DNA from: a virus
Strand: one strand, 5' to 3'
IMG/VR virus record: IMGVR_UViG_3300046011_006569
Location: 1-46,175 of that record
Length of the DNA stretch: 46,175 bases
How positions within the stretch are numbered: position 1 is the stretch's first letter; the number at the start of each line of letters is the position of its first letter. Shown piece by piece: positions 1-46,175 of the stretch. Under the pieces are notes generated by a model that was given only the letters and a program-made list of their open reading frames with translations, was not told the origin of the DNA and did no database searches. A program made the position numbers and the translations under genes.

Positions 1-291
1 GTAGCGCTTCTCGCCGGTTTTCTTGTCGTCGTAGCTCGTGGTGCGCAACGAGCCCTCGACGATGACGGTGGAGCCCTTGCGCAGGATGCGTGCGAGCCCC
101 TCGGCCCGCTTGCCCCACACCACGACGCGCACCCATTCGGTGCGTTGCTGGCGCTCCTTGTTTGCGTCGAGGTAGCTTTCGTTGATTGCGAGCGAGAGCG
201 TCATCACGCTCGCGCCGCCTTGCGTGCTGCGCAGCTCGGGGTCTTGTCCGAGGTTGCCCATCACGATGACCCTGTTCATTCCCTCAGCCAT
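1..291 (-). CDS. ssb: Single-stranded DNA-binding protein, C-terminus cut by window edge
   Basis: Binds single-stranded DNA during phage replication and recombination. The 97 visible residues begin MAEGMNRVIVMGNLGQDPEL and show the OB-fold hallmarks of bacterial SSB: the VIVMGNLGQDPELR opening, then an S-LA-NE segment, then TEWVRVVVWGKRAE, then a KGSTVIVEGSLRT strand. The acidic C-terminal tail lies beyond the window. The ATG at 291 is preceded by AAAGGGAC and overlaps the stop of the upstream gene by 8 nt, so the two are translationally coupled. It is the last visible gene of the leftward replication operon that includes the helicase and initiator. Confidence 0.93.
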   Translation of the reverse strand, partial: MAEGMNRVIVMGNLGQDPELRSTQGGASVMTLSLAINESYLDANKERQQRTEWVRVVVWGKRAEGLARILRKGSTVIVEGSLRTTSYDDKKTGEKRY

Positions 292-790
292 GTCGTGTCC
301 CTTTCCATGCTTCACTTGCGGCCATGAAGGCCTCGATTGTTTGCGTGATGATGCTGGCGAGCGCCGGGTGCTGCGAGCTGCAGGACAGGGCGAGCCAAGC
401 TTTGACGCTCAGCTTGGGCGCCTTGGCCTTGCGCTGGTCTGCCTCGTACGCCTCGCGCGTGGCTGGCATGTGCGCGGCCAAGTTGGCGAGCTGGCCCAGG
501 TGAGCCACGGTCTGCGGTGGTGCGTTGGCGCCTCCGTAGACGTGCCAGAGCGCGCTAGCGTGCTCGGTCGTGAGAGCGTCGAGCCGCTTGCGGATGGCTC
601 GGTGCCGTGCTGTCGCGCGCATGTGCGCGTCGGTCATGCGCTGGTCGGGCTTGGCAGCGCTGCCACCGAAGGCGCCCTGAGCGGCTGACACCATCGGCCC
701 CCAGCTGCTGGCGATGCCCATCTCGCTGGCCGACTGTTGCCAGTACCAGGTGAGGTCGTCGTTAGCTATGGGCCGCGGCTTCGGTCGCAT
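284..790 (-). CDS. Hypothetical phage protein (168 aa)
   Basis: A soluble, alanine-rich and probably all-helical protein with no motif I recognise. It starts MRPKPRPIANDDLTWYWQQS and has no membrane segment. Its stop overlaps the ssb start by 8 nt, and its start lies 2 nt after the stop of the next upstream gene. It therefore belongs to the leftward replication operon. A helper of replication or recombination is possible from position alone; nothing in the sequence proves it. Confidence 0.75.
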   Translation of the reverse strand: MRPKPRPIANDDLTWYWQQSASEMGIASSWGPMVSAAQGAFGGSAAKPDQRMTDAHMRATARHRAIRKRLDALTTEHASALWHVYGGANAPPQTVAHLGQLANLAAHMPATREAYEADQRKAKAPKLSVKAWLALSCSSQHPALASIITQTIEAFMAASEAWKGTRHG

Positions 791-792
791 GG

Positions 793-1113
793 CTAGTTGA
801 CTCCGCTTTGCTTTCTTGCGCGCAGCGCCGCTAGCTTTTCGCCATACATTCGGAGCACCTTCAGGATGGCATCGGCGGCGACGTCGCCCGTGTCGCGAGA
901 GGCAGCGAGAAGCAGCATGGCGAGGTCGCCCGCGGTGTCGCCCGTGAGCACGAACGTGCCTTGTAGCTCTCCCGTTGCGCTGTAGAGTCGGATGGCGACT
1001 TGCATCGTGGTGGATGCGTCGCCGACGATGACATCCGCGGTCGACACCGCGAGTTCTATCGCTGCGATGCGACCCTCATCGTCGAGGATGTGCAGCGACA
1101 GGCGAGGCGTCAC
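793..1113 (-). CDS. Hypothetical protein (106 aa)
   Basis: Unknown function. The N-terminal two thirds look beta-rich (alternating hydrophobics such as RLSLHILDDEGRIAAIEL), and the last 40 residues look helical and basic (ILKVLRMYGEKLAALRARK). The start is GTG at 1113, overlapping the previous stop in the GTGA arrangement used throughout this operon. No catalytic motif is evident. Confidence 0.7.
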   Translation of the reverse strand: MTPRLSLHILDDEGRIAAIELAVSTADVIVGDASTTMQVAIRLYSATGELQGTFVLTGDTAGDLAMLLLAASRDTGDVAADAILKVLRMYGEKLAALRARKQSGVN

Positions 1114-1316
1114 AGCGTCTCGCGCACGTGCTCAGCGCGCAGCCATGAGCCTCGGTCGTCGAGCAGTCGATCTCGATTCTCGTAGGCACACATCTCGCCG
1201 CTAAGGAGCAGCGCAATCGGCCCCTCGGGTGTCGAGCCTGCGATGTCGACGACCTCCCAGGCAAACCCAGGCATCGCGCGGAGCCAAAACGTATCCCCTA
1301 CTTGTACATCGCTCAT
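1110..1316 (-). CDS. Hypothetical small protein (68 aa)
   Basis: Begins MSDVQVGDTFWLRAMPGFAW. A longer frame upstream exists, but ATG 1316 is chosen because AAAGGGAC lies just upstream, the same ribosome-binding sequence seen before ssb. The V-GD-F/W-R pattern near the start and predicted beta-strands suggest a small barrel-like fold of the kind common in phage accessory proteins. Function unknown. Its 3' end overlaps the next gene. Confidence 0.65.
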   Translation of the reverse strand: MSDVQVGDTFWLRAMPGFAWEVVDIAGSTPEGPIALLLSGEMCAYENRDRLLDDRGSWLRAEHVRETL

Positions 1317-1330
1317 GGTTGGTCCCTTTC

Positions 1331-1546
1331 TCAATCTGCTACCACAAGACGCTGCCACTCGGGCAGCTGGTCGTCGTCGATGATGGCCACGAGGTTCCCT
1401 GCCTCGGCCACGTACTGTCTGCCATGCTCACGCTCGCGAATCTCGGTGATCGAGAACACGAGCGCGGTGTAGTGCCGTGGCGCTGGCGGCTCCCACGCCC
1501 TGCGCCGGATGAGGTCGCCCAGCTGCAGTCTCGCCGCATCAGTCAT
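1331..1546 (-). CDS. Hypothetical small protein (71 aa)
   Basis: The reading frame is open further upstream, but that part is the shadow of the 1539-1733 gene. The ATG at 1546 (MTDAARLQLGDLIRRRAWEP) overlaps that gene's stop by 8 nt and is taken as the start. The pattern LQLGDLIRRR...HYTALVFSITEI resembles the neighbouring small beta proteins (a V/L-GD-I motif near the N-terminus), so 1110, 1331 and 1539 may be related small-barrel proteins. Function unknown. Confidence 0.6.
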   Translation of the reverse strand: MTDAARLQLGDLIRRRAWEPPAPRHYTALVFSITEIREREHGRQYVAEAGNLVAIIDDDQLPEWQRLVVAD

Positions 1547-1733
1547 GGCTTGCGCTCGGGAACATGTATCGCACGCAAAACCCCACGCGGCTCTTGGTCT
1601 GAATCCTCCCGGTGCGCACGCATTCGTGCTGCACGTGGATGGCATCGATGCGCACGACCTTGCCGACGTATGCCGAGCCGTCAGCAGGAATGACGATGTC
1701 GCCAACCCTGCACCAGTAGTCATCGTTGCTCAT
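1539..1733 (-). CDS. Hypothetical small protein (64 aa)
   Basis: Begins MSNDDYWCRVGDIVIPADGS. The VGDIVIPADGSAYVGKVVRI segment looks like an SH3-like barrel: strand, GD turn, strand, G-K-V-V strand. It overlaps both neighbours (14 nt upstream, 8 nt downstream), which supports a real, translated gene. Function unknown. Confidence 0.65.
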   Translation of the reverse strand: MSNDDYWCRVGDIVIPADGSAYVGKVVRIDAIHVQHECVRTGRIQTKSRVGFCVRYMFPSASHD

Positions 1734-2448
1734 GGCTTGCGCCCTCTACCACGGTGCCATCCAGTCTTGCGAGCGCAGAGCGCACGTCGCGCAGTGCCTC
1801 GGTGCGCTCATCGTGCGGCCACTCGTCCAGTGCGGCAAGCGCCTCGAGCAGCACGTGCCGGTGCACCCTGCGGCGGCTCATGTCGTCGGTCTTGCCCCAT
1901 GCGTCGGCCACCTCGGGCGGCAGTCCTGGCGGCGCTACCTGCGTGACCTCGACCTTCTGCGCGGCGTTGGCGCCCACGAGCGGGGCCCATGCACCCGTGA
2001 CCACGGCGATGGCCTTGGCCTTGGCCGTAGGTGCCTCGTCGCTATCGCGCACCTCCTGCACGCTCTCCTCGAGCGCGGTAGCCAAGCGGTCTCGCACGTA
2101 GCTCGGGTCTTGCGCTCGCACGCGGCGCCACGCCTCTGCGGCCAAGCTCTCCATGGCCTTGTCGCTGAGGCCCCAACGCGCGCCGAGCTCTAGGCCAGTT
2201 CGGCCACGCACCCACGAGTGAGGCATCATGGCCATGATCGCGCGCACGCGGTCCTCTCGCGTCGGCGGACACTCCTCGGTCACGTCCGTGTTGCCGTTGG
2301 GGTTCGTCGGACCGAGAGGCGCGTCGAACATCGCGGCGATGTGCTCGGGCTCGACCTCGGTAGCCGCGCGCGCGCGCGAACCTAGGGCGGGTGCTGAAGA
2401 TTTCTTTCCCCCTATTTTCCTCTGTTCTTTCGAGTGTTTAGCAGCCAC
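1720..2448 (-). CDS. Hypothetical protein with HTH-like segment (242 aa)
   Basis: GTG start at 2448 with AAGGGA 9 nt upstream. The N-terminus is lysine-rich (KHSKEQRKIGGKK). Residues around 80-110 (ELGARWGLSDKAMESLAAEA) look like a helix-turn-helix of the kind seen in DNA-packaging small subunits and replication accessory proteins. The rest is helical. It is the first gene after the 118-bp gap that follows dnaB. A terminase small subunit is possible, but the gene sits among replication genes and I see nothing that proves it. Confidence 0.7.
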   Translation of the reverse strand: MAAKHSKEQRKIGGKKSSAPALGSRARAATEVEPEHIAAMFDAPLGPTNPNGNTDVTEECPPTREDRVRAIMAMMPHSWVRGRTGLELGARWGLSDKAMESLAAEAWRRVRAQDPSYVRDRLATALEESVQEVRDSDEAPTAKAKAIAVVTGAWAPLVGANAAQKVEVTQVAPPGLPPEVADAWGKTDDMSRRRVHRHVLLEALAALDEWPHDERTEALRDVRSALARLDGTVVEGASHEQR

Positions 2449-2469
2449 TAGCTTATGTCCCTTCTAGCT

Positions 2470-2510
2470 GGTCAATCACTTACCATCTTGACACGATGCC
2501 CGAACCGGGG
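2470..2510. promoter_or_regulatory. Operator-like half-site CTTGACACGA in the gap after dnaB
   Basis: The 118-bp gap 2449-2566 contains CTTGACACGA at 2487-2496, identical over nine bases to the arm of the inverted repeat between the XRE and bet genes. A partial opposite arm (GGTCAA, 2470-2475) lies 12 nt away. A small GC hairpin (CCCG-AAC-CGGG) follows at about 2500-2510, and a run of eight C at 2553-2560. No good -10 box is seen on either strand, so an internal operator or attenuator is inferred, not shown. Confidence 0.35.
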
Positions 2511-2566
2511 CGAGGCTACGCGCGCGGTCTCTGGTAGCGCTCTGGTGCTTCTCCCCCCCCTGCAGA

Positions 2567-3952
2567 TCATGGATGGTCGGACGGGTCGAGGTTGTCGAAG
2601 CGCGTAGAGTGCCCGGTCCAGCGCAGGGGCACCTTGCCGGTGCTCCCTGCACGGTGCTTGGCGACGATGACCTCGGCCATGTTGGTCTTGGGCTTGTCGT
2701 CGCCGGTCGAGTAGTAGTCCTCGCGATAAATAAAGATCACGTTGTCGGCGTCCTGCTCGATGGCGCCGGATTCGCGGAGGTCGGAGAGAAGCGGGCGCTT
2801 GTCGGCTCGGGACTCGACGGAGCGAGAGAGCTGGGAGAGGGCGAGCACGGCGACGTGGAACTCTTTGGCGATGGCCTTGAGGTCGCGGGAGATGGAGGAG
2901 ATCTCCTGCTCGCGCGAGTCGCCGCGGCCTGTGACGAGCTGCAGGTAGTCGACCACGACTAGGCCGAGCTCGCGGCCTGCGGTGATGGCGTCGCGCTGCT
3001 GGCGTCGGACGCGGCTGCGGATCTCGGCGGTGCTGATGGTGCCGCGGTCGTCGATCCACAGGCGCAGCTTGGACATGTCCGAGGCGCTTTCGACTAGCGA
3101 CTGGTAGTCATGGCTGGTGCATCGCCCTACCTGCACGAGCTGGCTGTTGACGCTCGCGTCGGTGCAGTTGATGCGCAGGGCGATCTGGTCGGCTGGCATC
3201 TCGAGCGAGAACACGAGCGTGTCGAGGCCAGCGCGGGCGCAGGCGAGGGCGTGCTGCATGGCCAGGGAGGTCTTGCCCATGCCGGGGCGAGCCGCGAGCA
3301 CGGTGAGGGTGGAGGGGGCGTAGCCGCCGCTGAGCACGGTGTCGAGGTCGGTGTGGCCGGTGGCGACGCGGTTGGTGGCGCGACCGTTGTTGCGCGCGGC
3401 CTCGATCTCGCTCCAGGCGGCGTGAAGGTGCGCGGCTAGGCTGTCGTCGGTGCGCTCGGTGTTGTTGTCGGCGATCTGCGCGACGCGCTGCGCCGCGTTG
3501 GACATCCACTCGGGCACGTTCGGCACGTCGCCGTAGCCCTCGGCCACGAGGCGCTGGCACTCGAGCACGAGTAGGCGTCGGCTGTGGAGGTCGCGCACGA
3601 TGCGCGCATGGTCCTCGGCGTGGGCCACTGCGGGCGTGGCGTCGAGGATCTGGATGATGTACGCGGCGCCTCCGACCTCGTTCAGCTGGTCTTTAGCCTG
3701 TAGCCGCGACGCGACGGCGATGCTGTCGATCTGCTGCCGCGCTTGGTCAATCTCGAGCAACGACTCGTAGATGCGCTGGTTTGCCCACGAGAAGAACATC
3801 TCGGGCTTGGGCAGGATATGCAGCACCGAGTCGAGCCGCGCCGGGTCGAGGATGATGGCCGAGAGCACCGCCGCCTCGGCGTCGAGGTCGCTCGGTGGCA
3901 TGCGCCCAGCGATGCGCAGGATCGTGGCTGGCTTCTGCTCACGAGGCTTCAC
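2567..3952 (-). CDS. dnaB: Replicative DNA helicase, DnaB family (461 aa)
   Basis: Ring helicase that unwinds DNA ahead of the phage replication fork. The N-terminal DnaB domain (PPSDLDAEAAVLSAII near residue 20) is followed by a linker and a RecA-like domain. Walker A is ARPGMGKTSLA at about 221-231, Walker B is GLVVVDYLQLV near 330, followed by LSQLSR and the DLRESGAIEQDADNVIFIYR arginine-finger region. Length matches bacterial DnaB (about 460). It overlaps the upstream initiator gene by 14 nt, which fits an initiator/helicase pair like lambda O/P-DnaB. ATG 3952 is the start. Confidence 0.95.
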   Translation of the reverse strand: MKPREQKPATILRIAGRMPPSDLDAEAAVLSAIILDPARLDSVLHILPKPEMFFSWANQRIYESLLEIDQARQQIDSIAVASRLQAKDQLNEVGGAAYIIQILDATPAVAHAEDHARIVRDLHSRRLLVLECQRLVAEGYGDVPNVPEWMSNAAQRVAQIADNNTERTDDSLAAHLHAAWSEIEAARNNGRATNRVATGHTDLDTVLSGGYAPSTLTVLAARPGMGKTSLAMQHALACARAGLDTLVFSLEMPADQIALRINCTDASVNSQLVQVGRCTSHDYQSLVESASDMSKLRLWIDDRGTISTAEIRSRVRRQQRDAITAGRELGLVVVDYLQLVTGRGDSREQEISSISRDLKAIAKEFHVAVLALSQLSRSVESRADKRPLLSDLRESGAIEQDADNVIFIYREDYYSTGDDKPKTNMAEVIVAKHRAGSTGKVPLRWTGHSTRFDNLDPSDHP

Positions 3953-5150
3953 TGGCTACCACCTTGGCCGTTGCTGGGCCGCTAAGGGGGCGCGGCGAGG
4001 CTTTGTCGCCGCTCTGGGATGGTAGGGGCCACGGCATGCCCTCGGCCCATCCTGCGGCCACCATGGCGGGGAGAGGCCAAGGCTGTAGAGGGGTCCATCC
4101 GCAGGCCTTGCGAAACCGGAACATCTCCTCGGTCCGCTGGCGCTCCTCCTCCGTGAGCGTGTCGGGCACGATGCCCACGGTCTTGGTCGTGATGGGCCGC
4201 GGCTCGGCAGCTGCGAGGCCAGGCCTGCCAGTGCGAGCGGGTAGGCTCTGGGCCATGTCGGCCTCGCTGGCGCGCTGGGCAAAGGCCAGGATCGACTTGT
4301 TCGTGGTGGCGGCGTTGTAGCTACTCGCAGCCGCTAGGTCGAGCGCGCGGCGCACGGCGGCGATGACGTGCGCGGGCTTCTTGGCGTCGGCGTGGAATGC
4401 CAACCGCTGCGCTAGCTCCTGGGCGTTGGTGCCAGTGAGGCCCTGGTAGTACCGGTCGGCCTCGAGCAGCCTTCGGAGCTCTGCCTCCAGGTCGCCCGCC
4501 TGCCCGCCCGCCTTCTGCGCTGGTTGCGGCTCTGGCTTGGGTTCTGGCGGAGGAGCCTCGCGCGCCTGCGCACGTGCGTGCGCACGCGAAGAGGCGACGG
4601 GCTGGCTAGGATCTAATTTCTCTCTCTCTGTCTGTCTCTCTTCTGTTTCTCTCTGTCTCTCTATCTCTCTCTCTTTTGTGGACATGCTCGGGACATCTTG
4701 GGACATGGCTGGGACATGGCTGGGACGTGCTCGAGTGATTTTGTCCCGAGCACCACTCGTGCCTGGGACATGCTCGGGACATGGCTGGGACATGGCTGGG
4801 ACATGGCCTTCGCGCTTGCGCTCTCGCTGATCTTGCTTCCGAGCCGTCTCATTCCACGAACTGCTTTGCTGTTCTGCGTGCTCTGGAAGCATCAGCAATC
4901 CATCTTGCATCATGACCAGCTCGGCTTCGATTAGCTCATCCATGGCTGGTTGGATAACGTCGAGACGAGCTCCGAACACGTTAGCCAGGCCTCGCAGTCC
5001 GAACTTGCCAAGCGCAACGGATGCTTGTCTGCCAGCTGCGCGTTGCAAATGCAGGTACAAGCTTCTTGCATCATAGCTAAGCGCTTTCCAGGTCATGGAT
5101 TCATGCAGAAAGACCTTGATGAAGCGTTCTCGATCCCACTGGTTCGCCAT
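3939..5150 (-). CDS. Replication initiator / replisome organiser with internal origin (403 aa)
   Basis: Likely binds the origin and loads DnaB. Residues 1-95 form a winged-helix of the phage replisome-organiser type (MANQWDRERFIKVFLHESMT, then LGKFGLRGLANVFG and a DELIEAELV helix). Residues about 110-185 are low complexity: HVPAMSQ-like repeats encoded by an 11-bp iteron array, then a charged EREIERQRETEERQTEREK stretch. The C-terminal half is helical (ELRRLLEADRYYQGLTG, AARALDLAAASSYN) and probably binds the helicase. The stop overlaps dnaB. An initiator gene with iterons inside it is the lambda O arrangement. Family assignment is by pattern, not search. Confidence 0.75.
   Translation of the reverse strand: MANQWDRERFIKVFLHESMTWKALSYDARSLYLHLQRAAGRQASVALGKFGLRGLANVFGARLDVIQPAMDELIEAELVMMQDGLLMLPEHAEQQSSSWNETARKQDQRERKREGHVPAMSQPCPEHVPGTSGARDKITRARPSHVPAMSQDVPSMSTKEREIERQRETEERQTEREKLDPSQPVASSRAHARAQAREAPPPEPKPEPQPAQKAGGQAGDLEAELRRLLEADRYYQGLTGTNAQELAQRLAFHADAKKPAHVIAAVRRALDLAAASSYNAATTNKSILAFAQRASEADMAQSLPARTGRPGLAAAEPRPITTKTVGIVPDTLTEEERQRTEEMFRFRKACGWTPLQPWPLPAMVAAGWAEGMPWPLPSQSGDKASPRPLSGPATAKVVASEAS
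4612..4677. other. Polypyrimidine/polypurine tract beside the iterons (candidate unwinding element)
   Basis: About 65 bp of almost uninterrupted pyrimidine on the plus strand (CT repeats with TTT patches), much poorer in GC than the surroundings. It encodes the charged EREIERQRETEERQTER stretch of the initiator. Lying directly next to the iteron array, it is placed like the easily melted region of iteron origins. It could also form triplex DNA. Role inferred from position and composition. Confidence 0.5.
4679..4808. repeat. 11-bp iteron array, probable replication origin
   Basis: Consensus GGGACATGGCT. The core GACAT (GACGT once) starts at 4681, 4692, 4702, 4713 and 4724, then again at 4767, 4778, 4789 and 4800. 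Spacing is 10-11 bp throughout, about one helical turn. One inverted copy (TGTCCCGAGCA) sits between the two groups at 4742-4752. Eleven is not a multiple of three, so the repeats cross all reading frames of the initiator gene. This points to selection on DNA rather than on protein repeats. Lambda ori, inside gene O, has the same logic of iterons plus an adjacent soft region. Confidence 0.7.
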
Positions 5151-5151
5151 G

Positions 5152-5385
5152 TCACACCTCCGAGCCTGGGATCGACGCCAAGATGTCGCTCTTTCGCTCT
5201 TGCCAACGCGTCGCGACGTACATCGTGTGAGCTGGAGTGCTCATGCCTGCAAGCACGCTCATCAGACCGTGCCTCGAGATGCCAACGGCAACCGAGATGG
5301 GCCGGATGCCCGTCCGCTCGATGGCGTCGCGTATCTCGTCGGCGATGCTCTCTGGCAGCTTATCTCGCTTGATTGGTGACCTCAT
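5152..5385 (-). CDS. Small putative DNA-binding regulator (77 aa)
   Basis: MRSPIKRDKLPESIADEIRD... The segment GIRPISVAVGISRHGLMSVLAG has helix-turn-helix spacing (S-VAVGISRHGLMSVLAG), as in Cro/XRE-type or MerR-like small regulators. A single DNA-binding domain is inferred. It is followed after 1 nt by the initiator gene, so it may control replication-gene expression. A TTGACA promoter lies immediately upstream, with the -10 only 6 nt from the ATG. Confidence 0.6.
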   Translation of the reverse strand: MRSPIKRDKLPESIADEIRDAIERTGIRPISVAVGISRHGLMSVLAGMSTPAHTMYVATRWQERKSDILASIPGSEV

Positions 5386-5391
5386 GAGCCT

Positions 5392-5420
5392 GTCGTAGCA
5401 CAGCGATCGCCATCTGTCAA
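5392..5420 (-). promoter_or_regulatory. Promoter for the small regulator/initiator/dnaB operon
   Basis: Minus strand: perfect -35 TTGACA (5420-5415), 17-nt spacer, -10-like TACGAC (5397-5392), then only 6 nt to the ATG at 5385. No Shine-Dalgarno sequence fits in that gap, so a leaderless or nearly leaderless mRNA is predicted. The -10 matches the consensus at only three positions. Confidence 0.55.
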
Positions 5421-5446
5421 CCTTTTGTGATCTTACCGGTCAGCCA

Positions 5447-5596
5447 TCACGGCAACAAGAACCACCACGCCAAGCCCCACGCGAACACGAGCACGCCACC
5501 GGCCAACGCCTCGGCCATCTCAGAGGCGCTAAGCGACGTGGGCTGTACGGGCTTGGCAGGCAGAGCGGAGCGGCGAACGTTGCGGCGGTTGTTCAT
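5447..5596 (-). CDS. Small single-pass membrane protein (49 aa)
   Basis: Starts MNNRRNVRRSALPAKPV, with a basic N-terminus and a C-terminal hydrophobic segment AGGVLVFAWGLAWWFLLP that ends the protein. This predicts a C-terminally anchored membrane peptide with its basic part in the cytoplasm. A longer frame upstream lacks support, so ATG 5596 is preferred. Function unknown. Candidates are a membrane-active early protein or a superinfection-exclusion peptide, both speculative. Confidence 0.55.
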   Translation of the reverse strand: MNNRRNVRRSALPAKPVQPTSLSASEMAEALAGGVLVFAWGLAWWFLLP

Positions 5597-5633
5597 GCGC
5601 CGACAGTACCAAGCCGCCCCGCACAGGGCCAAA

Positions 5634-5834
5634 TTACTCGCGCCGAATGCCGAACGTCGCGTTGAGATGCACGCGGATTTGACTCGTGGTGTAGTGCCGC
5701 ACGATGCCGCCGTCGCAGAGCACGACGCACCAGACATCATTCTCCCACATGCCCGACGACTCGACGTACAGCGCGTAGCCCTCGCGCGTGCCCTCGACCA
5801 CGACCGGCAACGGGCGGCGAAACTCGTGGATCAC
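5634..5834 (-). CDS. Hypothetical small protein (66 aa)
   Basis: Starts at GTG 5834 (VIHEFRRPLPVVVEGTREGY), overlapping the upstream stop as TTGTGATC. The upstream part of the frame is out-of-frame shadow of the 5831 gene. It looks beta-rich (ALYVESSGMWENDVWCVVL, then IVRHYTTSQIRVHLNAT). Two cysteines only. Similar in style to the small phage proteins that recognise nucleic acid or metabolites, but no family is recognised. Confidence 0.6.
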   Translation of the reverse strand: MIHEFRRPLPVVVEGTREGYALYVESSGMWENDVWCVVLCDGGIVRHYTTSQIRVHLNATFGIRRE

Positions 5835-6037
5835 AAGAGCGACCGCATGCGCTCCAGCTTGGCGCGCTCCGCACGTAGCCGCTGCTGCGCCTCCTCGAGC
5901 TCCAGGCGCGCCTCGTGCTCGTCGGCCTCGGCTTCGCGCACGCGCCACTCCTGGTCGCTGCGCTCGGTGCCCACCATGGCAAGCCAGAGCCATCCCACGG
6001 CCACGAGCAGCGCCACGCCGATGACCACCCAGCTCAT
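5831..6037 (-). CDS. Membrane-anchored coiled-coil protein (68 aa)
   Basis: N-terminal transmembrane helix (MSWVVIGVALLVAVGWLWLA) followed by a strongly charged heptad-like coiled coil (EADEHEARLELEEAQQRLRA). The architecture, TM then coiled coil, is that of an i-spanin or a membrane tether. The gene is, however, in the early leftward operon and far from the lysis cassette, so a spanin role is doubtful. ATGA overlap with the upstream gene supports the start. Confidence 0.65.
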   Translation of the reverse strand: MSWVVIGVALLVAVGWLWLAMVGTERSDQEWRVREAEADEHEARLELEEAQQRLRAERAKLERMRSLL

Positions 6038-6432
6038 CGCAGAGCCCTCAGCCGCTCGAACGCACGCAGGTCGTCGGGGTAGCGCTCGTCGATGCGCTCA
6101 TGCGCGAGAAACGCCGTGCTGTGCCGACCGCTTGCGATGATGCGCACGAACCCCGTAGCCATCGCAGCGCCGAGCTCCACCCATGCCCCGCGGCTGGGTA
6201 GCTCTGGCACCAAGAACCACAGCACGTCGCACTTGCGAGCCGCCGCGAGGCACCGTGCCGCAATGTCGGCCTGGCGCTTCCACGGCAGCTCAAGCTCGTG
6301 CTGCGGCGACTCGTCCATCTCGCGCACCCAGTCGAGCGCTACGCACATGCCTGGCGTGCTCGCCACGAGCTGGATGGCAGCTCGAGCGCGGTCACGCTCT
6401 GCGCTAGCTGCGGCTGTGTACACGGTGAGCAT
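6034..6432 (-). CDS. Nucleoside 2-deoxyribosyltransferase-like protein (132 aa)
   Basis: Begins MLTVYTAAASAERDRARAA, matching the N-terminal strand/nucleotide loop of the NDT superfamily. CDVLWFLVPELPSRGAWVEL contains the family's strand and the catalytic Glu in G-x-W-V-E-L-G-A-A-M-A. Such enzymes cleave or exchange the N-glycosidic bond of (deoxy)nucleosides or nucleotides. A perfect GGAGG lies 4 nt upstream of the ATG. It may salvage or remodel nucleotides together with Dut and ThyX of the opposite operon, or hydrolyse a host signalling nucleotide. Substrate cannot be read from sequence. Confidence 0.7.
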   Translation of the reverse strand: MLTVYTAAASAERDRARAAIQLVASTPGMCVALDWVREMDESPQHELELPWKRQADIAARCLAAARKCDVLWFLVPELPSRGAWVELGAAMATGFVRIIASGRHSTAFLAHERIDERYPDDLRAFERLRALR

Positions 6433-6775
6433 AGGACCTCCGCTGCGAGTCAGAGTCGTGTGACTTTTGCTCGGACCTTGTCTCTACGCCGTTCGTGCGT
6501 CCACTCATGCTCGCATGGTAGGCCCGCACGTTGGGGTCAGGCTTGCGCTGCAAGGCGCAGCCCTCGGGGCACTCAGCCGCAAGGGCGTTGGGGCTGGTCT
6601 TGGCCACCACGTCCACGCACGCCGCCTCGTACACGCACGACAGCCGACGCGGATCGCGCATTGATAGCTCCGCAGCGCTGTACATCGGCAACATGGGCGA
6701 GCGCGCATCGGTCTCGACGACCCTGGGCCCATTCGACCTGTTCTCGTGCGTGACGTGGCGGTTGCGAGGTTTCAT
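6404..6775 (-). CDS. Hypothetical protein (123 aa)
   Basis: ATG 6775 (MKPRNRHVTHENRSNGPRVV) overlaps the preceding stop as ATGA. The frame upstream is shadow. Polar and basic, with four cysteines scattered in RLSCVYEAACVDVV and ECPEGCALQRKPD. The latter could bind a metal, but the spacing fits no known zinc motif. The C-terminal 28 nt overlap the deoxyribosyltransferase-like gene. Function unknown. Confidence 0.6.
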   Translation of the reverse strand: MKPRNRHVTHENRSNGPRVVETDARSPMLPMYSAAELSMRDPRRLSCVYEAACVDVVAKTSPNALAAECPEGCALQRKPDPNVRAYHASMSGRTNGVETRSEQKSHDSDSQRRSYAHRVHSRS

Positions 6776-7266
6776 GCTGCCACGACCACGATGTACTTGG
6801 CGCCGCCCTTTACGCCTTCGAGCTTGAGCTTGCCCGCCTCGACGAGGTCGCCGAGAGCTCGCGTGGCGTGCGGCGGCGGGCACGCGAAGAGGTCGATCAC
6901 CTTGCTGCGCGTGAACGTGGTGGCGAGCTGGCTATCGCGCACGGCGTCCATGATGCGCACCCCGAGCACGTCGGTGATCTTGCCACCGCTTGGCTTGGGT
7001 GCGCGTGGCGCGCGCGAAGCAGGCTTTGCGACAGCCACAGGCTTCGCCTCATGTTTTACGATGGGCGATGGTGCGGCATCCATGGTGCGCAGACTCGCAA
7101 GCGCAACCTCGATCGCCTCCTCCAGCTTGGCGCATCGCTCGTGGAGCGTCGCGAGCTCGCGTTCGTGCTCGACGATGCGATCGCGCTGCAGAATGATTGT
7201 GTCCTCGCACTTGGTCAGCGCGCGGTCGAGTTCGTCGATGGTGATGGTCGGTTCGTTCGTGCTCAT
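6772..7266 (-). CDS. Coiled-coil plus winged-helix-like protein (164 aa)
   Basis: Residues about 8-60 form a coiled coil (ITIDELDRALTKCEDTIILQ and following EHERELATLHERCAKLEEA). A proline/alanine linker follows. The C-terminal 70 residues resemble a small HTH domain (DSQLATTFTRSKVIDLFACP, then ALGDLVEAGKLKLEG and KYIVV wing). An oligomeric DNA-binding protein is inferred. Starts at ATG 7266 after AAAGGGAC, overlapping the ruvC-like stop by 4 nt. Confidence 0.65.
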   Translation of the reverse strand: MSTNEPTITIDELDRALTKCEDTIILQRDRIVEHERELATLHERCAKLEEAIEVALASLRTMDAAPSPIVKHEAKPVAVAKPASRAPRAPKPSGGKITDVLGVRIMDAVRDSQLATTFTRSKVIDLFACPPPHATRALGDLVEAGKLKLEGVKGGAKYIVVVAA

Positions 7267-7826
7267 GTGTTCCCTGTCCCTTTGCTGAGCCGCCTCATGT
7301 AGAAAACCGCAGCGAGGGCAGCGTCTCGCGTGTGGCTGTTGTCTGCGCCCCTCGGCATGGTGATGCCCATGCGATGGAGCGCAAGTTTGACCTGTGCATC
7401 GTTGGCGGTGGGCGAGCCGCAAAACATGCGACGCACCTGGGCAGCCGTCACGATGGCATCATCCTCTAGCTCGAGGTGCTTGGCGAGCACCATGCCTACC
7501 ACGCTTGCCTCGGTAAGCGCACGCGTAAGCGCGCTAGACGAAGCCTTGCCTGGGTATGTGCCCATGGGCACCTCGACGACGGCGCCCATCTGACTGATGT
7601 TCTGCCAGATGTCGCGGTCCTCGTAGAGCGGCCTCGTGACTGCGTCGCACCAACCAACCGACCACGCGTTGCGCACCTCGACAGCCTGCGCATGCCTGCA
7701 CGAGAGCCGACCCGAGGCGTCACGATGCACCACGGCGAGGCCAAGATGCTTGCCAGCGTCAATACCTAGCACAAGCATCTCGCCGCTCTTTTTGCGAGGC
7801 TTTAGGATCATCGGTGTTAGGAACAT
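7263..7826 (-). CDS. RuvC-like Holliday-junction resolvase (187 aa)
   Basis: RNase H-fold nuclease that cuts branched DNA, used to resolve recombination or replication junctions before packaging. First acidic residue in VLGIDAGKHLGLAVV (about 18-32), second in GAVVEVPMG, third in NSHTRDAALAAVF near the C-terminus (D-A-x-x-A). Segment ANDAQVKLALHRMGI matches the RuvC helix. Length (about 170-190) fits the family. The first ATG overlaps the upstream stop by 10 nt. ATG codons further in are possible alternative starts. Confidence 0.8.
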   Translation of the reverse strand: MFLTPMILKPRKKSGEMLVLGIDAGKHLGLAVVHRDASGRLSCRHAQAVEVRNAWSVGWCDAVTRPLYEDRDIWQNISQMGAVVEVPMGTYPGKASSSALTRALTEASVVGMVLAKHLELEDDAIVTAAQVRRMFCGSPTANDAQVKLALHRMGITMPRGADNSHTRDAALAAVFYMRRLSKGTGNT

Positions 7827-8419
7827 CTCGCGGCCTTCTTTGCTTCGATCACCGCACGGTGTCTCTCGCGTCTGATGCGATCGGCTTCGCGCTTTTGCTC
7901 TCGCGTGCGATGGTCCTTGTACGGTGGCTTGACGATGACGTCCTCGTCGGCATCGCCGACCATGTTGATCGCGCTCGACAGCAGCGACTGGGCATGGAGC
8001 ACGCGAGCATGCGGCGGCACGGCCTCAAGGTACTCGCACTGCTCTGGGCATTCGCACCACAGCGCATCCGGCATCACAGTCGCAACGTCGCACACGCACT
8101 GGGTCTCATGGCGGCAGTCGTGACGGCGGATCTCATCGCCGCGCAAGTTCCACCCAACGAGCATCTTCAGCGCCACCTTGGCTCGCCTGTGCTCCTCGAG
8201 CACCCTGCGCCGGTACTCGGTGGCACCATCTTGCGGGATGCGCCGATGCAAGACCTCGAGCCGCACGAGCATGATCAAGATGCGCGACAGCTCGCGAGGC
8301 GAGACGTGCGGCATCTTTGCGTGCAGCGAGACGGCGTTGTACCAGGCGCCATTTGCCATGGCGTCTAGCACCTCCGACCGCAACACGAGGTCGGCGATCG
8401 ACGGCGGCGCGCGCTTCAT
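7817..8419 (-). CDS. Winged-helix / Cys-His cluster protein (200 aa)
   Basis: The N-terminal 75 residues look like a winged-helix (VLDAMANGAWYNAVSLHAKM, SPRELSRILIMLVRLEVLHR, then EYRRR). A Cys/His-rich stretch follows (HDCRHETQCVCDV, then LWCECPEQCEYLE), probably a metal site with six cysteines and two histidines. The C-terminus is a basic, helical tail (HRTREQKREADRIRRERHRA). A DNA-binding regulator or replication accessory is inferred. It follows the XRE gene with an ATGA overlap, so the two are co-transcribed. Confidence 0.65.
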   Translation of the reverse strand: MKRAPPSIADLVLRSEVLDAMANGAWYNAVSLHAKMPHVSPRELSRILIMLVRLEVLHRRIPQDGATEYRRRVLEEHRRAKVALKMLVGWNLRGDEIRRHDCRHETQCVCDVATVMPDALWCECPEQCEYLEAVPPHARVLHAQSLLSSAINMVGDADEDVIVKPPYKDHRTREQKREADRIRRERHRAVIEAKKAARCS

Positions 8420-8652
8420 GTCGCGGTGATATCGACCGGCGCAGGTCCGTCGAGCAGACGTGCGAGCTCCACGAGCGGCAGGTCAAACGCCTTGCTCAGC
8501 GCCGCTCGCGTGCCATACGATGTGAGCTGGTTGCGTCCGCTTTCGATGCTGCGAATGAGCGAGAACTTGAGCCCCGCGCGGAGAGCCAGGGCCTCCTGCG
8601 TCATGCTGCGATCTTGCCGCAGTTGCCTGATAATCTCTCCGACTTGGGCCAT
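8416..8652 (-). CDS. XRE/Cro-CI family repressor (78 aa)
   Basis: A single HTH_3 domain: GEIIRQLRQDRSMTQEALAL, RAGLKFSLIRSIESGRNQ, then LSKAFDLPLVELARLL. This is the classical Cro/C1 pattern (Q-E-x-L-A at helix 2, S-x-I-x-S-I-E-S-G in and after helix 3). No C-terminal cleavage domain, so it is Cro-like in size. It is the first gene of the leftward operon and lies next to a perfect inverted repeat that overlaps divergent promoters, its probable operator. Confidence 0.88.
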   Translation of the reverse strand: MAQVGEIIRQLRQDRSMTQEALALRAGLKFSLIRSIESGRNQLTSYGTRAALSKAFDLPLVELARLLDGPAPVDITAT

Positions 8653-8659
8653 GAGCTAG

Positions 8660-8731
8660 CCCCTAGCGCGGCGACAGCAACGTGTCAAGCATCGCGAGAG
8701 ACTTGACACGCTAGAGACGGTGCGCTAGATG
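8660..8731. promoter_or_regulatory. Divergent promoters with a perfect inverted-repeat operator
   Basis: CGTGTCAAG (8681-8689) and its exact complement CTTGACACG (8702-8710) are separated by 12 nt, centre-to-centre 21 bp (two helical turns). Each arm carries TTGACA. Rightward: TTGACA 8703-8708, 17 nt, TAGATG 8726-8731, then 7 nt to the bet ATG. Leftward: TTGACA 8688-8683, 17 nt, TAGGGG 8665-8660, then 7 nt to the XRE ATG. A dimeric repressor here would cover both -35 boxes. The leftward -10 is poor and also resembles an AGGGG ribosome site. Confidence 0.65.
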
Positions 8732-8738
8732 TTCGCGC

Positions 8739-9608
8739 ATGTCCAATCTCGTCACAACCAACAGCCGTTTTGACACCGCACAAATCGACCTGATCAAGCG
8801 CACCATCGCGAAGGGCAGCACCGACGACGAGCTGACCCTGTTCGTCGAGCAATGTAAGCGCACTGGGTTAGACCCATTCGCGCGCCAAATCTACGCCGTC
8901 AAGCGGTGGGATAGCCGCGAGCGCCGCGAGGTCATGTCCATTCAGGTCGGCATCGACGGGTTCCGACTCGTGGCCGACCGCACGGGCAAGTATCAGGGGC
9001 AACTCGGGCCGTTCTGGTGCGGCAAGGATGGCCAGTGGCGCGACGTGTGGCTCAGCGACGAGCCGCCCGCTGCGGCCAAGGTCGGCGTGCTGCGCTCGGA
9101 CTTCCGCGAGCCGCTGTGGGCCGTGGCTAGGTTTAGCTCCTACGTGCAGACGAGCAAAGAGGGAGCGCCCACGCGCTTTTGGGCGCAGATGCCCGACCTG
9201 ATGATCGCCAAGGTCGCCGAGGCCCTGGCATTGCGCAAGGCGTTCCCGCACGAGCTCTCTGGCCTCTACACCGCCGAGGAGATGGCGCAGGCCGAGAACG
9301 TGGCCCCCGCGCCAGTGCCTGTCGCTGCGCCTCGCCAGGTGGCCGCGCAGCGCCCGCAGCAGGCTCGCCCCGCGCCGGTGCCAGCGCCCGTGGTGCCAGA
9401 CGCAGAGGTGGAGGCCGACGACGCCGACACGTTCAGCCCGGTGCTCGGGTTGTTGCACGACCTCACGCTTGTATCGAACGCCGAGGAGCTCGCGCTCGTG
9501 CGCGAGCAGCTCGTGGCGATCAAGCCGTCGTGCACTCGCGAGCAGATCGCCAGCCTCGGGCAGGCATACAAGACCGCAGAGAAGCGCATCGCCGAGGTCC
9601 AGGCGTGA
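8739..9608 (+). CDS. bet: Bet/RecT single-strand annealing protein (289 aa)
   Basis: Anneals complementary single strands during recombination. Residues 1-190 match phage Bet: [50 protein letters not shown], then [38 protein letters not shown] proline/alanine linker leads to a C-terminal acidic-helical domain that may recruit SSB or the exonuclease. Start ATG 8739 has no Shine-Dalgarno sequence, and the promoter -10 is 7 nt upstream. Partner exonuclease is probably the gene at 10566. Confidence 0.93.
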
Positions 9609-9847
9609 GCGCATACGTGGAGCAAGCCATCGTAGTGGCAGACCACGAGGCCGAGGTGCGCCTCGTGATTGAGCCTGGATACATTGACGATCGCGACCGT
9701 GAATGCCTGCGATTCATGGTCACGATCAAAAACTCCACGGGCGAGCTTCGCTTGCCTGTGCCAGATGCCAAGACACTCGCAAAGCGCCTGCTTGAGCAGG
9801 CTCTTGGCCATGCGGTTAAGCTGACCATCAGGCGGGGAGCGCGATGA
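9605..9847 (+). CDS. Hypothetical small protein (80 aa)
   Basis: GTG 9605 overlaps the bet stop (GTGA). Beta-rich N-terminal half ([20 protein letters not shown]) followed by a helix [18 protein letters not shown]. No recognised family. Its position right after bet suggests a recombination accessory or a small regulator. The downstream gene starts in its stop codon. Confidence 0.65.
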
Positions 9848-9951
9848 ATATTCTAGAAGCAAACAGGCTGCGCCGACCCCGAGGGAGGATGGCGGCGGGT
9901 GGACGTACGCCACGTGGTCGTGGGGTGGAAGGGTGGAAGGCGAAGCCGTGA
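9844..9951 (+). CDS. Possible 35-aa basic leader peptide before the Mom-like gene
   Basis: ATG 9844 overlaps the upstream stop (ATGA). The peptide [20 protein letters not shown]... ends at 9951, and its stop overlaps the GTG start of the Mom-like gene by 3 nt. Highly basic (R/G/K). Translation could open the downstream start region, as Com does for mom in phage Mu, but it has no cysteines and is not a Com homologue. It may also be untranslated spacer. Confidence 0.35.
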   Translation: MNILEANRLRRPRGRMAAGGRTPRGRGVEGWKAKP

Positions 9952-10541
9952 AGCCTAACAAGCCGGTAGCGAGAAGAAAAGACTACCAGTTTGACGAGGG
10001 GTCGCACGGCGAGGCTGTCGAACTAATCCGTGCTTACCACTACGCGAAAGGGGCCGCGAACACCTCGACGGCGAGAACAATCATGCGGCGCGAGCAGCGA
10101 GCCGTAGGCGCCGCTCTTTGGATGCCACCGACAGCAGGAGCGGCTAAGGCCCTCGCCAAGAGGCACCTTGGAAGCGAAAACCTGCACAAGAAAGTGCTCG
10201 CTCTCTCTCGCCTCGTTGTAGTTCCAGGCGAACCGCAAAATGCCGCTGGTATTCTGCTGGGGAGAACGACGAAAGACGTTGCGCGCGACGAGAGATGGGC
10301 GCTCCTCGTCACCTACGCGGACGAGGCGCAAGGACACGAAGGAACGATCTACCGAGCCACAGGCTGGACATTTGACGGGTTCACCGAGCCGCAAATCGCT
10401 TGGCATTTGGACGGAAAACAGGTTTCCCGCCTCTCTACCAAATCAAGAACCTATGAAGAAATGAGAGCGATCGGAGCAACACAGTCGAAGTCAAGAAAGA
10501 GAAGGTTTTACAAGATTGTAGGGACGGTGCGCGATGAATGA
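9948..10541 (+). CDS. Mom-like GNAT-fold DNA adenine modification protein (197 aa)
   Basis: Mom of phage Mu modifies adenines so that phage DNA resists restriction. Hallmarks here: YHYAKGAANTSTARTI near the N-terminus, VGAALWMPPTAGAAKALA (GNAT strands), LALSRLVVVPGEPQNAAG (basic/Asn motif), then LLVTYADEAQGHEGTIYRAT and GWTFDGFTEPQIAWHLDGK. The YAD-x4-GH-x-GTIY-x-A-x-GW pattern is the family signature as I know it. GTG 9948 is chosen because GGAAGG lies 7 nt upstream; a GTG at 9933 is possible. Base use is less GC-rich and more purine-rich than the neighbours, a sign of transfer. Confidence 0.78.
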   Translation: MKPNKPVARRKDYQFDEGSHGEAVELIRAYHYAKGAANTSTARTIMRREQRAVGAALWMPPTAGAAKALAKRHLGSENLHKKVLALSRLVVVPGEPQNAAGILLGRTTKDVARDERWALLVTYADEAQGHEGTIYRATGWTFDGFTEPQIAWHLDGKQVSRLSTKSRTYEEMRAIGATQSKSRKRRFYKIVGTVRDE

Positions 10542-10565
10542 TTGCATCGCAGAGGCGGTCGGAAA

Positions 10566-11711
10566 GTGAAGCTCCCCACAGCATCAAGCTTTGACCTCGC
10601 GTCGAAGTGCGCGCACCCGTGGACCAGCGGCATCCCGTGGTCGCGCCCCGATGACCCATCGGTGTTCGCCTTTGGCAACGCCGTGCACGAAGCCGCCGAG
10701 CTCGCCGTTGGCTGCGGTGAGGTCGACCTCGTCAGGCTCGCGAGCAAGTACGAGCTGGGCCGAGACGACGTGCGACGCCTGGGCGCTACGGCGCGCAGCG
10801 CGTTCGACCGCGTCAACGCATACGCCGCCGAGGGCTGGCTCATGTTTGCCGAAGTCGCGGTGGCGTACCACGTCGGCAAGCGCACTGTGCGCCTGATCGA
10901 CAAGTACACCCACCGGCAGGCCAACCAGGCCAAGCCTGGCGAGCTCATCGGAATCATCGACCTCGTGTGCGTGCGCCATGGACAGGTGCACGTGGCCGAC
11001 TGGAAAACCGGCACGTGGCAGCGCGACGCTACGCCGGGGCTGCAGGTGCAGTTCGCCGCGATGGCAGTGGCCAAGCTCGTGGGCGCCGATAGCGCCTCGG
11101 GCTCGCTGCTCTACGTGGACGAGCGCGGCGTGCGCGAGGTGTCGGCCTCGTGGGAGTGCTGGGACCTCGACAGCACCGCCGACGTGCTGCGGCGCATCCA
11201 TGAGACCACCAGCGGCGCGCCGACGCCGCCAGTCGCAGGAGACTGGTGCAAGCGCTGCAACATCCTGGGCAAGTGCTCGGCCACCGCCCTGGCCGTGCGC
11301 GACGTCGAGAGCGTGGCCACGAGCATCGCCACAGCCGAGGATGCCGCGCGCATCCACGAGATGATGCCCGCACTCGAAAAAACGCTAAAGCTCGCCCGCG
11401 AGCGCATCCGCGAGATGGCATCACGAGCGCCGATCCCGCTCAGCAGCGGCAAGCGTCTCGTGGTGCAAGAGCGCACCCGCACGACGGTATCGGACCTCAC
11501 GCCAGAGGCCGTGGCCTACCTCAATGCTCAGCAGCTACAGGCCGCGCTGGAGTTCTCGACGAGCGCCGCGGCCATCAAGCGCGTAGGTGGCGCAAAGGTC
11601 GAGCGACAAGTGATGGCGCACCTGCGCGAGATGGGATGCGTCAAGGAGAGCGTCTATACGACGCTCGCAGAGGTAGCAGATAAGGGAGGAAACAACGATG
11701 ACACCGCGTGA
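10566..11711 (+). CDS. Cas4/RecB-like PD-(D/E)XK exonuclease with Fe-S cysteines (about 381 aa)
   Basis: Probable Bet partner that resects DNA ends. Nuclease core: FGNAVHEAAEL (His helix), GELIGIIDLVCVRHGQVHVA with the catalytic Asp, then DWKTG with the catalytic Asp and Lys, then GLQVQFAAMAVAKLVG (Gln motif). One cysteine near the N-terminus (LASKCAHPW) plus C-x2-C-x5-C at about 225-235 (WCKRCNILGKC) give the four ligands of the Cas4/AddB iron-sulphur staple. The C-terminal 100 residues are an extra helical region. The start is uncertain: GTG 10566 is preferred and TTG 10542 is possible. Confidence 0.8.
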   Translation: MKLPTASSFDLASKCAHPWTSGIPWSRPDDPSVFAFGNAVHEAAELAVGCGEVDLVRLASKYELGRDDVRRLGATARSAFDRVNAYAAEGWLMFAEVAVAYHVGKRTVRLIDKYTHRQANQAKPGELIGIIDLVCVRHGQVHVADWKTGTWQRDATPGLQVQFAAMAVAKLVGADSASGSLLYVDERGVREVSASWECWDLDSTADVLRRIHETTSGAPTPPVAGDWCKRCNILGKCSATALAVRDVESVATSIATAEDAARIHEMMPALEKTLKLARERIREMASRAPIPLSSGKRLVVQERTRTTVSDLTPEAVAYLNAQQLQAALEFSTSAAAIKRVGGAKVERQVMAHLREMGCVKESVYTTLAEVADKGGNNDDTA

Positions 11712-11883
11712 CTTCTATGTGCTCGCCCGCGACGGCGAACGCTCCGAGCTGCTAGACCTGTTTGACGCGCTGGCAGAGAGCCGCAAGGTGCGCGGCGCTT
11801 GCGTCGTGCGTGCGAGCGACGGTAAGCGAATGAGCGAGACCGTGAGGGGCCACGTCATGCCACAGCGCCCCGAGGAGCGATGA
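11698..11883 (+). CDS. Hypothetical small protein (61 aa)
   Basis: MTPRDFYVLARDGERSELLD. A strong GGGAGGA lies upstream, and the start overlaps the exonuclease gene by 14 nt. Short, charged, one helix-rich half and one basic half. No motif recognised. Coupled to dut by an ATGA overlap. Confidence 0.65.
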   Translation: MTPRDFYVLARDGERSELLDLFDALAESRKVRGACVVRASDGKRMSETVRGHVMPQRPEER

Positions 11884-12365
11884 CCGTGCCCTACTTGTCC
11901 GATCTCGACGTGTGCGTGCAGTTGACCAGGCCCACGGGCACGCTGCCAGAGCGAGCCACCGATGGCGCCAGCGGCTACGACCTGCGCATGGCCGGATGGC
12001 GCTGGCCATGGTCGCAGGAGGTGCAGCACGGGCACCTAATCCTCGACGCAGGCGAGCGAGCGCTAGTGCTCACCGGCCTCGCCATGTCGCTCTCGGAGGG
12101 CTGGGAGGCGCAGATCCGTGGGCGTAGCGGGCTCGCGCTAAAGCACGGGCTACAGGTCGCCTTCGGCACGATCGACAGCGACTATCGAGGCGAGGTAGGC
12201 GTGATCGTCTACAACGTCGGCGACCGCATCACGCTTCGGCCTGGCGACCGCATCGCGCAGATGGTGTTCGCTCGCGTGCCTCGCGTGCGGCTGCTCGAGG
12301 TGGCAGAGCTCACGAGCACCACCAACCGCGGCGTCGGTGGCTTCGGCTCCACGGGGCAGTCGTGA
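11880..12365 (+). CDS. dut: dUTP diphosphatase (161 aa)
   Basis: Hydrolyses dUTP to dUMP and PPi, keeping uracil out of DNA and supplying ThyX. All five trimeric dUTPase motifs are visible: ASGYDLR (1), GRSGLALKHGL (2), GTIDSDYRGEVGVIVYN (3, catalytic Asp), GDRIAQMVF (4), and NRGVGGFGSTG (5, P-loop-like C-terminal arm). An insertion (MAGWRWPWSQEVQHGHLILD) follows motif 1. Length is normal for the family. Confidence 0.96.
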   Translation: MTVPYLSDLDVCVQLTRPTGTLPERATDGASGYDLRMAGWRWPWSQEVQHGHLILDAGERALVLTGLAMSLSEGWEAQIRGRSGLALKHGLQVAFGTIDSDYRGEVGVIVYNVGDRITLRPGDRIAQMVFARVPRVRLLEVAELTSTTNRGVGGFGSTGQS

Positions 12366-12607
12366 CAACCTACGCTCGCATGATGCGAGATCTACTCGGA
12401 ACCGAAAAGCGCCCAACTCGACGACAAGGATCCATGACGCCCACCCACGACGAGGAGATGGCCCACGAGCGCGCCTACTGGCACGAGCGCATCGTCGAGG
12501 CCCTGCAGCGCGTGCGTCAACTCGACGCCGACCTGACAGCCGCGCGCGACGACAACAAGCGGCTCGTGGCCGAGCTGCGCGAGCTGCGCGAAAGGCTGCC
12601 CAGATGA
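12362..12607 (+). CDS. Small coiled-coil protein (81 aa)
   Basis: The C-terminal 55 residues form a charged coiled coil (RIVEALQRVRQLDADLTAAR, then LVAELRELRERL). GTG 12362 overlaps the dut stop and is chosen. An internal ATG at 12434 (MTPTHDEEMAHERAYW) is also possible, with AAGGA 3 nt before it. Its stop overlaps the methyltransferase start as ATGA. Function unknown. Confidence 0.6.
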   Translation: MTTYARMMRDLLGTEKRPTRRQGSMTPTHDEEMAHERAYWHERIVEALQRVRQLDADLTAARDDNKRLVAELRELRERLPR

Positions 12608-14379
12608 TCCAGCTGCACCACGGAGACTGTCTAGACGTGCTCCGCACCATGCCAGACGCCAGCGTCGACGCCATCGTGACCGACCCTCCGTACGGCCTGC
12701 GCTTCATGGGGAAGAAGTGGGATTACGACGTGCCCACGACAGAGGTGTGGGCCGAGTGCCTGCGGGTGCTCAAGCCTGGCGGGCACCTGCTCGCGTTCGC
12801 AGGCACCAGGACGCAGCACCGGATGGCGGTGCGGATTGAGGATGCAGGGTTCGAGATTAGAGATCTGATCATGTATTGCTACGGGTCAGGATTTCCAAAA
12901 AGTACAGACATATCGCGGCGCATTGATTTAGAAGAGCAAAAAAGATGGCTTGACGTTTCCAAGGCGCTTGACAACTTGGAAACTGCGGCCATAATGGAAG
13001 CATGGAAAGACCACTCAAAAGCTGCGAGCACTGCGGGGCTCTCATTCGCAAAGAGCCCAACCGCAACTGGAATCAGTACGCCAAAAAGCGGTTTTGCTCC
13101 CGAGCCTGTTCTGCTGCAAGCCGATCAAGAAAGCAGCGATGCACTTGCGCTGGTTGCGGAGTTGAGTTTCAAAGAAGCCCATCTCACGTCCAAAGCGGAG
13201 ATCAATTCTGCTCCCATGCCTGCCGCCGCAAACGAATCACAAGACCCTGTGAAGTGTGCGGAACACTCACTGAAAAGATCCAATGCAATATCTACGAACG
13301 CTGGTATTGCTCAATGCGCTGTCAAGGAATGGCCAAGCGCAAGCATGGGGGGCAATCTCAAGGCCGTCGAAGCCCTGAGGATCTGGCTTGGAAGCAAGCC
13401 GTCATCAATGCAGGCAGTTACAAATGCGCTATGTGCGGTACTGACCGCCGACTTGAAGCACATCACGTTAAGCCAATCAAAGACTTTCCAGAGCTTCGAC
13501 ACGACACGTCAAACGGCTTGTGCGTCTGCCATCAGTGTCACTATTACGGAATCCATGGCGGAAAGCCTAATCTCATTCACGGTCGATACGCTAAGAAAAC
13601 AAGCGATTGACCGGGCGGCAGGAGCGGAGCGGGAAGTCACCGCCCCCGCCACCGACGCCGCTCGCCGATGGCAAGGCTGGGGCACCGCGCTCAAGCCCGC
13701 CCTGGAGCCGATCACCGTGGCCCGCAAGCCCCTGGAGGGCACCGTGGCCGCCAACGTGCTGCAGTGGGGAACTGGTGGGATCAACGTGGACGGGTGCAGA
13801 GTGGGCACCGACCTCATCACCCAGCACGGGCGAGGAGACAGCGCGAATATTGCTATGTCTGGGCGAAACTACGCTGAAGAAGCTGGGCGCAAGTGGACCG
13901 GTCGCTGGCCCGCCAACCTGATCCATGACGGCAGCGAGGAGGTGGTGGGGTTGTTTCCGCAGGGACGCAGTAGTGGTATATATTCTCCGACTGACCACTC
14001 TCAAGGCAAACGTGCAAAATGGGTAATAAACTTCGGCGGAATGGGGGTCCCCTCTGTTATGTATTCCGACAGCGGCAGCGCCGCCCGCTTCTTCTACACC
14101 GCAAAGGCCGATGCGACAGACCGAAACGATGGGCTCTCACCAGGCGAACGCAATAAGCACCCAACGGTCAAGCCGGTTGACCTGATGTGCTACTTGTGCC
14201 GACTCGTGACGCCGCCAGGTGGCATCGTGCTCGACCCATTCATGGGCAGTGGCAGCACCGGCAAGGCATGCGTGACTGAGGGGTTCAGCTTCATCGGAAT
14301 CGAGCGAGACGCCGACAGTTTCGCCACCGCGCAAGCGCGCGTGGTATCGCCGATGCCACTGTTCAAGGATGTGCTGTGA
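12604..14379 (+). CDS. DNA N6-adenine/N4-cytosine methyltransferase, beta class, with 228-codon in-frame insertion (591 aa)
   Basis: Methylates phage DNA, probably against host restriction. Motif order is DPPYGLRF (motif IV, residues about 22-29) first and FMGSGSTGKAC (motif I, near 545) last, which makes it beta class. Flanking family blocks are VWAECLRVLKPGGHLLAFAG, YGSGFPKSTDISRRID, AAGAEREVTAPATDAAR, RWQGWGTALKPALEPITVAR, KPLEGTVAANVLQWGTGGIN and HPTVKPVDLMCYLCRL. Residues 107-334 match no methyltransferase segment. They come from a lower-GC insert that also encodes an HNH protein in another frame. Without the insert the length would be about 363, as is usual. The start is ATG 12604; the frame upstream of it is shadow. 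Confidence 0.85.
   Translation: MIQLHHGDCLDVLRTMPDASVDAIVTDPPYGLRFMGKKWDYDVPTTEVWAECLRVLKPGGHLLAFAGTRTQHRMAVRIEDAGFEIRDLIMYCYGSGFPKSTDISRRIDLEEQKRWLDVSKALDNLETAAIMEAWKDHSKAASTAGLSFAKSPTATGISTPKSGFAPEPVLLQADQESSDALALVAELSFKEAHLTSKAEINSAPMPAAANESQDPVKCAEHSLKRSNAISTNAGIAQCAVKEWPSASMGGNLKAVEALRIWLGSKPSSMQAVTNALCAVLTADLKHITLSQSKTFQSFDTTRQTACASAISVTITESMAESLISFTVDTLRKQAIDRAAGAEREVTAPATDAARRWQGWGTALKPALEPITVARKPLEGTVAANVLQWGTGGINVDGCRVGTDLITQHGRGDSANIAMSGRNYAEEAGRKWTGRWPANLIHDGSEEVVGLFPQGRSSGIYSPTDHSQGKRAKWVINFGGMGVPSVMYSDSGSAARFFYTAKADATDRNDGLSPGERNKHPTVKPVDLMCYLCRLVTPPGGIVLDPFMGSGSTGKACVTEGFSFIGIERDADSFATAQARVVSPMPLFKDVL
12922..13605 (+). mobile_element. 684-bp HNH-encoding insertion within the methyltransferase gene
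   Basis: The methyltransferase block normally read as S-x-D-I-S-x-x-I-D followed directly by x-A-A-G-A-E-R-E-V is split here. ATTGA occurs at 12922-12926 and again at 13606-13610, both in the same codon phase (Ile-Asp). The 684 bp between repeat starts is exactly 228 codons, and the host frame has no stop across it. The insert is visibly lower in GC than its flanks. It carries the HNH gene in a different frame, whose TGA stop is part of the second ATTGA copy. Insertion by an HNH-driven mobile element is inferred. Confidence 0.65.
13002..13610 (+). CDS. Zinc-finger HNH endonuclease nested in the methyltransferase gene (202 aa)
   Basis: A putative homing-type endonuclease. Three treble-clef-like units occupy residues about 8-105: CEHCG...FCSRAC, CAGCG...FCSHAC, CEVCG...YCSMRC. 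The HNH domain follows: KCAMCGTDRRLEAHHVKPI with the His pair, then SNGLCVCHQCH with the Asn and final His and the second zinc pair. It is read in a different frame from the methyltransferase, and both frames stay open for about 600 bp. GGAAG lies only 1 nt before the ATG, so expression may be low. Domain pattern is clear; activity is inferred. Confidence 0.85.
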   Translation: MERPLKSCEHCGALIRKEPNRNWNQYAKKRFCSRACSAASRSRKQRCTCAGCGVEFQRSPSHVQSGDQFCSHACRRKRITRPCEVCGTLTEKIQCNIYERWYCSMRCQGMAKRKHGGQSQGRRSPEDLAWKQAVINAGSYKCAMCGTDRRLEAHHVKPIKDFPELRHDTSNGLCVCHQCHYYGIHGGKPNLIHGRYAKKTSD

Positions 14380-15194
14380 TGACCTACGCCGCACGCATTC
14401 TTGCCGACAGTCTCGCGCCGAGTGGCGTGCGGCTCACCACGTTTGAGGTCACGTTCCCGCGCTTCATCCTGGCCGAGTGGAACACGCACCGCATGCTCTC
14501 GCGCAACGCTGCGAGCTCGCGCGCCGTGCCAGTGCGCAAGCTGCTCGAGCAGGTCGAGACCGAGCCCTTCGTGCCCGAGTACTGGGGAGCCAACAGGCCA
14601 GGCATGCAGGCCACCGAGGAGCTACCCGAGCGCGACGCAGCAGACGCTCGCGCCACGTGGCTACAGGCTCGCGACGCAGCGTGCGACCACGCCCGAGTCT
14701 TGATGAGCCTCGGCGCGCACAAGCAGCTCGCAAACAGGCTGCTCGAGCCGTTCTTGTGGTGCACTGTCATCGTCAGCGCCACCACGTGGGACAACCTATT
14801 CACCCTGCGATGCCACGCCGACGCACAGCCAGAGTTCCGGCGCATCGCATGCATGATGCGCGACGAGCTTGGCACATCCACGCCACGAGCACTCGCCATC
14901 GGCGACTGGCACTTGCCGCTCGCGCCAGACGTCGACGAGCTGCAGGCCGAGGGCTACACCATCGACGAGCGCGCGCGCATCAGCGCCGCCAGGTGCGCTC
15001 GCGTGAGCTATCTTACCCACGATGGCAAGCGCGTGCCTGCCACCGACCTAGAGCTCGCGCGCAGGCTCCTCGAGGCTGGCCACATGAGCCCGTTCGAGCA
15101 CGTTGCGCAGCCCAGCAGCCAAGAGCACACGCGCAGCGGCAACTTCCACGGCTGGTATCAATACCGAAAGCGCCTCGAAAGCCGCGCTTTGTAA
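14379..15194 (+). CDS. thyX: FAD-dependent thymidylate synthase (271 aa)
   Basis: Makes dTMP from dUMP with methylene-tetrahydrofolate and flavin. The signature is THRMLSRNAASSRA: the H-R-x2-S-x-N-x2-S-x-R core of the ThyX motif, with Thr in place of the first Arg. Other blocks are LANRLLEPFLWCTVIVSATT, HADAQPEFRRIACMM, HMSPFEHVAQP, and the C-terminal GNFHGWYQYRK. ATG 14379 overlaps the methyltransferase stop. Works after Dut. It ends the continuous rightward operon, and a new promoter follows. Confidence 0.95.
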   Translation: MTYAARILADSLAPSGVRLTTFEVTFPRFILAEWNTHRMLSRNAASSRAVPVRKLLEQVETEPFVPEYWGANRPGMQATEELPERDAADARATWLQARDAACDHARVLMSLGAHKQLANRLLEPFLWCTVIVSATTWDNLFTLRCHADAQPEFRRIACMMRDELGTSTPRALAIGDWHLPLAPDVDELQAEGYTIDERARISAARCARVSYLTHDGKRVPATDLELARRLLEAGHMSPFEHVAQPSSQEHTRSGNFHGWYQYRKRLESRAL

Positions 15195-15220
15195 CAATCG
15201 ACATCGGGCGTGTAAAAAAG

Positions 15221-15253
15221 ACTTGCGCGCTGCGCTGGCTGCGCTATTGTCTC
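15221..15253 (+). promoter_or_regulatory. Type A promoter, first copy
   Basis: TTGCGC (15223-15228), 16 nt, TATTGT (15245-15250). The surrounding blocks ACTTGCGC and GGCTGCGCTATTGTCTC, 8 variable bases apart, recur exactly at 18052-18084. The shared box and spacing argue for a specific phage promoter. An A-rich stretch (TGTAAAAAAG) lies just upstream. The transcript would begin at about the leader hairpin. Confidence 0.65.
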
Positions 15254-15257
15254 CGTA

Positions 15258-15279
15258 CCGACACCCCACAGCGGGACGG
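15258..15279 (+). ncRNA. 5'-leader stem-loop, copy 1
   Basis: Outer helix CCG/CGG, 5' internal loop ACA, inner helix CCC/GGG, loop CACAGC, single 3' A. One of four leader hairpins with identical plan and covarying outer helix. Begins 7 nt after the -10 box, thus at or near the mRNA 5' end, and ends 4 nt before AAGGAGA. Confidence 0.6.
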
Positions 15280-15296
15280 CAACAAGGAGAGAACCA

Positions 15297-15515
15297 GTGA
15301 CCACGCGACAGAACTACATCGATTTCTGCCAGGAACATGGAACCGATCCGGTCGAGTACGAAAACCAAGTGCTTTCGATCGGCAGCGAATACTTGCCCGG
15401 GTGTGCGCGCCGTGTCCGCGACAGCGGAAAAGCGAGCGCTGCCTACTGGCGCTGGTTGACAGAGCAGCTGGCTTTGGAAATCATGGAAAACGAGTGCCGA
15501 CCCAGCTTTGATTGA
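15297..15515 (+). CDS. Hypothetical protein (72 aa)
   Basis: GTG start with AAGGAGA 6 nt upstream. MTTRQNYIDFCQEHGTDPVE... is acidic, soluble and probably helical, with aromatic residues in AAYWRWLTEQLALEIMENE. No recognised family. It is the only gene of its transcription unit before the next promoter, whose -35 overlaps its stop codon. Strong dedicated promoter and leader suggest high early expression, perhaps a host-directed protein. Confidence 0.65.
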   Translation: MTTRQNYIDFCQEHGTDPVEYENQVLSIGSEYLPGCARRVRDSGKASAAYWRWLTEQLALEIMENECRPSFD

Positions 15516-15540
15516 CACGACACATCACACGAGATACATC
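15512..15540 (+). promoter_or_regulatory. Type B promoter, first copy
   Basis: TTGACA (15512-15517), 17 nt, TACATC (15535-15540). The -35 contains the TGA stop of the upstream gene. TTGACACGA matches the operator arm near the XRE gene over eight bases (TTGACACG), so the repressor might also act here. Sequence from -35 through CACGACCA is nearly identical to the copy at 16157. Confidence 0.65.
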
Positions 15541-15547
15541 ACGACCA

Positions 15548-15569
15548 CGGACACCCCACAGCGGGACCG
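15548..15569 (+). ncRNA. 5'-leader stem-loop, copy 2
   Basis: Outer helix CGG/CCG (the reverse pairing of copy 1), then ACA, inner CCC/GGG, loop CACAGC, 3' A. Begins 7 nt after the -10. Two GGAG ribosome sites follow at 15572 and 15582. Confidence 0.6.
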
Positions 15570-15588
15570 ACAGGAGACCAAGGAGACC

Positions 15589-15780
15589 ATGACCATGATC
15601 ATCAGCATTCGAGCAAATCAACTGCGAGTAGGCGACAAGCTCGTCGCCATCGAGTACGTGTATAACGAGAAGATCACCAAGCTCACCACGCTGCCCAACG
15701 GCAGCGTCGAGATCATCATGGGCCGCGGGCGTCGCGTGCGCACCGTCGCCCCCACCACCGAGTGCGAGGTGTCGCGATGA
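15589..15780 (+). CDS. Hypothetical small beta-rich protein (63 aa)
   Basis: Start ATG 15589 (MTMIISIRANQLRVGDKLVA), with AAGGAG 3 nt upstream; ATG 15595 is possible. L-R-V-G-D-K-L followed by short strands suggests an SH3-like or beta-barrel domain. Basic end (IIMGRGRRVRTVAP) may contact nucleic acid. Function unknown. Coupled to the next gene by an ATGA overlap. Confidence 0.65.
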   Translation: MTMIISIRANQLRVGDKLVAIEYVYNEKITKLTTLPNGSVEIIMGRGRRVRTVAPTTECEVSR

Positions 15781-16160
15781 GCGCCGCCGCACTGCAGCCG
15801 AGCCCCGAGCTGTGGGCCGAGATGCGCCGCAGCAAGCAGCTGTTCTTCAGCGTCGGCTACCCCTATCACAGCACCTACCTTGCGCAGCCCGAGCGCGCGG
15901 GTTTCATGCTGTGGCGCAACGAGTGGGGCCAGCCGATGCTCGACATCGTCGGCCCGTGCAAGGGCAAGAGGCAGTGGCAAAAGACGGTCACCGAGGGCTG
16001 GCGGCAGGCCCTTGAGGTCATCCCCGCCGACCTCTTTGCATGGGGCCCGCTCTTGCGCGACTTCGGAGACTACGGCACCACCATGGCCTTGCACAAGCTC
16101 GGGCGCATCAGCGCGTGCGATACGCGCGTGGCCATCGCGGAGATGACGACGCGGGCTTGA
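15777..16160 (+). CDS. Hypothetical protein (127 aa)
   Basis: MSAAALQPSPELWAEMRRSK... Mixed alpha/beta, rich in aromatic residues, with no membrane segment and no catalytic motif I recognise. The C-terminal half (LLRDFGDYGTTMALHKLGRI) looks helical. Second gene of the type-B unit. Its stop lies inside the -35 of the next promoter. Confidence 0.65.
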   Translation: MSAAALQPSPELWAEMRRSKQLFFSVGYPYHSTYLAQPERAGFMLWRNEWGQPMLDIVGPCKGKRQWQKTVTEGWRQALEVIPADLFAWGPLLRDFGDYGTTMALHKLGRISACDTRVAIAEMTTRA

Positions 16161-16185
16161 CACGACCTTTCACGCGAGATACATC
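16157..16185 (+). promoter_or_regulatory. Type B promoter, second copy
   Basis: TTGACA (16157-16162), 17 nt, TACATC (16180-16185). CTTGACACGA is identical to the site at 2487 and to nine bases of the XRE/bet operator arm. As at 15512, the -35 holds the upstream stop codon. The downstream CACGACCA block is conserved too. Confidence 0.65.
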
Positions 16186-16193
16186 ACGACCAT

Positions 16194-16216
16194 GCCGACA
16201 CCCCACGAGGGACGGC
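16194..16216 (+). ncRNA. 5'-leader stem-loop, copy 3
   Basis: Outer helix GCCG/CGGC, ACA, inner CCC/GGG, loop CACGA, 3' A. The loop differs from copies 1 and 2 while the helices are kept. Starts 8 nt after the -10. A GGAG ribosome site follows at about 16223. Confidence 0.6.
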
Positions 16217-16231
16217 CACAACGGAGACACC

Positions 16232-16858
16232 ATGATCATCAACTGGTACCAAGCAGGACTTAGCAAAAAAGCATGGGATGGCAGCCATAACGACGTGGCC
16301 TTCGCGGGCCATGTCGACGCGAACCCGCAGCTTGTGTTCTGGCCCACGTGGCCAGAGCGAATCCGAGCACTGGGCGCGGTGCGCATCATCGACTGCGAGC
16401 GCATGCACGCGATCGCTCGAAACTGGACGGCAGTGGCGCAGCCCTCAGTCCGACCGATGTCGGACGACCAGTGCAGCCGCTACCACTTCGAGGGATGGGC
16501 GCTGTCTCGCCTCATCGCGTCCGAGCTCTGCGCCATCGAGGCCATCGAGAGGCGCGATGGCGAAGAGGCCGCGATGATCATCGAGGCGGCGCAAGCCTCG
16601 TCGTCGATGACCATTGAGCCCAACTCGTGGGCGCATCAGTCGGCGCACACGGCGATGGCATGGCAGTACGATGGCCCGCACGAGTGCGTCAAGCTCATGC
16701 TGGCTCGACGCGGATTCCGCGTGTGCTCGGCGTACGAGCACTCGGTCGAATACCCCGACAGGCGAGGCCAGACGTGGCTCGAGCCACGCCAGCCGCCACG
16801 AACGGACTGGCTCGCGGAGGCCAAGGCCTTCTGGCTGACGAAGCGAGGTGCGCTGTGA
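16232..16858 (+). CDS. Hypothetical protein, paralogue A (208 aa)
   Basis: MIINWYQAGLSKKAWDGSHN... Soluble, mixed fold, many Trp and His. The C-terminus P-P-R-T-D-W-L-A-E-A-K-A-F-W closely resembles that of the next gene (P-R-V-D-W-L-E-E-S-R-A-Y-W), so the two look like diverged tandem duplicates. Both have a central ...HxxMxxxxR/LG(F/Y) region. Function unknown. First gene of a four-gene unit. Confidence 0.65.
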   Translation: MIINWYQAGLSKKAWDGSHNDVAFAGHVDANPQLVFWPTWPERIRALGAVRIIDCERMHAIARNWTAVAQPSVRPMSDDQCSRYHFEGWALSRLIASELCAIEAIERRDGEEAAMIIEAAQASSSMTIEPNSWAHQSAHTAMAWQYDGPHECVKLMLARRGFRVCSAYEHSVEYPDRRGQTWLEPRQPPRTDWLAEAKAFWLTKRGAL

Positions 16859-17442
16859 GCGCCGTGTCCGTACGCTGGCGCAAGAGCGGCACGGTGGCCG
16901 CTTTCACGTCGCCCGGCGACCCATGGTGGTCGCTCGAGCGAGACTGGCACGTGCGCGCGCACCTGGCTGGGTGCGTCGCCATCCTCGACTATCAGGTCAT
17001 GGCCGCGGCTGGTGACCTGCCAGGCGCGACCTACAGCGGCGACACCATCACGTTTACCGGCGAGGCCCTAGCAGCGTTGCGCGCCTCGGAGCTGGCCGCC
17101 GTGGAGCGCCTTGAGCAGCAGGGCATGGCCGACGCGGAGCGGCTGTTTGCCGTGGCAAAGGCAAACGACTGGCGGCTGCCCGCGGAGGCGCCAATCACGA
17201 GCGCAAAGTACGACGGCGAAACGATCGTCCGCACGCGGCTCTACGTGCTCAGCCGCGACGCGGCGTGGCACCAGATGCACGACGCACTCGGCCTGTGTGT
17301 CGAGCGGTTGGGGTACCAGATCGGATGGCGCGACAGCTTCATGCCGTGCGCGACCGCACAGCTCGTGCCCCTCGAGGGGCCGCGCGTTGACTGGCTCGAG
17401 GAGAGCCGAGCCTACTGGCAATTGCAAGGAGTGGAGCCATGA
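16855..17442 (+). CDS. Hypothetical protein, paralogue B (195 aa)
   Basis: GTG 16855 overlaps the previous stop. Starts VSAVSVRWRKSGTVAAFTSP. Shares the D-W-L-x-E-x-x-A-x-W C-terminal signature with the gene before it, and ERLGYQIGWRDS aligns in place with RRGFRVCSAYEHS. N-terminal halves differ more. No recognised domain. Confidence 0.65.
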   Translation: MSAVSVRWRKSGTVAAFTSPGDPWWSLERDWHVRAHLAGCVAILDYQVMAAAGDLPGATYSGDTITFTGEALAALRASELAAVERLEQQGMADAERLFAVAKANDWRLPAEAPITSAKYDGETIVRTRLYVLSRDAAWHQMHDALGLCVERLGYQIGWRDSFMPCATAQLVPLEGPRVDWLEESRAYWQLQGVEP

Positions 17443-17723
17443 CCATCTCACGCAAAGCACTGGCTTCCATCCGCGCAGCGCTGCACCAGATCGGCGCCGC
17501 CATCCGAGACGAGGTACAGCAGGAGCGCTCCACGCTCATCGGCGCCGAGTACGTGCGTGGCGGCTGCGATGGCATCTGGACCGTCAAGCTCGACACGGGC
17601 AACACAGTGCAGCTGCGGTGCGGCGACCGCTATGCGTTCGTGGCGCGCTCCGAGCTCGACGGCCCGCTGTGGACCCGCCTCGACCGCGTCTACGGCACCA
17701 CGCCCACGCAGGGCGACGCGTGA
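17439..17723 (+). CDS. Hypothetical small protein (94 aa)
   Basis: N-terminal amphipathic helix (ISRKALASIRAALHQIGAAI) then a beta-rich part (GIWTVKLDTGNTVQLRCGDR, YAFVARSELDG). ATG 17439 overlaps the previous stop. The strand pattern suggests a small barrel. Function unknown. Confidence 0.6.
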   Translation: MTISRKALASIRAALHQIGAAIRDEVQQERSTLIGAEYVRGGCDGIWTVKLDTGNTVQLRCGDRYAFVARSELDGPLWTRLDRVYGTTPTQGDA

Positions 17724-17992
17724 CCACCGACTTCGACGTGCGGCTGCTCGAGCTGGTCGAGCAGCTGCGCGAGGGAGAAACCACCATGCGACGAGAGTAC
17801 AACCACAGCCCGCTCGGCCTGCTACCGAGCACGGGCAAGTCAACGATCAACATCCGCTACAGCCTGCCAGTGGAGCTCGTGGACTGGGTGCGCTCGGAGT
17901 CGCAGGCGCTAGGCATCAGCGCGAGCGAGTTTGTCGAGGCGCAGCTCGACACCGCGCGCGACAACTGGGACGACATCCACAGCGACGACTAG
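17720..17992 (+). CDS. Ribbon-helix-helix-like protein (90 aa)
   Basis: INIRYSLPVELVDWVRSESQ followed by ALGISASEFVEAQLD matches the ribbon-helix-helix layout (short basic strand, helix, G-I-S-x-S-E-F turn, helix). A DNA-binding autoregulator is plausible. GTG 17720 overlaps the previous stop. ATG 17786, with GGGAG before it, would give a shorter 68-aa protein that keeps the whole domain. A terminator follows. Confidence 0.6.
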   Translation: MTTDFDVRLLELVEQLREGETTMRREYNHSPLGLLPSTGKSTINIRYSLPVELVDWVRSESQALGISASEFVEAQLDTARDNWDDIHSDD

Positions 17993-18013
17993 TCAAGCGC
18001 AAAACGACGTCGC

Positions 18014-18051
18014 AAAAAAACGCACCTGCTTGCCATGGGTGCGTTTTTTTT
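18014..18051 (+). terminator. Rho-independent terminator
   Basis: A13-bp arm AAAAAAACGCACC pairs with GGTGCGTTTTTTT across a 12-nt loop and ends in a T8 tract. It ends the 16232-17992 unit. The A run on the left arm could let it act on the other strand as well. Confidence 0.9.
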
Positions 18052-18084
18052 ACTTGCGCATCTGCCAGGCTGCGCTATTGTCTC
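18052..18084 (+). promoter_or_regulatory. Type A promoter, second copy
   Basis: TTGCGC (18054-18059), 16 nt, TATTGT (18076-18081), with ACTTGCGC and GGCTGCGCTATTGTCTC identical to the copy at 15221. It follows directly on the T tract of the terminator, so this unit is insulated from the one upstream. Confidence 0.68.
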
Positions 18085-18095
18085 TCTCGTCAGCA

Positions 18096-18118
18096 GCGGA
18101 CACCCCGAGCGGGACCGC
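18096..18118 (+). ncRNA. 5'-leader stem-loop, copy 4
   Basis: Outer helix GCGG/CCGC, ACA, inner CCC/GGG, loop CGAGC, 3' A. Here the hairpin is 14 nt from the -10, slightly further than in the other copies. A CAGGAG ribosome site follows at about 18125. Confidence 0.6.
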
Positions 18119-18137
18119 GACAACCAGGAGACCGACG

Positions 18138-18554
18138 ATGGACAAGCTAAGCATTCGCAACCACGTGTATTCCACCGGCAGCTCGTACGCTCCGATCAAG
18201 AGCGTGACGCCGTGGCAACAGCGCCTTGCGCCCAGCGCCGGCAGCGCGTACCAGCCCGAGCCGCCGCGCGATGCGGTGCTCGAGATGATCGTAGTGATGG
18301 ACAACCCCGCGACCGGATATGGGGTTGAGTACGAGGTTCTGATCTGCGCAGACCTGATTCCTGCGCAAAACGGCGGCATGTGGGACCCCAGCTGGCCCGC
18401 CCACTTCGGCGAGGCCGAGGCATGGTACCACCGCGAGAACCGAGGTTGGAAGCGCCTCGAGCTCGACAGGCAGGGCGTGGCTCAGGTGGAGCGCGAGCTT
18501 GAGCGCGAGATGAGCTACATCGAGGTATACGGCCCGCGGGCCATGACTCGCTAG
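18138..18554 (+). CDS. Hypothetical protein (138 aa)
   Basis: MDKLSIRNHVYSTGSSYAPI... Polar N-terminal third, then LEMIVVMDNPATGYGVEYEV and a C-terminal helix RQGVAQVERELEREMSYIEV. No family recognised. It has its own terminator, promoter and leader hairpin, so it is made as a single-gene unit. It is the last rightward gene before the convergent late operon. Confidence 0.65.
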   Translation: MDKLSIRNHVYSTGSSYAPIKSVTPWQQRLAPSAGSAYQPEPPRDAVLEMIVVMDNPATGYGVEYEVLICADLIPAQNGGMWDPSWPAHFGEAEAWYHRENRGWKRLELDRQGVAQVERELEREMSYIEVYGPRAMTR

Positions 18555-18560
18555 GCCACA

Positions 18561-18603
18561 AAAGCACGAAGCGCCCAGGTCATGCCTGGGCGTTGTCGTT
18601 TTG
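18561..18603. terminator. Bidirectional terminator between convergent operons
   Basis: CGCCCAGG (18572-18579) pairs with CCTGGGCG (18585-18592) across a 5-nt loop. ACAAAA lies on the left and TTTTGT on the right, so both strands end in a T-rich run. It serves the 18138 gene rightward and the late operon leftward. Confidence 0.8.
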
Positions 18604-18634
18604 TGCAACGTGTAAGCTTAGCTTACCGGTTGGG

Positions 18635-18913
18635 TCAACTCCATTTTTCGCGGTCGCTCCAGTAGGCCGCGCTCAGCTTGCCCTTGGCGATGTTCTTGGC
18701 GTGCCGAGCCTTGAACGACTTGCGCCGCGCCTTGGCTGCCTCGCTCTCGCCCTCTCGAGGTGGCGAGCCCTTGGTGCCCTGCTCGCCGAACCTGATTAGC
18801 TTGATCACGTCGCCCTCTTTCGCGAGCACGGCGTGGCTCTTGGTCGGGTGATTGGGCGTGCGCTTGGGCTTGTTGTAGCCAGCGAAACGTTCTCCTCGGT
18901 ACTCAAGAGCCAT
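18635..18913 (-). CDS. Conserved small basic phage protein (92 aa)
   Basis: MALEYRGERFAGYNKPKRTP with many Lys/Arg and a C-terminal KARRKSFKARHAKNIAKGKL, then SAAYWSDREKW. I recall this N- and C-terminal pattern from small conserved virion-associated proteins of myoviruses with no known function. Probably binds DNA or nucleic-acid-rich structures. It is the last gene of the late operon before the terminator. Confidence 0.7.
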   Translation of the reverse strand: MALEYRGERFAGYNKPKRTPNHPTKSHAVLAKEGDVIKLIRFGEQGTKGSPPREGESEAAKARRKSFKARHAKNIAKGKLSAAYWSDREKWS

Positions 18914-18922
18914 GATGCCTCC

Positions 18923-19465
18923 TCACTTTGCCTTGACGAGCACGACGGTCATCGAGTAGTCCACGTGCGCCGCGTTGTGCTTGGTCGTGCCGCCGCGCTG
19001 CACGATCGAGCCAGGGTCACGCGAGCGCAGGTAGAAGCCGAAGATGGCCGTGCGGCCCACGGGCGCCTGCACCCAGTGCTTTCCGATGGTCCACGGCATC
19101 TGTCCCTCCTCGAGCTGCGCGAGCTTGAGCGCCACGCACACGTCGTGGCGCCGTGCCCACTCAGGGCTCGACATGCGGTGGTCTGGCGGCTGCGCGCACA
19201 TGCTGACGATGCGCACCTGCGGGTCGCGCGCGATGGCCTCGCACTCTGCCGCCGTGGGCAACCTAGCGCCGAGCTCTACTGCCACCTCACGCGCACGGCG
19301 CTCGGATGCACGCGCCCACACGATGCCCTGCTCGGCCTCAGGCCCGGTGGTGCGTAGCGGCTCGCGCGTCACGAGCAGCCCAGGCAGCGCCGCCAGCTCG
19401 ACCCACTCAGGCGCGCCAAAGTGCTCCAGCGCAGTCTCGTAGCGCCCGACGTTAGGCAGCGTCAC
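18923..19465 (-). CDS. Hypothetical protein (180 aa)
   Basis: GTG 19465 overlaps the preceding stop. Segments RLPTAAECEAIARDPQVRIV and AIFGFYLRSRDPGS give a beta/alpha pattern slightly like formylglycine-generating-enzyme (C-type-lectin-like) folds, where LPTEAEWE is typical; the match is weak. A peripheral virion or receptor-related protein is possible because the two adhesin-like genes lie just upstream. Confidence 0.6.
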   Translation of the reverse strand: MTLPNVGRYETALEHFGAPEWVELAALPGLLVTREPLRTTGPEAEQGIVWARASERRAREVAVELGARLPTAAECEAIARDPQVRIVSMCAQPPDHRMSSPEWARRHDVCVALKLAQLEEGQMPWTIGKHWVQAPVGRTAIFGFYLRSRDPGSIVQRGGTTKHNAAHVDYSMTVVLVKAK

Positions 19466-19665
19466 GACAGCCTCATCGCGCCGTCAGCCGTCACGGCGAT
19501 GGGCATCAGCACGCCAGCGCTCGTGCGGCCATACACGAGCACGCCAGGGCCCTTGGCGAGCGTCACGCTAGGCGTGCCTGCGTCGGCAATGGATAGCTCG
19601 CCCGTAGCCGTCACGCGAAGCGCGACCTGGGGACCAGTCGAGGTGCGACCGAAGGAGGGGAGCAT
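19462..19665 (-). CDS. Small tail-fibre-associated protein with YGR repeat (67 aa)
   Basis: Contains two copies of a short pattern: S-F-G-R-T-S-T-G-P-Q-V-A-L-R-V and VYGRTSAGVLMPIAV. The adhesin gene before it starts with the same pattern (LLYGRDANGNQVPLLVD). The unit (Y/F-G-R-x-x-x-G-x-x-x-P/A-L/I-x-V) may form a small beta repeat for attachment to the tail. Three nucleotides separate the two genes. Confidence 0.6.
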   Translation of the reverse strand: MLPSFGRTSTGPQVALRVTATGELSIADAGTPSVTLAKGPGVLVYGRTSAGVLMPIAVTADGAMRLS

Positions 19666-19668
19666 AGA

Positions 19669-20586
19669 TCAAGCCGCCTTCAATAGAAGCGTGTTGTCGC
19701 GAATCTGCGATGCTGTTTTGGCACTATTGGTTAAGCTAACCCAACCTACGATTCCGGCTCCTCCCAACAAAAGAGCCAGTTGTGTGAATGGGTTTGTGAA
19801 TGCTGCAAAAGAGCCGAGCGAAATGCTGCTTGTGCCACCTGCCGCTGATGAAACGACAAATCCGTCTACGTACAGAGTTAAAGTTACTGCCGACGAATTT
19901 GTCCTGTCTAGCACGATCGCCAAGTGAACAGGTCTTGATGTAATCAATCCAGCCGGTATTCCAATCGTGCCAACCGTACTGCCTGCTCGCTGAACTTCCA
20001 AACTAAACCCAATGTTAGAACCTCCGGTCGAAGTGCTAGTGATGTTGATAGCATTCGCGCCGATTCCAAAGTCATTCAAGATTAGTGGAAAAGTTCTTCC
20101 TACTACTACGATCCAAGAAAAGTCAAGTTGCAAGTACGCCTCAATCGTAATCGAGCTATTTTGCCATGCGGCGCTGAACGTATTTGCAGCGGTTAGCACT
20201 CCTTCGCTTGAGCTGTTGATTGCATATCCGCGAAGCCCGGTGCGTCCAGATGGCCACAATCCTTGGCTGGAAGGCGTAGTGCCTGGTGATGTGCTTCCTG
20301 CCGTTGCCTGTGCTGCACCTGCGGTGCCTTGATTTGCATATGGTCCAGCGCCGGATGGGATCCACGTGTAATCACCAACCGATGGCAAGCTGCCACCATT
20401 CCTTAATGTTCCAGAAGATAACGTGAGACCTGTGCCGACGTTGACCGCCGTGCCATCGCCTGCGGTGAGCTGCGAGCTGGTGCCAGGCCACGAAGTGCTA
20501 CCGCCGCTCGTCTGCACGATGCCGTTGCCGTCCACGAGTAGCGGAACCTGGTTTCCGTTTGCATCTCGGCCATAGAGTAGTGTCAT
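19669..20586 (-). CDS. Tail fibre/adhesin with concanavalin-like domain (305 aa)
   Basis: N-terminus MTLLYGRDANGNQVPLLVDG probably attaches to the tail. The rest (about 110-300) is a beta-sandwich of the LamG/concanavalin type: ITIEAYLQLDFSW, FGIGANAINITS, IGFSLEVQRAGST, VHLAIVLDRTNSSAVTLTLY, VDGFVVSSA. A host-surface glycan is the likely ligand. This domain's DNA (about 19680-20450) is clearly lower in GC than all flanks, which suggests domain exchange. GAGGAG lies before the ATG. Confidence 0.7.
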   Translation of the reverse strand: MTLLYGRDANGNQVPLLVDGNGIVQTSGGSTSWPGTSSQLTAGDGTAVNVGTGLTLSSGTLRNGGSLPSVGDYTWIPSGAGPYANQGTAGAAQATAGSTSPGTTPSSQGLWPSGRTGLRGYAINSSSEGVLTAANTFSAAWQNSSITIEAYLQLDFSWIVVVGRTFPLILNDFGIGANAINITSTSTGGSNIGFSLEVQRAGSTVGTIGIPAGLITSRPVHLAIVLDRTNSSAVTLTLYVDGFVVSSAAGGTSSISLGSFAAFTNPFTQLALLLGGAGIVGWVSLTNSAKTASQIRDNTLLLKAA

Positions 20587-20598
20587 CGTCGTGGCTCC

Positions 20599-20775
20599 TC
20601 AGTCGTTGTAGGTCTCGCGCTTCGACAGGTCGTCATCGTCGCCCACGAAGCGCATGCGCGGGCGCTCGTGGGACTCAGGTTGTGCGAGCATGGTGCGCAC
20701 CCAGTCGAGCAGCGGCTCTACGCCACGCGCAAGCGCAGCGGCACGTAGCTCGGACTGCGCAGCCCGCGAGAGCAT
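20599..20775 (-). CDS. Small acidic protein between lysin and fibre genes (58 aa)
   Basis: MLSRAAQSELRAAALARGVE..., ending in the acidic GDDDDLSKRETYND. The start overlaps the lysin stop (TGATG) and the stop lies 12 nt before the fibre start. Helical N-terminal half. Too small to place. A chaperone or regulatory peptide is possible. Confidence 0.55.
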   Translation of the reverse strand: MLSRAAQSELRAAALARGVEPLLDWVRTMLAQPESHERPRMRFVGDDDDLSKRETYND

Positions 20776-21515
20776 CACTTGCCGCCGCTCAGCGCATCGT
20801 TGCGCGCGTCGTGCATGGCCTTGGTCGCATCGGGTGCGACCATTTTGCGTAGCTCGAGCTGCTGGCTCTGCAGCGCGGCCACGATGGCCTCCACCGCGAC
20901 ACCAAGGGCCTTCGCAAACGCTTCGATCAACGATGCATCCATCTCTTGCTCCTCTTCAATCTCGACCCAGCCAGCAGCCTCGCTCGTGCGAAGGATGCTC
21001 AGCACGCGCGCTCGCACATCGCCAGCGGTGATGCGCCCGTCGCGGTTGCCGTCGAGCCCACTGTTTTGCGCGTAGACTCGACCGCGCGTGAACTTGGCGT
21101 TGGGCACGAGCTCGGTGGAGTCCTTCTCGCCGATTAGGAACGAGTCAGGCTTGCCTACGCCAGCGGGCCAAAAGACTTGCAGATACGCATCGCCAGGCAT
21201 GCGCCACTTGGGCATGCGCGCGAGGTACGCCTTGACGTAGTCGAGCTGCTGCACGGCGCTCATGGCTGCGAGTTGGTCGGTGGTGGTACCAAGCATCTTA
21301 GCCGTGCTGGGCATAAACTGGATCAACCCCGTGGCGCCGCCGCTCGGATTGCGCACGCTGGGCGACCACGTCCACGACGACTCGAACCCCATCAGCGACG
21401 CGAGCTCGCCCGGTGGGATGCCGACGTCGATTGCGACCTGGTAAAGCTTGCGCCGAAACTCTGGCGTCGTGCGCTGGATAAGATTTTTTACCTTAGGAAG
21501 CTTTCGAGCAGTCAC
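20775..21515 (-). CDS. Lytic transglycosylase-like endolysin with EF-hand-like loop (246 aa)
   Basis: Cuts peptidoglycan. SLT-type fold: GIPPGELASLMGFESSWTWS with the catalytic Glu, PSVRNPSGGATGLIQFMPST, then AVQQLDYVKAYLAR. After about residue 140 comes D-G-N-R-D-G-R-I-T-A-G-D, a full DxNxDGxIxxxD EF-hand/dockerin calcium loop. A C-terminal helix with a hydrophobic stretch (LIEAFAKALGVAVEAIVAAL) follows. GTG 21515 has GAGGAGG 8 nt upstream and overlaps the previous stop. No signal peptide, so it depends on a holin or is virion-bound. Confidence 0.78.
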   Translation of the reverse strand: MTARKLPKVKNLIQRTTPEFRRKLYQVAIDVGIPPGELASLMGFESSWTWSPSVRNPSGGATGLIQFMPSTAKMLGTTTDQLAAMSAVQQLDYVKAYLARMPKWRMPGDAYLQVFWPAGVGKPDSFLIGEKDSTELVPNAKFTRGRVYAQNSGLDGNRDGRITAGDVRARVLSILRTSEAAGWVEIEEEQEMDASLIEAFAKALGVAVEAIVAALQSQQLELRKMVAPDATKAMHDARNDALSGGK

Positions 21516-21757
21516 TGCACCACCTCCTCGCGTCGAATCACCGTTCCGCATGCGATGCACAGCGTGACGCCGTCGCTAATCTCGAGCGTCTGCGCATGGT
21601 ACACCTTGCGCGCGTCCCATGTCTCGCGGAACGCATCACCAACGATACAGATGGCGTCGTCGCTCGAGGTGGCACCACGAGGCGCGTGCAACACGTGGAG
21701 CCTGTACGGCAAGCCAACGTGGTCGTAGTAGGACACGTTCGCGCCGACGTTGATCAC
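21512..21757 (-). CDS. Hypothetical small protein with CxxC (81 aa)
   Basis: GTG 21757 (VINVGANVSYYDHVGLPYRL) overlaps the previous stop as CCGTGATC. Longer frames upstream are shadow. C-terminal LCIACGTVIRREE holds a CxxC that could bind zinc or form a disulphide. ARKVYHAQTLEIS is strand-like. Located inside the lysis cassette. Function unknown. Confidence 0.55.
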   Translation of the reverse strand: MINVGANVSYYDHVGLPYRLHVLHAPRGATSSDDAICIVGDAFRETWDARKVYHAQTLEISDGVTLCIACGTVIRREEVVQ

Positions 21758-22323
21758 GGTTTCTTCGGGCTCCACGCTTCGACGGTGTGCCATCTGTCCC
21801 AGCGTGCGGCGGCGCCGCGGAGCCCTGTAGCGCATGTCCCTCGCATGTACGCGCTGAGCCTGTCGCGCGCCTCTAGTTTGCGGCACATCGAAAGAGAGCC
21901 CACGGCCAGCGCCAACGCCTTGCGCGCTGCGAGCTTGCGGTCGGCCTGCAGCATGGCACCCGTCACGCGCGAGCCATCGGCCTTGGTGTACGACTTGAGC
22001 TGCCACACCGAGAACGACGTGCCACCATCACAGCGCGACCACCACCCGCCACCTGGCTTGCCTCGGTAGCAGGGCCCCACGTCCACATCCTGTGAGAGCG
22101 CGCTTTCCTCGAGCGCCAGCGCCAGCAGCAGCGCGGCCTCGCTCTTGTCGCTGAGCCCCGTGCCGCTCGCGTCGAGTGCCGCTGCTTCGATGGCCTCCGC
22201 GATGGCCTGATAGCGCGCACGCGCCTCGGCCTCTGTCTCGCTCCAGCCGGGAAACTTCTTCGCACTCGCCGGCGGCGCGAACGCCATCATCGCAGCCACG
22301 AGCCACGTCACCAGCGCGCTCAC
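21754..22323 (-). CDS. Secreted muralytic-like protein (189 aa)
   Basis: GTG 22323. A signal peptide (VSALVTWLVAAMMAFAPPAS-AKK) is followed by a helical domain: LLLALALEESALSQDVDVGP with a candidate catalytic Glu, GGTSFSVWQLKSY (like the S-F-G-L-x-Q block of lysozyme-fold enzymes), then LSMCRKLEARDRLSAYMRGT. Looks like a transglycosylase/lysozyme-type hydrolase exported by Sec. Cysteines (CYRG, SRCDGG, MCRKL, GTCATG) may form periplasmic disulphides. Overlaps its neighbours by GTGA. Confidence 0.65.
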   Translation of the reverse strand: MSALVTWLVAAMMAFAPPASAKKFPGWSETEAEARARYQAIAEAIEAAALDASGTGLSDKSEAALLLALALEESALSQDVDVGPCYRGKPGGGWWSRCDGGTSFSVWQLKSYTKADGSRVTGAMLQADRKLAARKALALAVGSLSMCRKLEARDRLSAYMRGTCATGLRGAAARWDRWHTVEAWSPKKP

Positions 22324-22763
22324 TTGCGCCCCTGCATGGCCCTGACGCTCTCGGCCAAGCTCTCGCCCGCCTTGGCTGCCTGCACGCCGATACCGAGCAG
22401 CGTGGCCGCGTCGGGAGCCTTGCCCTTCTCCGCAGCCTGCGCCGCGATGATGGCAGCGATGGCCGCGATGTGCGCCGCTCTCGCGCTGTCGTACGCCGTG
22501 GCGAGCGGGAGGCACAGTTGGTCGAGCTTGGTCACCGCTGCAACCCGCTTGGCATCGTCCATCGTCGCCGCATGGTCAGCGATGGCACGATAGGGCCGCG
22601 TGCACCGCTCCTCGACGATGGGCGCCGTGGCGTCGAGCATGTCACCGAGGCCGTTGCTGCTCGCGATGGCGACGTTGAGCGCGCTTACGCAGCCAGAGCA
22701 CCACGTCGAGATGATGAGCAGCACCAAGGCCGCGATGGTGAATGTGCGTTCGGGGTGTCTCAT
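22320..22763 (-). CDS. Exported lipoprotein-like protein (147 aa)
   Basis: Signal-like N-terminus MRHPERTFTIAALVLLIIST ending in WCSGC, a possible but imperfect lipobox. The mature part is helical and alanine-rich (RAAHIAAIAAIIAAQAAEKG). It could be an outer-membrane spanin-like subunit or a lipoprotein chaperone for the lysins. It is longer than typical o-spanins. Confidence 0.55.
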   Translation of the reverse strand: MRHPERTFTIAALVLLIISTWCSGCVSALNVAIASSNGLGDMLDATAPIVEERCTRPYRAIADHAATMDDAKRVAAVTKLDQLCLPLATAYDSARAAHIAAIAAIIAAQAAEKGKAPDAATLLGIGVQAAKAGESLAESVRAMQGRK

Positions 22764-22978
22764 GGCGTCTGTCCCTTCTTCGTCTTGCGCATGCGCTCGA
22801 GCGCCGCTGGCGCATCGGTGGTCAGTAGAGCTCGCAGCGCACCGACCATCTTTGCCTCGCGCTTGTAGCCGCGCTTCTCAAGCATGCCTTCGAGCTGGTG
22901 GAGCAACACCGAGAGCAGCGACAAGCCAGCGACGATCGCCACCACGAGCAGCACGTCGGGCAGCTCGGAAAGACTCAC
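22760..22978 (-). CDS. Small membrane protein, holin candidate (72 aa)
   Basis: One N-terminal transmembrane helix (LPDVLLVVAIVAGLSLLSVL) and a basic, helical C-terminal tail ending KKGQTP. Class III holin-like or i-spanin-like topology. GTG 22978 overlaps the upstream stop. Lies between another holin-like gene and the lipoprotein-like gene in the lysis cassette. Confidence 0.6.
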   Translation of the reverse strand: MSLSELPDVLLVVAIVAGLSLLSVLLHQLEGMLEKRGYKREAKMVGALRALLTTDAPAALERMRKTKKGQTP

Positions 22979-23355
22979 CGCCGCGGCCCTTTCATGGCGG
23001 CAACGATGCCCACTACCATGGTGGCGATGACCACGCCGACCTCGCGCGCCATGGGCGATAGGTCGGTCATGCTGCCGAGCAGCGACTGAGCCAAGAGAAA
23101 CGTGCCGCTCGAGCTCGTCACAATCCAGGTGCGATCGACGGTTGGCAGCTTGCTCTTGATCTCGGCGATGTCTGCTTCAATCCGCGCGAATCTGTCTTTG
23201 TTGCCGCGGCTCTCTTCAATCAACCGACGCAGCGCCGCAGCCGAGGCGATGGGGTCGCTCGAGATGACGTCGGCGTCATCGTCAGCCGGTGGCGATGGCG
23301 GGACCGAGAGAATGGGCATGGATGCGCTAGCGCCGTTCATATTCGAGGCTCCCAT
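22975..23355 (-). CDS. Holin-like membrane protein with coiled coil (126 aa)
   Basis: ATG 23355 (MGASNMNGASASMPILSVPP). A polar, coiled-coil middle (LRRLIEESRGNKDRFARIEA) is followed by two C-terminal hydrophobic segments (WIVTSSSGTFLLAQSLLGSM and VGVVIATMVVGIVAAM). This resembles phage proteins with a coiled coil before a membrane hairpin near holins. First gene of the lysis cassette after the tail fibre. Confidence 0.6.
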   Translation of the reverse strand: MGASNMNGASASMPILSVPPSPPADDDADVISSDPIASAAALRRLIEESRGNKDRFARIEADIAEIKSKLPTVDRTWIVTSSSGTFLLAQSLLGSMTDLSPMAREVGVVIATMVVGIVAAMKGPRR

Positions 23356-23357
23356 GG

Positions 23358-25166
23358 TCAGATGGCTCCGATATTGCCGACGATGTGGGCATCCCACTCG
23401 TATGTTTGTCCTGTGACTCCAAGCACCTCGAGGGTGATGTCGTTTCCGCTCACTGACCAACGCCAGTTAGTGGACGCATCGTCCTCATGGCTAAAACCTG
23501 TTTGGGTGCTGGAAACGACAGGTGCCGCGCTACCAGTGCGCTTGCACGCTGCGTAGGTGTACACCTGGGTTGCGTTGCCCTCCACGTCGGTGCGCTTGCC
23601 CACGAGGTAAGCCGTCAGCATTGCGACCGAAGAAACAGGCATCGAGATGGTTGCGCATGTCGTGTACGTGTTGTTCGTGGTCTGCACTCGCCCATGCTGG
23701 TGATGGTAGTGCTTGGTCGTTAGACCACCCGACACGCCGATCGGCGACATGTCAGCGGTGACGCCGTTGGGCGAGCGCGCTGCGAGCGCATGGCCTCCTG
23801 CGTAGAGCAGCTGCCCGCTGACCGGATTGGCCGTGGGGGCCGTCGCATAATCGGCGATGTACAGCACGCGGTCACCGGTGCCAGCAGGGAGTTCCGTCGC
23901 TGTCACAGCGGCACCGAGGCCGAGCACGACCGCTCTGCGCCCCGTGGCGACCTCCGCGACCTCGACCATGGGCTCTGCGCTGGTCTCGTCGAGCGAGAGT
24001 CGCACGCCGCCCTTGAGGCCCGTGCCGTGCGGCGAGCCCCCAGCGAGCGCAAGCGTGCCGCCGTTGCCGTTGCCTCCCAGCGAAGTCTGCGCGGCAATGG
24101 TCAGCGTTGTGCCGTTGCCGGTGGTCTTGTCCTCCTGGTTGATAAGCGGAGTTGCTAACGTTTCGTCAATAGCGATCGTGCCGCCGCTGGTCGGGCCTGG
24201 GATGTAAATATATGGACCGCCGCTAAGCCCAAGGCTGACGAAGTTGGTGCTATCAAGCACCAGATTGTTTCCAGACGTCAGCGTAATATCGCTTGGTGCT
24301 GTGACGGTGACACTGTTGCCATCGACGAACGTCGGATAGCTTGACGTGCCTAGCTCGACCACGTCGGCGTTGACTGCGCCGAACGCGAGCACCGTTGCAT
24401 CTGCCGCGTCGGCAAAGTCTCGCGCCTGCACCGTGAACGCCTGCGGCAAACGCACCTCGCCAGCTGTGGCGATGGGGTTTCCGCCTTGCGTAACTGCCAG
24501 ATACGACAGAGCCGTCGCGCTGTTGAGCTGCGTGCCCGAGACGTCTGCAGTTGCGCTCAGCACACCCGAGCCGTTGGTGATTACCACGCGGTCAGCCGTG
24601 AGCGAGCTTGGAAGGATGGCGTCGACCTTGGCCTTGTCTGCCGCCGACATGCTGCCAGCAGCCACCGAGCTTGCCGCAGTGATGGCAATGTTTGGCGATG
24701 CGCCGCCGCTCGACGTGATGGGCGCGCTAGCCGTCACGGTCGAGACGCCGCCAGAGGCCACGTTGCGCACGGCGCTGTTGACGATGCCAGTCCAGCCGAA
24801 CGCAGCCGAGCTCTCCGCGTTCTCGCCCACGCACGCGACCTCGAGGCTGGTGCCAGTGGCAGGAACCCACCACTTGCGCGTGGTGCTGTAGCTCGTGTCG
24901 AGCTGACCTAGCTGGTTAATGCCGCCGTTGATCGTGCACCGAAGGATCGCAGCCGTGCCAGCTGCGCCCGCTGTGATGGTGGCCACGCTGCCCAGCGTGC
25001 CGCTCGTGGCGATGGTGTATGTGCCGCTCGTCTCGTCCGTGCCGACGATGCTCCACGACACCGACGACACGCCCGTCAGCGATGTGAGCGTTGCGACAAC
25101 AGAACCTGCCGCGGTGGCCTGGTACTTGTTGACGCTGCCCGTAAATGTAAACGCAGGAGAAGGCAT
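23358..25166 (-). CDS. Tail fibre/spike protein (602 aa)
   Basis: Repetitive, Ser/Thr/Gly/Ala-rich and beta-structured. N-terminal Ig-like part (SVNKYQATAAGSVVATLTSL, then VSWSIVGTDETSGTYTI). A central SVAAGSMSAADKAKVDAI segment is typical of tail-fibre shafts. Next comes a beta-helix-like region (VTVTAPSDITLTSGNNLVLD). The C-terminal domain ends WDAHIVGNIGAI. Probably a trimer that binds the host. Its place after two small tail paralogues and before the holins fits a distal tail protein. Confidence 0.8.
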   Translation of the reverse strand: MPSPAFTFTGSVNKYQATAAGSVVATLTSLTGVSSVSWSIVGTDETSGTYTIATSGTLGSVATITAGAAGTAAILRCTINGGINQLGQLDTSYSTTRKWWVPATGTSLEVACVGENAESSAAFGWTGIVNSAVRNVASGGVSTVTASAPITSSGGASPNIAITAASSVAAGSMSAADKAKVDAILPSSLTADRVVITNGSGVLSATADVSGTQLNSATALSYLAVTQGGNPIATAGEVRLPQAFTVQARDFADAADATVLAFGAVNADVVELGTSSYPTFVDGNSVTVTAPSDITLTSGNNLVLDSTNFVSLGLSGGPYIYIPGPTSGGTIAIDETLATPLINQEDKTTGNGTTLTIAAQTSLGGNGNGGTLALAGGSPHGTGLKGGVRLSLDETSAEPMVEVAEVATGRRAVVLGLGAAVTATELPAGTGDRVLYIADYATAPTANPVSGQLLYAGGHALAARSPNGVTADMSPIGVSGGLTTKHYHHQHGRVQTTNNTYTTCATISMPVSSVAMLTAYLVGKRTDVEGNATQVYTYAACKRTGSAAPVVSSTQTGFSHEDDASTNWRWSVSGNDITLEVLGVTGQTYEWDAHIVGNIGAI

Positions 25167-25175
25167 GGTGTTACC

Positions 25176-25802
25176 TCAGGCCCAAGAGTCCTCGATCGCC
25201 GCGAGCACCTGCAAGGTGGTCGGGCTCCACGTGATGGGCAGCCACTGCGACCCAGTCCACATGAGGTGCAGATATGCCCACTTTTCCGCGCGAAAGTTGA
25301 TCGGTGTTCCACCGAAAATGATTGTGGACACATGATTGCTAGGAGCGGTGTTGGCCATGTTTACGCTTGCTCGCACAATGCGAAGCACGTGCCCAGTCTT
25401 TGGCACAGGTGACGTGCCTAGGATGGTGTAAATGCGATTGCCGGTCAGCGTCACCGGAATCATGAGCACGTCACGCGTCGCGCCCTGCACGGTCTGGTCG
25501 GCATCGTTGAGCGTAAGCAAGCGAAGGCCGATGCCAGCGTTGTTGCCGCTGAGTACAACCTGGCCAGTGACCGTCTCGGTGCCGCTGACGTTGAGCGCGC
25601 CTGCTACCGCAAGCGTGTTCGATGCGCCGATGGTGACGCCAGCGCTACCCGCAAGTGTCAACGCGCCGCTCGGGCTGTAGGTGCCGCCTGCGTTGCCATC
25701 GATCGCGCGCGACTGGTTCAAATCGATCTGGTTGATCTGCGCGGCTGTGATGGTGTCGACGTTGTCCGTCCACCCGGTTGGCTTTGCTCGTGAAAACGTC
25801 AT
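25176..25802 (-). CDS. Tail protein, tandem paralogue 1 (208 aa)
   Basis: MTFSRAKPTGWTDNVDTITA, then AQINQIDLNQSRAIDG and a beta-rich C-terminal domain (GNRIYTILGTSPVPKTGHVL, W-T-G-S-Q-W-L-P-I-T-W-S-P). The next gene upstream has the same length and plan, so they are tandem duplicates. Probably a short fibre, or a collar for fibre attachment. Confidence 0.7.
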   Translation of the reverse strand: MTFSRAKPTGWTDNVDTITAAQINQIDLNQSRAIDGNAGGTYSPSGALTLAGSAGVTIGASNTLAVAGALNVSGTETVTGQVVLSGNNAGIGLRLLTLNDADQTVQGATRDVLMIPVTLTGNRIYTILGTSPVPKTGHVLRIVRASVNMANTAPSNHVSTIIFGGTPINFRAEKWAYLHLMWTGSQWLPITWSPTTLQVLAAIEDSWA

Positions 25803-25811
25803 CGCATCACC

Positions 25812-26438
25812 TCACGACCACGAATCTTCAATCGCCAGCGCCAGGTCAATCGTGGTGGGCGACCACTCGACGGGATACCACGCCGAGCCGTCCCACATGA
25901 TGGACCAAAACGCGAACTTATCCTCGAGCAGATCGGTGTTGACTGCTCCACCAAAGTCGATGGTAGCGCGATGGCTGCTGGGCTTTGCGCTAGACAGATC
26001 ACGCAACGTGCGCACAATCTTGAGCATGTGCCCCGTGACTGGCACGGGCGAGGTTGCGAGCACCGTATAGATGCGATTGCCCGTCAACGCTGCCGGAATG
26101 CGAAACACATCCACCCGACCACCCTGAAACGCAAGGTCGGAGTCAGACGCATCAAACACGCGCTGCGACAGCTGACCGTTGCCTGACAGCACGAGTCCGC
26201 CTGTCTGCGTCTGCGTGCCAGACATCGCGAGCGTCCCTGCCACTGTCAGCGTGTTGGACGTGGTCACGTTGACGCCAGCCGAGCCGCCGAGCGTGATTCC
26301 TACGTTGGGCAGGTACGACCCACCAGCGGAGCCGTCGAGCGCACGCGAGATGTTGACGTCGACCTGGTTGAGCTGCGGCGCAGTGATGGCGTCCACACCA
26401 TCGGTCCAGCCTGCAGGTAGTGCGCGCGTGAACGTCAT
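25812..26438 (-). CDS. Tail protein, tandem paralogue 2 (208 aa)
   Basis: MTFTRALPAGWTDGVDAITA, PQLNQVDVNISRALDG, GNRIYTVLATSPVPVTGHML and W-D-G-S-A-W-Y-P-V-E-W-S-P align along the full length with the gene after it. Most differences are in the middle. ATG 26438 is supported by alignment with its twin and by an ATGA overlap with the YmfQ-like gene. The frame upstream is shadow. Confidence 0.7.
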   Translation of the reverse strand: MTFTRALPAGWTDGVDAITAPQLNQVDVNISRALDGSAGGSYLPNVGITLGGSAGVNVTTSNTLTVAGTLAMSGTQTQTGGLVLSGNGQLSQRVFDASDSDLAFQGGRVDVFRIPAALTGNRIYTVLATSPVPVTGHMLKIVRTLRDLSSAKPSSHRATIDFGGAVNTDLLEDKFAFWSIMWDGSAWYPVEWSPTTIDLALAIEDSWS

Positions 26439-27088
26439 ACGAACGTACTCCCAACGATTCCGACGCCAGCGATAAACGACGACCCGACGCCGATGCGATA
26501 GGACATCCAAGCCGGAATCATGCCGTCAATGAGCTCGGCGGCTCGAGCCTTTTGCTGCAGGAACTCGGTGTCAGTGAGTGCGCCCTGTTGCACTTGCACG
26601 CCGACGATGGCGCGGTTGCTGGTCCACTCGAATCCAGGTGGACCTGGATTGACGCCTGGCCAGTACACGACCTCGCCAGCCACTGGCACAAACACCAGCT
26701 GCACGAAGCTCGCGCCTAGCAGCTCCTCAAGCGCCGCGCTCATGTCGCCTACGGTCACGCCGATGAGACCACGCAGCCGCGAAGCCACGCGAGCCCTGCG
26801 CACCTGCACGCCATCGCTCGAGCTAGGACGGGTGCGACACGCCGTCTCCCACGACGTCAGCGTCTCGAGCATGCGCGCTGGGATGAGCGAGCACCGCGCG
26901 CGCCCAGCTGCCACCCACGCCACAGTCACGCCAAGCGCCTGCGCCAGCGCCTCGGGGTAGACCTCGGAGTCGGCGGTCACGTCGAGGTACGGCGTGAGCG
27001 CGTCAAGCAACGCCTCGTGCTCGAGCTCGACAGTGTGTTTCTGCCCGCCCCAGCGGCGAGGAAACGGAGAGCGGCCCCACCTAGCCAT
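26435..27088 (-). CDS. YmfQ/Mu gp48-like tail protein (217 aa)
   Basis: Acts at the baseplate rim between baseplate J and the fibres. The N-terminal helical domain (LLDALTPYLDVTADSEVYPE, ALAQALGVTVAW) and C-terminal LIDGMIPAWMSYRIGVG fit the DUF2313 pattern in size and position: directly after the J-like gene and before fibre genes. Family match is by synteny and general pattern. Confidence 0.55.
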   Translation of the reverse strand: MARWGRSPFPRRWGGQKHTVELEHEALLDALTPYLDVTADSEVYPEALAQALGVTVAWVAAGRARCSLIPARMLETLTSWETACRTRPSSSDGVQVRRARVASRLRGLIGVTVGDMSAALEELLGASFVQLVFVPVAGEVVYWPGVNPGPPGFEWTSNRAIVGVQVQQGALTDTEFLQQKARAAELIDGMIPAWMSYRIGVGSSFIAGVGIVGSTFV

Positions 27089-27091
27089 GGG

Positions 27092-27574
27092 TCACCAGGC
27101 CACCACGCCGACCTTGGTGCCAGCGGTGTAGTCTACCAGGGTGCCTGCCATGTCGAACGTGTAGACCGTCGCCACGGCGCCGGAAACGGTGCATTGCACC
27201 ACGCCTGGCACCGTGCCGCTCTCGACGGTGCCGATGGCCTTGAACAACGAGAACGTCTCAGTGATGTTGAGCCCGTCGAGGTAGCTCGTCGAAAACGTCG
27301 CCGTGTAGGTGCCAGTGCCGGTGCGCGTCACCACCGGCTTGGTGCTCGCGCCGAGACCGTACTGCTGGCGACAGTTGACGTTGGCCGCCGAGACCGTGCC
27401 CGAGGCCACGCATAGGAAGTCGAACACCGCCTTGGGGCTCGTGCGCGTGCCCTGCGCGGTGTCCTCCGCGTGCCGGTTGTAATCGTCGGCTGGCTGCTCG
27501 TTTACAGGGTTTTCGACGGGCAACGCGTCCTGGTATGGCGCGCCGTACGTGGTGAGGTCTCGCGGTAGCGTCAT
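27092..27574 (-). CDS. Baseplate-associated hypothetical protein (160 aa)
   Basis: MTLPRDLTTYGAPYQDALPV... then a Gly/Thr/Val-rich beta domain (KPVVTRTGTGTYTATFSTSY). Lies between gp47-like and YmfQ-like genes. The beta domain resembles small decoration domains on other tail proteins here. Function unknown. Confidence 0.65.
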   Translation of the reverse strand: MTLPRDLTTYGAPYQDALPVENPVNEQPADDYNRHAEDTAQGTRTSPKAVFDFLCVASGTVSAANVNCRQQYGLGASTKPVVTRTGTGTYTATFSTSYLDGLNITETFSLFKAIGTVESGTVPGVVQCTVSGAVATVYTFDMAGTLVDYTAGTKVGVVAW

Positions 27575-27578
27575 GGCG

Positions 27579-29102
27579 TCACGTCGTGGGCCGCAGCGCG
27601 GCGTGGGCTAGGGTGATGATCTCTGGTGGCTGGCTCGTCGTCGCTGGCACCACGGGGCTCGTGCGCGGCGTGCTGGTGCCTTCATCTACTCGAGCGAGCC
27701 ACGATACGTCCTCGATCTCGTCGAAGTTGCCATCGAGGTCGCTGAGCACCTGCGAGCTCAAGTTGGCAGGGTTAGCCACGTCGATTGCTGGCTGTCTGCG
27801 ACCACGAGGCAAGATGTCCGTGCTCGTTGTTTTTTCGCCAGGTCCCAACGCTCGGATGCTCTGCGCGATGCGTAGCCCGTAGTCTAGGATGCGCGTTGCA
27901 TCGGGCGACACGTAGCTGTTGAGCGGCGAGACGGTGAACCCGCCGTTGACCTGGATCTGCCAGGCCGATGCGCTGCCTGCCACGTTGGTCACGACGTACT
28001 GACGGAAACCACCGAACGCCCCCGTGATGCCGTTGATCGTCACCACCTTGGCCGCGTCCCAGATCGCGATGTGCTGGCCCACCACTGGTGCAATCACGGT
28101 GCGCACGTAGGCCGTCGAGCCGATGAGACCGATGACCTTGCCATCGTCACCACCCATGATGAACGTGCCTCGAGGCCACGGCGAAGCGTCAAGCCAGCCT
28201 CCACCGCTGCCACCTGCCGTGATGGCGTACGGAAGGCTGATGCCGATGAGAACGTCGACGCGGCGTGGCGTGACGGTCGTCACGTTGACCGACTCGTGCC
28301 CAGGTAGCTGCGAGGTGATGTAGCTCGCAACGCTCGAGACGTATTGAGCGTCGACGGTGCGGTTTGCCGCCGTGCTGGCCAGCGCCACGTCGATGCTTGC
28401 TGGCCCTCGCACGGCAGCGTAGACGTACGCCTTTTCGACGGCTGCCGTGGTGGTCTCGGCCCAGGCCTTGACCTGCGCGACGTTGCCGCCTCCCTGCGGA
28501 AACGACAGCCGATCAAAAAGTCTCTGGCGTAGCACCTCCTCGGAGTCCGCATCGCTGCCGCCAGTCAGCCCACCGCTCACCGTGCACGTGGGGAGCAAGA
28601 ACCCGATCGACGCGCTGTCCCACGTGCACGCCACACCCGCACCAAGGTTGCTCGAGGCGCCACCCTCTTGCGCGATGACAGGCACGAGAGCGCCGTTGGC
28701 CACCGATACGCTGGTGCCAGTGGTCTGGTACTTGATGCCGCTCGGGCTAGTGAGCACGTAGCCCGCGGGGATGGTCACAGTGCCCGACGAGACCTGGATC
28801 GCCACGTTGCCCGCTGCGGGGCTCGCCTCGCGCCTGGTGACGCCGTAGACGCTCGCCAGGTCCTCGAGATACTGACCCGTGGCCTCGGTCGGCGAGAGCT
28901 GCGCGATGGTCGCCTGCAAGTTGGCGAACGCGATGCTCACGCGCTTGGAGATGGCGTCGTGCCGGATGTAGTGGTCGCTACCCGGCAGCACGTTAGCCGA
29001 GATGCCACGCCGCGCAAAGCCGAGCACGACGGTGCGCAGCAGCGCCGCGCGCAGCTCGGACGGTGTCGGGTAGTTGGCTTGGTCGACCGCAGGAAGCGTC
29101 AT
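27579..29102 (-). CDS. Baseplate J-like protein, Mu gp47 type (507 aa)
   Basis: Baseplate wedge protein. N-terminal LRTVVLGFARRGISANVLPG, AFANLQATIAQLSPTEATGQ, YLEDLASVYGVTRREASPAA match the gp47 opening. Then GGLTGGSDADSEEVLRQRLF, DRLSFPQGGGNVAQVKAWAE carries the typical GG-x-D-x-E-x-x-x-x-R-R/Q block. Size is usual with a long beta insertion after residue 300. ATG 29102 is chosen; GTG 29108 overlaps the previous stop and is equally possible. Confidence 0.85.
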   Translation of the reverse strand: MTLPAVDQANYPTPSELRAALLRTVVLGFARRGISANVLPGSDHYIRHDAISKRVSIAFANLQATIAQLSPTEATGQYLEDLASVYGVTRREASPAAGNVAIQVSSGTVTIPAGYVLTSPSGIKYQTTGTSVSVANGALVPVIAQEGGASSNLGAGVACTWDSASIGFLLPTCTVSGGLTGGSDADSEEVLRQRLFDRLSFPQGGGNVAQVKAWAETTTAAVEKAYVYAAVRGPASIDVALASTAANRTVDAQYVSSVASYITSQLPGHESVNVTTVTPRRVDVLIGISLPYAITAGGSGGGWLDASPWPRGTFIMGGDDGKVIGLIGSTAYVRTVIAPVVGQHIAIWDAAKVVTINGITGAFGGFRQYVVTNVAGSASAWQIQVNGGFTVSPLNSYVSPDATRILDYGLRIAQSIRALGPGEKTTSTDILPRGRRQPAIDVANPANLSSQVLSDLDGNFDEIEDVSWLARVDEGTSTPRTSPVVPATTSQPPEIITLAHAALRPTT

Positions 29103-29104
29103 GG

Positions 29105-29533
29105 TCACTCACTCAGGGCCGCAAGGGCCGTCTGTTTCGTGCGGGTCTTGAGGTTGGTGAATGCGATGCGCGCGGCGAGCTGGCCTGCGCGCTCCGATAC
29201 GACGTCGATGGTGTCGAGCGTGATGGATCGCTCGACGTTGATCATGTCGCTCAGCGCTGCGATGACGGCCTCTCGGATGCTCGAGATAGCCCGCGGCGTA
29301 ATCTTCGGCGGCACTCGCACGGCACCGCTCACGAGCAGCACCACGCGCTGGCCTGTGTCGTCCATGCCCTCGAATCCGCCCTGCGCGTTGCCCACGTAGC
29401 GCTGCGTCACGAAGTCAATCCGCCTCGAGCTCGTCAGCGTCGTCGGTGGCTTCGCGTTGGCTGCCTCTGGCACGGCGTACCCTGCCGTAACCACGCCGAA
29501 CGGACCCACGCCCATGGCCGAGTAGATGCTCAT
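29105..29533 (-). CDS. Baseplate wedge protein, Mu gp46/gp25-like (142 aa)
   Basis: RRIDFVTQRYVGNAQGGFEG, GAVRVPPKITPRAISSIREA and VIAALSDMINVERSITLDTI correspond to the wedge fold in which LxTxxGeR-like and LxxxExRI blocks occur. The genes on either side (spike and J-like) fix the position. Required for assembly of the baseplate wedge. Confidence 0.65.
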   Translation of the reverse strand: MSIYSAMGVGPFGVVTAGYAVPEAANAKPPTTLTSSRRIDFVTQRYVGNAQGGFEGMDDTGQRVVLLVSGAVRVPPKITPRAISSIREAVIAALSDMINVERSITLDTIDVVSERAGQLAARIAFTNLKTRTKQTALAALSE

Positions 29534-30219
29534 GGCAGCGCGTACACCCTCGTCGAGGGCACCGTGCCAGGCCCCGACTGGATAGCGACAGGCAGCAGAG
29601 CGCCAGATGGCGCGCCCGCAGTCACCTCGAACACAGGCACCCCGCCAAACGTCACGGTGACGTTGCCGCTAGGTGCGATGGTTAGCTCGGTGGCGCCCAC
29701 GGCTGCAGTGATACCAGAGCTCGCGCTCACTGTCGCGGTCGAGCTGCCTGCTGTCACCGTCGTCGAGTCGCCGCTGATGCTCACGCTTGTTGCCTGCGCG
29801 TTCTCGAGCAGGATGGTATCGTTTGGCCCGTCGAGCACCACCTGCACGGGGGTGCCCGCGTTCTCGGTGTAGAGTTCGACCACCTCGCTCTGCTTGACGA
29901 TGCGGATACGCGGCGCGCCATCGGTCACGATGGCTCGGTCACCTGGAGCTAGCGCACCAGCTCGCGTTGCGATGCGATTGTCGCGGCACGCAAACACGCG
30001 CTTCATGTTGCCGTCGACCAGGTACAGCGCGCGGCATGCCGAGCCCTGCGACGCCGCGTTGGGTACAGCGATGTACCCATCGGGACCCCACATCGCTGCA
30101 TCTGCGCCCCAGCCGTCGCCATCGATGCTGTCGCCGATCGTGACATAGACCTCGCCAGATGAAACCTGCGAGCCGAGCACATCCGAGATGTCGGTGAGGT
30201 AATCTGCGTTGCGCGGCAT
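29530..30219 (-). CDS. Baseplate spike protein V, Mu gp45-like (229 aa)
   Basis: Membrane-piercing spike at the tail tip. After an N-terminal SSGEVYVTIGDSIDGDGWG and a central OB-like part (GSACRALYLVDGNMKRVFAC, ALAPGDRAIVTDGAPRIRI), a long beta-helix-like repeat follows (NAQATSVSISGDSTTVTAGS, SSTATVSASSG). ATG 30219 was chosen; the longer frame is shadow. Order hub, spike, gp46, gp47 matches Mu. Confidence 0.75.
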   Translation of the reverse strand: MPRNADYLTDISDVLGSQVSSGEVYVTIGDSIDGDGWGADAAMWGPDGYIAVPNAASQGSACRALYLVDGNMKRVFACRDNRIATRAGALAPGDRAIVTDGAPRIRIVKQSEVVELYTENAGTPVQVVLDGPNDTILLENAQATSVSISGDSTTVTAGSSTATVSASSGITAAVGATELTIAPSGNVTVTFGGVPVFEVTAGAPSGALLPVAIQSGPGTVPSTRVYALP

Positions 30220-30220
30220 G

Positions 30221-30706
30221 TTATGCCCCCACCTGGAGCGCCGACCAGATGTCGATCCACTGGATGGCGAAGTCGGAAGGTCGCTGAATGTAGAAGTGCA
30301 GGTATTTGCACACCGTGTCGAGCTTGGCCTGGCTGTCGATCGGGTCTTGACCGAACGGCCCCACGATGCTGCCAAACTCGGCGATGCCCGCGGCGCTCAC
30401 CGAAATCTCCCACCCCCCGATGCTGGCGGGATCTTCGATGAGCGTGAACAGTGGCGACGAGCTCTCGCGACGCTGCGAGAGATACGCTCGGTATGCAGGC
30501 GGTCCGGCTACGTTGCCCGAGATGTAAAACACCAACGGAAACGAGAACGGCACCGTCGGCGCGCGCGTCGGCAGGTTGGTGAATCCTGCGTCGAAGCCGT
30601 TGGCTCGCACGAGACTCGACGGATACACCTCGTATCCATCGTTTCCGATGACCTTGCTCTGCGAGAACGCGTAGCGGAAATCGCTATAGCTGTTCAGGAT
30701 CGCCAT
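30221..30706 (-). CDS. Baseplate-region hypothetical protein (161 aa)
   Basis: MAILNSYSDFRYAFSQSKVI... with FYISGNVAGPPAYRAYLSQR and a C-terminal KLDTVCKYLHFYIQRPSDFA, IQWIDIWSAL. An extra gene between hub and spike compared with Mu. Possibly a baseplate accessory or hub cap. No family recognised. Confidence 0.65.
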   Translation of the reverse strand: MAILNSYSDFRYAFSQSKVIGNDGYEVYPSSLVRANGFDAGFTNLPTRAPTVPFSFPLVFYISGNVAGPPAYRAYLSQRRESSSPLFTLIEDPASIGGWEISVSAAGIAEFGSIVGPFGQDPIDSQAKLDTVCKYLHFYIQRPSDFAIQWIDIWSALQVGA

Positions 30707-30713
30707 GGTTGCC

Positions 30714-31901
30714 TCACTGTGGGATCTCGCCGAGCACCAGCGCTCCGAGCGGGATGAGCTTCAAGCGTGTACGCTGGCCAGAGTTGCGATCTTGCGAGAG
30801 CTCTCGCTCGAGCACGTACATGGGCTCGTTAATACCAAATGCCTCGCACACGACGTTCGCCACCGTGTCCACCTGCCACACTGCGCCCGTCGCCGACACA
30901 ATACCAGGCACCTCGCACGTAAACTGGTATGCGCTCACCGCTGGCAAGCTAAGCGCAAGCGTGGCGATGTTTTGGCTGCGCTGGATGTCGCGCGCTGTCT
31001 TGTCCTTGATGATGCGTGGCTTGCTTAGCTGAAAGGTCGACGAGTACGCGCTGCGAGCTGGGAGCGCGCTTGCTGGCACTGTGACGTCAGGCTCTGCCAC
31101 CGTTTGCACTGCCTGCTTCTCGGCGCGGGTTCCACGCACGCGCACCTCGGAGAACTGTCCGTCATTCGTGGAGGTGTCGCTGCACGAAAGCATGACGTCG
31201 GCGTCGACCGGATATCGCCCGTTGAAGCTCTGCGCCACGGTGTAGAGCGGCGCCTGTGTGTAGTCAGGCGCGCAAACGAGTAGCTTGCCATCGTAGCTCT
31301 GACGCAGCACCACGCCGAGTCGATTGACGATGCGCGCGCAGAACGCATAGGCCGTCTCGCCCTCTTGCGCCTGACAATCTTGGTGCTTGAGCGCTGGCAC
31401 CGGCACGCCTGTGCCTCGGCCTGATACCGGCTTGCCACTCGCCGCAAACACGCTCGCCGTGTTGTCGCCGATGACAGTGCCGAAGCCGAACGGAGCCATC
31501 ACCTGGAGAATCAGATCGGCGACAGGCACATCGGTTGTTGCGCTAAAGGTCAGGCGCGGGTTGACGCTGGCCTCGTACGCGGCATGGAGCAGCGTCTTGG
31601 CAGTGCACGAGAACACCACGCCGTTTTGCCGCGACAGGTTGCGGCTCACGCTCGAGATGACGTAGGCACCCTGAACAGCGCCGTTCACGTAGATCAGCAC
31701 GAGCTTGCCCTTGACCAGAAGCTGATTGACGCTGGGCAGCATGTCGCGCGTCGGGATCGTCTCGAATGACAGATCGCCCACCGGGTCAGTGAACGTTTCG
31801 CGCAGCGAGAACGATATCCACGAATCGATGACGATCTGCTGGTCATCAAACGCGCGCATCTCGACGACGACGCGCTGTCCGCTGTAGGTTTGCGTGGCCA
31901 T
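30714..31901 (-). CDS. Baseplate hub protein, Mu gp44/gpD-like (395 aa)
   Basis: Central hub on which the spike sits. Begins MATQTYSGQRVVVEMRAFDD, then LLVKGKLVLIYVNGAVQGAY (the hub D1 strands), VSRNLSRQNGVVFSCTAKTL, VADLILQVMAPFG, and AQEGETAYAFCARIVNRLGV with LVCAPDYTQAP. The E-x-A-Y-x-F-x-x-R-I-x-x-x-x-G-V-V-L block is typical of hub proteins. Confidence 0.8.
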   Translation of the reverse strand: MATQTYSGQRVVVEMRAFDDQQIVIDSWISFSLRETFTDPVGDLSFETIPTRDMLPSVNQLLVKGKLVLIYVNGAVQGAYVISSVSRNLSRQNGVVFSCTAKTLLHAAYEASVNPRLTFSATTDVPVADLILQVMAPFGFGTVIGDNTASVFAASGKPVSGRGTGVPVPALKHQDCQAQEGETAYAFCARIVNRLGVVLRQSYDGKLLVCAPDYTQAPLYTVAQSFNGRYPVDADVMLSCSDTSTNDGQFSEVRVRGTRAEKQAVQTVAEPDVTVPASALPARSAYSSTFQLSKPRIIKDKTARDIQRSQNIATLALSLPAVSAYQFTCEVPGIVSATGAVWQVDTVANVVCEAFGINEPMYVLERELSQDRNSGQRTRLKLIPLGALVLGEIPQ

Positions 31902-32785
31902 CAGCCGCCGTAGAACGCGAGCGACGTGCCCGCCTTGATGATGGGCCCAGTCACCAGGCCCGAGTTCAGGCCAAGCGCATCCTCGAACGTGTTGCCGTAG
32001 AGCTTCGCAAACGCGTCAAGCGAGATGTCGTTGGGCAAGGTGATCTGCTGGACATTGCGGTAGTTCTGCGAGGCGCCAGTGGCAGCCTGCGCGCGCAAGC
32101 CCATCGTCAGGCACTCGGACAGCCACTCGACCGGCACGTCGCGCAACAAGTCCTTGACTGCCACTTGCAGCGAGACGGTGTCGGCGTAGCCAGCGATTCG
32201 CTCGGCCTCGCGCGTATAGTCCAGGCTCTGCGTTGGCAACGTGCTCAAGTTGTTCACCGCGAGCTCGAACGACTCGAACCCAAGGCCCTCTGGCACGCTA
32301 TAGCCCGTAAGCTGCATCGCCTGGTCGAGTGCCTTGCCGTACACCTTCGGCGAGAGCTCGGAGCCTGGCAGGCGCACCGTCAGCTCGGTCGGGTCGAAGA
32401 AGCTCTCGACCCACGTCACTTGCAGCGTGATGCCTCCACGGTCCTTCGACGGGTCGACAGTGGCCGACCACGTCATGACGCGGGCGAACATGTTGCCCAG
32501 CACCGGATGCGATAGGCCGTCGATCTTGCCGTTCTCGAGCGAGTCTAGCCACTTCTCCAGCCTTGCTGGAAGCAGGTCAGATGCGATGGTGTTATTGAAC
32601 ACCAGCGTCGCGCGGATGCTGTACGGCGTGCGGCCAGTGTTGTCGTGTGCGGCGCCGTCAACGTACGGATACTTGCGCTCGGCTTGGTCATGCCCTCCGT
32701 CGAATGACGTTTCAAGGCACGGCGCTGTAAGCGCGCCCCACGTGATCTCTTGGAGATTGCCGATCCAATCGTATGCGCCGGACAT
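31901..32785 (-). CDS. DNA circularisation protein, Mu gp43-like (294 aa)
   Basis: Matches the DNA_circ_N pattern: DWIGNLQEITWGALTAPCLE, TSFDGGHDQAERKYPYVDGA, then the AHDNTGRTPYSIRATLVFNN block. These proteins lie between tape measure and hub in Mu-like phages and are part of the tail. The circularisation name is historical. The C-terminal half is variable and helical. Shorter than Mu gpN (about 490). Confidence 0.78.
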   Translation of the reverse strand: MSGAYDWIGNLQEITWGALTAPCLETSFDGGHDQAERKYPYVDGAAHDNTGRTPYSIRATLVFNNTIASDLLPARLEKWLDSLENGKIDGLSHPVLGNMFARVMTWSATVDPSKDRGGITLQVTWVESFFDPTELTVRLPGSELSPKVYGKALDQAMQLTGYSVPEGLGFESFELAVNNLSTLPTQSLDYTREAERIAGYADTVSLQVAVKDLLRDVPVEWLSECLTMGLRAQAATGASQNYRNVQQITLPNDISLDAFAKLYGNTFEDALGLNSGLVTGPIIKAGTSLAFYGG

Positions 32786-32787
32786 GA

Positions 32788-35067
32788 TTAGCCGCCTCCC
32801 AAGGCAATGGCGCTACCAGTGATATTTGCCTTGCCAGCTGCGCCGACTGTCTGAAGCGCAGTCGCTGCCGCGTTTGCGGCTTGCATGAGCTTGTCGAGGG
32901 ATGCTGCGTCAAGTTCTTCAGTTGGCGCAAAACCAAGCGCCTTTTGCTGTGCACCGCTGGCCATCAAACTACGTTCCGAGATGAGTCGATCCACTAGCGC
33001 GGAAGCTTGGTCCGTCTCTTGGCCACCCGTCATTTTTTGACCAAGCGCTCGACCAATCATTGTTGCTGGATTGATCGACTCACTCAGTGTGGGCGTCATG
33101 CTGCCAGTGGTTGCGATTCGCTCAAACGTGGTTCGTGCGCGCGATTCGAGCATCGAACGTTGCATGTCGCCCATGTCGGCGCCGCCCATCGCTGCGGTAT
33201 ATTTGGCGATGAAGTCCTTTTGAGACAGGAACTCCTTGCCGCCGCCTTTGCCAGTTGCAGCAGATGCGCCAGCTAGAGTGCCGGTCGACATCTTGCCTTG
33301 TATTTGTGCAATTTTGCCAGTGGCTTCCATGTGTGCAATCATGGCAGCAGCTTTTTCCTCTGGTGTCTTTGCCGCAGCCAGTTTGCGACCAGCCTTCTCT
33401 TGCTCCTTCTTTGCAACCTCCATCTGCTTGTCTAGCGATGGTCGTTTCTTCTCAAATCCAAGCATTTCGGCAAAGTCCGAAAACGCTTGCATGTTTTCCG
33501 AGATGACGTCAGCCGCAAACTCGAACGCATCAATCATTGCGTCGAGAGCACCGCTCTCTTCAAGCTTCGTAAATGCATCAGCCAATGCTGGGAGTACTCG
33601 ATCCGTAACTTTTCCAGTCGCTTTTTCCCAAGCTGCTGTGATCTTTGCGCTTGTGGATTGCTGCGCCGCAGTTGCCGCTTCTTCGATGGTGTTGCGCGCG
33701 TTTGTAACGTTGGCCGCTTCTTCCAGCTGTTTCCTAACGGCTTCACCAGCCTTGTTTAGGTCTTTGCTGCGTTTCATCTCCTCATTGAATACATCCGAAA
33801 GGATATTGATGATCGGGTCCGCCTGAGCTCCGAACATCTTTCCGAGTTGCGTCTTGTTGCCCTCGGTTTTCTTGAAGGACTCCACCAACACGTCGTTGGT
33901 GTTGCGCAGTTGCCTACCCTTAGAGCCTGCAACAAACACATCCACGCCAGACTTTTGGAACACGTCGGCGTGTGAGGTCATAGCGCGGAACAGGTTTTCG
34001 ACGGCGGAGGTGGCTTGCTCTGCGGAACCACCGCCACGTCTCGCAATCTGCGCAAGCGCACCGACCTGAGCCACACCCCTGACGGTTTTGTCTACGTTGG
34101 CGCCTGCAGCGGCTGCGCTAATGCGGCCCATAAGCGACGCCATGTCCTTTAGCTCAAACTGGCCTTGTGCGCCTTGAATGGCGAGCACTGACAGCGCATC
34201 AGCCATATCCTCCGCGCCTTTGATGTCCATGTTGTTTGACAGTGCCGCCGCTGCTTCGGCCACATCTTGAATCTCTGCACCTGCGGCGCTGGCGACAGTG
34301 GCCAGACTCTTGAGTGTACTCACGTCGAGCACTTGCCCCGTAGCGCCTTGGAAGGCCAACGTGGCCTCGGCCAAACCCTTTGCGGTCTGCCCTGGCATCT
34401 CGCCCGCGGCCTCGTACATGTTCTGCCGGATGGTGCGTGCGTCTAGCATCTTGCCGCCAGACAGGCGCGAGTTGATGGCGATTCGACGAGCCATCTCGTC
34501 GACCTCCATGCCTTGGGCCGTCATGCTGCCGATCGTGGCTACGCCAGCCATCAGACCGGCACCAGCTGCGCCTACCGCAGCCATGCCGAGGTCGCCCATC
34601 AGAGCTCGACGCGACTCGGCTCTTGCCTCACGAGCGCGATCCATTTTGGCCTGTGCCTTGGCTACCTCTCGCGCTCTTGCCTTGGCCGTAGCTTCTGCGG
34701 CTTTGACCTCGGCCTTCGCGGAGCGCTCACGCTCGCGTTCGGATGCCTTGCGAGCCTTGTCCTCGGCGCGTGCCTTGTCTCGTGACGCGCGGGCTTGCTC
34801 TCTCTCAATCTCTCGCAGCACGGCCTTCTCGCGCCCTACACGAGGGTCCGTTGCGGCTGGGCCAGCTCCAGCCCCACCTGCGCCTGCGCCACCGCCACGA
34901 GGCGCGCCAGGGCCACCAGCGCCTGCTGCACCCATAGAGGCTCGCATGCGCTTAGCGGCACGCTCGGCGCGCACGGCTGCGTCCTCTGCGGCCTTGCTAA
35001 TGCCCTTGTAGGCCGCGACCACCGAGTCGGCGCCCGACGCGATGAACTGATAGCGGATGACAGCCAT
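32788..35067 (-). CDS. Tape measure protein (759 aa)
   Basis: Sets tail length and helps DNA entry. The N-terminus has a short strand region, then Gly/Ala-rich and Lys/Arg/Glu coiled coil (EREQARASRDKARAEDKARK). A hydrophobic segment LGMAAVGAAGAGLMAGVATI follows at about 165-185, then the phage_min_tail region (SGGKMLDARTIRQNMYEAAG, KGLAEATLAFQGATGQVLDV, ASAAGAEIQDVAEAAAALSN), and a helical C-terminal part. The last two thirds (about 32800-34250) are lower in GC. The longest gene in the window, right after the tube and chaperone-position genes. Confidence 0.9.
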   Translation of the reverse strand: MAVIRYQFIASGADSVVAAYKGISKAAEDAAVRAERAAKRMRASMGAAGAGGPGAPRGGGAGAGGAGAGPAATDPRVGREKAVLREIEREQARASRDKARAEDKARKASERERERSAKAEVKAAEATAKARAREVAKAQAKMDRAREARAESRRALMGDLGMAAVGAAGAGLMAGVATIGSMTAQGMEVDEMARRIAINSRLSGGKMLDARTIRQNMYEAAGEMPGQTAKGLAEATLAFQGATGQVLDVSTLKSLATVASAAGAEIQDVAEAAAALSNNMDIKGAEDMADALSVLAIQGAQGQFELKDMASLMGRISAAAAGANVDKTVRGVAQVGALAQIARRGGGSAEQATSAVENLFRAMTSHADVFQKSGVDVFVAGSKGRQLRNTNDVLVESFKKTEGNKTQLGKMFGAQADPIINILSDVFNEEMKRSKDLNKAGEAVRKQLEEAANVTNARNTIEEAATAAQQSTSAKITAAWEKATGKVTDRVLPALADAFTKLEESGALDAMIDAFEFAADVISENMQAFSDFAEMLGFEKKRPSLDKQMEVAKKEQEKAGRKLAAAKTPEEKAAAMIAHMEATGKIAQIQGKMSTGTLAGASAATGKGGGKEFLSQKDFIAKYTAAMGGADMGDMQRSMLESRARTTFERIATTGSMTPTLSESINPATMIGRALGQKMTGGQETDQASALVDRLISERSLMASGAQQKALGFAPTEELDAASLDKLMQAANAAATALQTVGAAGKANITGSAIALGGG

Positions 35068-35068
35068 G

Positions 35069-35428
35069 TCACTTCACCAGCTTATCGAGCGCCCGTTGCA
35101 CGGCAGGCACAGCTCGAGCCGATAGGTCGTCGATATTCATGAGGCCACGGTCGTTCACGTAGCTCGCGTAGGCCATGCTGCCTTTCGGGTTTGGTGCAAA
35201 CGGACCTGCAACGAACTCCACCGCAGGGTCGGACACGTCGAGCGCCTTGACGAGCGTACTGGCCTCGAGATAGCCGGTTCGGTTTTGATAGCCATGGGAC
35301 CGCCTTGCCTGCTCCGCAAACGGAGCCACGGCCTCGAACATCGCGCGCTCGACGCTGGCGTGCGAGAGCGCCTTGATCGCGTCGCGCGCCTCGCTGACCA
35401 CGTCCGACATGTCGACCTTGACGATCAC
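35069..35428 (-). CDS. HK97 gp10-like or tail-assembly protein (119 aa)
   Basis: GTG 35428. MIVKVDMSDVVSEARDAIKA then AVAPFAEQARRSHGYQNRTG (the A-x-x-x-A-P-x-x-x-G-N-L/T-R/G-x-L pattern of gp10), and AYASYVNDRG, VQRALDKLVK. The family is a neck/tail-completion protein, but here the gene sits directly before the tape measure. Assignment is by pattern. Confidence 0.5.
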   Translation of the reverse strand: MIVKVDMSDVVSEARDAIKALSHASVERAMFEAVAPFAEQARRSHGYQNRTGYLEASTLVKALDVSDPAVEFVAGPFAPNPKGSMAYASYVNDRGLMNIDDLSARAVPAVQRALDKLVK

Positions 35429-35437
35429 GCTGCCACC

Positions 35438-36181
35438 CTACTCCGTTCCGCTAGCCTTGTCGCGCTCGGCTGCGGCCTGCTCGGCTGCGGCCTGCTCGGC
35501 TGCGACTTGCGCATCGTCATGAATAGCGGATGCCTGCCTAGCTGCGACCAGGCGCGTGGCGAGCACCACGACCAGATGCGACAGCGCCTCTCTCTGAAAC
35601 CTTGCCAGCGCCACCTGGGATGACTCAAGGTCGCTCTGCGAGATGACCGTGACGAGCACGTCGATCTCCTCAGGCGTGAGCACGCGTACACCACCGGCCT
35701 CGCTCGAGCGCACTTCGTTCACGAGCGACAACAGGCTGGCGATCTGGTCCGCTGTCAGCTTTTCGATGATCCACCGCACGCTCGGAAACGCCGGGTGCAT
35801 GCCCTCGACGCCTGGGTCGTTGCCTCGCACCGCCGCGTGCAGGATGGCCGCGGCCTTGGCATCCTGAACGATGTCGTCGTCGCTTTTCAGTTGCTCTCCA
35901 CCCTCGCCAGTTGCGAGCCGAGCCACGTACTCATGCGCGCGTTTGATGGCTATGTCTTGCTCGCCCTTCGTTGGCACCCTCACCCACACCTTGGCTCCAG
36001 GCGTGCCCAAGAGCTCGGACACGTCGTACTCGACTTTGCGCCGGTTGCCTGCGCGCTCGCGCAACGCCTTCGCGAGCTGGCTCTCGTACTCGCCAGGCGC
36101 CACGTCGGGCGAGCTCGCAACGCCTCCGCGTCCGTTCATCTGCCCGAGTCGCTGTGAGATGTTCCCCTGCTGAAACGTCAT
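35438..36181 (-). CDS. Tail assembly chaperone-position protein (247 aa)
   Basis: Mixed helical protein with VWVRVPTKGEQDIAIKRAHE, MHPAFPSVRWIIEKLTADQI and an E-x-D-x-L block (LTPEEIDVLVTVISQSDLES). The C-terminus carries a short repeat QAAAEQAAAE encoded by a 15-bp DNA repeat (about 35461-35505). Lies between tube and tape measure, where tail assembly chaperones are found. No slippery frameshift site was confirmed. Confidence 0.55.
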   Translation of the reverse strand: MTFQQGNISQRLGQMNGRGGVASSPDVAPGEYESQLAKALRERAGNRRKVEYDVSELLGTPGAKVWVRVPTKGEQDIAIKRAHEYVARLATGEGGEQLKSDDDIVQDAKAAAILHAAVRGNDPGVEGMHPAFPSVRWIIEKLTADQIASLLSLVNEVRSSEAGGVRVLTPEEIDVLVTVISQSDLESSQVALARFQREALSHLVVVLATRLVAARQASAIHDDAQVAAEQAAAEQAAAERDKASGTE

Positions 36182-36184
36182 GCG

Positions 36185-36748
36185 TTACCCCTTCGTGCTC
36201 CATGCTGCGTCGAAGGCCATCCATTGGCCGTCCGTAAGTTGTCCCAGTGGCATGCCGAAGAACCGATCGGGCTGCGGCATAAAATGCGCCGTCATGGCGA
36301 GATGCGAGGCGCTTTCGATGATGCCTCGGCGCAGAGCGTGATTGCTTGGATGCTGCGCGCCTTCTCGCAGTACGACCTCCCACGCGCGGAGGTCCGAGCG
36401 CCCGTAGATCGGCGACATAACCCCAAGCGCCTCCAGCGTCGCGTTGCTGATGCCTAGCGCGTCCTCGTGAGGCGCAAGGCCGAACTGCTCCACGCTAGCA
36501 AACGCTGGCGAACCATCTGCGTTGTGCAGGCATCGCACGACTAGCTCGTCGAGCACGACATCTTGCTTGCTCGTCATATCCTCGCCGATTGGCAAAAGCT
36601 CCTCCAGCTCGTGCCCTGTCATGGCCTCGACGTAGAGATCTGGCAGCTCAAGCGCCGCAAACGAAACACGCCACCGAGGGCGCCTCGCAACCGAGCACAG
36701 CGTTCGAAACAGCTGAGCCGGGGAGACATCCTTCGGTGGCGTGCGCAT
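36185..36748 (-). CDS. Tail assembly chaperone-position protein (187 aa)
   Basis: Helical protein (ALELPDLYVEAMTGHELEEL, VVLDELVVRCLHNADGSPAF, ASVEQFGLAPHEDALGISNA). Starts 26 nt after the tube gene stop and ends 3 nt before the next start. Together with the 35438 gene it occupies the position of the G/GT chaperone pair. C-terminal AFDAAWSTKG. Function inferred from place only. Confidence 0.5.
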   Translation of the reverse strand: MRTPPKDVSPAQLFRTLCSVARRPRWRVSFAALELPDLYVEAMTGHELEELLPIGEDMTSKQDVVLDELVVRCLHNADGSPAFASVEQFGLAPHEDALGISNATLEALGVMSPIYGRSDLRAWEVVLREGAQHPSNHALRRGIIESASHLAMTAHFMPQPDRFFGMPLGQLTDGQWMAFDAAWSTKG

Positions 36749-36774
36749 GATGCCTGCCTACCAGGTCGCGAGCG

Positions 36775-37143
36775 TCAGGAGAAGGGCGCTGCCTGCACCG
36801 TCATGCTCACGTCGAGGCGGCTCGGGTCAGCGGGCGAGCTCGAAAGCGCGGGGCCGTTGATCATGCCCTGCGCGATCATGGTCTCGCCGCTGTCGGTGCT
36901 GACCTTGACCGACACGATCGAGTTTGCGAGGAAGTAGCCCACGTAATCCACGCGGTCGCCGCTCGAGGGGATGAAGCCCTTGATGCTCACGGTCGCGTTC
37001 TTCGGCGGGATGTAGAAGCCCGCAAGGTCTTGCACGAGTGTGCTGATGGGCATCGGGTCGCCGTTGTACTTGACGTCGACGCTCTCGGCCTCTCCGTCAA
37101 GTTTTCCCTCGATGCTCACGTAGTAGCGCGCGTAAAATCGCAT
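36775..37143 (-). CDS. Tail tube protein (122 aa)
   Basis: Forms the inner tube of the contractile tail. MRFYARYYVSIEGKLDGEAE, VDVKYNGDPMPISTLVQDLA, then VSIKGFIPSSGDR and TMIAQGMINGPALSSSPAD have the strand layout of Mu/P2-type tube proteins. Follows the sheath by 18 nt. Size is close to Mu gpM (118). Confidence 0.75.
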   Translation of the reverse strand: MRFYARYYVSIEGKLDGEAESVDVKYNGDPMPISTLVQDLAGFYIPPKNATVSIKGFIPSSGDRVDYVGYFLANSIVSVKVSTDSGETMIAQGMINGPALSSSPADPSRLDVSMTVQAAPFS

Positions 37144-37161
37144 GGTCGTTCTCGGCTCCTA

Positions 37162-38715
37162 TCAGTAGGCGGGAGATGCCTCGCGGAGCGTGAACTCCGA
37201 GAAGAGGTTGTGCTGTACGGCGTACAGGTTGAAGCTCGCGGCGAGACCACCGGGCCGACGCTGCACGAGGATGCTGTCGAGCGAGCTCGCGAGCACCGAG
37301 GGCGACGGGTCGAGGATGGGCGAGCCGTAGAGCCCGAACGGCGCAGGGCCAGAGGCGGCGACGAACACGTTGCGGATGAGCGCTCCGAGCGTCTGCGGCG
37401 TGTCCACACCGGGCACAGGCTTCGCGCCAGGCAACGGATCGTCGGCTACCTTGCCCTGCTTCTGCTCGCGGTAGCGCGTGCTGATGACGTCCCAGATGGT
37501 GAACATCACCGAGGTGATGTGACCTTCGCTCGCGCGATAGTCCTTGGTGCCTTGGTCGTTGAGCGACCTCGAGGTGATGTGGCGCACGAGGTATGCCTGG
37601 CCGAGGGCGCGCGCGCCGATGGGGCAAACGCCGTCCTTGAGCAGCTGCTCGATCTCGGTGGGCGTCCACCAGTCCGACTTGCTGTACGGCACCGGGCAGT
37701 CGAACCTGGTGGTGTCGGTGTTGGTGTAGCCAGCGAGGTTGGCCGCAGGGTCGGCCATCTGCTGCGAGCGCATCACGCCGCAGAGATGCGCAGCGATCAT
37801 GCCTGGCGTCCAGTCGCTGTTCTTCGATGCGAAGAAGAACGCGTAAACGCTGTTGGCGTCGCTGTCCGTTGCGACGGTGGAGCTCTGCGCTTGCGTGCCG
37901 ACCAGGCCGAACACCACCATCTGGCTCTTGCCGTTGATCGGCAAGGCTTGATCGCGGATCATGGCGATGTGCTCGCCCACGCCGTTGTCGGTCGCGGTCG
38001 GAGCCGACGTCGAGAACTTGGGCGAGATCTGGTAGGTGTACTCGCCGAGCGCCGCGGTCGTGATGGCAGTCGAAAAGTCATCCTCGTTGGTGCCGTTGGT
38101 CAGAGCTCCGACGCTCACGGTCGTGGTCACGATGGACGTGGGCGCGACGATGTAAGCGCGCACGCGAGCAAGCACGTAGTCCTGTCTCACGCCAAGGTTG
38201 GCCGTGGTCAGAGTCACAACGCCGGTCGAGGCGCTTGCGGTCAGTGGGAGCGAGCCATCGGCGAACGCGTTGATCGCATCGCGGCAGGCTTCGCCGATCT
38301 GCGTGGCAGTCTGCGCGTTCGTGATGGGGAACGTGATGTCCTGTCCCAGGATGGTCACCACGCCCGTCGTCGCAGCCGTCGAGGTGTTGGTGAACGTGAT
38401 GTCGATCGTCGCCGCCGTGCCGCTGCCGCTCTCTGGTGGAGCGATGATGTACACGCGCGCCTCTGGATTGATGGCGACGAACTGCCGATACAGCAGGCGC
38501 GCCTCGCTCTTGCGCCCGAAGCGCAGCACGCAATCCTCGTCGCTCGCGATGGGAGCGCCGATGGTGTTGGTGGTCTCGCTGCCTGCGCTCGTCTTGTTGC
38601 CGAAGATGAGCACGGGCCGGTCGCTCGAGACACCGGACGAGATACCAGCGCCGAACACGAACTCGCGCACGATGCCGGGCGTGCGTCGAGTGGGGGAGAG
38701 TCCAGTAAGTGCCAT
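37162..38715 (-). CDS. Tail sheath protein (517 aa)
   Basis: Contracts to drive the tube. MALTGLSPTRRTPGIVREFV, FGAGISSGVSSDRPVLIFGN, CVLRFGRKSEARLLYRQFVA, VYIIAPPESGSGTAATIDIT are the sheath N-terminal domain. A central insertion domain follows, then WTPTEIEQLLKDGVCPIG and VRHITSRSL of the C-terminal domain. ATG 38715 has AGGAG 9 nt upstream; TTG 38721 is less likely. Confidence 0.9.
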   Translation of the reverse strand: MALTGLSPTRRTPGIVREFVFGAGISSGVSSDRPVLIFGNKTSAGSETTNTIGAPIASDEDCVLRFGRKSEARLLYRQFVAINPEARVYIIAPPESGSGTAATIDITFTNTSTAATTGVVTILGQDITFPITNAQTATQIGEACRDAINAFADGSLPLTASASTGVVTLTTANLGVRQDYVLARVRAYIVAPTSIVTTTVSVGALTNGTNEDDFSTAITTAALGEYTYQISPKFSTSAPTATDNGVGEHIAMIRDQALPINGKSQMVVFGLVGTQAQSSTVATDSDANSVYAFFFASKNSDWTPGMIAAHLCGVMRSQQMADPAANLAGYTNTDTTRFDCPVPYSKSDWWTPTEIEQLLKDGVCPIGARALGQAYLVRHITSRSLNDQGTKDYRASEGHITSVMFTIWDVISTRYREQKQGKVADDPLPGAKPVPGVDTPQTLGALIRNVFVAASGPAPFGLYGSPILDPSPSVLASSLDSILVQRRPGGLAASFNLYAVQHNLFSEFTLREASPAY

Positions 38716-38717
38716 CG

Positions 38718-39074
38718 TCAATCGCTCCTATTGCGTGAGTCGTTTTTGCGTGTGGAACCAGGCTGCGCCACGGGCGCAAGCTTCGCTTCTGCGAGCGCAC
38801 GCGTCGGAGCGTCGCACTCGCCGAGCAATCGAATCTCCCCGTCAGCTGCTGCGCGTCGGATGCGCAAGTGCTCCGAGCGCTTCACCTCCACGAGCTCGCG
38901 CACGACGTCGAACGCCTCAATGGCCTTGCGCGTGTCTCGCGTGCCTTGCTGGTCAGCTGGGCGCGCTACGAACTTGAGGCCGATGTACCGCGGCGGCTGC
39001 CCCTCCGACGCAGCCCCATCGGGATGCGCCACGAGCGAGCCCTTGATCCCCTCGACATGTACCCAGAGCGGCAT
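38718..39074 (-). CDS. Hypothetical neck/tail-region protein (118 aa)
   Basis: ATG 39074 (MPLWVHVEGIKGSLVAHPDG). The frame upstream is shadow. KFVARPADQQGTRDTRKAIE then helical DVVRELVEVKRSEHLRIRRA and a basic C-terminus. Small gene just before the sheath, as for the unnamed Mu gp38 position. Function unknown. Confidence 0.6.
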   Translation of the reverse strand: MPLWVHVEGIKGSLVAHPDGAASEGQPPRYIGLKFVARPADQQGTRDTRKAIEAFDVVRELVEVKRSEHLRIRRAAADGEIRLLGECDAPTRALAEAKLAPVAQPGSTRKNDSRNRSD

Positions 39075-39084
39075 GCGCTCCCTC

Positions 39085-39594
39085 CTACCAGGTTGAGACG
39101 CTGCGGAGCAGCCAGTTGTTGCCGTCGAAACACGCGCGCACGTTCGCCGCGCTCGAGACGGGCATCGTGTAGAGCGTGCCGCCACCGACGCCACCGTTTA
39201 CGACGGCAACCGTGTAGGCGTTCGTGTCTGTGCGAGTGAGCTCAAGCACGTCGCCCGCGGCGGCGTTCGTGGTGCTCAAGGTGATGGTCCGGTTGCCCGA
39301 GAGCGGGCCAACAACGCGTCGCCACGCGCCTTGCCCCACGGTGATGGTGGGCGACGCGTCGGCGATGTCTGCGCCCTTGTCGTCGTTGCGACAGAGCAGC
39401 CAGCGCCCTTCGTAACCGCTCGTGCCAGCGATGACCGTGCGACCATCCGCCGTGCTCTGGTCGTTCGGCACCCAACGAAAGAGTTGCGAGCCGCTGTCGA
39501 GCGTGTGCCCGAACCGATAGAACGGCACGCCATAGACGCCCGCCAACAGCGCGCGCGACTGGTAGACATCCGGCTTGGCATCTTGCGTGGTCAT
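39085..39594 (-). CDS. Virion beta-domain protein (169 aa)
   Basis: MTTQDAKPDVYQSRALLAGV..., then a beta domain ending GNRTITLSTTNAAAGDVLEL, VRACFDGNNWLLRSVSTW. The G-N-R-x-I-T/Y-x-L, G-x-x-L, and D-G-x-x-W pattern recurs in the two tandem tail paralogues at 25176 and 25812. This suggests a shared small domain. Possibly a decoration or neck protein. Confidence 0.55.
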   Translation of the reverse strand: MTTQDAKPDVYQSRALLAGVYGVPFYRFGHTLDSGSQLFRWVPNDQSTADGRTVIAGTSGYEGRWLLCRNDDKGADIADASPTITVGQGAWRRVVGPLSGNRTITLSTTNAAAGDVLELTRTDTNAYTVAVVNGGVGGGTLYTMPVSSAANVRACFDGNNWLLRSVSTW

Positions 39595-40361
39595 GGCAGA
39601 TAGCCCTCTTTCACAAGCACCACGTCGCCTGGGTCTGCGACCTCGGTATTGGTGTAAATCCCAGCGTCGACGAATGCGTTTTCGTCGGCTGGCAGCGAGA
39701 ACGTGTCGAGCCCGATGAGCTCCCAGATCGTGAGCTTGCACAGGAGCCCGAGAAACACGCGCTGCACGCGTCCATCTGCGTCCATGCCTCGCCCGCCTGC
39801 GCCGCCTGGAATGGCTGCGAGTAGCTGTGGCTCGCCACCGCCATACTCGACGCTAAAGTCCTCTAGCTTACCCGTGAGCATGCCGCGGATGTTCTCGCCA
39901 GCCGGGTAGCCGTTGAAGGTAAACGTCGGGTGCGCGAAGCGGTCAAACGCACGCACGAGCACGGCGTCAACGTCTTGCATCAGGCCAGCGCGCATCGTCA
40001 TCGCGCTCGGCATGTGCATCTCGGCGAAGATGTAATACAGCGACAACGGACGAACGCGATACGAGTAGACCAGCGTGCGGTCCACCATCGTGCTCGGCCC
40101 ACTCTGCCACACGAATAACGCAGGCTTGCCGATCTCCTCGCGTAGCCACACCTGCTCAGGATTCCACGAGTAGACGTTCGCCGCTGGGCATGCGTCCGCG
40201 CTCGTGGGCGTCTGCACTGCTAGGCGCGCGTCGAGCATGGCCTTTAGCCAGTGCCTCGCATACGCTGCGATGAGGTCAATCGCGAGGTCGCGTGTCGGGT
40301 CTGCGATGGTGCCCGCTGCGAGCGGGAGCGAGACGCCGCCGACGTTGCTATCGACAGCCAT
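39591..40361 (-). CDS. Tail completion/terminator-region protein (256 aa)
   Basis: Helical N-terminus (LAIDLIAAYARHWLKAMLDA), a beta core (VYSYRVRPLSLYYIFAEMHM), then AVLVRAFDRFAHPTFTFNGY and a C-terminal module. The arrangement and position between connectors and sheath fit a tail terminator/neck protein. Length is larger than usual (about 150-180). ATGA overlap with the next gene. Confidence 0.5.
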   Translation of the reverse strand: MAVDSNVGGVSLPLAAGTIADPTRDLAIDLIAAYARHWLKAMLDARLAVQTPTSADACPAANVYSWNPEQVWLREEIGKPALFVWQSGPSTMVDRTLVYSYRVRPLSLYYIFAEMHMPSAMTMRAGLMQDVDAVLVRAFDRFAHPTFTFNGYPAGENIRGMLTGKLEDFSVEYGGGEPQLLAAIPGGAGGRGMDADGRVQRVFLGLLCKLTIWELIGLDTFSLPADENAFVDAGIYTNTEVADPGDVVLVKEGYLP

Positions 40362-40771
40362 CAGAAGGGCCTCGTGCGCTCAAGCGTGCGCAGCATGAGG
40401 TGCATGCGAAAGGGTCGGCTCGTGTCAATATCCACGAGCTCGTAGCGGCGTGTGCCGTTGTTGCCGATGACCAAGAAAAATAGCTCTTGATTGCTCGACA
40501 TCGTCGGCCTCACGTCGGCGTACGTGTACCCCACGCCGAGCATGTTTGGCGTGATGGGTCCGACGTCGACCTCGTCTCCAGATCTCATCTCGCGAGCCTT
40601 GGGGATTGGGCTGAACTGCAAGACGTCGTCGGTATACGAGCCAAGGTTGACGCCTGGCCCGGTCCACGTGCGCACCACGCGCTGCACGATGTTCGTTCGC
40701 ACGCCGAGCTGTTCGGGGATAGCTCGGATGCCGTCGATCTCTGGGATGAGACCATCGCGCAGGGTCGTCAT
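40361..40771 (-). CDS. Head-tail connector-region protein (136 aa)
   Basis: MTTLRDGLIPEIDGIRAIPE, LGVRTNIVQRVVRTWTGPGV, then SNQELFFLVIGNNGTRRYEL. Beta-rich with a conserved-looking R-x-x-R-T-W-x-G. Position after the 40771 gene and before the tail terminator suggests a stopper (head-completion) protein. No motif is decisive. Confidence 0.5.
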   Translation of the reverse strand: MTTLRDGLIPEIDGIRAIPEQLGVRTNIVQRVVRTWTGPGVNLGSYTDDVLQFSPIPKAREMRSGDEVDVGPITPNMLGVGYTYADVRPTMSSNQELFFLVIGNNGTRRYELVDIDTSRPFRMHLMLRTLERTRPF

Positions 40772-41382
40772 CAGTAGATGCTCACAGTGGCGGCGCTATC
40801 GCTGACGCGGCGCCAGTAGTTCGGCACGCTGAGCGCGCTGCACAGCTCGTCGCGGATGCGCATCTGCGCTTCGTAGAGCATGCGAATTCGCGAGCCGCCA
40901 GTGGGGTAGCTGTTGCCGTAGAACTCGACCTCGTCGACCTTCTTGATTCCGGCAGACTGGTAGCCGATGGCGATGGCTGCTTGCACCTGGTCGAGCCGTC
41001 GCAGGAGCGACCGCACCATGCCCTCGCCACCGTCCACCGTGACTGGATAGGTCCCGGTGTGCGGGTTTTGCAGCTGCACCGTAATGGTGCTGCCAGCGAT
41101 GCTTTGCACCGTTGCTGATTCTTGCCGCGTGTCTACGTCAATCCACACGCGTTGTCCTGCGGCAAAGCCTGTGGCGCTTGCGAGCGTGAGCGCAACTGGC
41201 ACGGGCGTGGTCACGTCCACCACCGTGGTCGAGCTCGTCGTGGTCGCGCCCGCTTGCATGTAGGTTGCAATGACCTGATTGAAGATGGCCACCACGGACA
41301 CGTATGGCTCAGCGCCTGCATTTAGCACGTTGTATCCGCACTCGAAACGCAGTCGCATGATCTCGGATTCTAGGAGTGCCAT
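40771..41382 (-). CDS. Head-tail adaptor-region protein (203 aa)
   Basis: MALLESEIMRLRFECGYNVL... with YVSVVAIFNQVIATYMQAG, a beta insertion (VALTLASATGFAAGQRVWID), then helical LRRLDQVQAAIAIGYQS. The helix/insertion/helix plan and location after the capsid fit an adaptor or a Mu gp36-like protein. ATG 41382. Function by synteny. Confidence 0.5.
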   Translation of the reverse strand: MALLESEIMRLRFECGYNVLNAGAEPYVSVVAIFNQVIATYMQAGATTTSSTTVVDVTTPVPVALTLASATGFAAGQRVWIDVDTRQESATVQSIAGSTITVQLQNPHTGTYPVTVDGGEGMVRSLLRRLDQVQAAIAIGYQSAGIKKVDEVEFYGNSYPTGGSRIRMLYEAQMRIRDELCSALSVPNYWRRVSDSAATVSIY

Positions 41383-41419
41383 GCGTGCCTCGTGGTGGTC
41401 ATGATGTCGCCGTTACGCC

Positions 41420-41845
41420 TCAGGCGCCGCGGACGTACTTGTACTGGATCGAGTAGGTGTCCGTCGCGCCGCCCGTTGCCACGCCGTTCACCACGACGAG
41501 ACGAGCGAACGACCAGGCGTACACCGCGGAAGGCGCAGGAAGCACCTCGGTTACAGCCGCGTCAGCGCCAGCCGTACCGGTGGCAAGCGCCACGTTGGCG
41601 GGGTTGTTGGCTGCAGCCGAGACGTCGTACCAGGTCGAGCCGTCCTCGCTCACCTGCCAGTAGGCCGTCAGGGTGAGCGTGTTCGTCTCGGCGTCGACGA
41701 TGACGAGCCCAGCGAGCGTGCCGTTGACCACGCCGCCAGCGGGACCCCAGATGCTGACGCTTGCGCCAGGCTTGACGGTGCCAGCGACGTCCGTGTTGAA
41801 GTTGCCCGTCGTCGCGGGCGTGAGCGGAATGCGTTTGCCGTCCAT
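41420..41845 (-). CDS. Capsid-associated structural protein (141 aa)
   Basis: Beta-rich, Gly/Thr/Val-rich (NFNTDVAGTVKPGASVSIWG; TAYWQVSEDGSTWYDVSAAA; AWSFARLVVVNG). Lies right after the major capsid gene. A decoration/head-fibre or Ig-like protein is likely. The same general style is found in the 43737 protein before the scaffold. Confidence 0.6.
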   Translation of the reverse strand: MDGKRIPLTPATTGNFNTDVAGTVKPGASVSIWGPAGGVVNGTLAGLVIVDAETNTLTLTAYWQVSEDGSTWYDVSAAANNPANVALATGTAGADAAVTEVLPAPSAVYAWSFARLVVVNGVATGGATDTYSIQYKYVRGA

Positions 41846-41865
41846 GGTCTAGTCCTCCTGTTGGC

Positions 41866-42948
41866 TCAGGCCGAGCGGACCGAGACCACGAAGCGGTTAT
41901 CGGCGAGTCCGAAGGCGGCGTACATGAGCCACACCACCAGCACCTGCTCGCCGTAGTTGTCGTTCGTGTTGGGCATCACGCGCGGCAGGTCGCCGATCGC
42001 CGAGAGCAACACGCCAGGCCCGAATGCGTGGCCGTACTGCACCGGCACGCTCGAGGTGTTAAGCGTCGTCGAGAGCGTCTGGCTTTTGTAGATGCTCAGG
42101 CGTCCGATCGACTTGTAGTAGCTCTTGGCGAGCAACGGGTTGGCCGGGGGCTCGAACACCGCGAGACGCTGCGCCGAGGGGTCCACCATGAGCTGCTGGA
42201 TCTGGAGCGGCGTGAGCACGCAGATGTACTTGCCATCGCCGAAGGTGGGGATCTTGGCGTCCTCGAGCGTGCGCTCCACGCGGGTGAGCTGCTCGAAATC
42301 GAGCGGGAACGAGTTGGCGGCGAGCGCATCGTTGGGCGCGCTCATGCCGGTGGGGTACACGGCGGACGAGGCTTGGTCGAGCAGAGCCACGAGCCACGAG
42401 TCGATCGACTTGTCGAAGTCGCGCTTGAGGTAGTGGCCGACGAGCTCGGACACGTTGTGGATCGCGCGGGTCGCATCGAAGCGATCCACGCCGTAGGGCT
42501 GCACGCTCGAGGCGCCGTAGGGGCCAGCGTAACGCTGGATGGTCAGCGGCACCTGCTCCATGGAGATGTTGAGCGGCGTGGTCGAGATGGTCGCGCCAGC
42601 GGCGATGGTGCGGCTCGTGAGGGTGTACGTCGAGTCGGTGTAGAACGGGCGGTTGATGCGCACCGTGTGGCCGACGCCAGCGCCGAGCTCGGGCACCACC
42701 TTGATGGTCTGCGAGCTGACGACGTCGTCGAGTACGAGGCGCATCGACTCGATCGGAGGCACAGCCGCGCCGGTCTGGAGCAGCTGACGACCGGGGAGGC
42801 CGAGGCCCGCGGGCTGCGGGAGAGCGGCGCCGAGCGCGCTCTTCCACATCTGGGCGTACATGTACTGAGGCTCGGGCTGGATGAGGAGCATCGCCGACGT
42901 GATGTCGAAGAACTCCTCGGGAAGAGACGCGCGAGAGATGACGGGCAT
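41866..42948 (-). CDS. Major capsid protein (360 aa)
   Basis: Forms the head shell (HK97 fold expected). MPVISRASLPEEFFDITSAM..., VNRPFYTDSTYTLTSRTI-like beta stretch, GVDRFDATRAIHNVSELVGH, YLKRDFDKSIDSWLVALLDQ, DGKYICVLTPLQIQQLM, and a C-terminal AAFGLADNRFVVSVR. Sits between scaffold and connectors and has the expected length. Evidence is position, length and composition, not a searched homology. Confidence 0.78.
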   Translation of the reverse strand: MPVISRASLPEEFFDITSAMLLIQPEPQYMYAQMWKSALGAALPQPAGLGLPGRQLLQTGAAVPPIESMRLVLDDVVSSQTIKVVPELGAGVGHTVRINRPFYTDSTYTLTSRTIAAGATISTTPLNISMEQVPLTIQRYAGPYGASSVQPYGVDRFDATRAIHNVSELVGHYLKRDFDKSIDSWLVALLDQASSAVYPTGMSAPNDALAANSFPLDFEQLTRVERTLEDAKIPTFGDGKYICVLTPLQIQQLMVDPSAQRLAVFEPPANPLLAKSYYKSIGRLSIYKSQTLSTTLNTSSVPVQYGHAFGPGVLLSAIGDLPRVMPNTNDNYGEQVLVVWLMYAAFGLADNRFVVSVRSA

Positions 42949-42994
42949 GGTTCAGTCCTCCACAGCCCGAGCGACAGTGCCGGGCATGATCTGG

Positions 42995-43666
42995 CTACTT
43001 CTGCGGATAGATCTCGGTGCGGTACGCCGCGAGATAGTGCGCGGCGAACACCGGGTTTTGCGCTCGGAGTCGATCGTACTCCGCGCGATGGTCCACGAGC
43101 TGTGCCGCCGTCGTTGACGCTGGCTGGCTCGTGGCGGCGCTGGTAGACGCAGGGGCGACTCGCGGTGCCGCTGCGGGCGTTGGCGCTGCTGTGGGCGCCG
43201 TAGGGGCCGCTGCAGCCGCTGCCGCTGCCGCTGCTTGCCACGTGGGCCGCAGGGCAGTGATGGCGCGCAGCTGCGAGGCCTTGTCGTCACCGGCGAGCGA
43301 CGTTACCGCCGCGCGCTGGGCATCGGTGAGCGTCGAGAGCTCGACATCGGCGCGTTGCGAAAGCACGCCCTCGAGCTGCTCTGCACGCTTGGCTGCGGCC
43401 TCGAGAGCGACGGTGCGCTCGGTGAGCCGCTGCAGTTCGGTCTTGCGCTCGTCCTCCAGCTTGCGTGCCGCCTCGAGCTGGGCCTTGGCCTTGTCGAGGT
43501 TTTCCACGCCGAGCATGCGCGCGATGTCGTTCATCGCTGCGGCCTTGGCGCGCTCGAGGCGCGCGTTGAGCCACGACGGGTCTGGCTGCTCGGCTGCGAC
43601 GGGCGCATCGGGCACGACCTTGACGTCGGCGGGGTTGACGAGTTCTTCCGTGTCGGGCGTTTCCAT
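42995..43666 (-). CDS. Scaffolding-like protein (223 aa)
   Basis: Long charged coiled coil (DKAKAQLEAARKLEDERKTE, LQRLTERTVALEAAAKRAEQ), then a low-complexity alanine/proline stretch with ten or more consecutive Ala around residue 145, and C-terminal YLAAYRTEIYPQK. This is the composition of a capsid scaffold, and the gene directly precedes the major capsid gene. GGCAGGAG upstream of ATG 43666. Confidence 0.7.
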   Translation of the reverse strand: METPDTEELVNPADVKVVPDAPVAAEQPDPSWLNARLERAKAAAMNDIARMLGVENLDKAKAQLEAARKLEDERKTELQRLTERTVALEAAAKRAEQLEGVLSQRADVELSTLTDAQRAAVTSLAGDDKASQLRAITALRPTWQAAAAAAAAAAPTAPTAAPTPAAAPRVAPASTSAATSQPASTTAAQLVDHRAEYDRLRAQNPVFAAHYLAAYRTEIYPQK

Positions 43667-43736
43667 TCGCTATCTCCTGCCGTGATTGCCGCTCACGTGG
43701 GCGTTGGTTGTGGAGATGCGACCGAGCCTCCTAGAA

Positions 43737-44168
43737 TCAGGAGAGCGAGATCGCGACGATGAGCTGGAAGGGCCGATCCTCGACGCCAGAGGCCGCGTTG
43801 ACCTCGGTGCCGCTGCTGTTGGCCACGTTGAACGTGAGGTTTCCGCTCGAGATGACGAAGCTGCCAGCGAAGAACTCGGTCGACCCTTGGAGGCCCGACT
43901 GCACCATCATCGCCGCGTTGACGTTGGTGGCCGCGGGCAGGCCGAGGGTCACGGTCTTGCCGTCGCGGCGAGCCGCCTGGATGAGCTGAGCGAGCGTGCT
44001 CGTCGTGCTCACGCCGTTGTTGCTGCCGCCGCCTCCGAGCTGGCCGTTGTCGCTGGCGGCGGTGTACGCGCCGAGCGTAAACGAGACCAGAGCAGCGCCC
44101 TGCGAGCCGCCGGAAACGGGCTCTTGGATGACTTTGATACCGCGAATCGCACCGTAGATCGTTGCCAT
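43737..44168 (-). CDS. Putative capsid decoration protein (143 aa)
   Basis: MATIYGAIRGIKVIQEPVSG, then TLAQLIQAARRDGKTVTLGL, GLQGSTEFFAGSFVISSGNL, ending RPFQLIVAISLS. Soluble, beta-rich. Lies immediately before the scaffold. A short stem-loop (CTCCT/AGGAG) overlaps its stop codon (about 43727-43742) and could attenuate read-through into scaffold and capsid. Function by position. Confidence 0.55.
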   Translation of the reverse strand: MATIYGAIRGIKVIQEPVSGGSQGAALVSFTLGAYTAASDNGQLGGGGSNNGVSTTSTLAQLIQAARRDGKTVTLGLPAATNVNAAMMVQSGLQGSTEFFAGSFVISSGNLTFNVANSSGTEVNAASGVEDRPFQLIVAISLS

Positions 44169-44204
44169 GTGTCGTGGCTCCTAGTGAGAGAGTGAACGAG
44201 ACGA

Positions 44205-44390
44205 CTAGAGACGCCGACGACGGCGCTCGGGGACGGGGGCAGGCGCGGGAGCTTCCTCGACGGGCTCAGGCGCGATCGCGACAGGTGCAGGCTTTGGCTC
44301 TGCCATCGGCTCCCACGATGCCTCGCCGCACTTGGGGCACGTCGCCGCGTTGCCGCTTTCGATGTGTTTGCAGATCTTGCAACGCCTCAT
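44205..44390 (-). CDS. Zinc-ribbon protein (61 aa)
   Basis: MRRCKICKHIESGNAATCPK, C-G-E-A-S-W: two CxxC pairs, C-x2-C-x9-C-x2-C, a small zinc ribbon. The tail is Pro/Ala/Glu-rich and ends in ERRRRRL. ATG 44390 overlaps the previous stop (TGATG). Zinc-ribbon proteins beside head genes are seen in some phages. Role unknown. Confidence 0.65.
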   Translation of the reverse strand: MRRCKICKHIESGNAATCPKCGEASWEPMAEPKPAPVAIAPEPVEEAPAPAPVPERRRRRL

Positions 44391-44743
44391 CACTTCCGCT
44401 CCTGTGCCGCGCGCACCATTCGGCGCAGCATTGTGCGCTCGCGCTTGAGTTGCGCGAATCGCTGTAGCTCGGTCTCGACCTGCGCCAAGCGAGTGCGCGC
44501 CTGTTCGGCCAGATCCATGGCTGAGCTACTAGCCGATGGATGCGCTACGACCTTCGCAGGCTGACTAGGCGCTTGCGCCGCTGGCTTTGCCTGTGCCTGC
44601 TCACCAGGCATCGTGTCGATAGAGCGCTGCGTCTTGTACGCTTTGCCGCACTTGGTGCAGCAGTCTAGGATCTTGATGGCGCCGCCCTCTTGCACCATCG
44701 CCGCCCCTGCGATGGTGTCGAGGTCGCAGTATTCACAGTGCAT
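44390..44743 (-). CDS. Zinc-ribbon / coiled-coil protein (117 aa)
   Basis: ATG 44743 has GAGGGA 5 nt upstream. MHCEYCDLDTIAGAAMVQEG, then ILDCCTKCGKAYKTQ: CxxC pairs typical of a zinc ribbon, followed by a Pro/Ala-rich linker and a helical coiled coil (DLAEQARTRLAQVETELQRF). Co-transcribed with the second zinc-ribbon gene. May regulate late expression or help head assembly. Unknown. Confidence 0.6.
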   Translation of the reverse strand: MHCEYCDLDTIAGAAMVQEGGAIKILDCCTKCGKAYKTQRSIDTMPGEQAQAKPAAQAPSQPAKVVAHPSASSSAMDLAEQARTRLAQVETELQRFAQLKRERTMLRRMVRAAQERK

Positions 44744-44754
44744 GTCGTCCCTCG

Positions 44755-45570
44755 CTAGCGAGTGCCTGCGCCGTACGTAAGGATAACCATGCATCTGCAA
44801 TACGGGTGGACAGGCGGCTCAAGGTCAAAGTCTTGATCGGCTGGAATGCGCTGGCCGTCAAGGGCTCGGCACACGGGACACGTTCGCATGTCGAGCTTAG
44901 CCACCCACTCACGCATGGCCTCTGGCGCGACCACCGAGGCCACAGCTTGTGCGCGTCGCATCTCCGCGTTTGCCTGGTCCCACGTCTCCACCGTGACGAT
45001 TCGAGTGACGCCGCCTTGAGTAGCGTCGCGAGCTCGTTCGAGCGCGCCTGCCATGTCTGGCTTTGCCACTGCACCAGGTGGTGGCACTGGTCGGAACGGT
45101 GCAATCGGTCGAAACGGTGTGCCAGGTGCTGGCATCGGTCGAGATGGTGTAACGACCATCCGAGACGGCTCGACGCGGGTCAACGCCACGCGGCGGAAGC
45201 GGTCAGTCACCGATGCAACCGCGCGACGTAGCAGCGTCTCGGGCCTCGCCGTGGGCACCATGCGCACGCGAGTCAGGATGCCTCCCACAACGGCGCTGGC
45301 GAGGCCGATGCCGGTGAGGTTGCGCTGCGCTGCATCGATGCCAGCTCTGCTCGAGCTGCGCCGACGAAGTAACAGATAGGCAAGCAAGGCAACCGCTGCG
45401 ACTTTGGCTGCGCGGTCAATCTTGGCCTTTGCGGTCTCGGGCGTGTCGCGCCGAGTCACCTCGTACTGTTTGACGATCGCTGCGAGCTCTTGCTCGGCGC
45501 CCCGCAGCGTTTCTTCCTCAGCTGCGAGAATCGGTTGCGCTATTCGCGCTGCCTCGCGATCGGAGATCAT
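44755..45570 (-). CDS. Head morphogenesis protein, Mu gpF/SPP1 gp7-like (271 aa)
   Basis: A minor head protein that interacts with the portal. The C-terminal block WVAKLDMRTCPVCRALDGQR, then DLEPPVHPYCRCMVILTYGA is the family hallmark (T-C-P-V-C-x-x-L-D-G and P-P-x-H-P-x-C-R-C). Overlaps the portal-like gene as ATGA. The middle is Pro-rich with a repeated R-P-I/V-x-P element (DNA repeat at about 45080-45150). Residues about 50-66 form a hydrophobic helix. Confidence 0.85.
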   Translation of the reverse strand: MISDREAARIAQPILAAEEETLRGAEQELAAIVKQYEVTRRDTPETAKAKIDRAAKVAAVALLAYLLLRRRSSSRAGIDAAQRNLTGIGLASAVVGGILTRVRMVPTARPETLLRRAVASVTDRFRRVALTRVEPSRMVVTPSRPMPAPGTPFRPIAPFRPVPPPGAVAKPDMAGALERARDATQGGVTRIVTVETWDQANAEMRRAQAVASVVAPEAMREWVAKLDMRTCPVCRALDGQRIPADQDFDLEPPVHPYCRCMVILTYGAGTR

Positions 45571-46175
45571 CGCGCACGACGGCGCTTGCTGCCCAGCGTC
45601 TCGGGCCGTTGCGTGCTCGGAATGGGCTCGTCGTCATCCTCGCCAGGCTTGCTCGACGGCGGTGCACCTGGCTCGCTTGGTGGCGCACCAGGCACGCTCG
45701 ACGGAGGCCCACTCGGCGGCTCGCTATCTGATGCCTCGTCATCGGCGCCTGCCTCGAGTGCCTTGGCGTTCTGCTTGGCCACCGCAGCCGCCTCGTGCAT
45801 GGCTTGCTCGGTGAGCTCGTGCTCCATCTCCTCAGACAACTTCTCGCTGTCGTCGTGCGGATAGATGTTCTGCAGCTTCTCGAGCGCAAGGCGCAGCGGA
45901 ATAACCTGCGCGTTGTATGCGTCGACGGTCATGCGCACGACCTCGGCCTCGTCCTGCGAGGTGAGCCCGAAGTAGTGACCCCAACGTGCGCGGAGCCGCG
46001 GCGGCATCCACATTGGCACGCCTGCCACGTCGACCGTGAAGGTGTCGAGGATGGGCATCACGCGCCGCACGCCGTGCACGTAGACCGAGCCTGGCGTGCG
46101 CTTCTCCTGCGTGTGCACGACGCGGTTGAGCAGGTTGATGACCGGGCACATCCAACCGTGCCAAAAGTCTTGCTC
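45567..46175 (-). CDS. Portal-like protein, N-terminus cut by window edge
   Basis: The frame is open to the right edge (EQDFWHGWMCPVINLLNRVV...), so this is the C-terminal about 202 residues of a longer protein. VPMWMPPRLRARWGHYFGLT, SQDEAEVVRMTVDAYNAQVI, PLRLALEKLQ is the helical wing/crown pattern of a portal. A long Ser/Pro/Gly linker ends in KRRRAR. It lies directly upstream of the gpF-like gene, the standard portal place. Another head protein is not excluded. Confidence 0.6.
   Translation of the reverse strand, partial: EQDFWHGWMCPVINLLNRVVHTQEKRTPGSVYVHGVRRVMPILDTFTVDVAGVPMWMPPRLRARWGHYFGLTSQDEAEVVRMTVDAYNAQVIPLRLALEKLQNIYPHDDSEKLSEEMEHELTEQAMHEAAAVAKQNAKALEAGADDEASDSEPPSGPPSSVPGAPPSEPGAPPSSKPGEDDDEPIPSTQRPETLGSKRRRAR

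Follow-up and report, generated by a model that had tools for sequence, protein, structure and literature searches.

A Homing-Type HNH Nuclease Gene Probably Dual-Coded within an Open Phage Methyltransferase Frame

Results and Discussion

A 46-kb virus record (IMGVR_UViG_3300046011_006569; all 46,175 nucleotides were analyzed and are herein referred to as the window) encodes a phage DNA methyltransferase with a 684-bp in-frame insertion that keeps the methyltransferase frame open and contains, in another frame, a gene for an HNH nuclease. From comparison of these sequences with their relatives, we regard it as very likely that this is a real, dual-coded element of the homing type within a phage methyltransferase and that this reading is the best explanation of the observations as a whole.

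Anatomy of the Insertion and of the Hidden Nuclease

The host gene (positions 12604–14379, plus strand; 591 aa including the insertion) is an open ORF that matches N6_N4_Mtase (Pfam E 1.4e-27) and PHROG 67 (2e-75); it has the N6_N4_Mtase fold with DPPY ahead of the SAM-binding motif, and its predicted core is closest to those of M.BceJIV, CcrM and M.RsrI. These profile matches and the predicted core make it a beta-class DNA methyltransferase of predicted activity. The gene is flanked by dUTPase and thymidylate-synthase genes, and about 2 kb upstream lies a Mom-like DNA modification gene (PHROG 1384, 9933–10541), in the neighborhood of which RecT-like, exonuclease, dUTPase and thymidylate-synthase genes are also found.

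The insertion (12928–13611, plus strand) starts after Ile107-Asp108 of the methyltransferase and occupies host codons 109–336, its ends being ambiguous within repeated Ile-Asp codons. The ORF and the positions of the boundary repeats confirm the 684-bp insertion in an open frame that a preliminary description of this DNA had reported; the span that it gave, residues 107–334, is present, but its exact numbering was about two codons off. An ATTGA borders the insertion at both its 5′ boundary (12922–12926, plus strand, within the Ile-Asp codons) and its 3′ boundary (13606–13610, plus strand), as had been described; as a boundary signature, however, the repeat fails, since it is not conserved as DNA in relatives, where the ends read ATAGA/ATCGA, ATCGA/ATAGA and so forth. 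All that recurs at the insert ends are Ile-Asp (or Val-Asn/Val-Asp) codons within an imperfect, protein-level SKxID repeat, and we rejected ATTGA as the signature of a mobile element. Among the relatives compared, most methyltransferases lack the segment (the methyltransferase scan returned mostly insert-free genes, owing to its ranking). Their sequence runs uninterrupted as FPKSLDVSKAID-KAAGAERE, that is, they read SKAID-KAAGAERE without a gap and join at precisely the Ile-Asp/Lys boundary that had been predicted. A different in-frame insertion, helix-turn-helix-like, lies directly after the SKAID motif in six other phage methyltransferases (L016, L017, L019, L021, L153 and L156), and the site therefore seems to tolerate insertions.

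The hidden HNH ORF (13002–13610, plus strand; 202 aa) starts with ATG, stops at the TGA held in the second ATTGA and fills 609 of the 684 bp, with only about 75 nt of the insertion outside it; position 2 of its codons coincides with position 1 of the methyltransferase codons. It matches HNH_2/HNH in Pfam and several PHROG HNH families (best 5.6e-22), including PHROG 1271, and the nuclease profiles are accompanied by invariant Cys, His and Asn residues. The four zinc sites proposed for it are borne out by the invariance of all 16 cysteines across 13 homologues. Its AlphaFold model (mean pLDDT 79) finds its best fold match in 5H0M, the HNH protein of phage GVE2 (E 0.025, prob 1.00), and changes at codon positions 1, 2 and 3 (4435:3852:6936) are distributed as in a constrained gene.

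Family Members Carrying the Same Element

Starting from the HNH protein, we found 12 distinct relatives carrying the same insert, namely Escherichia phage BUCT618 and 11 virus-contig loci, with HNH identities of 53–90% (near-duplicate records were excluded, and most are metagenomic contigs). All 13 members, the window included, have the element within a methyltransferase, where motif and phase are common to all of them and the host frame is open, which agrees with the earlier proposal that one stretch of DNA encodes both a nuclease and a tolerated in-frame insertion; in one contig (L025) the downstream AAGAERE segment is lost. The insert measures 678–690 bp where its length was determined, always a multiple of three, and flank G+C ranges from 35 to 64% across members. 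The BUCT618 gene is annotated as a methyltransferase only. The search from the HNH protein found no copies outside methyltransferases, searches of plasmids and GTDB genomes found none of the HNH, a search of E. coli genomes found none of the BUCT618 gene, and no relative turned up with the 228-residue segment but without HNH coding capacity, a combination that would have spoken against the preliminary description.

The Host Frame Is Kept Free of Stop Codons

Across the 13 HNH genes (2,651 codons) there are 229 stops in the third frame and none in the methyltransferase frame. Shuffling the synonymous codons of each gene while keeping the HNH protein yields an expectation of 1.6–3.9 host-frame stops per gene, and drawing synonymous codons by base frequency yields 5–9; third-frame stops are mostly as numerous as the shuffles predict. 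The probability of zero host-frame stops under the own-codon shuffle is 0.11 for the window alone and 0.001–0.1 for the other members, and about 3e-7 for seven lineages combined with shared ancestry ignored. A natural control is stronger than this shuffle test as evidence that the host frame is kept: in two other nuclease families that occupy this methyltransferase family, nested copies contain 0 stops in 2,456 codons, whereas un-nested relatives, meaning those outside an open methyltransferase frame, contain 61 in 1,366 in the same phase, or 4.5 per 100 codons (Fisher P 2e-42 counting codons, which overstates their independence). Given both the count of 0 versus 229 and the stop frequency of the un-nested relatives, these sequences indicate selection against host-frame stops, a result in favor of a segment that is read through and not of an intron.

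Every copy on the sense strand is in a single, common phase. The genetic code, together with the stop counts that the shuffles predict, suggests that in this phase host-frame stops can arise only from Leu, Ile, Val or Met codons ending in TA or TG, and because stops are limited to those codons the frame would be easier to keep open.

The amino acids specified by the host frame are another matter. Host-frame identity inside the overlap is above the null in intermediate pairs, but in the deepest pairs it is close to the level that the HNH frame by itself would produce, and no strong host-frame amino-acid selection, considered as a candidate, emerges in those pairs from a model that allows for HNH constraint and stop avoidance. 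Selection on host-frame residues thus appears weak in the deepest pairs, so that the frame is kept open while the sequence there is largely free.

Insert History Is Decoupled from That of the Host Gene

Two pairs of members with the same flank identity (about 61%) differ widely in HNH identity, which is 94% between L001 and L006 versus 69% between the window and L001; because the ratios of HNH to flank identity differ so much, a uniformly slow, doubly constrained insert is disfavored. In the L001/L006 pair, 4-fold sites are 0.90 identical in the insert versus 0.40 in the flanks, an excess of identical sites that may partly reflect younger inserts, and both this pair and the window/L004 pair have inserts much younger than their flanks. 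The divergence of the insert is decoupled from that of the host gene, implying mobility. At least six changes in the insert label are needed on the flank tree. A candidate co-conversion gradient was set aside, since clearly greater similarity is confined to the ten upstream codons closest to the insert. An AU test of conflict between insert and flank trees was not significant, so the selfish mobility that had been proposed draws its support from the decoupled divergence and none from tree conflict. Judging from its family, the nuclease would have a role in this transfer and probably copies the insert into other phages.

The same comparisons bear on the alternative that has the most in its favor, namely that the methyltransferase benefits from the host-frame segment as a working domain (e.g., for target recognition) and that the HNH gene has been domesticated or is a passenger that has ceased to home. 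The element is old, its HNH having diverged to 53% identity, AlphaFold predicts with moderate confidence that the host-frame arm is helical at either end (pLDDT about 80–85), and the excess of host-frame identity in intermediate pairs is what such a domain might leave. We nonetheless consider a useful domain unlikely: the host-frame translation of the insert has no family match in Pfam or PHROG profile searches, the deepest pairs show little constraint on its residues, most methyltransferases do without it, and the young inserts of L001/L006 and window/L004 do not fit a resident part of the enzyme.

No Sign of Splicing

A self-splicing intron with an HNH ORF inside it, in which the open host frame would be incidental, is a very improbable reading, even though the insertion lies in a conserved motif and phage introns often carry HNH genes. 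No Rfam intron family was found at E values up to 1 (there was a single spurious, sub-threshold match), the roughly 75 nt beyond the HNH ORF are all that would be left for an intron, and the avoidance of host-frame stops in every member would be needless if the segment were spliced out. Still harder to credit is an intein, or a segment skipped by translational bypassing, since, although the insertion resembles inteins in keeping the frame and in its location within a conserved motif, its host-frame translation contains no intein or splicing-domain (Hint) profile, the junction, with Asp before Lys, lacks the residues of intein splicing, and bypassing would make the open frame needless. The Rfam and profile searches thus uphold the earlier statement that neither kind of splicing is apparent.

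Candidate Expression Signals and a Proposed Explanation

A putative internal promoter precedes the HNH gene, with a candidate −35 box TTGACA (12968–12973, plus strand) and, 16 nt past it and 6 nt before the HNH ATG, a candidate −10 box CATAAT (12990–12995, plus strand). The TTGACA-N16-CATAAT geometry would start the mRNA at the HNH ATG, leaving it leaderless, which is suggestive only. Given the encoded protein, such a promoter has a chance probability of 0.08 in the window and 0.007 in L007, one of three contigs (with L009 and L011) that have a 12/12 promoter consensus at the same place; the candidate is absent from several relatives. In 12 of the 13 members the HNH ATG has no Shine-Dalgarno site upstream of it.

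We propose that a phage beta-class methyltransferase houses, in one of its loops, a homing-type mobile element consisting essentially of one HNH gene, and that this element is in the phase in which host-frame stops would be easiest to avoid. The host mRNA would be translated straight through to give a methyltransferase with a 228-residue, partly helical arm, and the HNH nuclease would come from the other frame of the same DNA, perhaps by way of an internal promoter of its own. During co-infection the nuclease would presumably cut insert-free methyltransferase genes near the SKAID/KAAGAERE codons, and repair would then copy the insert in, the harm being limited by the open host frame and not by splicing. 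In this proposal we infer, from sequence, the expression of the HNH gene, its cleavage site, homing and methylation by the enlarged enzyme.

Relation to Known Hidden Nucleases

The preliminary description presented this arrangement as a class of its own, which overstated its novelty: hidden elements of this kind were first reported in 2025, with the ShiLan domain of a mycobacteriophage DNA methylase (phage ShiLan, NC_041988), an insertion that keeps the methylase frame, conceals an HNH in another frame and has no sign of splicing (Arsenault, Gosselin, Gogarten 2025, PMC11855218), and another case from a mycobacteriophage is mentioned in a subsequent genome announcement (PMC12613952). The two elements are alike in being inserted in frame in the same kind of phage methylase with an open host frame, in carrying an HNH out of frame in the same phase, in lacking intron or intein signs and in their patchy distribution. 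They differ in site (near ALKP/EPIVVARKP in ShiLan, SKAID/KAAGAERE in the window), in start codon (GTG versus ATG) and in the nuclease itself, the ShiLan HNH having only short zinc-site similarity to that of the window and not being clearly homologous; the window-type element is also found far outside mycobacteriophages. All four features tested for the broad hidden-HNH class (PMC11855218), namely a stop-free host frame, an HNH filling the insert, no splicing signature and patchy distribution, are present in the window element, and the two that would define a ShiLan domain in the strict sense, the same site and a homologous GTG-start HNH, are both absent. The window element is a new, independent member of a class that is itself known; new here are its site, its HNH family, the natural-control stop test, the own-promoter candidate, and related loci in which a single methyltransferase hides a pair of nucleases (one of them antisense).

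Homing HNHs of introns and intergenic genes, for which I-HmuI-like enzymes and the GVE2 HNH (5H0M) serve as comparison, have a similar HNH core with zinc sites; they lie in introns or between genes, whereas 13 of 13 members of the window family lie inside a methyltransferase frame. Inteins, too, are inserted in frame at conserved motifs and come with a linked nuclease; the window element differs in having no splicing domain and in carrying its nuclease in another frame.

Further hidden nucleases occur in related genes. ShiLan-type copies are present in Cylindrospermopsis phage Cr-LKS3 (L002:3016-3504) and several virus contigs (L150–L158); in most of those outside mycobacteriophages a GGAGG lies 7 nt ahead of the start, whereas mycobacteriophage ShiLan copies have no detectable Shine-Dalgarno site (PMC11855218). 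A third HNH type (HNH_3) is nested in methyltransferases of this family in 11 contigs (L107–L117), close to the 3′ end of the gene; the phase is again the same, the host frame has no stops, and AGGAGG precedes the start in some copies. Two hidden nucleases at different sites in one methyltransferase gene, with the host frame open through both, are found in L023 (3001–3609 and 4390–4788), L156 (2501–2986 and 3419–3823) and L158 (2244–2696 and 2865–3269). In L153, a methyltransferase ORF (855–3308, plus strand) that also holds a ShiLan-type HNH contains an antisense nuclease of 265 aa (954–1751, minus strand) with weak Vsr-like and PvuRts1I-like Pfam matches and homing-endonuclease PHROGs; it leaves 0 stops in the host frame, versus about 11 expected from base frequencies. 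L160, a candidate for nesting in another gene, was rejected because its long frame is probably spurious.

Implications for Homing Elements and Overlapping Genes

The usual view is that a homing element spares its host by splicing or by occupying an intergenic site. Here the host frame would simply be kept open, so that two unrelated proteins share one stretch of DNA. We find it reasonably likely, if well short of assured, that homing nucleases have in overprinting a third general means of residing within genes, in addition to introns and inteins. On this reading several types (the window HNH, the ShiLan-type HNH_3, two further HNH_3 types, an endonuclease-like zinc protein and the antisense Vsr-like protein) would have invaded different loops of one phage methyltransferase family, with codons that keep the host frame open and with start signals of their own. 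Un-nested relatives offer a rare natural control for the origins of overlapping genes, and methyltransferase annotations hide nucleases, as in BUCT618. Because this coliphage is in culture, direct tests of expression, homing and dual coding can be made on an element of the family, and as an independent member of its class the window element helps to show that the hidden-element lifestyle is widespread.
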